Source: Clostridia bacterium (lineage in GTDB: Bacteria > Bacillota > Clostridia > Christensenellales > Borkfalkiaceae). Taken from it: a stretch of 33,461 nucleotides of DNA. A model generated the notes under the pieces. The model searched no databases, was not told where the DNA came from, and saw only the letters and a list, made by a program, of their open reading frames with translations. Location of the stretch: the NCBI GenBank assembly GCA_017624285.1, contig JAGANI010000050.1:1-33461 (forward strand), in the 5' to 3' direction. Shown here piece by piece: positions 1 through 33,461 of this stretch (position 1 is the first letter of the stretch; every line of letters begins with the position of its first letter). The translations under genes and the position numbers were made by a program.

Positions 1-3000
1 ATTATGGTAATACATGCTAAAATCTACAGAACCGTCACCGTTACTTTTTACACCTGCACGTAGCTTAATTTTGTAAGCGTCGTTAACGCTATCACCGTCG
101 GTATCAACTAAACCCTCAACCGCAACAGCACCCGTATCTTGATTTAACGGTTTTAACTGTACGGCACTTGCCTTATAAAAACCTGCGTTAAAGTAATAAT
201 ACTGAGGCGCTGTAAAGCTGTTTTGCTTACCATAAATCTTAAACGGTATCCAAGTGTTTTTACTAGTTAACGGAACGATAATAGTATAATCGATAATAAA
301 ATCCGTAACGGTTTCTTGCAACAACCTTACTTGTGGTGTATCTGCAGGTGCGATTGCGCCACCTACATACTCGATATCGATACCGTTTTTACCACCATAG
401 ATTTTAACGTCACCGTAGCTTGATGCTGTAAAAATATTTTCCCTTAAAATAACGTTTGCAGTTAAAGTTGTACTATCGATACTTACCTTATACGGGAGAT
501 GATTATCAGTATAGAACTCGTATATATTTTCAGCTAAATTAAGAGATGCTACACCGTTAATAACGTTAACTTCACCAAAAGTAACGCCTTTATATTTAAG
601 CGTGCCGTTATATAACGCGTCGTCAGCCCTTACGGTAAGACTTATCGTCTTTAACGCTACACTTTTAGTAGAAACTTCTATAACATATTCCTTTTTGCTA
701 AAAGTATCGTGCGTTACGTCAAACGAAGCAGAACCGTCTGAATTAAGCGTAGTGGGGACTTCTACTCCGTTAACTTTTACGGATGAAACGATATTTACAC
801 CGTTAATAACGCTATCTGGAGTTACGGTAACGTTTAATTTATTATTAGGTGCAATATAATCGGTTTTTGCGCTAATTTTAGCACCCGTTACCCCGTCATA
901 TTTAATTTTACCTAAGTAATTTGATACGACGTCTTGATCGTTATAAATCTTGATAGAGTTAATTTCAAAAGGACCTGTAACCGTACAAGAGCCTGGTGTT
1001 AATAAACATAATTCTGATGCATAACCACCATTTGCCGAAGCCATGTGCGTCCAGCTAGCTCCGTTATGATAGTAAAGCGAAACCGTACTTGTTTGGTCGT
1101 CGTTATTGATAACCATAACGCCTACGCGGGCTTGATAAGCGTTTACGATACTACCACCTATGCATGCAGTTGCCGTGCTAATTTTTATTTGGCCACTAGT
1201 GGAGTTAAACGGTTTAACGTACATAATGTTATTCCAAATACCTACGTTAATATAGTAGTATTTTGGAGCGTTAGACGTATCACCTATTTGGATAATTTTT
1301 ATTGGTATAAACGTATCGTTACCATCGGTAGGTACGACGATAGTTGCATCAATAAATACCGTGTCTAAATCAAGCGTTTTGTTAAACGAAATTTTAGGAA
1401 CGGTATCAGTCGGCACTGCCCCACCTGTATATTTAACCGATGCGCCGTTTACACCGTTTTCACTAATAGCATAACCGTCTACAGAAATGCTTTCTAAAAC
1501 GTTACGCGCAAACTTAATACTATTAACGGTTTCGTCAATATTTACGGTAATTGCATTACCACCGTAAACGGAAGCGATATATTCACCATCTAAAATATTA
1601 ATGGTAATTTTACCATCTTGATCGGTATAACCCGAGTAAAGATCGCCGTCACTTGACTTAAAGTAAATAGGAATATTTTTTACTGGGTAATCTAAACCGT
1701 ACGCAAAGCCTGAATTAATACTTAAAATACGTTCTTCCCCAGAGATGGGCTTAAATTCTACGTCAATATCTAAGTTTAAAAACTCTTGCTCGTCAAAGTA
1801 ATATTCTAAAAAGTTAACTTCTTCACCATTTACGGTAAACGATTTTAAAGCGTAACCTTCGTTAGGCGTAACAACAACCTTACCGCCATTATTATAACTA
1901 CCTTCAACTGTTACCGTACCGTTTTGGATTGGTTCACCATCGTTAATAGTCGATTTTATAGTAGCGTTGGGATCGTAATAACCGTCGTTATCAAACTTCC
2001 ACCAAGTACTTGGTAAAGCAAACTTATAACCGGGGTTAGAGGTAGGACCGATATCTGCCCAAGCCTCACGCTGATCGCCTTCGTAAGTGGTACAATATAT
2101 TACCGCAGCGTTAATTGACATCGCTTCGGGTACTTCGTTAATACCAATAGATTTAAACGGAATATAGAACTCTACTGTATAGCCGTTGCTATCGCTTGAG
2201 TTAAGCACGCCGTCTACACTACCAGTATTGATTATCCCCGGTACGTAATATCTAAAGTATTGGGGATCGTTTTCCTTACCAGCCTTTAAATACTTAGTAA
2301 CGTTATAAAAACCGTTCGGGAAAAATTCCATTTGGAAAGCATTATCGTATAAAGACTTTGCCGATGAAGATGCAAAGTATACTTCTACACCGGTATTATG
2401 ATACTCACTTCTACCAGGGTTAAAGAATACCGGCGCACCAGAAACCTTAAAGTACATTATCAAACCGTCGTCGGTAAAGGTAGATGACGCTTCGATATCA
2501 TGTGGTTGACCACCGATTGAAGTCGTATGAGTAAATTTATTTTTATTGCCCCATTCTTCTTCAGTAGCGATACCGTCAAGTGTGATATCACCCTTTTTGA
2601 TAGGTTGTTTTATAGATGAATCTACGTAGTTATCAATTGCAAACGAAGTTGCATTACCGTTACCAGTATTTTTATTGACTTCGTTTTTGCCTAAAACGTA
2701 AATTTCGGAAATTGCCGTTATACCAGAGAACCCTTCGTAATTATTCCAGTTATCAATAGTTATACGGATTTCTTTAACGGCTATTTCATCAAATACTGCA
2801 TGCGCTGCCGAACCTGCACGCATCATATCGTCAAAAATCTGTTCGGACATATCCCACGGGAATTGTAAGTCGTTGATTATTGCAACGCCTTCTACCCCAT
2901 CCTTTTTAACGTCCATTTCGATCTTTTTGATCTTTTCAAATGCTGTTTCAAAGTTATAACTGTTATAAACCATGATGGCAGCAATATCACGATAATCGTC

Positions 3001-4848
3001 AAAGGTTAAAGTTAAGGTAGCTTCACTTTCAGTAAAAGTATATTCCTTAATAAAAGGGGTAACGCCATCCGAATGAATTTTAATTAAATTATCGTTTAAA
3101 TACTTTGCTTTATCTTGAGAGGTTGAAACGGTTACTTTTGCTTGGTCGGCAATATTAACGTAACCTGCGCCCATACCGTAAATTTGAGGCTGTAAAGTAG
3201 TAGTAGGTCCGTTTACGTATGGTACCAACATACCCGTATCGTTTTTAATCCACTCTAATTTATCAATAACAGCGCCACGCGTATATTGGCTTTTTGTTAA
3301 GTCTATATGACGATGGTAGATAATATAATCTTCACCACCAACTTTTAACATATAATGGTGACCAGGACCTGTAACTAAATCCGTTGCTGCACCACTATTT
3401 GTGGTAAGCAAAATACCACCTTCGTTAATCTCTAACTTTCTAAACGGACCAAAAGGAGTATAACCAACAGCCGTTATTACGGTGTAAGAGTTATTAACGT
3501 ACGTACCCGTTGAAGTAGTTAAATAATAAAGACCACTTTCTTGATTATATACTACGAAAGGACCTTCGTTTAACCCACGTGCCGATACGTAATTTTCCGC
3601 CGTGTTTTTTTGGAAAGTATAAACCTCGGTTTCTTTAACACCCTTAGGATATTTTGTATGGTCAAACGCTGCCGCTTGTTGATTGTATACTTCAGCATCG
3701 TAATCGTTTACAAAGTTGTATTGGTTACGGGTTACTCTTCTTAAAGAAGAATAATCGATCTGTGACCAGTCGTTATCTATAAACGTTACTGCAAAAATGG
3801 TATTAGCAGCCATAACTTGACCAACGTCGTCCATATAACCGGTAAAACCGGATGAAATACGCGCTAGATACAAATATTTTGTACCTGTAACCGGATCTAC
3901 GAAAGGCGTGGGGTCGATACACTCAAAATTAAAGACGGATTCGTCTGAAATTACGCCTTTTGCTGCTTCGTTAACGAACGTACCGTCGACTACTTTACCA
4001 GCGTTTTCTTTATTTTTATATTGAAAAGCTAACGATGCGCGCGCCGCTGCAGGGTTAAACCAATGGTCGTCGTTATCAACCTTGTCCCCTTTACGAGCAA
4101 CGTAGTTAGTTTTAGAATACTCATCTAAATCTTCAACGTCACTATAATTAGTATACTGTTTATAAGCATCGGCAGTACCGTAGTCTACCCCACCTATAAC
4201 AGCACCCGTTTCAACACCCGTCCACATTTTGTATGGACCACCGGGCCTTGTAGAAATAGCTAAACTTAAATAATCCTGAAAATCTTGGCCACCGTTGGTT
4301 TCAACCCTATATTCAACAGAATTAGAACTAGAGAAAAACATAAAGTAAACGCCTTTACCAGGGTCGTCTTCGTTTAAACCGTATTTTGCACGGTCAGCAT
4401 CTTTATCCCAAATAAACTCTGGCGCAAAGGTATCTTTAAACTCCCAACTATCGGGAGCGTAAGCGTATACTGCAGAATCAAGTTCCCAAGAAGTTAAATC
4501 GTAACTAGAATATGAATTAAATATAGCCGAACCCATAGTACCAAATAAATAATATTTACCAAACTCTGGATCGGTTTCGTCAGAAACGTATAAAATAGAC
4601 GGATCTGCGCCGATTTTTATATTATCGTTACGATAAAAGACGTCTTTATTAAAGATAGCAGTGGTTTCTTTACGTTCTTCTTCGCTATAAACGCCAATTT
4701 CATCTGAATAATGAACGCCTTTTTGCATTGTAAACGTTGGCTTTGGCGGAGGCGGATTATTGCCACCGTCGTTATCACGCTTACACGAAACGAGCGTAAC
4801 AGAACTTGCCATTAACGCACATAAAATTAATAATAAAAATTTTTTCAC
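1..4848 (-). CDS. Giant GH43-type glycoside hydrolase lipoprotein (3' end outside window)
   Basis: An uninterrupted frame of 1616 codons runs off the window start. It begins at GTG (4846-4848), preceded by GGGGAGG five bases upstream. The N-terminus is a lipoprotein signal peptide with lipobox LVSC (Cys22), so the product should be anchored outside the cell. Residues ~75-560 look like a GH43 five-bladed propeller: ADPSILY (Asp82, likely base), ECIDPTPF (Asp312, likely pKa modulator) and NEGPF (Glu428, likely acid), with longer gaps than in compact GH43 enzymes. Residues ~565-720 resemble a discoidin-like domain and ~770-930 a CBM9-like domain. A beta-sandwich module starting near 1035 recurs near 1420. 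Role inferred: release of arabinose- or xylose-type sugars from plant or host glycans; the exact substrate cannot be read. Family assignment is fairly firm, domain borders are approximate. Confidence 0.85.
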   Translation of the reverse strand, partial: MKKFLLLILCALMASSVTLVSCKRDNDGGNNPPPPKPTFTMQKGVHYSDEIGVYSEEERKETTAIFNKDVFYRNDNIKIGADPSILYVSDETDPEFGKYYLFGTMGSAIFNSYSSYDLTSWELDSAVYAYAPDSWEFKDTFAPEFIWDKDADRAKYGLNEDDPGKGVYFMFFSSSNSVEYRVETNGGQDFQDYLSLAISTRPGGPYKMWTGVETGAVIGGVDYGTADAYKQYTNYSDVEDLDEYSKTNYVARKGDKVDNDDHWFNPAAARASLAFQYKNKENAGKVVDGTFVNEAAKGVISDESVFNFECIDPTPFVDPVTGTKYLYLARISSGFTGYMDDVGQVMAANTIFAVTFIDNDWSQIDYSSLRRVTRNQYNFVNDYDAEVYNQQAAAFDHTKYPKGVKETEVYTFQKNTAENYVSARGLNEGPFVVYNQESGLYYLTTSTGTYVNNSYTVITAVGYTPFGPFRKLEINEGGILLTTNSGAATDLVTGPGHHYMLKVGGEDYIIYHRHIDLTKSQYTRGAVIDKLEWIKNDTGMLVPYVNGPTTTLQPQIYGMGAGYVNIADQAKVTVSTSQDKAKYLNDNLIKIHSDGVTPFIKEYTFTESEATLTLTFDDYRDIAAIMVYNSYNFETAFEKIKKIEMDVKKDGVEGVAIINDLQFPWDMSEQIFDDMMRAGSAAHAVFDEIAVKEIRITIDNWNNYEGFSGITAISEIYVLGKNEVNKNTGNGNATSFAIDNYVDSSIKQPIKKGDITLDGIATEEEWGNKNKFTHTTSIGGQPHDIEASSTFTDDGLIMYFKVSGAPVFFNPGRSEYHNTGVEVYFASSSAKSLYDNAFQMEFFPNGFYNVTKYLKAGKENDPQYFRYYVPGIINTGSVDGVLNSSDSNGYTVEFYIPFKSIGINEVPEAMSINAAVIYCTTYEGDQREAWADIGPTSNPGYKFALPSTWWKFDNDGYYDPNATIKSTINDGEPIQNGTVTVEGSYNNGGKVVVTPNEGYALKSFTVNGEEVNFLEYYFDEQEFLNLDIDVEFKPISGEERILSINSGFAYGLDYPVKNIPIYFKSSDGDLYSGYTDQDGKITINILDGEYIASVYGGNAITVNIDETVNSIKFARNVLESISVDGYAISENGVNGASVKYTGGAVPTDTVPKISFNKTLDLDTVFIDATIVVPTDGNDTFIPIKIIQIGDTSNAPKYYYINVGIWNNIMYVKPFNSTSGQIKISTATACIGGSIVNAYQARVGVMVINNDDQTSTVSLYYHNGASWTHMASANGGYASELCLLTPGSCTVTGPFEINSIKIYNDQDVVSNYLGKIKYDGVTGAKISAKTDYIAPNNKLNVTVTPDSVINGVNIVSSVKVNGVEVPTTLNSDGSASFDVTHDTFSKKEYVIEVSTKSVALKTISLTVRADDALYNGTLKYKGVTFGEVNVINGVASLNLAENIYEFYTDNHLPYKVSIDSTTLTANVILRENIFTASSYGDVKIYGGKNGIDIEYVGGAIAPADTPQVRLLQETVTDFIIDYTIIVPLTSKNTWIPFKIYGKQNSFTAPQYYYFNAGFYKASAVQLKPLNQDTGAVAVEGLVDTDGDSVNDAYKIKLRAGVKSNGDGSVDFSMYYHN

Positions 4849-4875
4849 AAAAGCCTCCCCACCTATATTTATTTT

Positions 4876-4904
4876 ATTATAACATAATTTAAATAGGTTT
4901 TCAA
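4876..4904 (-). promoter_or_regulatory. Promoter P1 of the GH43 lipoprotein gene
   Basis: Reading the minus strand, TTGAAA (4899-4904), a 17-base spacer and TATAAT (4876-4881), with TGT directly before the -10 (extended -10). It lies about 28 bases upstream of the GTG start, leaving a short leader that contains the GGGGAGG ribosome binding site. Confidence 0.7.
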
Positions 4905-4925
4905 TACGAAATTTATAATATAAAT

Positions 4926-4954
4926 ATAATAACACGATATCAAAACATTGTCAA
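4926..4954 (-). promoter_or_regulatory. Promoter P2 of the GH43 lipoprotein gene
   Basis: Minus-strand TTGACA (4949-4954), 17-base spacer, TATTAT (4926-4931), again with TGT before the -10. It sits 50 bases upstream of P1, so the gene may have tandem promoters. Confidence 0.55.
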
Positions 4955-4955
4955 C

Positions 4956-4970
4956 ATATTGTAACAATAT
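4956..4970. promoter_or_regulatory. Inverted repeat next to promoter P2, candidate operator
   Basis: ATATTGT-A-ACAATAT is a perfect 7+1+7 inverted repeat beginning one base beyond the P2 -35 box. TTGT recurs roughly every 11 bases around it (TTGTCAA, TTGTAAC, TTGTCAT), which suggests a helical-phase binding site. The region is AT-rich, so chance remains possible. Confidence 0.35.
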
Positions 4971-5056
4971 TGTCATTTGTTTGTTATTTATTTTTTAATT
5001 GTCTTTGTTTACAAAAAAATATTGTATCGATTTAGTCAAGAAGTTTTGAAAATTTA

Positions 5057-5084
5057 TTGTTTTTATGCAATTTTGTTATATAAT
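5057..5084 (+). promoter_or_regulatory. Promoter of the first glycyl radical enzyme operon
   Basis: TTGTTT (5057-5062), 16-base spacer, TATAAT (5079-5084). The expected start near 5091 leaves a leader of about 20 bases carrying GAGGG before ATG 5113. The promoter overlaps the in-frame ATG at 5065, which argues against that upstream start. Confidence 0.6.
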
Positions 5085-5112
5085 TAAATTAACATTTATT
5101 TTGAGGGTTTAT

Positions 5113-7275
5113 ATGCAAAAGTTTGATTTTAATAATAAAAGCCTAATAAATCAATACGATAATATAACTTATATTGAAGATAGTGGCGTTTCTTTTGAAG
5201 AAATGACTAAATTTTATAGCGATTTAATGCAAAGTGATAACGGCGATAACCATGACTTAATAAAAGCGAATTTATTTGATTACATTTTAACTAACGCTAA
5301 AATTGCAATCGATAAAGAAGATATATTTCAAGAAAAGGTTTTTGACGGGGATTTAATCGGATTACAACGTAAAAAATGGCTTAGCGATATAAAAGACGGA
5401 GTATTAAAAAACGAAACGTTAGAGTGTCTTAACGCCTATAATAAATACGGAAGCTATCGTGCTGAAGAAGATTTAGGTCATACCTCACCAAATACTAAAG
5501 CGTTACTAAAATTAGGCTTTAAGGGGTTAATAAATCGTATCAACGACACAATTGCAAATAAAAAACTTACGATTAAACAAGAAAAATTTTATAATTCTTG
5601 TAAAATTGTACTTAATGCATGTAAAAAACTTGCAAATAGGCTTTCCGACGCAATACTACCTTTTAATAAGGAAAACGCTATTGCCTTAAAAAACATTGCA
5701 AACAGCGCCCCTAATAATATTTACGAAGCCATGCAACTAATTGTTTTATATTTTTTTGCACACGAATACGTTTACAAAACGCGTGTACGTACTCTAGGTA
5801 GGCTTGACGTATTATTATATCCTTTTTATAAAAACGATATTGAAAACGGAATTTATACCAAAGCTGACGTTATCGAGATGTTAAAATACTTTTTTAATAA
5901 ATTTTCATCTGCGAAAGTTCCGTTTGGCTTACCGTTTGCAATTGGTGGTTTAGATGAAAATAAAAACGAAGTTACTAACGAGATTTCTTACTTAATTGTC
6001 GACGTATATAAACAAATGAACATTTATAGCCCTAAAATACATATTAGGGTTTCACCTAAAACACCTGTTGATTTTATCAAAAGGGTTTTAAGTTGCATTA
6101 TAAATGGAAAAAGTAGTTTTGTTTTCATCAATGACACTGTTACCGTAAATGCACTTAAAAAAGTTGGGATATGCGAAAAAGATGCGCTTGACTACACACC
6201 TATCGGTTGTTACGAGCCAGCAGTTTGGGGCAAGGAAATCGGTTGCACCGGTGGCGCAGGTGTAAATTTGGTTAAAGCTGTTGAATACGTGCTTTCTGGT
6301 GGATATGACGTTTTAACTGGGGATTTTTGCACATTTAAACCAGCTGTAATTAATACTTACGAAGATTTTTATAATGAAGTAAAAAAACAAATTAAGTTTT
6401 TAACCGACAAGTGTATTGATTACGTAAATACTATTGAAAGATATTACAGTTATTTAGGACCTGATAGTATGCTTTCTGCACAATACGATGATAGCGTTAA
6501 AAACGGTATCGACGTTTTAGAAGGCGGCGCTACGTACAATAATACTTCACTTAACTTTTACTCTTTAGCAAGTTTAGTCGACTGTTTATCTGTTGTTAAA
6601 GAATTTGTTTTCGATAAAAAAATAATTACGCTAACTGATTTATTTACTATACTTAAAAACAATTGGAAAAACAACTTAAACTTAAGATCTAAAATCTTAA
6701 AATATAACGCTAAATATGGTAACGAAAACGCCGTTGCGGATAAAATAACGATAGACGTTACCCGTTATTTAGCTAGTATTGTTAATAACCGAAAAAATAG
6801 CCGTGGTGGTGTTTACAAAGCATCTTTATTTACTATTGACACATGTTTTTACTTTGGTAAACGTACTTTTGCGACACCTGACGGGCGCTTACAGGGCGAA
6901 ACTTTATCTAAAAACTTATGCGCTAGCTTAACTATGGATAAAAACGGAATATTATCGCTTATCAATTCTGTTACAATTTTTGACCATAGCGATTTCCCAA
7001 ACGGTTCAGTTTTAGACGTTGTTTTACACCCCTCAAACGTTAGTGGCAACGACGGGTTAAACGCTTTTTATGGCATTGTAAAAACCTATTTTGATAAAGG
7101 AGGTTTTTCGATACATGGTAACGTATTTAATGCTGATGAACTTAAAAAAGCACAACAAAACCCCGAAAAATATACTAATTTACAAGTCAGAGTTTGTGGT
7201 TGGAACGCATACTTTGTTAACCTAACCAAACAAGAACAAGATGCCTTTATTACACAGGCAAACCACGTATCTTAA
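5113..7275 (+). CDS. Glycyl radical enzyme of the pyruvate formate-lyase superfamily, divergent
   Basis: A 720-residue glycyl radical enzyme (GRE). I chose ATG 5113 because GAGGG stands six bases upstream, while the earlier in-frame ATG at 5065 lies inside the promoter. The active-site thiyl motif is IGCYEP (Cys366, Glu368), followed by a GKE-rich segment. The C-terminal radical loop is RVCGWNAYF (Gly696), with 24 residues after the glycine. The Cys-x-Glu pair is the pattern of GRE dehydratases, lyases and decarboxylases, not the Cys-Cys of true pyruvate formate-lyase. The usual RVxGY is RVxGW here. At 720 residues it is shorter than arylacetate decarboxylases (about 900). The activase gene follows immediately. 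The substrate is unknown. Convergence with an arylacetyl-CoA operon is suggestive only. Confidence 0.85.
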   Translation: MQKFDFNNKSLINQYDNITYIEDSGVSFEEMTKFYSDLMQSDNGDNHDLIKANLFDYILTNAKIAIDKEDIFQEKVFDGDLIGLQRKKWLSDIKDGVLKNETLECLNAYNKYGSYRAEEDLGHTSPNTKALLKLGFKGLINRINDTIANKKLTIKQEKFYNSCKIVLNACKKLANRLSDAILPFNKENAIALKNIANSAPNNIYEAMQLIVLYFFAHEYVYKTRVRTLGRLDVLLYPFYKNDIENGIYTKADVIEMLKYFFNKFSSAKVPFGLPFAIGGLDENKNEVTNEISYLIVDVYKQMNIYSPKIHIRVSPKTPVDFIKRVLSCIINGKSSFVFINDTVTVNALKKVGICEKDALDYTPIGCYEPAVWGKEIGCTGGAGVNLVKAVEYVLSGGYDVLTGDFCTFKPAVINTYEDFYNEVKKQIKFLTDKCIDYVNTIERYYSYLGPDSMLSAQYDDSVKNGIDVLEGGATYNNTSLNFYSLASLVDCLSVVKEFVFDKKIITLTDLFTILKNNWKNNLNLRSKILKYNAKYGNENAVADKITIDVTRYLASIVNNRKNSRGGVYKASLFTIDTCFYFGKRTFATPDGRLQGETLSKNLCASLTMDKNGILSLINSVTIFDHSDFPNGSVLDVVLHPSNVSGNDGLNAFYGIVKTYFDKGGFSIHGNVFNADELKKAQQNPEKYTNLQVRVCGWNAYFVNLTKQEQDAFITQANHVS

Positions 7276-7276
7276 T

Positions 7277-8164
7277 ATGAAAGCAAATATTTTTGAAATT
7301 AAACATTTTGCCGTACATGATGGTGACGGAATACGTACTACACTTTTTATTAAAGGCTGTCCACTTAAATGCGCGTGGTGTCATAATCCCGAAGGACTTT
7401 CCGTAAAAAGCGAACTTGCATTTTTAAGTCATAAATGTATAAATTGTGGCGAGTGTGTAAACGTTTGCAACTTTAATGCCCACTCCATTTTAGATGGTAA
7501 ACACGTATATAGCCGTAAAACTTGCATGACTTGTGGTGATTGTGTAGACGTTTGCCCAGAAGATGCCCTTAAACTTTACGGTATAACTTACAGTGCCGAC
7601 GAACTATTACCACTTTTATTAAAAGATAAAGATTTTTATAAAAACTCTAACGGTGGCGTAACAATTTCTGGTGGCGAATGTTTAACCCAACCTGATTTTT
7701 GTGAAAAACTTTTAAAAAGTCTAAAAGAAAACGATATACATACCGCCGTAGATACTTGCGGGTTTGTTAATAAAAACGCACTAGATAAAGTAATACCATA
7801 TACTGACGTATTTTTGTACGACGTAAAAGCAATAGACAACGACGTACATATTAAATGCACAGGACAGAGTAATAAAATAATACTTGAAAACTTACTGTAT
7901 CTTGATAGTAAAAATTGTAAAATAGAAATTAGATATCCATACGTACCAAACTATAACGATACGGAAGTAGATAAAATTGGTGAATTTTTATCAAAACTTA
8001 AAAACGTTACTAAAGTAAAAGTATTACCGTACCATAACTTAGCGGGATCAAAATATACTTCACTTGATTTAAAAAATACTTTACCATTTGTTTTACCAAA
8101 CGATGAACAAATTTTACACGCTAAAAAAGTTTTATCTTCATACGGGTTAAATGTTGTTGATTAA
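7277..8164 (+). CDS. Glycyl radical enzyme activase (radical SAM)
   Basis: A 295-residue radical SAM enzyme that should install the glycyl radical on the preceding GRE. The SAM-cluster motif is GCPLKCAWC (Cys28, Cys32, Cys35). Two ferredoxin-like motifs, CINCGECVNVC and CMTCGDCVDVC, lie at about residues 57-100, as in activases of non-PFL GREs. The GGVTISGGE segment is typical of the family. The start at 7277 is one base after the GRE stop, and no clear ribosome binding site is visible, so translation is probably coupled to the GRE. An in-frame ATG at 7241 would overlap the GRE and lacks family similarity. Confidence 0.9.
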   Translation: MKANIFEIKHFAVHDGDGIRTTLFIKGCPLKCAWCHNPEGLSVKSELAFLSHKCINCGECVNVCNFNAHSILDGKHVYSRKTCMTCGDCVDVCPEDALKLYGITYSADELLPLLLKDKDFYKNSNGGVTISGGECLTQPDFCEKLLKSLKENDIHTAVDTCGFVNKNALDKVIPYTDVFLYDVKAIDNDVHIKCTGQSNKIILENLLYLDSKNCKIEIRYPYVPNYNDTEVDKIGEFLSKLKNVTKVKVLPYHNLAGSKYTSLDLKNTLPFVLPNDEQILHAKKVLSSYGLNVVD

Positions 8165-8176
8165 TTTTACATTAAA

Positions 8177-8208
8177 AAAGAACTTAGATTTTTACGTCTA
8201 AGTTCTTT
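8177..8208. terminator. Bidirectional terminator between convergent operons
   Basis: Perfect 12-base stem AAAGAACTTAGA / TCTAAGTTCTTT with an 8-base loop, an A run on the left and a T run on the right. It serves the GRE-activase operon (+) and the aromatic operon (-). Confidence 0.85.
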
Positions 8209-8242
8209 TATTTTTAATTAGTCCACCAACGGGGGTGAATTT

Positions 8243-9430
8243 CTATTGTTTATATTCTTTTGCTAAAGCTTCAAACGCTGGTAAAGAGTTGATAATTTTG
8301 TCTTTATCGACACAATATGCAATTCTGACGTAGCCTTTTACACCAAAATCATCACACGGGACTACTAAAATTTCCTTTGATTTAGCCTTTTCAAAAAACT
8401 TATATGCATCTTCTTCTAAAGCTTTAACAAAAAGATAAAACGCGCCGTCGGGTTTAACGCAATTATACCCAAACTTAGTAAGGTTATCGTATAATATATC
8501 ACGATTTTCTTTATAAACGTTTACGTCAACCTTAGCGTTAATACATTTTTTAACCACTTGTTGGAACATACTTGGCGCACAAACGTAGCCCAGCGACCTG
8601 CCAGCACCACAAATTGCCAGATATAAATCTTTAGCGTTTACTGCTTTAGGATTTACTGCAATATAACCGATACGTTCGCCTGGTAGTGAAAGCGCTTTAG
8701 AGTAAGAATAGCATACAATAGTGTTATCGTAATAATTCATTAAATACGGCACTTTTACGTCAGCGTAAACTAATTCCCTATAAGGCTCGTCAGCAATTAA
8801 ATAAATAGGATGGTTAAATTCTGCTTGCTTTTTATTTAATACGTTGCAAACGGCTTTAATAGTATCTTCACTATAAACAACGCCACTTGGGTTGTTTGGA
8901 GAATTTATTATTACAGCCTTAGTATTTACGTTAATTTTACTTTCAAAATCATCAATATCGATTTGGAAAGTCTTTTCTAGCGGGGTTGAAACAACTACTT
9001 TACCTTGTGCGTTTTCAATAAATACTCTATATTCTGTAAAAAACGGTGCAAAAACGATACATTCATCCCCATCGTTAAAGGTCGCTTTTAGCGAAATTGA
9101 TAATGAAGCCGCAGCACCGCAAGTCATATAGATATTGTCAGGAGTAAGAGATAAATTAAATTTAGCGTTGATATCGTCACTAATAACTTTTCTAACAGAA
9201 AAATCGCCCTGCGCAGAAGTATAACCGTGTAATAAAACGGAATTTTCGTTTAAATTAAGATCGTTAATAGCATTTTTAATTTCAACAGGTGGTTCAACAC
9301 TAGGGTTACCTAAACTAAAATCAAACACCTTATCCGCACCGATTTCTGCACTACGGATTTTACTATATTCAAAGATTTCTCTTATAATTGAACGCTTGCT
9401 ACCTAAAGCATACATTTTTTTGTTAATCAT
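8243..9430 (-). CDS. PLP-dependent class I/II aminotransferase
   Basis: A 395-residue fold-type I aminotransferase of the aspartate aminotransferase family. The PLP lysine is Lys245 in YSYSKALSLPGERIGY. NSPNNPSG and the DEPYREL segment are the usual cofactor-binding motifs. ATG is preceded by AAGGAG with good spacing. It is the last gene of the aromatic operon, ten bases after the amidohydrolase. From that context its likely job is to interconvert arylpyruvates (phenylpyruvate, 4-hydroxyphenylpyruvate, indolepyruvate) and aromatic amino acids. Specificity cannot be read directly, and an aspartate or alanine type enzyme is possible. Confidence 0.85.
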   Translation of the reverse strand: MINKKMYALGSKRSIIREIFEYSKIRSAEIGADKVFDFSLGNPSVEPPVEIKNAINDLNLNENSVLLHGYTSAQGDFSVRKVISDDINAKFNLSLTPDNIYMTCGAAASLSISLKATFNDGDECIVFAPFFTEYRVFIENAQGKVVVSTPLEKTFQIDIDDFESKINVNTKAVIINSPNNPSGVVYSEDTIKAVCNVLNKKQAEFNHPIYLIADEPYRELVYADVKVPYLMNYYDNTIVCYSYSKALSLPGERIGYIAVNPKAVNAKDLYLAICGAGRSLGYVCAPSMFQQVVKKCINAKVDVNVYKENRDILYDNLTKFGYNCVKPDGAFYLFVKALEEDAYKFFEKAKSKEILVVPCDDFGVKGYVRIAYCVDKDKIINSLPAFEALAKEYKQ

Positions 9431-9439
9431 ACTTACTCC

Positions 9440-10249
9440 TTAAAGATCTAAAAGTTTTACGGCATTTTTATATAAAATTTTATTTTCAACATCTACAGGT
9501 AAACAAAAACTCTTAATAATATTTATATCTGATAAAGCATAACTCCACGGGGAATCCGTTGCAAATAGAATTTTATCTTCACCATGCTTATTTAATATTT
9601 TGATAAACATAGCTTTATCTATATTTTTAAGCATAAATGCCGTATCAAAGTATAAGTTTAATCCTGATAAATGATTATAAACTTCATCAAAAAGCTCGTT
9701 ACCACCAAAATGCGCCAACACTAACTTATCATATCCACCTAATTTATCTAAAGCATTTAACACCCTTTTGGGCGTACAACGTACTTCCCCAGTATAGGCA
9801 TTATCAACACCCGCGTGTGTTACGGTAATTAAACCATGCTTTTTTGCTAACGATAATATTTTAACGTTTTTAGGGTCGTCAATAAAAGTTTGTTGATACT
9901 CTGGATGGATTTTAATACCTTTAAAACCTGCTTTTTTTATTTTGATAAAAGCGCCTTCTAAATCTTCAATATCTGGATGAATACCACAAAACGGCAATAT
10001 ACGTGTGTCGCCATTTTTAAAATTAGATAAAACTTCACTAGCAAAGTTAAAAACGCTTTCAAACTGGGTAGGCTTAGTTAAAACGGGTAACGTTACACTA
10101 ATATTTACGCCTGAATCTTCCATATTTTTTAATAAGCCTGACAAAGTTCCGTCAGAATACGGCTTTACCGATGCGCTATTTGCCAACGCATCCACCGTTT
10201 TAGAAGCTATTTTATCTGGAAAAACGTGCGTATGAAAATCTATAACCAT
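9440..10249 (-). CDS. Amidohydrolase-related metal-dependent hydrolase or decarboxylase
   Basis: A 269-residue TIM-barrel protein of the amidohydrolase-2 / ACMSD-like family. Metal-site motifs are in order: DFHTH at the N-terminus, KIHPEYQ, THAG, HFGG and a late ATDSPW with the expected Asp. Members of this family hydrolyse amides or esters or decarboxylate aromatic acids, so the reaction is open. It starts five bases after the ACT gene and has only a weak ribosome binding site, so translation is probably coupled. It sits inside the aromatic operon between the ACT protein and the aminotransferase, which implies an aromatic or amino-acid-derived substrate. Confidence 0.75.
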   Translation of the reverse strand: MVIDFHTHVFPDKIASKTVDALANSASVKPYSDGTLSGLLKNMEDSGVNISVTLPVLTKPTQFESVFNFASEVLSNFKNGDTRILPFCGIHPDIEDLEGAFIKIKKAGFKGIKIHPEYQQTFIDDPKNVKILSLAKKHGLITVTHAGVDNAYTGEVRCTPKRVLNALDKLGGYDKLVLAHFGGNELFDEVYNHLSGLNLYFDTAFMLKNIDKAMFIKILNKHGEDKILFATDSPWSYALSDINIIKSFCLPVDVENKILYKNAVKLLDL

Positions 10250-10254
10250 TTTAA

Positions 10255-10683
10255 TTATAACTTAGAAATATCTTCCCCAGATAAAGTATCAATACCGTTT
10301 TCAGTTAAAACGGTGGTTGCTTTTATGGTATCTGACGTCTTTAACACAATTGATGCTGAAGCGCCTTCAACCGATAAACCATACATATACTCAATACTGA
10401 TATCTGCATCAGAAATAATTTTAAGGAACTTTTGCAAACTACCTGTTTCATGAGTAATTTTAATAATTACTACGTCTGAAAGTAATGCGGAAAAACCTTC
10501 TTTTAAAAGTGTATCCTTGCCTAATTCTGGATTATTTACAATAAGTCTTAAAATACCATATTCCGTGGTATCAGCTAAACTTATTGATAAAATATTAACG
10601 TTATTATTTTTTAACACGTCTAATACTTCACCAAGTCTGCCTTGTCTGTTTTCAATAAAAACTGATAATTGTTTTACTACCAT
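10255..10683 (-). CDS. Tandem ACT-domain protein
   Basis: A 142-residue protein made only of two ACT-type modules: residues 1-68, beginning VKQLSVFIENRQGRLGEV with the usual Gly-Arg-Leu turn, and residues ~72-140. ACT domains bind amino acids. Stand-alone double-ACT proteins commonly accompany phenylacetate-CoA ligase and indolepyruvate oxidoreductase genes. AAGGGGG precedes the ATG. It probably senses an aromatic amino acid and modulates the ligases or oxidoreductase, but no target can be seen in the sequence. Confidence 0.8.
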   Translation of the reverse strand: MVVKQLSVFIENRQGRLGEVLDVLKNNNVNILSISLADTTEYGILRLIVNNPELGKDTLLKEGFSALLSDVVIIKITHETGSLQKFLKIISDADISIEYMYGLSVEGASASIVLKTSDTIKATTVLTENGIDTLSGEDISKL

Positions 10684-10694
10684 AATTTGCCCCC

Positions 10695-12563
10695 TTAATA
10701 TAATTTACGTTTATCCGTTACGTGAACGGCTTTACCTTCACTTCTTTTTAAAGTGTTAGGTTGTACAAGTGTAATTTTTGCACTTAAACCCAATGCTTGT
10801 TGAACAACGTGACCTATCTTTTTAGTGAGTTTTTCAATACCCTTGATTTCATCAGTATAGAATTTAGGATCAATTTCAACTTGAATTTCAAGCGTGTCGA
10901 GATTGTTTACCCTATCAACTATCATCATATAGTGAGGGGTAACTTCTTCCACGTCAATAAGTGCTGCCTCGACTTGACTCGGGAATACGTTTACGCCACG
11001 TATAATAAGCATATCGTCAGACCTGCCTTTAAAGCGTGAAATACGAACGGAAGTTCTACCACACTCGCACTTATCGTAACTAATACTAGTTAAATCTTTT
11101 GTTCTATATCTAATAAGTGGTAAACCCTGCTTTGTTAAGGTGGTGAAAACAAGTTCACCAGTTTCACCCTCGGCAACAGGTTGCAAAGTTGCACTATCTA
11201 CAATTTCTGGATAGAAATGGTCTTCACAAACGTGTAAACCTTGATGATACTCACAATCACATGCAACACCAGGCCCCATGACTTCACTTAAACCATAAAT
11301 ATCATATGCTTTGATGTTTAACTTGCTTTCGATTTCCTTGCGCATTTTTTCAGTCCAAGGTTCTGCACCACAAATTGCACTTTTAAGCTTAATTTTGTCT
11401 AAAAGATTTTCTTCTGCTAATACTTCGGAAATATGTAATAAGTAAGAAGGTGTACATGCAATTGCCGTTGCGCCGAAGTCAACCATCATGGTAGTTAACT
11501 TTTTAGAGTTACCAGTACTCATCGGAACAACCATCGCACCTATTTTTTCAGCACCACCGTGCGCACCTAAGCCACCGGTGAATAATCCGTAGCCATACGC
11601 AATTTGAACGATATCGTTTTTATCAACACCAGCCATAGAAAAGCATCTTGCAACGCATTCTGCCCAAATTTCTAAATCGTCCCTAGTGTAACCAACTACC
11701 GTTGCCTTACCAGTAGTACCAGATGAAGCGTGGATTCTAACTATATCCGAGTGTGGTACTGCAAATAAACCAAAGGGATAATTATCTCTTAAATCGTCCT
11801 TAGTGGTAAAAGGAAGTTTAACGATATCTTTGATATCTTTAATATCAGAAGGTTTAACACCCACTGCATCCATTTTTTTACGATAAAACTCAACGTTATT
11901 GTAAACGTAATCTACTAGTTTTACAAGTCTTTCGCTTTGAAGGAGTGTTACGTCTTCTCTAGACATGCACTCAATTTCTTTATTCCAAATCATAAATACC
12001 TCGTATTTATTATAGCCTGCTAAAAATGCTTTTTTGTTAATTTCAATAGTTTTTGGGGGAACTGTTTTTTCTACCATAGTAAGCCAGTCTTCTAAAGTAA
12101 AGCCAATGTGCTTAGCTGAAAAGCCCAAAACTACCGAGTTAAGAACTTTACTATTGCCAAGTTCTTTAGCGACGGATAATCCATCTATTGAGTAAACTTT
12201 ATGGGATTTAATTAAATCTTCAATGATATTTTCAGGATAAGACTTTGCACCCGTAACGACGGTCATAGGGTCGATACGACAATCGTTAATAATAATTACA
12301 CCGTCTTTTTTTACATAATGTGCGTATCTTAAAGCTTCTAGTCTTTCAAATGAAATTAATACGTCTACGCTACCTTCTTCAGCGATAGGCTCGTAAACCT
12401 TATCGCCAAAACGAACGAAAGTAACAACGCTACCACCACGTTGCGCCATACCGTGTACTTCGGAAAGTTTTACGTCGTAACCTGCGTCAAGTGCGGTTTT
12501 ACCGATAATCCTACTAGTTAAAAGCGTACCTTGACCACCAACACCAACTACCATAATATCCAT
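10695..12563 (-). CDS. Fusion: indolepyruvate oxidoreductase beta subunit + phenylacetate-CoA ligase
   Basis: A 622-residue in-frame fusion. Residues 1-190 are the IorB/gamma-type subunit (VGVGGQGTLLTS near the N-terminus, then VHGMAQRGGSVV). Residues 191-622 are a complete phenylacetate-CoA ligase: HASSGTTGKATVVGYT (AMP/phosphate loop), YGLSEVMGPGV, RYRTKDLT, and a C-terminal LKRSEGKA with the catalytic Lys. The join falls where IorB normally ends. ATG 12563 is chosen over an in-frame GTG at 12572 because the AGG-containing ribosome binding site suits the ATG and would overlap the GTG; the iorA stop lies one base upstream. An internal ATG at 11993 with GAGG five bases upstream could make the 432-residue ligase alone. 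Together with iorA it should interconvert arylpyruvates and arylacetyl-CoA. Confidence 0.85.
   Translation of the reverse strand: MDIMVVGVGGQGTLLTSRIIGKTALDAGYDVKLSEVHGMAQRGGSVVTFVRFGDKVYEPIAEEGSVDVLISFERLEALRYAHYVKKDGVIIINDCRIDPMTVVTGAKSYPENIIEDLIKSHKVYSIDGLSVAKELGNSKVLNSVVLGFSAKHIGFTLEDWLTMVEKTVPPKTIEINKKAFLAGYNKYEVFMIWNKEIECMSREDVTLLQSERLVKLVDYVYNNVEFYRKKMDAVGVKPSDIKDIKDIVKLPFTTKDDLRDNYPFGLFAVPHSDIVRIHASSGTTGKATVVGYTRDDLEIWAECVARCFSMAGVDKNDIVQIAYGYGLFTGGLGAHGGAEKIGAMVVPMSTGNSKKLTTMMVDFGATAIACTPSYLLHISEVLAEENLLDKIKLKSAICGAEPWTEKMRKEIESKLNIKAYDIYGLSEVMGPGVACDCEYHQGLHVCEDHFYPEIVDSATLQPVAEGETGELVFTTLTKQGLPLIRYRTKDLTSISYDKCECGRTSVRISRFKGRSDDMLIIRGVNVFPSQVEAALIDVEEVTPHYMMIVDRVNNLDTLEIQVEIDPKFYTDEIKGIEKLTKKIGHVVQQALGLSAKITLVQPNTLKRSEGKAVHVTDKRKLY
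11991..12002 (-). promoter_or_regulatory. Internal ribosome binding site and start codon at the IorB/PaaK joint
   Basis: Reading the minus strand, GAGG-TATTT-ATG lies inside the fused ORF, and the ATG is in frame. Translation from it gives 432 residues beginning MIWNKE. The separate paralogue at 14304-15602 is also 432 residues and begins MIWSKQ. This looks like the original start signal of a formerly separate gene. Confidence 0.7.
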
Positions 12564-12564
12564 A

Positions 12565-14304
12565 CTACACACCTACCTTTTCGATTGCATCGAATTTACA
12601 ATAGTTTTTACATAACCCACAGCCGTTACACATTGTTTCGTCAATCTTAATAGTGCCATCGGGTTGTTTTGTTAAAGCGGGACAACCAATCTTTAAACAA
12701 GCACCACACTTTTTGCATTTATCGGGATCAGCTTTACACTTAAATGGGAATTTTTGACCCTTTAAAAGTGCGCAAGGAGATTTTGCGATAATAACGTAAA
12801 GCTCGTCACTTTGGGTTGCTGTTTTAACACCAGTCTCCATAGTTTTAACGTCGAAAGAATCGATTTCTAAAACGTTTTTAACACCTATTGCGTGGCAAAG
12901 TTGTTTTAGATCGATTGCATAAGTGTCTTCACCCTGTAAAGTTTTACCAGTAGCAGCGTGTTCTTGATGGCCAGTCATACCGGTAGTTCTGTTGTCTAAA
13001 ATAATAACGGTTGCAGTAGACTTATTGTATACCATGTTGATAAGTGAATTTACACCAGTGTGTAAGAAAGTAGAATCACCTATAACCGCTACCCAGTTTT
13101 TAATATAATCTTTACCTTTAGCCTTTTCGATACCATGTAATGCTGAAATACTTGCGCCCATACAAATACAAGTATCAATAACGCTTAAAGGTGCTACAGC
13201 GCCTAAAGTATAACAACCGATATCCCCCGAGGCGTGTATCTTTAACTTACTTAACACGGAGAAAACGCTTCTATGTGGGCAACCGGGGCATAAAATCGGA
13301 GGACGATTAGGAACGTCTGCCTTATCAAACACAACGTCGTCTTGACCAAAAAGCACCTTTTTTAAAAGATTTGCGCTATATTCACCTTGTTTAGTGAAAA
13401 GCTCTTTACCCTTAACTTTTAAACCCCAACTTTCAATTTGTTCTTGAATAACAGGTTCAAGTTCTTCAAAAACGTAAACGGTTTCCACCTTAGAAACGAA
13501 GTCTTCGATAAGTTTTTTTGGCAAAGGATTTATCATCCCAAGTTTTAACACGCTTGCATTAGGACAAACCTCTTTAACGTACTGGTAAGGTATGCCACTG
13601 GTAATAAAACCGATTTTAGTATCGTTAAGTTCAACTTTGTTAATAGCAAAATCCGAGCAATCGTTTTGAAGTGCAATTTCTCTAGCTTCAACCACTTTAT
13701 GTCTTGCAATAGCCGATGCCGGCATCATAACGTGTTTTGGCACACTACGCTCGTAAACCTTATCTTCTACTTCAATCCTATCACATAACGAAACTACACT
13801 TTGTGAGTGTGATAATTTAGTAGTGGTCCTTAATATAACAGGTGTATCGTACTTTTCGCTAATTTCGTAAGCGAATTTAACAAAATCTTTTGCTTCTTGG
13901 CTATCGGACGGCTCTAAAAGTGGTACGTGCGCGCTACGCGCAATCATACGGGTATCTTGCTCGTTTTGCGAGCTAGCTATACCAGGGTCATCTGCAACGA
14001 CTAACACGAAACCACCGTTTACACCAATATAAGATAAGGTATAAAGTGGATCACTTGCAACGTTTAAACCAACGTGCTTCATACAAGCAAGGCTTCTTAC
14101 ACCAGAAATTGAAGCGCCTGCAGCAACCTCTACGGCAACTTTTTCGTTAGGCGCCCACTCGGTATAAACTTCACTATATTTAGCAAGAACTTCGCTAATT
14201 TCAGTACTCGGTGTACCAGGATATGCGCTTGAAACCTTTACACCTGCTTCATATACACCGCGAGCAATAGCTTCGTTACCAAGCATTATCTTTTTATCTT
14301 CCAT
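12565..14304 (-). CDS. iorA: Indolepyruvate:ferredoxin oxidoreductase alpha subunit
   Basis: A 579-residue subunit with the usual IorA layout: pyrimidine-type TPP domain at the N-terminus (SAYPGTPSTEI), pyrophosphate-TPP domain near residues 340-450 (CPGCPHRS, GDIGCYTLG, VIGDSTFLHTG), and two C-terminal 4Fe-4S motifs (CKKCGACLKIGCP and CNGCGLCKNYC). It converts arylpyruvates plus CoA to arylacetyl-CoA, CO2 and reduced ferredoxin, reversibly, together with the IorB part of the next gene. The start ATG overlaps the stop of the upstream ligase by one base (TAATG), with AAGGAG upstream. Confidence 0.95.
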   Translation of the reverse strand: MEDKKIMLGNEAIARGVYEAGVKVSSAYPGTPSTEISEVLAKYSEVYTEWAPNEKVAVEVAAGASISGVRSLACMKHVGLNVASDPLYTLSYIGVNGGFVLVVADDPGIASSQNEQDTRMIARSAHVPLLEPSDSQEAKDFVKFAYEISEKYDTPVILRTTTKLSHSQSVVSLCDRIEVEDKVYERSVPKHVMMPASAIARHKVVEAREIALQNDCSDFAINKVELNDTKIGFITSGIPYQYVKEVCPNASVLKLGMINPLPKKLIEDFVSKVETVYVFEELEPVIQEQIESWGLKVKGKELFTKQGEYSANLLKKVLFGQDDVVFDKADVPNRPPILCPGCPHRSVFSVLSKLKIHASGDIGCYTLGAVAPLSVIDTCICMGASISALHGIEKAKGKDYIKNWVAVIGDSTFLHTGVNSLINMVYNKSTATVIILDNRTTGMTGHQEHAATGKTLQGEDTYAIDLKQLCHAIGVKNVLEIDSFDVKTMETGVKTATQSDELYVIIAKSPCALLKGQKFPFKCKADPDKCKKCGACLKIGCPALTKQPDGTIKIDETMCNGCGLCKNYCKFDAIEKVGV

Positions 14305-15602
14305 TATAAACTCCTTAAATCCTTAACTCTTTTTGCCTTACCCTCAAACCTTTGTAATGTGTTTGGAGACTCTAACTTGATTTTTGCATCAAGACCAAGG
14401 ATAATCCTTAACTTATTTTTAACCTTCTTTGAAATATTTTCAAGTTCGGTAAACGAGTCGGTTGCTACGTTTAACTCTACCCTAACGGTAAGTTTATCGG
14501 CGTAACCTTCTCTTTCGACAATAATTTCGTAATGAGGTCCTAATTCCTCCACACTAAAGATGACTTCTTCAATCTGACTCGGGAATACGTTAACACCACG
14601 TATTTTAAGCATATCGTCCGACCTACCAGAAAGGTTGTCCATCCTAACGGTTGTACGACCACACTTACAAGGCGCGTAATTAAGCCTTGTAATATCTTTA
14701 GTTCTATATCTAATAAGGGGTATCCCCTCTTTTTTGATACAAGTTATAACGAGTTCACCCTTTTCACCCTCGGGCAATACTTCGCCTGTTTCTGGATTGA
14801 TGATTTCTGGTAAAAAGAAATCTTCATTAATATGCATACCATCTAAATACTCGCACTCACCAGACACACCTGGGCCAACAAGTTCACTCATCCCATAGTT
14901 AGAAGTAACAAGCATATCGTCACCCCAATATTTATGCATTTCAGCACGCATAGCATCGGTTAAAAGTTCACTACCAACAAGACCTATTTTAACTTTTAAG
15001 TCCTTTTTAGGATCGATACCCATTTCTCTAGCGACTTCCGCTAGACGTAGTGCATAAGAAGGCGTTGCAACTAATAAAGAAGTTTCAAAATCCTTCATAT
15101 ACATAATTTGTTTTTCAGAGTTACCAGTTGATGAAGGTACTATGGTTGCGCCGATATTTTCAAGACCGTAATGCAAACCTAAAGCGCCGGTAAACATGCC
15201 GTAACCAAAACATATTTGAGCGACGTCTTTTTCAGTAGCGCCACCCATACACGCTATACGTGAAACACACTCCGTCCACATATCCATATCGTTTTTGGTA
15301 TAACCCACAACGGTAGGTTTACCAGTCGTACCTGAAGACGCGTGTATACGCAATAACTTATCTTTACTAACGGCAAATAAACCGAAAGGATAGTTATCCC
15401 TCATATCTTGTTTAGTTGTAAAAGGCAACTTTTTTAAATCGTCAAGTGATTTAATATCTTCAGGCTTAAGACCGACTTCATCCATCTTAGCCCTATATGG
15501 TGGAACGTTTTCGTACACCCTTTTAACGGTTTCTTTTAAACGCGATAGTTGCAATTTTTGCATTTCTTCTCGAGGTAAAACCTCTTGTTTAGACCAAATC
15601 AT
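14304..15602 (-). CDS. paaK: Phenylacetate-CoA ligase (AMP-forming)
   Basis: A 432-residue adenylate-forming ligase: HASSGTTGKPTVVGYT near residue 90, YGMSELVGPGV, RYRTKDIT, RSDDMLKIRGVNVFPSQIE and a C-terminal LQRFEGKAKRV with the catalytic Lys. It activates phenylacetate or a related arylacetate with ATP and CoA. It is a close paralogue of the ligase half of the fusion at 10695-12563. The two may have different arylacetate preferences or be a recent duplicate. It lies 21 bases after the symporter stop and overlaps iorA by one base. Confidence 0.92.
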   Translation of the reverse strand: MIWSKQEVLPREEMQKLQLSRLKETVKRVYENVPPYRAKMDEVGLKPEDIKSLDDLKKLPFTTKQDMRDNYPFGLFAVSKDKLLRIHASSGTTGKPTVVGYTKNDMDMWTECVSRIACMGGATEKDVAQICFGYGMFTGALGLHYGLENIGATIVPSSTGNSEKQIMYMKDFETSLLVATPSYALRLAEVAREMGIDPKKDLKVKIGLVGSELLTDAMRAEMHKYWGDDMLVTSNYGMSELVGPGVSGECEYLDGMHINEDFFLPEIINPETGEVLPEGEKGELVITCIKKEGIPLIRYRTKDITRLNYAPCKCGRTTVRMDNLSGRSDDMLKIRGVNVFPSQIEEVIFSVEELGPHYEIIVEREGYADKLTVRVELNVATDSFTELENISKKVKNKLRIILGLDAKIKLESPNTLQRFEGKAKRVKDLRSL

Positions 15603-15623
15603 TATAACTCCTAAAATTAATTA

Positions 15624-17165
15624 TTAAATTACTTCGTTTTCGATAGGTTTATCGAAAGCATTATATAAGACCTCTTCCTTGGGTGCTTTAGTAAATAACG
15701 TTACGATTGTTGTGATTATTAACGAGAAAATCATACAGATTACGCCAATCATCGGGGATTGCCCAACACCTGATTTAAGCGCGTCGCCAATAGTACAATT
15801 CCAACCATTTACATCGTAACCGAATATAAATATTAAAGCAACGGTTAAAACTAACGAACTAATAATCGAACTCCATACAGCAGGTTTTGTAACCTTTTTC
15901 CAAACAAGACCTAATACGTATGGACCCATAAAACAACCTGCTAACGTACCCCAGCTAATACCCATCATATAAGCTATAGCCGCAACCTTATATTCTTGAT
16001 TGATTATTGCAAGCGCTACTGAAATCGCTATAAAAATTAAGCACAGTATACGCATCGTAAGGTTAACTTTTTTATCACTAGCATTTGGATTAATTTTACC
16101 CTTGTAAATATCAACTGCAACTACCGATGCACTAGCTAAAGAAACAGACGATAACGTTGACATACTTGCTGATAAAATTAAAATAGCAATAATACCAATT
16201 AAACCCGTTGGGATAACAATTTTTAGCATATTAGGGATAACGTCATCTGCAACAAGCGTAGCAGTTTCTGTAAAGAAGTGCGATAATGCGCCTGTAAAAT
16301 AAGCACCAAAACCAATTATTAACGCAAAAAGCGTGCTAACAATCATACCCTGATTAATAGCTTTTTTATCCCTAATAGCGTAGTACTTATGTATCGTTTG
16401 TGGTAACGCCCAAACACCAAAAGAAGTTAATAATACTAAAGATAAAAGCGACATAGTATTACCATATAAGCCTGTGTTTTGCGATTTAAATGTAAACCAA
16501 GTAAGTTCAACGTCGTTAGCAATTTTAGATAAATCCCAAGAAACGTTTTTGTGATTCATAAAACAAAAAACCATCAAAACAACGCCAATAAGCATTATTA
16601 TACCCTGTATAAAATCCGAAAGCGCTGTTGCAAAATAGCCACCAAGGAATAAATAAAACGCAGTTATTAACGCAAGAGCAATCATAACAACCCAACCAGG
16701 TATACCAAAGACGATTTCAAACAAACTGCTTAAACCGTTGTAAACCGATGCTGAATACGGAATTAGGAAAATAAAAATTATAATTGCCGTAACTAATTTT
16801 AAGTTTTTTGAATCATATCTTTTTTCGAAAAAATCAGGCATGGTTTTAGATTGTAACCTAGCCGTCATGTTTTTAGTACGTTTTGCTAAAACCTTCCATG
16901 CAAATAATGACCCAATTATAGCGTTGCCGATACCAATCCAAACAGCTGCTAAACCGTATAAGCGACCAAAATTACCAGCGTAACCTATAAAAATTACTGC
17001 TGAAAAATACGTGGTGCCGTATGCAAAAGCACTCATCCATCCATTTAAACCATTTTTACCTGCTAATAAAAAATCATTAACAGATTTTGAACGATTACGG
17101 CAATATAAAGCTATAATAACCATACCTACGGCATACAAGCCCAAAATAACGTAGTCTAACCACAT
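15624..17165 (-). CDS. Sodium:solute symporter (SSS family)
   Basis: A 513-residue polytopic membrane protein with about 13 hydrophobic segments and the SSS signature region near residues 25-60 (SVNDFLLAGKNGLNGW, then AYGTTYFSAVIFIGYAG). The start is ATG 17165 with GGAGG seven bases upstream. An in-frame ATG further upstream (17195) would lie within the terminator stem. As first gene of the aromatic operon it is likely to import an arylacetate or similar aromatic carboxylate with Na+. The substrate is inferred from context only. Its leader carries the attenuator described at 17166-17327. Confidence 0.9.
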   Translation of the reverse strand: MWLDYVILGLYAVGMVIIALYCRNRSKSVNDFLLAGKNGLNGWMSAFAYGTTYFSAVIFIGYAGNFGRLYGLAAVWIGIGNAIIGSLFAWKVLAKRTKNMTARLQSKTMPDFFEKRYDSKNLKLVTAIIIFIFLIPYSASVYNGLSSLFEIVFGIPGWVVMIALALITAFYLFLGGYFATALSDFIQGIIMLIGVVLMVFCFMNHKNVSWDLSKIANDVELTWFTFKSQNTGLYGNTMSLLSLVLLTSFGVWALPQTIHKYYAIRDKKAINQGMIVSTLFALIIGFGAYFTGALSHFFTETATLVADDVIPNMLKIVIPTGLIGIIAILILSASMSTLSSVSLASASVVAVDIYKGKINPNASDKKVNLTMRILCLIFIAISVALAIINQEYKVAAIAYMMGISWGTLAGCFMGPYVLGLVWKKVTKPAVWSSIISSLVLTVALIFIFGYDVNGWNCTIGDALKSGVGQSPMIGVICMIFSLIITTIVTLFTKAPKEEVLYNAFDKPIENEVI

Positions 17166-17181
17166 AGTAATGCCTCCAAAT

Positions 17182-17203
17182 AAAAAAACCGCCATAAGGC
17201 GGT
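17182..17203 (-). terminator. Leader terminator (attenuator) before the aromatic operon
   Basis: On the minus strand, ACCGCC-TTAT-GGCGGT is a perfect 6-base GC-rich stem with a 4-base loop, followed directly by six Ts and then TTTGGAGG, the symporter ribosome binding site. It lies between a consensus promoter and the first gene, so it can only act on the operon's own leader. A GCGGT at 17222-17226 could pair with ACCGC at 17199-17203 and break this stem. Confidence 0.8.
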
Positions 17204-17242
17204 ATGTGAATAATTAAAAAAACCGCGCAAAATTAAAACGAA

Positions 17243-17296
17243 TTATCTTTTAAAATTAAAAAAATAAACGTAATAATTTGTGCAATAATATAACAT
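17243..17296 (-). CDS. Tyr/Phe-rich leader peptide of the aromatic operon
   Basis: An ORF of 17 codons plus TAA encodes MLYYCTNYYVYFFNFKR: five Tyr and three Phe. AAAGGA stands ten bases before the ATG. It starts about 25 bases after the expected transcription start of the promoter at 17328-17356 and ends 40 bases before the leader terminator. This placement and composition match leader peptides of the phe and trp type, where stalling at codons for scarce amino acids prevents termination. AT-rich DNA favours Tyr and Phe codons, so composition alone is not proof. The ORF is supported mainly by its position between promoter and terminator of an aromatic operon. Confidence 0.7.
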   Translation of the reverse strand: MLYYCTNYYVYFFNFKR

Positions 17297-17327
17297 ACAA
17301 TATTAATCCTTTTAAAATATATAAATA

Positions 17328-17356
17328 ATTATATATTTATAAATATAATTTGTCAA
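17328..17356 (-). promoter_or_regulatory. Consensus promoter of the aromatic operon
   Basis: Minus-strand TTGACA (17351-17356), exact 17-base spacer, TATAAT (17328-17333). Both hexamers are perfect. The transcript would begin near 17321, giving a leader of about 155 bases before the symporter. Confidence 0.85.
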
Positions 17357-17717
17357 TACTTTTTTGTAATTTTGTAAGAGTTTATTTACCAACCTAAAAA
17401 AGCGGTAATGATATAAATATTTTTTATAACTTACCATATAAAAATACTCAATAGAATTAAATTTTTATTCGTTAAAAAACTATACTATTTGGCAAAAAAA
17501 TTGCTAAAAATAAACATATAATTATCAAAGCACGTTAATATATTATAGCAGTAAATTACTTAAAATGCTTCGATAATTACACCCTTTTATAAAAACACAA
17601 TTTTAACAAATTACTTTTATTACCTATCTATAAAACATATCGCACGTTAAAAATTTAATAAGTTACTTTTAAGTTTATTTAAAAGGGGAATTTTATTAAG
17701 CAAAAAATAAAAAACTA
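17357..17717. other. Non-coding AT-rich intergenic stretch with one long inverted repeat
   Basis: No convincing ORF or known RNA family was recognised here. The one clear structure is an inverted repeat: arms TAATTATCAAAGCA (17519-17532) and TGCTTCGATAATTA (17566-17579), separated by 33 bases. Thirteen of 14 pairs match. The odd pair is A:C on the plus strand but becomes G:U on the minus strand, which slightly favours a minus-strand RNA. A smaller stem, GGCAA...TTGCT, lies at about 17493-17506. It may be a structured RNA, a protein site or chance. Confidence 0.35.
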
Positions 17718-17746
17718 TTGCAATTTGTTTATAAATGTAATAAAAT
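17718..17746 (+). promoter_or_regulatory. Promoter of the GNAT-like acyltransferase gene
   Basis: TTGCAA (17718-17723), 17-base spacer, TAAAAT (17741-17746). The expected start near 17753 gives a 20-base leader with GAGGA before ATG 17773. Confidence 0.6.
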
Positions 17747-17772
17747 ATATAAAAACATTTTTTGAGGATTTT

Positions 17773-18642
17773 ATGTTTACTAGTTTTTGCAAAAAAATCG
17801 ACTTTCCTATTGAGGCGATAGAGTATTTAGCGCCCATAGACTTTAATTTGCGCCAAAATGCAAAATCGTTAGAAAAAATTGAACTTTCAAGCAATTATAT
17901 CAGACATAATGAGTATAAAAAAGCTGAGGAAACTCTTAAAGAATTAGAAGCGCAAGTTAATATTAAAATTAATACGCTTTGGGTTATAGTTTTAGTAGAT
18001 GCAGCAATTAAAAGTTACGACCTATATAAACAAAACGGCATATCTGACGAAGTTTATATCGATACAATGAAGGATATTACTTATAAACTTAACGAGGGCA
18101 AAAAAGTTGAAAACAATTGGGGAATTTTTGTTGCGTACTGGTACCCTATGTTTTTTACTTGCGATCGTTTTAAATTAGGTAGACTTCAGTACGAAAGGCG
18201 CTTATCCCCTATCGATTATAAAGGTATTGTAAAAAAAGATGATTTAATTTTTGCATGTCATATACCATCGTGTGGTCCACTATATAAACAAGACGTTATT
18301 GATTCACTTAAAAAAGCTTACGATTTTTACAATATTAAAAAAGGAAATTATCTAGTAGTTACCTGCCACTCTTGGTTGCTTTATAAGCCTTTGGTTGATT
18401 TATTTAAAGAAGGCTCTAATACTAAGGATTTTTACGACATGTTTGACGTGTTTGACCATCACGAATCTGACCTAAAAATAGACGGTTGGCGTATATTTTA
18501 TACGATGGATTTATCAAATCTTAACAATTTACCAGAAGATACTTCGTTGCAAAAAAACATTAAAAACTACCTACTATCTGGCGGTCATATGGGTTCTGGT
18601 TTAGGTATGTTGGTGTTTGATGGTGAAAAGATTATAAAATAA
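17773..18642 (+). CDS. GNAT-like acyltransferase-domain protein
   Basis: A 289-residue soluble protein. ATG 17773 is chosen because GAGGA lies just upstream; the in-frame start 48 bases earlier falls inside the promoter. The N-terminal half is helical. The C-terminal half carries features of the acyltransferase family with a GNAT-like C-terminal domain: FKLGRLQYERR near residue 136, HIPSCGPLYKQD near 162, and a later HSWLLYKP. I assign the family from this pattern with moderate confidence; substrate and role are unknown. It has its own promoter and terminator, so it is monocistronic, between the aromatic operon and purine genes. Confidence 0.6.
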   Translation: MFTSFCKKIDFPIEAIEYLAPIDFNLRQNAKSLEKIELSSNYIRHNEYKKAEETLKELEAQVNIKINTLWVIVLVDAAIKSYDLYKQNGISDEVYIDTMKDITYKLNEGKKVENNWGIFVAYWYPMFFTCDRFKLGRLQYERRLSPIDYKGIVKKDDLIFACHIPSCGPLYKQDVIDSLKKAYDFYNIKKGNYLVVTCHSWLLYKPLVDLFKEGSNTKDFYDMFDVFDHHESDLKIDGWRIFYTMDLSNLNNLPEDTSLQKNIKNYLLSGGHMGSGLGMLVFDGEKIIK

Positions 18643-18671
18643 TATTATAACTTATTTTTATTTTTTTGTAT

Positions 18672-18700
18672 AAAAAAAGGCGGTAAAACCGCCTTTTTTA
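18672..18700. terminator. Bidirectional terminator
   Basis: GGCGG-TAAAA-CCGCC stem extended by an A run on the left and a T run on the right. It ends the acyltransferase gene (+) and purC (-). Confidence 0.85.
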
Positions 18701-18707
18701 TTTAAGA

Positions 18708-19406
18708 TTATCTATTTAAAATATATTTTGTAAGATCAACGGGGGCAACAATATTACCATCTTTATAAACACGCATATTGCCTGAAGCGATTTCATCAAT
18801 TAAAACAACCTCGCCGTTGTTGTAACCAAACTCAAATTTAATATCCCAAAGGTCTAAGCCGATTGATTTTAAGTCGTCTGCAACGATTTTGGTAATCTTA
18901 AGAGTTTGTTCTTTTAAACTTTCAAACATAGCGGGGGTCATAACACCTAAAACAGCTAAACCTTCGCCAGTAACAAGAGGATCGCCTTTTGCATCGTTTT
19001 TAAATGTACACTCAACGTAACCACCTTCAATTACAGTACCATCTTTAATATATTCGCCATATCTTCTAACAAAGCTACCCGTAGCAACTAAACGGCAGAT
19101 AACTTCTAATCCACCGCCACCTTGTGCTTTACCAAAGCACTCAGCATCTAATACTTCCATTGTAGCGTTATCAATATCAGCACTTACGTAGTGTGTTTTA
19201 ATGCCAGCTTTTTTTAAGAGTTCAAAGTAATAAATAGATGTTTTTAAATTTTCTTTACCGATACCTTCAATAGTAAGACCAACGGTGTTTTCACCCGGGT
19301 CAAACACACCGTCTTTACCGGTACAATCGTCTTTGAACTTAAGAAGAACGTTGCCGTTATCTAATTTGTAAACGTCTTTTGTTTTACCTACGTATAATTT
19401 TTTCAT
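18708..19406 (-). CDS. purC: Phosphoribosylaminoimidazole-succinocarboxamide synthase (SAICAR synthetase)
   Basis: A 232-residue cytosolic enzyme of de novo purine synthesis that joins aspartate to CAIR using ATP. Family motifs: KTKDVYKL at the N-terminus, [29 protein letters not shown] near residue 105 and a C-terminal [14 protein letters not shown]. Length is typical. AGAGGA precedes the ATG. It follows glyA by about 30 bases and shares its promoter. A link through one-carbon supply to purine synthesis fits. Confidence 0.95.
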
Positions 19407-19437
19407 ATATATATCCTCTTTTATAAAAATTTAAAAA

Positions 19438-20691
19438 TTAATCAATAATATCGTCTTTATAGAGCGGGAACTTTTCAGTAAGCGCTAATACTTTTGCATT
19501 ACTTCTTTCTAAAGCTTCTTCCCTGTTTTTAATTATATCAGCAATAATCTCACCAATGATAACCATTTCAGGTTCTTTCATACCTCTAGAAGTTACGCTG
19601 GGTGTACCAACACGGAGACCACTAGTAATAAATGGTTTTTGTTTATCGAAAGGAATACCGTTTTTGTTTGCCGTAATATGAACTTCATCAAGTAAAGTTT
19701 CAAGTTCTTTACCAGTCATACCAGTTTCAGAAAGATCTAAAAGCATAAGATGGTTATCTGTACCACCAGACACAAGTTTTACACCATTAGCCATTAAAGT
19801 ATCTGCTAAAACTTTAGCATTTTTAACGATTTGGGTTTGATACTCTTTAAACTCAGGTTGTAAAGCTTCTTTTAAGCATACAGCTTTTGCAGCAATAATG
19901 TGCATTAACGGACCACCTTGAGTACCAGGGAAGATTGCGCTATCAATCTTTTTAGCCCATTGTTCTTTACAAAGGATTATACCACCACGAGGACCCCTTA
20001 AAGTCTTGTGGGTAGTAGTTGTAACTACGTCCGCATAAGGAACTGGGTTTGGATGAAGACCTGCTGCAACTAAGCCAGCAATGTGCGCCATATCAACCAT
20101 TAAAATCGCGCCAACTTCATCTGCAATTTCCCTAAATTTAGCAAAATCGATAGTTCTAGGATATGCACTTGCACCAGCAATAATGAGTTTAGGTTGACAC
20201 TCGATAGCAACACGTCTTAAGTCTTCGTAATCAATTTTAGAATCAACTTCACTTACACAGTAAGGAACAATATTAAAATACTTACCCGAGATATTAACAG
20301 GGCTACCATGAGATAAATGGCCACCGTGTGCAAGGTTCATACCAAGCACGGTATCACCAGGTTGTAAAAAAGCAAAAAAAGCAGCAAGATTTGCACTTGC
20401 ACCACTGTGGGGTTGAACGTTAGCATGTTCAGCGCCAAAAAGCTCACAAGCACGTTGACGAGCGAGTTCTTCAGCCTTATCAACGTATACGCAACCACCA
20501 TAATAACGCTTACCAGGATAGCCTTCAGCATACTTATTTGTTAAATGTGTACCCATAGCTGCCATAACCGCAGGAGAAACAAAATTTTCACTTGCAATGA
20601 GTTCTATGTTTTGACGTTGACGAAGAAGCTCTTCTTTTAAAACGGAATATAATTCTTCATCAGTATTTTTAATTGTCTTTAAGTCGATCAT
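19438..20691 (-). CDS. glyA: Serine hydroxymethyltransferase
   Basis: A 417-residue PLP enzyme that converts serine and tetrahydrofolate to glycine and methylene-tetrahydrofolate. Motifs: [43 protein letters not shown] and the PLP-lysine segment [16 protein letters not shown]. Length matches the bacterial family. GGAG precedes the ATG. It is first in a glyA-purC operon. Confidence 0.97.
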
Positions 20692-20725
20692 AACGGACTC
20701 CTTGTAAAAAAATCAATTCTTTTAT

Positions 20726-20754
20726 ATTTTATATTAAATACAATTTTTCGTCAA
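20726..20754 (-). promoter_or_regulatory. Promoter of glyA-purC
   Basis: Minus-strand TTGACG (20749-20754), 17-base spacer, TAAAAT (20726-20731), giving a leader of about 28 bases. No purine or folate riboswitch fits in so short a leader. Confidence 0.65.
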
Positions 20755-20806
20755 GAAATTTCAAACCGATATGTGTAATTTAATATAAAAATTATTTATA
20801 TTAATG

Positions 20807-21127
20807 CTAAATTACTGTAATATTTTTTATATCTTCAAATTTTATTTTTGTATTGATAACTGTCAAATTTTTTAATATTATATCTATTTGTGAAATCATC
20901 CCTTCAATTGTTAGGTACGAATCTACGTCGTAATAGGTAACTTTTACCATATCACGTTTTTTTAATAGTGATAACGTTTTACCTAAATTAATAGCGTCTT
21001 CTTCAGAAAGTTCAGTTTTTTCAGTATACACACGCGCTTGATCTTTAAGTAGATCACCATAGCCTTTTAACGGTGAAAACGGCATAAATTGCTTTGCCCT
21101 TTCACCCCTACTCATCTTCTCCACCAT
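20807..21127 (-). CDS. YolD-like protein
   Basis: A 106-residue protein with the YolD-type N-terminus (RGERAKQFMPFSPLKGYGDLL) and a C-terminal beta-rich part. YolD-like genes regularly sit beside UvrX-type Y-family polymerases in Firmicutes, and the partner here overlaps by 20 bases just upstream. GAGG precedes ATG 21127, supporting this start over the ATG four codons later. The biochemical role of the family is not settled; it is probably involved in the DNA-damage response with the polymerase. Confidence 0.8.
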   Translation of the reverse strand: MVEKMSRGERAKQFMPFSPLKGYGDLLKDQARVYTEKTELSEEDAINLGKTLSLLKKRDMVKVTYYDVDSYLTIEGMISQIDIILKNLTVINTKIKFEDIKNITVI

Positions 21128-22376
21128 TATGACCTCCTATCATAGTATTGCGTTGCCTTGCAGTAGCTTTTTCTTGAAAATCCATAGCCTTTAAAATAGA
21201 GTTTTTACCATATTTTTTTTTGATATTTACAATAGTTTCCCTTACGGCGCGCTCACGTTTTTCAGCAACCACGTCGGTAAATAAATCTAAAACCACATGG
21301 TCCTCTGAAACAAGGTTATTTAAACCTAAATTAATTTTACGTATCATCGCTTTTTTATTGACGATTTTATAAAAATAGTCTTTGAAATAACCTAAAAGTT
21401 TTTTATATGAATTTGTATATTCCCCCAAAGTCATCATACCACTAGACGACGGGATTAATTTATCCGAATACCCTATAGATAGCGCAATACAATTTGTAAC
21501 CAAATGCTTATCAATAAGTTCTAACGTTAATACGTCCAACATCTCTTTAATGATTAAAAATGCATCGTCTGTAGAATAATCTTCAAACACAATTTGAACA
21601 TTAGAAAGCGACGTTGATTTTGAACTATAAGCATGTATATCAGAAATCGTGCATGGCTCGATACCCTTGGCATGGTCTATTAAAAGTTCAGCATTTATAC
21701 CAAACTCTTTATAAAGGCGTTCTTCACTAGCGTGCGCTACGCCATATAGGTCGTAAATACCCATTTCTGCAAGGCGATTTGCTATGCCACGACCGATATT
21801 CCAAATATCTGTAATGGGTCTGTGATGCCATATAGTACGCTTAAATTCTGTTTCATCTAAAAAGCCCATTTTATCAGGTACGTTTTTAGCAGAAACGTCC
21901 AACGCAACCTTTGCCAAAAACAGATTTGTACCGATACCACAAGTAGCCGAAATACCAGTTTCGTTAAACACGGCTGATATTAACATTTTTGCAAACTCTT
22001 TTGCTGTTAGCGAATATATTTTAAGATAGTTTGTAATATCAATAAAACACTCGTCAATAGAGTAGACGTGGATATCTTCAGGTGAAACGTATTTTAAATA
22101 TATTGAATAAATCTTTGCGGAATACTCCATATAAAGTTTCATACGGGGTATTGCGACAACGTAGTCTACGTCTTTAGGGATTTCAAACACGCGACAACGA
22201 TTTTTGATGCCTAATTTTTTCATAGCGGGGGTTATTGCTAGGCATATAGCGCCTTCGCCACGGCGAGAATCTGCTACGATTAAATTTTCAGTCATAGGGT
22301 CAAGACCGCGTTCTACGGCTTCAACCGAAGCGAAAAAACTTTTTAAATCTATACATAGATACATTTTATTATCCAC
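21108..22376 (-). CDS. Y-family DNA polymerase (UvrX/YqjW type)
   Basis: A 422-residue translesion polymerase of the ImpB/MucB/SamB family. Palm catalytic motifs are CIDLKSFFASVE near the N-terminus and VYSIDECFID near residue 105. GIGTNLFLAKVALD and WNIGRGIANRLAEMGI (helix-hairpin-helix) follow, then the little-finger domain. The start is GTG 22376, eight bases after a perfect AGGAGG; the ATG four codons later is too far from it. It forms a two-gene operon with the YolD-like gene. No canonical LexA box was found before it. Confidence 0.9.
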   Translation of the reverse strand: MDNKMYLCIDLKSFFASVEAVERGLDPMTENLIVADSRRGEGAICLAITPAMKKLGIKNRCRVFEIPKDVDYVVAIPRMKLYMEYSAKIYSIYLKYVSPEDIHVYSIDECFIDITNYLKIYSLTAKEFAKMLISAVFNETGISATCGIGTNLFLAKVALDVSAKNVPDKMGFLDETEFKRTIWHHRPITDIWNIGRGIANRLAEMGIYDLYGVAHASEERLYKEFGINAELLIDHAKGIEPCTISDIHAYSSKSTSLSNVQIVFEDYSTDDAFLIIKEMLDVLTLELIDKHLVTNCIALSIGYSDKLIPSSSGMMTLGEYTNSYKKLLGYFKDYFYKIVNKKAMIRKINLGLNNLVSEDHVVLDLFTDVVAEKRERAVRETIVNIKKKYGKNSILKAMDFQEKATARQRNTMIGGHNGGEDE

Positions 22377-22406
22377 CGTGCTAACCTCCTAAACGTTCTA
22401 TTAACA

Positions 22407-22435
22407 ATTTTACCACAAAATAAACGGTAAATCAA
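22407..22435 (-). promoter_or_regulatory. Promoter of the Y-family polymerase operon
   Basis: Minus-strand TTGATT (22430-22435), 17-base spacer, TAAAAT (22407-22412), followed by a 25-base leader with AGGAGG. Confidence 0.6.
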
Positions 22436-22460
22436 ACGTAATGTTTTTTTGTTAAATCGG

Positions 22461-22489
22461 TGGACTATTTTTTTTGAAAGTTTTATAAT
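22461..22489 (+). promoter_or_regulatory. Promoter of trmO
   Basis: TGGACT (22461-22466), 17-base spacer, TATAAT (22484-22489). The -35 matches consensus at four of six positions. It is divergent from the polymerase promoter. Confidence 0.5.
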
Positions 22490-22512
22490 AAAAGAAAAAA
22501 GAGGTCGCTTTT

Positions 22513-23187
22513 TTGGAACTTAAACAAATTGCTTATATCTTAACCGATTTTGATGAAAAATTTGGTATACCACGCCAAAGTGGTAGAGTGCCTGAGCTTA
22601 TAGGTAGAATAGTTTTTTTACCCGAATACGCCGTAAAAGAGGCCGTACGTGGTATTGAAGATTTTACGCACCTATGGCTTATTTTTGATTTTGATAAAGC
22701 GCATAGGGATACTTTTACCCCAACCGTACGTCCACCAAGACTTGGCGGAAACAAAAAAATGGGGGTATTTGCAACGCGTTCACCCTATAGACCCAACCCG
22801 ATAGGGCTTTCTTCAGTAAAGTTAATCAAGGTTGATTACGACACTAAATACGGTTTATCCTTATTAGTATCAGGTGTAGATTTACTTAACAATACACCTA
22901 TTTACGATATTAAACCTTATCTGCCGTCGTCCGATTGCCACGTGGATGCAAAGGGTGGTTTTGCCGATGAATTTACCGATTACGCTTTAAATGTTGATTT
23001 TAACGACGATTTGCTTAAAATTATACCAAAGGACAAGCAATGCGCGCTTATTAAGTGCTTACAAGACGACCCACGACCATCTTACCAAACTGATGATAGG
23101 GTTTATACTATGAAGTATATAAACTACGACGTTAAATTTAGCGTTTATGGTGATACGTTAAAAGTGATTGACGTTAAAATTTTATAA
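22513..23187 (+). CDS. trmO: tRNA (t6A37)-N6-methyltransferase TrmO/TsaA family
   Basis: A 224-residue SAM-dependent enzyme that methylates t6A37 of threonine tRNA. The N-terminal beta-barrel holds the family motifs: IAYILTDF, GIPRQSGR, DFTHLWLIFDF, TVRPPRLGG and FATRSPYRPNPIGLSSV. The C-terminal lobe contains DDPRPSY, also typical. The start is TTG 22513, with AGAGGT about eight bases upstream; no ATG suits the conserved N-terminus. It is monocistronic with its own promoter and terminator. Confidence 0.93.
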   Translation: MELKQIAYILTDFDEKFGIPRQSGRVPELIGRIVFLPEYAVKEAVRGIEDFTHLWLIFDFDKAHRDTFTPTVRPPRLGGNKKMGVFATRSPYRPNPIGLSSVKLIKVDYDTKYGLSLLVSGVDLLNNTPIYDIKPYLPSSDCHVDAKGGFADEFTDYALNVDFNDDLLKIIPKDKQCALIKCLQDDPRPSYQTDDRVYTMKYINYDVKFSVYGDTLKVIDVKIL

Positions 23188-23191
23188 AAAC

Positions 23192-23217
23192 AAAAGGGCT
23201 TTTATAAGCCCTTTTTT
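23192..23217. terminator. Bidirectional terminator
   Basis: AAAAGGGCTT-TTAT-AAGCCCTTTT perfect 10-base stem followed by Ts. It lies between trmO (+) and the DUF1295 gene (-). Confidence 0.88.
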
Positions 23218-23225
23218 AATGCAAA

Positions 23226-24080
23226 TTATTTAACTATTTTTTTAATAGGTAAAAGCATACGAGTTGCCGTTTTATATTCAGCAAAACCATCTTTTTTAGA
23301 TTGACGTTTATCTGCCATAGGTACGCTTATAAACAAAAACATTAAAGTATTTAATAAAGCGCCGAAGCATAAATACCATAAATTTACGTTACATACCAAG
23401 ACGGATAAAGCCACGCCCCACCACATTAAAATTTCGCCAAGGTAATTAGGATGGCGCGAGTATTTCCATAACCCAACACGGATAAACGTTGAAGTACGGT
23501 TTTTACGAAAAGCATGCATCTGGTAGTCGGACAACCCTTGTAAAACAACTGCAAATAAAGAAAGCAATAAAAAGATAATTGACAAAGGATTAAACGATAC
23601 TTCTGTCTTAAACGTATAAACAGCAGGTAATATTACCGAATATACTACGATAGTCGGAAACAGATGTATACCTAAAAAGTTAACTATAGGATAAAGTTTA
23701 CCAGACTTTTCTTTAAGCATTGTGTAGCGCCAATCTTGGTAATCAAACCCAGTAAACGTATAACACCAGTTAAGCGTAAGCCTTACACCCCAAATACAAA
23801 CTACCGTTAAAAGCAAACCGCTTATTAAACTAACACCGTTTACACAAGCAAAATAAATTAAAATTACAATTGGCTGAACGCTCCAATAAGGGTCGTACAC
23901 AGATGCGTTTTTAAAAATAACGCTAAATATAAATACAACTACCGTCGCAATTACATCTGCTATTAAAAGTTTAAGCCAGAACGCTTCAAACGGTAAAAAC
24001 AAATAAGTAACAGCCCCTACTGAAACAGCTATCACGTAAACCAAAGCAACGATTAAAAAACCGTATAATCTTTTGCCCAT
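23226..24080 (-). CDS. DUF1295 (steroid 5-alpha-reductase-like) membrane protein
   Basis: A 284-residue integral membrane protein with about seven hydrophobic segments. The C-terminal signature GLWKYSRHPNYLGEILMWW near residues 205-223 is typical of DUF1295 and isoprenylcysteine methyltransferase-like proteins. The family may act on lipids with NADPH or SAM, but the substrate is not known. It starts two bases after the exonuclease stop, so the two are cotranscribed. Confidence 0.8.
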   Translation of the reverse strand: MGKRLYGFLIVALVYVIAVSVGAVTYLFLPFEAFWLKLLIADVIATVVVFIFSVIFKNASVYDPYWSVQPIVILIYFACVNGVSLISGLLLTVVCIWGVRLTLNWCYTFTGFDYQDWRYTMLKEKSGKLYPIVNFLGIHLFPTIVVYSVILPAVYTFKTEVSFNPLSIIFLLLSLFAVVLQGLSDYQMHAFRKNRTSTFIRVGLWKYSRHPNYLGEILMWWGVALSVLVCNVNLWYLCFGALLNTLMFLFISVPMADKRQSKKDGFAEYKTATRMLLPIKKIVK

Positions 24081-24082
24081 AA

Positions 24083-25144
24083 TTACCCCCTATTATCTTT
24101 TTTTGCCACCGTATTATTTATCTTTGCCAAATACCGACGGTGATCGCTTTCTTTTATTACTGAAAGAAAATCAAAATCAATAGGTTTAACGTCACCTATA
24201 ATTTTATAAAAATCATTTTCTTCAATAAATTTAATTTTTCTACCAGTAGCGACGGCTTCTTTTGCTTTGATAAAATCTTTATCAGCAACGCCATCACGGT
24301 ATATGAAGGTATTTCCTACCGCCGTGCAGTTAGCATATTTACCCCCAAGGGAGTAAATCTTTTTTATTATACCAAAGCACTTTGATATATCATCATAACG
24401 AATTTCCCTTGAAATTGCAATAGATTTTTTATATAACGGACCACCCTTAACCTTTTGCCCAACCTTTGTTAAAACGTAATTGAATAAATCTGAAGACTGT
24501 CTTGAAGTACGCTTAAAACCGTTACGCTCGTACAATTGTGCAAGCGAGTACATATGCGTATAACCCTTTTGCGTAACGCTACCGGGAACGATTTCAGCAA
24601 AAGATAAAAGCTCTTTTAACGTTTTACCGTGTTTATTTAACAAATACTCTAAAACTAAATATGTTACACGGGCATCTTCATCCGAACGGTGGGCGATAAA
24701 ATCAAACCCTAAAACTTCTGCAATAGCAGAAAGACCTTTGTCTTTTAAATCGTCTGAAAAAAGTTCTAATAATTGTTTTACGTCGATAAAATTATATTCT
24801 ATTTGTGGCAAACGGTATTTATTACACGCATCCCTTAAATACTTAACGTCGTTTTCGATAGCAAAGCCCAAAACAACGTCGCATGAAGATATTATTTTTT
24901 TAATTTTATCGTATTGAAAGTTAAATTTTGGTGATGCGTAAAATACGGATTCGTCATAAGCGAGCCCGACTTTGCCATTTTTGCCTATAATACCTTTGCG
25001 AAATTTTGCTATAGGCTTTATTAAAATATCTTCTTGATAAGTAGTACCGTATTCAGTATCAATTAAATAATACCCAAAACTGCATAAACTGCCGTCGTTT
25101 ACACAACCCGTACTACTTTCAGTATCAAAAGTTAATATACGCAT
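24083..25144 (-). CDS. DEDDh 3'-5' exonuclease-domain protein (DnaQ-like)
   Basis: A 353-residue protein whose first ~180 residues are a DnaQ-like exonuclease: TFDTESS (first acidic motif), GFAIENDVKYL (second) and HRSDEDARVTY (His and last Asp). The C-terminal half is not recognised and may be a substrate-binding part. No strong ribosome binding site or clear promoter is visible before the ATG, and the corC terminator ends about 20 bases upstream, so expression may be low or depend on readthrough. Role inferred: DNA or RNA 3'-end processing. Confidence 0.8.
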   Translation of the reverse strand: MRILTFDTESSTGCVNDGSLCSFGYYLIDTEYGTTYQEDILIKPIAKFRKGIIGKNGKVGLAYDESVFYASPKFNFQYDKIKKIISSCDVVLGFAIENDVKYLRDACNKYRLPQIEYNFIDVKQLLELFSDDLKDKGLSAIAEVLGFDFIAHRSDEDARVTYLVLEYLLNKHGKTLKELLSFAEIVPGSVTQKGYTHMYSLAQLYERNGFKRTSRQSSDLFNYVLTKVGQKVKGGPLYKKSIAISREIRYDDISKCFGIIKKIYSLGGKYANCTAVGNTFIYRDGVADKDFIKAKEAVATGRKIKFIEENDFYKIIGDVKPIDFDFLSVIKESDHRRYLAKINNTVAKKDNRG

Positions 25145-25161
25145 TTTGCACCGTATTTTTC

Positions 25162-25187
25162 AAAAAAAGATGCCGATTATCGGCATC
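25162..25187 (-). terminator. Terminator of corC
   Basis: On the minus strand, GATGCCGA-TAA-TCGGCATC, a perfect 8-base stem followed by seven Ts, directly after the corC stop. Confidence 0.88.
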
Positions 25188-25192
25188 AATTT

Positions 25193-26461
25193 TTAATCTT
25201 CTTTTTCATCACTAGAATCTACTTCGATTCTTTTAAAAATAACTTCGATAATTCTTCTATATTCCGTTTTAGCGACGGTAATTTTAATCCCATTAAACAC
25301 AAGAGAATCACCCTCTCTTGGGATTTGACCAAGTTGCTCGGTAACCCAACCACCTACCATGCTTGAGTCTGAACCCTCGTCATCGTAGTTGATATCAAAC
25401 TGTTCAAATACTTCTTCGATAGAAGCAGTCCCTAAAACTTTATACTCATCATCAGCAATTTTAGTAATTTCTTCAACAACGTCGTCGTGTTCGTCCCAAA
25501 TCTCACCAACTAATTCTTCCAAAATGTCTTCCATTGTAACGATACCTTCCGTACCACCAAACTCATCTGAAATAATAGCGATGTGTGATTTTGATTTTTG
25601 AAATAAACTAAGCAAATCGCTTACCTTAATAGAAGGCATTACAAATACAGGAGGCTTCATAACCGAACGGAAACTTTTGCCAGTACCGTAAACTTTACTG
25701 TAAAAATCCTTTTGGTGAATAATACCAACAATATTATCTATAGTGCCTTTATACACGGGAATACGCGAGTAGCCTGATTCCGCAAAAACTTTAGCAACGT
25801 CAGCTTCTTTAGATTCAATAGGAATCGCTATAACGTCTACACGAGGGGTGAAAATTTCAATCGCTTCGGTTTCGTCAAATTCAATCGCACTACGAATAAG
25901 CTCAGACTCTTCCTCGTCGATTTGACCACCTTCTTCAGCCTCTTCAACTATAGTGATAAGTTCTTTTTCAGTAACACCAGTTGTTTCGTTTTTACGTTTT
26001 TTAAAAAGTTTTTGTAACAAACCAAAAAGCCAAGTAAATGGGAAAAATATCACCATAAAAAAGCGAAGTATCGGATAAAACGCCATAGCAATACCCTCAG
26101 CATGCTGTTTTGCGATACTTTTTGGTATAATTTCACCAAAGATCAAGACTATAATAGTCATAACAATAGTAGACATTGTTGTTGGATCTAAATTTGTACC
26201 TGTTAAAAGCTTGATAAACACCAAAGTTGCTAAAGATGCCGATAAAATATTTACTATGTTGTTACCAATTAAAATGGTAGTTAAAACGTTATCGTACTTA
26301 TCATAAAGCTTCATAACGCGTTTTGCTTTTTTATTACCTTCTTCAGCCCAAGTTTTCATTTTAGAGTGGCTATACGAAGTATAAGCGGTTTCCGTCGCGG
26401 AAAAGAACGACGAAAATATTAAACAAAAAATAATAATAGTTATTTGTAATCCTATGTCCAT
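25193..26461 (-). CDS. CNNM/CorC (HlyC) family membrane protein
   Basis: A 422-residue protein with the complete family layout: DUF21/CNNM transmembrane domain (~1-150, including FFSATETAYTS and LIFGEIIPKS), a CBS pair (~205-330, with TPRVDVIAIP and DEFGGTEGIVTMEDILEELVG) and a C-terminal CorC_HlyC domain. Family members are linked to Mg2+ export or resistance (for example MpfA-type proteins). The nearest AAAGGAG is 16 bases before ATG 26461, unusually far, and no alternative in-frame start exists. The leader carries a short ORF and terminator (26516-26653), so expression is probably regulated. Confidence 0.92.
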   Translation of the reverse strand: MDIGLQITIIIFCLIFSSFFSATETAYTSYSHSKMKTWAEEGNKKAKRVMKLYDKYDNVLTTILIGNNIVNILSASLATLVFIKLLTGTNLDPTTMSTIVMTIIVLIFGEIIPKSIAKQHAEGIAMAFYPILRFFMVIFFPFTWLFGLLQKLFKKRKNETTGVTEKELITIVEEAEEGGQIDEEESELIRSAIEFDETEAIEIFTPRVDVIAIPIESKEADVAKVFAESGYSRIPVYKGTIDNIVGIIHQKDFYSKVYGTGKSFRSVMKPPVFVMPSIKVSDLLSLFQKSKSHIAIISDEFGGTEGIVTMEDILEELVGEIWDEHDDVVEEITKIADDEYKVLGTASIEEVFEQFDINYDDEGSDSSMVGGWVTEQLGQIPREGDSLVFNGIKITVAKTEYRRIIEVIFKRIEVDSSDEKED

Positions 26462-26515
26462 AAGAACTTTAAATTTACTCCTTTAATTAAAAATAGTTAA
26501 AATAATAAGTTAAAA

Positions 26516-26653
26516 TTAAAGTCGCATAAATTTAATTTGTAATTTTATCTTTTTGAAAAATTTTTTAAAATAAAGGCTGTCTATCCCTACTTTTATAGGC
26601 ATAGACAACCTGAAATTACTGTGACTGGATATACTATCCGGATACGTATCCAT
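26516..26653 (-). CDS. 45-codon short ORF upstream of corC, spanning a terminator hairpin
   Basis: ATG 26653 with AAGGAG four bases upstream opens a 45-residue ORF starting MDTYPDSISSHSNFRLS and ending in a Lys/Phe-rich tail. I do not recognise a family. It begins about 25 bases after the likely start of the promoter at 26684-26712. The hairpin at 26575-26610 covers codons ~15-27. A ribosome on this ORF would melt that hairpin, which could let RNA polymerase continue into corC. It may instead be a small protein or a non-coding RNA that happens to hold an ORF. Confidence 0.45.
   Translation of the reverse strand: MDTYPDSISSHSNFRLSMPIKVGIDSLYFKKFFKKIKLQIKFMRL
26571..26610 (-). terminator. Hairpin terminator or attenuator before corC
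   Basis: On the minus strand, GGTTGTCTATGCCTA / TAGGGATAGACAGCC forms a 15-base stem with one mismatch and one G:U pair around a 6-base loop, followed by TTTATTTT. It lies between the leader promoter and corC. Confidence 0.6.
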
Positions 26654-26683
26654 AATGCTCCTTGCTTTACTAATATTGTTAAT

Positions 26684-26712
26684 ATTATAACATATATTAC
26701 GTCAAAAAACAA
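26684..26712 (-). promoter_or_regulatory. Promoter of the corC leader transcript
   Basis: Minus-strand TTGTTT (26707-26712), 17-base spacer ending TGT, TATAAT (26684-26689), an extended -10 promoter. It starts just beyond the nagA stop and no other good promoter was seen before corC. Confidence 0.65.
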
Positions 26713-26728
26713 GGGTTTTTATAACATA

Positions 26729-27877
26729 TTACGCCAAATATGCTATTTTTCCGTCAACCACGGTTAGTTTAACGGTAAAATCTTCACATAAAACGGCAAA
26801 GTCTGCCTTTTTACCTATGGTAATCGAGCCAATTTTATCAAAAACTTTTAAGTTTTTAGCAGGATTCTCCGTGGCGTAAAGTAATGCAGTTTCAAGCGGG
26901 AGACCCACGTGCTTAACTAAATTTTCGATACCTTTATTCATCGTTAAAATACTACCCGCTAAAGTACCCGACTCTAACCTAATTGCATCGGGACAAAGCT
27001 GAACTTTTAAGCCCCCGAGCGAAGTAAAACTATTTACTTTTGCCGTTAAAGAACCTTTAGGACTTAAAGCATCGGTAATAAGAATAAGTTTATCAGGCTT
27101 TTGCTTTGCTAAAATTTTGATAGCATCAAAATTAACGTGTACGCCGTCGCAAATTATTTCGTTATAAACGTCGTAAATCATTGAACCGCCTACAACACCT
27201 ATTTCCCTATGAGTAAAACCACTCATCGCGTTAAAGGTATGGGTTACGCAAGTGATACCACAATCAATACCGTCTTTAAGTTGCTTAGAAGTTGCATTTG
27301 TATGCCCTGCTGAAACCGTAACGCCCTTAGATGCAACGTGTTTAATAAAATCGCACATACCATCAACTTCAGGCGCTAAAGAAATCATCTTAACAAGACC
27401 CTCGCCAGCGTCGTAAACCTTATCAAAAGCAGCAACGTTTGGTTTTAATATATAATCTGGGTTTTGCGCGCCTTTTTTACCAAAATCAATAAACGGACCT
27501 TCTAAATGTACCCCAACGACTTTAGTTGAATTATCAGGCGTGTTTAGCGTATACTCTTTAGCAATTTTAACAGCTTCAACCGTTTTATCAATATCAAACG
27601 TAGTAGTTGTTGGTACAAAAGACGTAACACCTTCTTTAACTAAAGTTTTGGTAATAGATTTTAAGCCGTCTAAATCGCACGACATAAAATCAACGTCGTT
27701 AGCACCGTGAATATGCTGGTCTATAAATCCGGGGCATAAAATACCGTCTATAACAATTTCCTCATCAATGACGTCAGGATTATCGCCAACATATAAAATT
27801 GTATCACCCTCAAAACCAACGCAAACAGTTTTTATACAACCGTCAACGTATGCTTTGACGTTTTTAAAGCCTTTCAT
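26729..27877 (-). CDS. nagA: N-acetylglucosamine-6-phosphate deacetylase
   Basis: A 382-residue amidohydrolase-fold enzyme that removes acetate from GlcNAc-6-phosphate. Motifs: PGFIDQHIHGANDVDFM (HxH metal site), VHLEGPFI, SAGHTNA, THTFNAMSGF and LITDALSPKG with the catalytic Asp. Length is typical. TAGGAG precedes the ATG by five bases. It follows nagB by eight bases in one operon and feeds that enzyme its substrate. Confidence 0.95.
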   Translation of the reverse strand: MKGFKNVKAYVDGCIKTVCVGFEGDTILYVGDNPDVIDEEIVIDGILCPGFIDQHIHGANDVDFMSCDLDGLKSITKTLVKEGVTSFVPTTTTFDIDKTVEAVKIAKEYTLNTPDNSTKVVGVHLEGPFIDFGKKGAQNPDYILKPNVAAFDKVYDAGEGLVKMISLAPEVDGMCDFIKHVASKGVTVSAGHTNATSKQLKDGIDCGITCVTHTFNAMSGFTHREIGVVGGSMIYDVYNEIICDGVHVNFDAIKILAKQKPDKLILITDALSPKGSLTAKVNSFTSLGGLKVQLCPDAIRLESGTLAGSILTMNKGIENLVKHVGLPLETALLYATENPAKNLKVFDKIGSITIGKKADFAVLCEDFTVKLTVVDGKIAYLA

Positions 27878-27885
27878 AAAAACTC

Positions 27886-28611
27886 CTATAAAATTGAAGA
27901 TGCCGCTTCCTTATCGCAGATAAGAATAACGTTATCGTGGCGTTGTAAAATAGATGCGGGAACTTCTTCAGAAACCTTACCCCTAACCGTCTTTTTAATT
28001 GCATCAGCCTTATTTTTGCCACTTGCTACTAAGATGATGAGTTTAGCCTTCATAATATTAGCAATACCCATTGAAAGTGCTTGCTTAGGAACTTCATCAA
28101 TAGAGTTAAATAGTCTTGAATTATCTTTAATGGTGTTTTCAGTAAGATCAACGATATGTGTAACGCTATCAAAAGCAGTGCCGGGTTCGTTAAAACCAAT
28201 GTGTCCGTTAGAACCGATACCTAAAACTTGAACGTCAATTTGTAAAGAATCTAAATAAGCGTTATAATCATCACACTCTTTTTGTAAATCGCTTGCTTTA
28301 CCGTTGGGAAGTCTGGTATTAGATAAATCAATATCAACGTGGTTAAAAAGATTTTCCCTCATAAAAGTAACGTAACTTTGGTCGTCGCCTTCACCTAAAC
28401 CAACGTATTCGTCTAAGTTAACGGATTTAACGTTTTTATAAGAAGTGCCGTTTTCCTTGTGGTCTTTAACCATTTCTTTATACAAACCGATAGGACTTGA
28501 ACCAGTAGCAAGACCTAATACAGCATTAGGATTAGCACTAATAACTTCTTTAATAACTTCAAACGCTTTAACGCTCATTGCATCGTAATCTTTTTCAATA
28601 AAAATTTGCAT
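27886..28611 (-). CDS. nagB: Glucosamine-6-phosphate deaminase
   Basis: A 241-residue cytosolic enzyme that converts glucosamine-6-phosphate to fructose-6-phosphate and ammonia. Motifs: GLATGSSPIGLYKEM, VNLDEYVGL (catalytic Asp) and GIGSNGHIGFNEPG (catalytic His). The start is ATG 28611 with GAGGTG seven bases upstream. An in-frame ATG at 28671 lies inside the promoter and is rejected. It is first in a nagBA operon with its own promoter and palindromic operator candidate. Confidence 0.95.
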   Translation of the reverse strand: MQIFIEKDYDAMSVKAFEVIKEVISANPNAVLGLATGSSPIGLYKEMVKDHKENGTSYKNVKSVNLDEYVGLGEGDDQSYVTFMRENLFNHVDIDLSNTRLPNGKASDLQKECDDYNAYLDSLQIDVQVLGIGSNGHIGFNEPGTAFDSVTHIVDLTENTIKDNSRLFNSIDEVPKQALSMGIANIMKAKLIILVASGKNKADAIKKTVRGKVSEEVPASILQRHDNVILICDKEAASSIL

Positions 28612-28659
28612 AATTAAACACCTCGAAATTACTTTTTTAGCCATTTTATGACTATTTTG

Positions 28660-28688
28660 ATTATAAAACAAATTATATAATTTGTCAA
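28660..28688 (-). promoter_or_regulatory. Consensus promoter of nagBA
   Basis: Minus-strand TTGACA (28683-28688), 17-base spacer, TATAAT (28660-28665), both hexamers perfect. The -35 lies just eight bases past the activase stop codon, so nagBA can be expressed apart from the GRE genes. Confidence 0.85.
28668..28685. promoter_or_regulatory. 18-base perfect palindrome in the nagB promoter, candidate operator
   Basis: ACAAATTATATAATTTGT is a perfect palindrome filling the spacer and part of the -35. A bound repressor would block RNA polymerase. A GntR-family regulator such as NagR is a candidate by analogy; none is encoded in this window. Confidence 0.55.
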
Positions 28689-28695
28689 TCTCTTT

Positions 28696-29538
28696 TTATA
28701 ACACTTTAACGGGGATGCCGTTATCAGTAAATACGTTTGTTAAAATTTTTTCTGGTTTAGAAAAATTTTCTGTAAAAACTTTACCATACATTGGGTATTT
28801 TGCAGGTGCAAGCGTGTTATATGGTAAAAGTTCCACCCCTACTAAATTACCACCTTTTACAAATTTGGCAGTATTAAGTAGATTATCAAAATCATCGTTA
28901 ACGTCATTAATTAAAGGAATCCTAACTATAAAAGGCTTACCTAAGTCTTGTAGTAAACGCAAGTTGGTTTTAATTATAGCGTTATCCACACCTGTATAAA
29001 ATATATGTTTATTGCTATCAAAAACTTTAAAATCTATATAAACTTTACTAAGCTTATTGACTATTTTTTTAAAAACGTCGCTTTTAGCATAGGCGGAAGT
29101 TTCTATCATTGATTTACCTTTTACGCCATCTAAAACGTCAGATAAAAACTCATACTGTAACAACGGTTCTCCTCCAGAAAAAGTTATCCCACCATCGTTA
29201 TTAAAGAATATTTCATACCCGTTAAGTAGCTCGATTAATTCGGTATCAGAATACTTTTTACCTGAAATCGAACGTAAGTTTTGAGGACATAAATTTACGC
29301 AATCACCACAACCAATACACTTGGAATTTGATAAAACAGCGCATGACGTGGTACGGCATTTTCCACAATGAAGGCAATTTGCCACCTTTACCATTACTTC
29401 GGGATTAATATCAAACCCCTCGGGATTATGACACCATTTGCACCTTAATGGACAGCCTTTTAAAAAGACCGTTGCGCGCATACCGTCACCGTCGTATATA
29501 GAAAACTCCTTAATATCAAAAACAGTACCGTAAGACAT
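28696..29538 (-). CDS. Glycyl radical enzyme activase (radical SAM)
   Basis: A 280-residue radical SAM activase. The SAM-cluster motif is GCPLRCKWC (Cys29, Cys33, Cys36). Two ferredoxin-type motifs follow, CLHCGKCRTTSC and CIGCGDCVNLCP, the first with a one-residue longer last gap than usual. GGITFSGGEPLLQ is typical. AAGGAT precedes ATG 29538. It lies downstream of the GRE gene, separated by a 46-base gap with a stable hairpin, and should activate that enzyme. Confidence 0.9.
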   Translation of the reverse strand: MSYGTVFDIKEFSIYDGDGMRATVFLKGCPLRCKWCHNPEGFDINPEVMVKVANCLHCGKCRTTSCAVLSNSKCIGCGDCVNLCPQNLRSISGKKYSDTELIELLNGYEIFFNNDGGITFSGGEPLLQYEFLSDVLDGVKGKSMIETSAYAKSDVFKKIVNKLSKVYIDFKVFDSNKHIFYTGVDNAIIKTNLRLLQDLGKPFIVRIPLINDVNDDFDNLLNTAKFVKGGNLVGVELLPYNTLAPAKYPMYGKVFTENFSKPEKILTNVFTDNGIPVKVL

Positions 29539-29557
29539 AATTTATCCTTTAAGTTAA

Positions 29558-29578
29558 AGGCCGTAAAATATACGGCCT
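29558..29578 (-). terminator. Intercistronic hairpin between GRE and activase
   Basis: A perfect 8-base stem AGGCCGTA / TACGGCCT with a 5-base loop, followed by TTAACTT but no long T run. It may act as a partial terminator or an RNA-end stabiliser that lowers activase output relative to the enzyme. Confidence 0.5.
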
Positions 29579-29584
29579 AAATTT

Positions 29585-31657
29585 TTATAATGAGTAATCT
29601 GCCCTTAAAATAACTTGATCTTGATAACATTTATCAAGTTCAACAAAATAGCCACTCCAACCCCAAACCCTAACAATAAGGTTTCTATACGCTTCTGGGT
29701 TTTGTTGCGCTTTGATAAGTTCAGACTTATTTATTACGTTAAGTTGAAGTTGATGCCCACCAAGTTTAATGAAATTTTCAACTAAAAGCGCCAACTTTTC
29801 AACACCCGTATCGCTATTAACAGATGAAGCAGTAAACTCAAACGTAGCTGGGCCACCGTTTATATTATTGCTTAAATCAGGTTTAGTTAAAGATTTAACA
29901 ACTGATAATGGACCTTTTGTTTTAATAGTAATAGACGGGGTATAGTTTGCAGGTAAAAAGTCGCATTTTTTTCTACCGTCGGCACTTGCTGTGTAATCGT
30001 TACGCGTGGAACTTACAACGTAACAGTTAGCACTACCCGTACCCGCCCTGCAAATACCATTTCTTGAGTTTTTGTACGCTAAGCAAGCGTCTGAGTGGGC
30101 CTTTAACAACCTACTTGCAATAGCGTCTATATTATCAATACCGTTGCCGAATTTTTCAGTATAATTTACTAATTTATTACGGAACTCGTCATTGCCAGCA
30201 AAATCTTTTTGTAAAACATCTAAATAATCTTTAGCGCTGATTTCTTTAGTTTCATTAACAAAGTGATTAAAGCAAGAAATTGAATCTACCGCATTACCTA
30301 AACCAAAGCCGTGTTGACCGTAGTTGTTATATTTATTACCTAAACTGATATCTTTAGCTTCTTCTATGCAACCATCAAACATTAAAGACATAAACGGTGC
30401 AGGAACTAAATAGATATCGTAAACTTCGTCTAAAAGGACTTTAGTATACTCTTTAACTTCTTGCTCTACCGCCGAAGTAAGTTCATCTATATTTTTACAA
30501 GATTCCCCATACTTATTAATTGCGTTATTAGCACAAATAACGTACGACATAGCAGAAATATTTACGGTTTCCATACCAACACCGGGGATAATAAACTCCC
30601 AACAAGCAGCAACACAGTAGTTGTGAGCATCAGCCTTATCATAACCTAATTTTATTAAACCAGGTATAACGATATCGTCGTTAGAATATTGTGGAAAACC
30701 TAAACCAATAGTTGTTAACTTAGATGCAAATAACAACCTTTCTTTAGGTGTGGTTTTATTTACACGTAAATTGATTTTTGGATCGATAACTTTTAACTCG
30801 TAACTAGCTTTTATGCAAAGTTCTGAAAGTAAATTATAGGTATCGATGCCGTTTTCGTCATAACCACCAAGCATAATACTTTGACCATTATCGCCCTGTT
30901 GTAAGCCTGGGTAAAGATCGGTATCTTTGTTGCAAGAAATAAAGAAATCTTCTAATACCTCTAAAGCAGTTTCGTTTGTTAATACCCCGTTATCCAAGTC
31001 TTTTTTAAGATACGGATACATCATTTGGTCAAATCTACCTAAAATAACGTGATACTCACCTTCAACCCAAATACAAAAATGGATAATCCTTAAAAATTGT
31101 AATGCTTGTTTAAAAGTCTTTGGTGCGTAAAAAGGCACAACACATAAATCTTGATAAATATCAAGATAACCTTGTTTTAAAGCTTCTTCTTTATATCTTA
31201 AAGCAAAATCAACAATAGCGTTAAGCGTAATAAGCTCAATCTCATAAAACTCTTTATCTTGTTTTTTAGCGTTAGATAAACGTGTTTTTACTTCATCAAT
31301 CAATGCATAAAGACCTTTAGACATTATCTTTTGATAATCAGGTGCAATATTTGTTACAAAACCTTTTTCATGTATATATTTACCAGTTGCTCTAATCGAA
31401 TCAAACTCCTCTTCACTTAAAACTGGTGGTAAAGCGGGTAAAGTTCTAGTAAAGGCAATACGTTCTTCAGGTAAAAATACAGGAACTTCCTTACTTAAAA
31501 ATAGTTCAAACCTTTTAGCGACACGCATAGCATGCGAAAGATTTTTATCCCTATAAGTGGAAATATCTATATTATTAAAAACATCTTGGCTTTGCCTTAA
31601 TGCAAAATGTTTGTGATCAACTATATAATTTCTTAAACGAGACATCCTTTCGGTCAT
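29585..31657 (-). CDS. Glycyl radical enzyme of the pyruvate formate-lyase superfamily, Cys-Trp-Glu type
   Basis: A 690-residue GRE. AAAGGAGA stands eight bases before ATG 31657. The thiyl motif is AACWEF (Cys352, Glu354) followed by IIPG. The radical loop is RVWGWSGYF (Gly666), 24 residues from the C-terminus. The Cys-x-Glu pair argues for a dehydratase, lyase or decarboxylase rather than pyruvate formate-lyase. It differs clearly from the GRE at 5113-7275 outside the two motifs. Neighbours are its activase, nagBA downstream and a glycerol-1-phosphate dehydrogenase-like gene upstream. Substrate unknown; a phosphorylated or amino-sugar-derived polyol is one context-based guess. Confidence 0.87.
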   Translation of the reverse strand: MTERMSRLRNYIVDHKHFALRQSQDVFNNIDISTYRDKNLSHAMRVAKRFELFLSKEVPVFLPEERIAFTRTLPALPPVLSEEEFDSIRATGKYIHEKGFVTNIAPDYQKIMSKGLYALIDEVKTRLSNAKKQDKEFYEIELITLNAIVDFALRYKEEALKQGYLDIYQDLCVVPFYAPKTFKQALQFLRIIHFCIWVEGEYHVILGRFDQMMYPYLKKDLDNGVLTNETALEVLEDFFISCNKDTDLYPGLQQGDNGQSIMLGGYDENGIDTYNLLSELCIKASYELKVIDPKINLRVNKTTPKERLLFASKLTTIGLGFPQYSNDDIVIPGLIKLGYDKADAHNYCVAACWEFIIPGVGMETVNISAMSYVICANNAINKYGESCKNIDELTSAVEQEVKEYTKVLLDEVYDIYLVPAPFMSLMFDGCIEEAKDISLGNKYNNYGQHGFGLGNAVDSISCFNHFVNETKEISAKDYLDVLQKDFAGNDEFRNKLVNYTEKFGNGIDNIDAIASRLLKAHSDACLAYKNSRNGICRAGTGSANCYVVSSTRNDYTASADGRKKCDFLPANYTPSITIKTKGPLSVVKSLTKPDLSNNINGGPATFEFTASSVNSDTGVEKLALLVENFIKLGGHQLQLNVINKSELIKAQQNPEAYRNLIVRVWGWSGYFVELDKCYQDQVILRADYSL

Positions 31658-31684
31658 AGTTAAATTCTCCTTTAATTTTTATAC

Positions 31685-31713
31685 ATTATATAATATATTG
31701 ATTAATTTTTCAA
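31685..31713 (-). promoter_or_regulatory. Promoter of the second GRE operon
   Basis: Minus-strand TTGAAA (31708-31713), 17-base spacer, TATAAT (31685-31690), and a 21-base leader with AAAGGAGA. An AT-only inverted repeat (AAGATTTTT / AAAAATCTT) lies just upstream at about 31712-31735. Confidence 0.75.
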
Positions 31714-31774
31714 GATTTTTTTATATAAAAATCTTTTAAATGTTTTTATATTATATAATACGCTAAATAACTAA

Positions 31775-31801
31775 AAATAAAACCCCGCTTAAAACGGGGT
31801 T
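31775..31801 (-). terminator. Terminator of the G1P dehydrogenase-like gene
   Basis: On the minus strand, AACCCCG-TTTTAAG-CGGGGTT, a perfect 7-base stem followed by TTATTTTT. It separates this gene's transcript from the GRE operon. Confidence 0.85.
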
Positions 31802-31815
31802 AATTGTTTATAAAA

Positions 31816-33069
31816 TTATAAATCAAGCATATGAGAAACTCTTTTTAAAGATAAGCGTCTTCTCATATACGGATGATAAGCAAAACTTTCTTTAACGAAG
31901 TCGTCGGATTTACCGATCTGATTATAAGTTACTGGACAACCAGCAACCTTCATGGCAGATAAACAGTCTTCGTAAGAGGGAACAGAGTTGATAATTTCAA
32001 CAATCTCGCCCCATTTATCTTCAATATCTTTAGGATCGATAGCATCGGTAATGGTATCGGGTGTATTTAATTTTTTAACGTCGGAAGCAAGTTCACCATA
32101 AACGTTATAAATGGTTTCCCAATCGTTAACTTCTTTATGTGCTTTAACGGATTTAAGTAAAGCAAGTTCTTTATAATATTTTAATATCATAAGTGTAGAA
32201 ACACCTACGTCGATACCATGATAGTTAGGCACGATATTATCTAAAAGTTCTTTACACTCCCAATAATGCGCTTGAATATGCTCCGTACCACTACCTGGAC
32301 GGGAAGTTTTGGTAAAACTCATCGCGATACCTGTTAAAAGTAAAGATTCAAATATAGCGCCAGCGGTTTCTTCATCTTCTAAGGTAACTTTATCAGCCAT
32401 CTTCATAAGATTATCAACTGCAAAACGCGTTAACGCACAAACCCTATCACAATAACTTTCATTAGTTAATAATGCGGAAACCTTCCAGTCGATAATTGCA
32501 ATATATTTAGAAATCATATCACCAAAACCTGCCGATTTTAATTCAGCAGGCGCTTTTGCTAAAATTTTAGTATCCCCGATGATAACTTCCGGACACTTAG
32601 CAGGATAAGTGATTTTAAAACAACTATCTACTATTGGCGCAGAATATGATGCAAAGCCATCCATACTAGGCGCTGTAGCAAATAAACATAAAGGAACGTT
32701 TTTGTTAGCACAAGCCATACGTGCGGGATCGTGTATAGAACCAGTACCTACTGCTAAAACAGCACCAATACCTTTATCTATAAAATCCTCAACCAAACGA
32801 ACGTCATCCATAGTTGCAACGCGTAAGTTATCATAAATATATGTAGAAACTTCAAAATCAGATAAAGTATCTAAAATACCGTCGGCAGCTTTAATAGTGT
32901 TTTTATCAGCAGTAACTAATATCTTTTTGGGGAAGTTATTTTCCTTTAAGATATTGCCTACTTCATAAACTAAACCACTACCGATACGAATATCATTAAT
33001 AGCACACTCGTGCTTCATGCCACAACTACAATTTTTATAATCGTTAATTAATTTTTTGAAATCAGTCAT
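31816..33069 (-). CDS. sn-Glycerol-1-phosphate dehydrogenase-like (AraM/EgsA family)
   Basis: A 417-residue member of the iron-type alcohol dehydrogenase superfamily, closest by motif to the AraM/EgsA glycerol-1-phosphate dehydrogenases. The NAD(P) loop GTGSIHDPARM is at about residues 107-117, then SMDGFASYSAP. Metal ligands are expected in AGFGDMISKYIAIIDWK (Asp), GTEHIQAHYWE (His) and NYHGIDVG (His). The known reaction reduces dihydroxyacetone phosphate to glycerol-1-phosphate. The ribosome binding site before ATG 33069 is weak. It has its own promoter and terminator. Next to a GRE it could also reduce an aldehyde or ketone product; this is inference. Confidence 0.85.
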   Translation of the reverse strand: MTDFKKLINDYKNCSCGMKHECAINDIRIGSGLVYEVGNILKENNFPKKILVTADKNTIKAADGILDTLSDFEVSTYIYDNLRVATMDDVRLVEDFIDKGIGAVLAVGTGSIHDPARMACANKNVPLCLFATAPSMDGFASYSAPIVDSCFKITYPAKCPEVIIGDTKILAKAPAELKSAGFGDMISKYIAIIDWKVSALLTNESYCDRVCALTRFAVDNLMKMADKVTLEDEETAGAIFESLLLTGIAMSFTKTSRPGSGTEHIQAHYWECKELLDNIVPNYHGIDVGVSTLMILKYYKELALLKSVKAHKEVNDWETIYNVYGELASDVKKLNTPDTITDAIDPKDIEDKWGEIVEIINSVPSYEDCLSAMKVAGCPVTYNQIGKSDDFVKESFAYHPYMRRRLSLKRVSHMLDL

Positions 33070-33091
33070 AATACACCATGATTTTTTTTAT

Positions 33092-33100
33092 ATTATAACA
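33092..33100 (-). promoter_or_regulatory. Extended -10 promoter of the G1P dehydrogenase-like gene
   Basis: Minus-strand TGTTATAAT about 23 bases before the ATG. No good -35 stands 17 bases upstream, so it would rely on the extended -10. Confidence 0.5.
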
Positions 33101-33211
33101 CTTTTATAAGAAAAAGACTATATAATTTTACTTTTTTATTGCTATTTATCGAATTTTGATTGATTTATTTTTAAAAACAAGAAAAACAATCAAATTTAGC
33201 CTTTTTTAAGA

Positions 33212-33240
33212 TTGAAATAATCAAATTAAAATAGTATAAT
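33212..33240 (+). promoter_or_regulatory. Promoter of the fliB-like gene
   Basis: TTGAAA (33212-33217), 17-base spacer, TATAAT (33235-33240). The ATG at 33248 is seven bases beyond the -10, at or next to the expected transcription start, and no ribosome binding site fits between them. Confidence 0.65.
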
Positions 33241-33247
33241 TACTTAT

Positions 33248-33461
33248 ATGAAGACTATTTACCCATCTTACTTAGATAAATTTAACTGCATAGCCGATAA
33301 ATGCCCCGATACTTGTTGTGCTGGTTGGAAGGTTTGCATCGATAATAATACCTATAAAAAATATAAATCTGTTAAAGGTGAATTTAAAAAAGTGTATCAG
33401 AAGTACCAGACTGTCCTTGCCCCCGGAAACACCCACAGCAATCCGGTCCCCGGCCTCAATC
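33248..33461 (+). CDS. FliB-like flagellin lysine N-methylase, N-terminal part
   Basis: The first 71 codons of an ORF that leaves the window. MKTIYPSYLDKFNCIADKCP and the following DTCCAGW give the cysteine cluster typical of FliB-family proteins (CxxxxCxxxCC). FliB methylates flagellin lysines in enteric bacteria; relatives in non-flagellated Clostridia have unknown roles, and no flagellar gene lies in this window. The frame stays open to the end, but from about 33399 the sequence turns GC-rich and loses family resemblance, so only about the first 50 codons are trusted. Confidence 0.7.
   Translation, partial: MKTIYPSYLDKFNCIADKCPDTCCAGWKVCIDNNTYKKYKSVKGEFKKVYQKYQTVLAPGNTHSNPVPGLN
33399..33461. 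other. GC-rich tail, probable chimeric or foreign contig end
   Basis: The last ~60 bases are about 60% G+C by hand count, with runs such as CCCCCGG and GGTCCCCGGCC. The rest of the window is far more AT-rich and has no such stretch. The change occurs inside a coding sequence. Confidence 0.6.

Follow-up and report, generated by a model that had tools for sequence, protein, structure and literature searches.

A Tyr/Phe-rich leader peptide and terminator suggest ribosome-mediated attenuation of a putative aryl-acetate salvage operon in gut Clostridia

In the enteric pheL and trpL attenuators (of the Yanofsky type), a leader ORF rich in codons for the end product is combined with mutually exclusive 1:2, 2:3 and 3:4 pairings and with a terminator that precedes the first biosynthetic gene. 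The usual view of low-GC Gram-positive bacteria is that T-boxes, TRAP or repressors control their amino acid genes. Classical attenuation is already known in some Firmicutes as well: the ilv-leu operon of Staphylococcus aureus has a leucine-rich attenuator peptide for which ribosome-mediated control has genetic support (PMC5794164), while histidine attenuators have been predicted by comparative genomics in the Bacillus cereus group, Peptostreptococcaceae and Erysipelotrichales (PMC9413887). A comparative study from 2005 noted no classical attenuation for Firmicute aminoacyl-tRNA synthetase genes (PMC1262725). Concerning the aromatic amino acids, the uORFC-13-1 motif is described in its text as a candidate uORF that contains one or more Phe codons, accompanied by a promoter, a Shine-Dalgarno (SD) site and a terminator, before aroF (DAHP synthase) of Acholeplasma, its 24 examples coming from Acholeplasma and environmental sequences only (PMC8632094). 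A second route to these amino acids, from aryl acids, is attributed to Methanococcus maripaludis in work cited in PMC4162585.

The window analysed in this study, a stretch of 33,461 nucleotides, is contig C9 of a 68-contig, 1.45-Mb genome (G000), all 1,451,999 bases of which were scanned. An earlier note on this stretch had proposed ribosome-mediated attenuation of an aromatic operon, and the promoter, ribosome binding site, 17-codon ORF, terminator, GCGGT element and 1:2 match that it described are all present in the sequence, on the minus strand:

17328..17356, minus strand: sigma-70-type promoter TTGACA-N17-TATAAT (TTGACA 17356-17351, TATAAT 17333-17328), with 12/12 consensus matches
17307..17313, minus strand: SD site of the leader ORF, AAAAGGA, with the ATG 10 nt downstream
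17243..17296 including the stop codon, minus strand: leader peptide ORF MLYYCTNYYVYFFNFKR, 17 codons, of which 5 Tyr and 3 Phe
17274..17283, minus strand: segment 1, GCACAAATTA, within the leader ORF, predicted to pair with segment 2
17222..17235, minus strand: segment 2, TAATTTTGCGCGGT, which contains TAATTTTGCGC (17235-17225) and the antiterminator strand GCGGT (17226-17222)
17182..17203, minus strand: intrinsic terminator, with segment 3 ACCGCC (17203-17198), loop TTAT, segment 4 GGCGGT (17193-17188) and six T

The promoter is one of 56 in the whole genome that match the consensus perfectly with a spacer of 16-18 nt, and the terminator is directly adjoined by the SD site of a symporter gene, the ATG of which is at 17165. 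The hairpin, predicted at -10.8 kcal/mol, is the only terminator in the region (shuffle mean 0.1), while the leader RNA is more stable than all 200 shuffles (z = -3.4). Prior to synthesis of the 3' arm, GCGGT of segment 2 is predicted to pair with ACCGC of the terminator in a fold of -6.2 kcal/mol; the duplex between segments 1 and 2 is predicted at -11.3 kcal/mol, as computed over a wider region, and the 1:2 stem is also able to stack beside 2:3 in the window. The window antiterminator comprises only 5 bp, starts 16 nt past the stop codon, which is the far end of the set of leaders described below, and does not differ significantly from shuffles in a single-locus comparison (p = 0.14). The window is a weak member of this set and its antiterminator is among the weakest. 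Since the antiterminator starts so far past the stop codon, a ribosome positioned there would not fully cover it and, because of this distance, the 5-bp length and the p value, the 1:2 hairpin probably matters more in the window than direct covering by the ribosome. A Leu-rich alternative frame from TTG 17300 (LYVILLHKLLRLFF), for which the SD spacing fits, was rejected as it had no counterpart among the leaders of relatives.

The operon downstream (8243-17165, minus strand), the gene order of which is preserved in relatives, contains:

15624..17165, minus strand: sodium:solute symporter family (SSF) protein, first structural gene (PF00474, E 5e-52)
14304..15602, minus strand: phenylacetate-CoA ligase family (PaaK-like) protein (TIGR02155, 524 bits, under the equivalog cut-off of 646)
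12565..14304, minus strand: indolepyruvate ferredoxin oxidoreductase (IOR) alpha, IorA (TIGR03336, 701.6 bits, cut-off 650.9)
10695..12572, minus strand: IorB fused to a second PaaK-like ligase (NF005325, 249 bits, cut-off 230; TIGR02155, 551 bits)
10255..10683, minus strand: tandem ACT-domain protein (PF19571, 1.5e-28)
9440..10249, minus strand: amidohydrolase family protein (PF04909, 1.3e-13)
8243..9430, minus strand: class I/II PLP aminotransferase (PF00155, 1.4e-49; NF005305, above cut-off)

Both PaaK parts obtain high TIGR02155 scores, yet remain under the PaaK equivalog cut-off, while the scores of IorA and of the IorB part exceed the respective NCBIfam cut-offs. The SSF protein is a probable aryl-acid importer, although we infer its substrate, as we do those of the operon at large. 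The label of aromatic operon given in the earlier note is refined here to aryl-acetate salvage/biosynthesis, which suits the operon better. In the same stretch, two glycyl-radical enzyme/activase pairs of the PFL2-3 subfamily were observed at 5065-8164 (plus strand) and 28696-31657 (minus strand), both under equivalog cut-offs and one of them directly convergent with the salvage operon; these enzymes may be aryl-acetate decarboxylases. An acyltransferase with NAT_N and GNAT_C domains (17725-18642, plus strand) is divergent from the operon.

The upstream regions of symporter homologues were compared in 61 and 398 genomes and in GTDB contigs. At least 13 relatives were found to carry the full module, with a Tyr/Phe-rich leader, before the same operon, examples being MKNFKSFFRYYFYTRV, MFYYFDYYHGYKF, MYYFYPVYEFYYYHLT, MFYFSYYFSFYFRIES, MFYFGYFYYYFYHKIA and MAIMKKYFYGYYFFGYYYFNGVQF, and equivalent promoters lie upstream of the other 12 aligned IOR-operon leaders. 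Among operon-bearing relatives, nearly every ATG ORF with an SD site before a nearby terminator is Tyr/Phe-rich, and this without any composition filter. In most of the nearest relatives, the symporter is preceded by a bare promoter, the leader being seen once sampling was widened; the only same-genus genome (G001) likewise has a bare promoter and no leader at this operon, and no convincing leader was detected within 700 nt upstream in leaderless relatives. The presence of the leader on the symporter tree is patchy, with 9 changes of which at least 5 are forced by well-supported branches, and it has therefore been repeatedly gained or lost. A pattern search (GCGG...ACCGC...GCGGTTTT) in 34 genomes returned mostly ordinary terminators and added little. 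One genome (G006; L008/L095) has, upstream of its symporter, a GTG leader, MFFSILFYGKFFIEP, whose stop codon lies within the terminator loop; it is possible that this is an inverted arrangement, in which full translation would block the terminator, though it may be a product of chance.

The genome has a sister leader upstream of its biosynthetic operon, DAHPS-tyrA-aroB-aroA-aroC-pheA-aroE/K-aroQ, on contig C58:

L206 (G000:C58) 5863-5996: sister attenuator, with leader MKLCFNNYFYFYFNTIDSISR and terminator GGTTCTGTA-GTAAA-TACAGGACC-T
L206 6387-14389: complete shikimate/Phe/Tyr operon, downstream of the sister attenuator

All 24 family genomes examined that have this DAHP synthase (24/24) carry a Tyr/Phe-rich leader before it, a count made up of 23 with a called terminator plus the L242 leader MKRTIALNNFYYYAFYFKPNL. 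Elsewhere in the order, a Tyr/Phe-rich DAHP-synthase leader was found in about 16/27 genomes of other families, with an upstream G+C of 0.34 to 0.57; MKNFSFDAYYFYFKGFYLESPAFGMRG is a GC-rich example, and leaders are retained in upstream regions of 53-57% GC. In the case of the sister leader, the amino acids that would be sensed are those made by the operon downstream, while the direction of the IOR/PaaK operon is a matter that we infer.

Several further features of the biosynthetic locus were observed. In eight family genomes (L206 6020-6330; L227, L229-L232, L236, L248), 240-470 nt lie between the aro terminator and the DAHP synthase gene, filled by imperfect repeats that are dissimilar between genomes (e.g. 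TATTACGTCGTTAGGCTTTTTGTAAATATGTAAACTA, which occurs twice in G000). Between antiterminator and terminator, 16/23 family aro leaders retain a TTTTGC(G/T) word, mostly TTTTTGCG, which is possibly a pause signal. A Gut-1 RNA (RF01706) is located at L206 14448-14519, just 3' of the shikimate operon. The anthranilate synthase component I N-terminal domain (PF04715; trpE) was found in 0/27 family genomes, including G000, with 14/14 controls positive, and tryptophan auxotrophy is probable across the family, even though Trp codons are almost absent from the leaders.

The codon content of the leaders was compared with chance expectation in several ways. A composition-blind search of the whole genome for SD-ORF-terminator-gene modules returned 4, and only the two aromatic operons came out Tyr/Phe-rich, the window leader being highest (47%, 8/17 codons) and the MKLCFNNYFYFYFNTIDSISR leader second (33%). 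The genome has 179 ATG ORFs that are 14-20 codons long and preceded by an SD site, and a Tyr+Phe content of 47% or more occurs in the window leader alone. Across 36 leaders, Tyr and Phe account for 301/622 codons as against 153 +/- 7.7 in dinucleotide shuffles, a statistic inflated for the family aro leaders, which were first chosen with a 20% Tyr/Phe filter, the salvage-operon leaders being unfiltered; the Tyr/Phe fraction of the 36 is 0.48 in frame and 0.16 in both other frames. In the YFYFYF block, the Tyr codons switch between TAT and TAC from genome to genome with Tyr retained, while Phe is always TTT.

Pairing was examined by cross-locus permutation on 47 leaders, in which the pairing of each locus with itself was compared with that of swapped loci. 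The 2:3 pairing, of the stretch that follows the stop codon with the 5' half of the leader's own terminator, is stronger than with swapped terminators in the salvage set (p = 0.002), the family biosynthetic set (p = 5e-5) and the other families (p = 0.001), and the 1:2 pairing, between the leader ORF and the stretch after its stop codon, is locus-specific in the salvage (p = 2e-4) and family biosynthetic (1e-4) sets. The two overlap on the antiterminator strand in 45/47 leaders and are mutually exclusive in these. Across the sets, the median distance from the stop codon to the start of the antiterminator strand is 2-6 nt, which would put this strand under a terminating ribosome. The cross-locus swap is the sensitive test of the antiterminator, single-locus shuffles being weak (median p of 0.11 in the salvage set). 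Each listed leader is accompanied by a terminator between its ORF and the first gene, and the set displays the hallmarks of classical attenuators, namely an SD site with a Tyr/Phe-rich ORF, a terminator, a set-wide 2:3 pairing and an exclusive 1:2 pairing. Anatomy, conservation and co-evolution are seen directly here: on alignment of relatives, the check that had been suggested, the short ORF is conserved, its Tyr/Phe runs are retained and the arms co-evolve, while in the proposed 1:2, 2:3, 3:4 scheme both of the first two pairings fit their own locus better than a swapped one. This comparative evidence supports the attenuation reading of the earlier note.

Based on these sequence comparisons, the window leader very probably acts as a ribosome-mediated transcription attenuator, one that senses how much charged tRNA-Tyr and tRNA-Phe is available and switches the operon on in shortage. 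In the mechanism proposed, which deduces translation, stalling, readthrough and termination efficiency from the leader's anatomy, scarcity of either charged tRNA would cause a ribosome to stall in the Tyr/Phe run and thereby keep segment 1 off segment 2, so that the free segment 2 (GCGGT) could pair with the terminator's 5' arm (ACCGC), and transcription by RNA polymerase would continue into the operon. With both charged tRNAs plentiful, the ribosome would reach the stop codon and segment 2 would be either covered or held in the 1:2 hairpin; segment 2 being unavailable, the terminator would form and transcription would end near 17182. The operon products would then import aryl-acetates, PaaK would activate these to aryl-acetyl-CoA, and IorAB would carboxylate the latter reductively to aryl-pyruvates, from which transamination would yield Phe and Tyr. 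Induction in Phe/Tyr shortage would be a biosynthetic logic that this operon has in common with the genome's shikimate/Phe/Tyr operon. The latter carries the sister leader, which argues that scarcity of Phe and Tyr turns expression on, and assimilation is therefore the best reading of the IOR/PaaK operon. The notion of a genome devoid of the shikimate pathway and dependent on the salvage operon was ruled out (chorismate synthase 48/49, prephenate dehydratase 43/49); these enzymes being present, the aryl-acetate route would be a second and not the sole route.

It is unlikely, but conceivable, that the same attenuator serves a catabolic operon in which Phe and Tyr are degraded to aryl-acetates, with the leader doing something else, for instance mediating induction when the amino acid is in excess, in the manner of tnaC and tryptophan. 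In favour of this alternative are the reversibility of the IorAB reactions, the oxidation of aryl-pyruvates as a known route of fermentation, and the full shikimate/Phe/Tyr operon of the genome, with which salvage is not strictly needed. The same leader type, however, precedes the biosynthetic operon in this genome and almost throughout the family, and a symporter in first position and two ATP-spending PaaK-like ligases are in keeping with uptake and activation. Furthermore, the long plain runs of Tyr/Phe codons, in leaders otherwise free to vary in sequence, fit stalling that depends on tRNA charging and not a specific arrest peptide.

That the 5' UTR holds a plain constitutive or protein-controlled terminator, and that the Tyr/Phe ORF is a chance product of AT-rich DNA, is an explanation that is very improbable and already strongly disfavoured. 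TAT and TTT are indeed common by chance in such a region, as the earlier note had cautioned, and the same-genus G001 manages without the module, but the concern does not hold as an explanation: Tyr/Phe content is 48% in frame but 16% out of frame, the window leader stands alone among the 179 comparable ORFs, and the 1:2 and 2:3 pairings co-evolve. Since leaders are retained at an upstream G+C of up to 0.57, with Tyr/Phe kept at 53-57% GC, AT-richness does not account for these codons. Control of the terminator by a T-box or riboswitch, through binding of a tRNA or a metabolite, is extremely improbable. T-boxes are common in these genomes, with 4-11 matches in each of ten, but the 140-nt leader has no room for one, and those of this genome lie elsewhere, contigs C9 and C58 being free of T-box matches, and neither the window nor the surroundings of the shikimate operon matching RF00230. 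No Rfam family, Phe_leader and Trp_leader included, reached its gathering score in the window, and the window leader itself gave only unrelated chance-level matches (E up to 5).

It is fairly probable that an order-wide clostridial regulon exists in which one Tyr+Phe leader design governs both de novo synthesis and the rebuilding of aromatic amino acids by IorAB/PaaK from the aryl-acetates of other gut microbes. An order of uncultured gut Clostridia appears to use classical leader-peptide attenuation for aromatics and T-boxes elsewhere. The leader is informative about an operon whose direction is unreadable from its enzymes, as control by Tyr/Phe shortage argues that IorAB and PaaK are assimilating. 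If this is true, recycling of phenylacetate-type compounds would predict cross-feeding in the herbivore gut, and the leader would provide a sequence criterion separating salvage IOR operons from operons for aromatic amino acid fermentation in gut Clostridia.

A Tyr+Phe, order-wide clostridial leader set appears to be undescribed in the open literature searched, which yielded neither a clostridial Tyr+Phe leader nor one for an IOR operon, subscription papers, including a 2010 attenuator survey (Mol. Biol. 44:128, cited in PMC4833913), being outside the scope of the search. The predicted histidine attenuators share with it the leader peptide, terminator and antiterminator in Firmicutes, but have His codons, the his operon and other lineages; S. 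aureus ilv-leu is likewise an amino acid operon in a Firmicute, but senses Leu and differs in operon and lineage. The M. maripaludis pathway is similarly a second route from aryl acids, but is archaeal, and leader-peptide control is undescribed in the account that cites it. Going by its text description, uORFC-13-1 has Phe only, whereas the clostridial set has a Tyr run and a second target operon. Neither sequence kinship nor a match to an Rfam leader model links the clostridial leader to the enterobacterial phe and trp leaders. The clostridial leaders nevertheless share with those attenuators the layout of ORF, exclusive pairings and terminator, and differ from them in a mixed Tyr+Phe run without Trp and in having an aryl-acetate/IOR operon as one of their targets.
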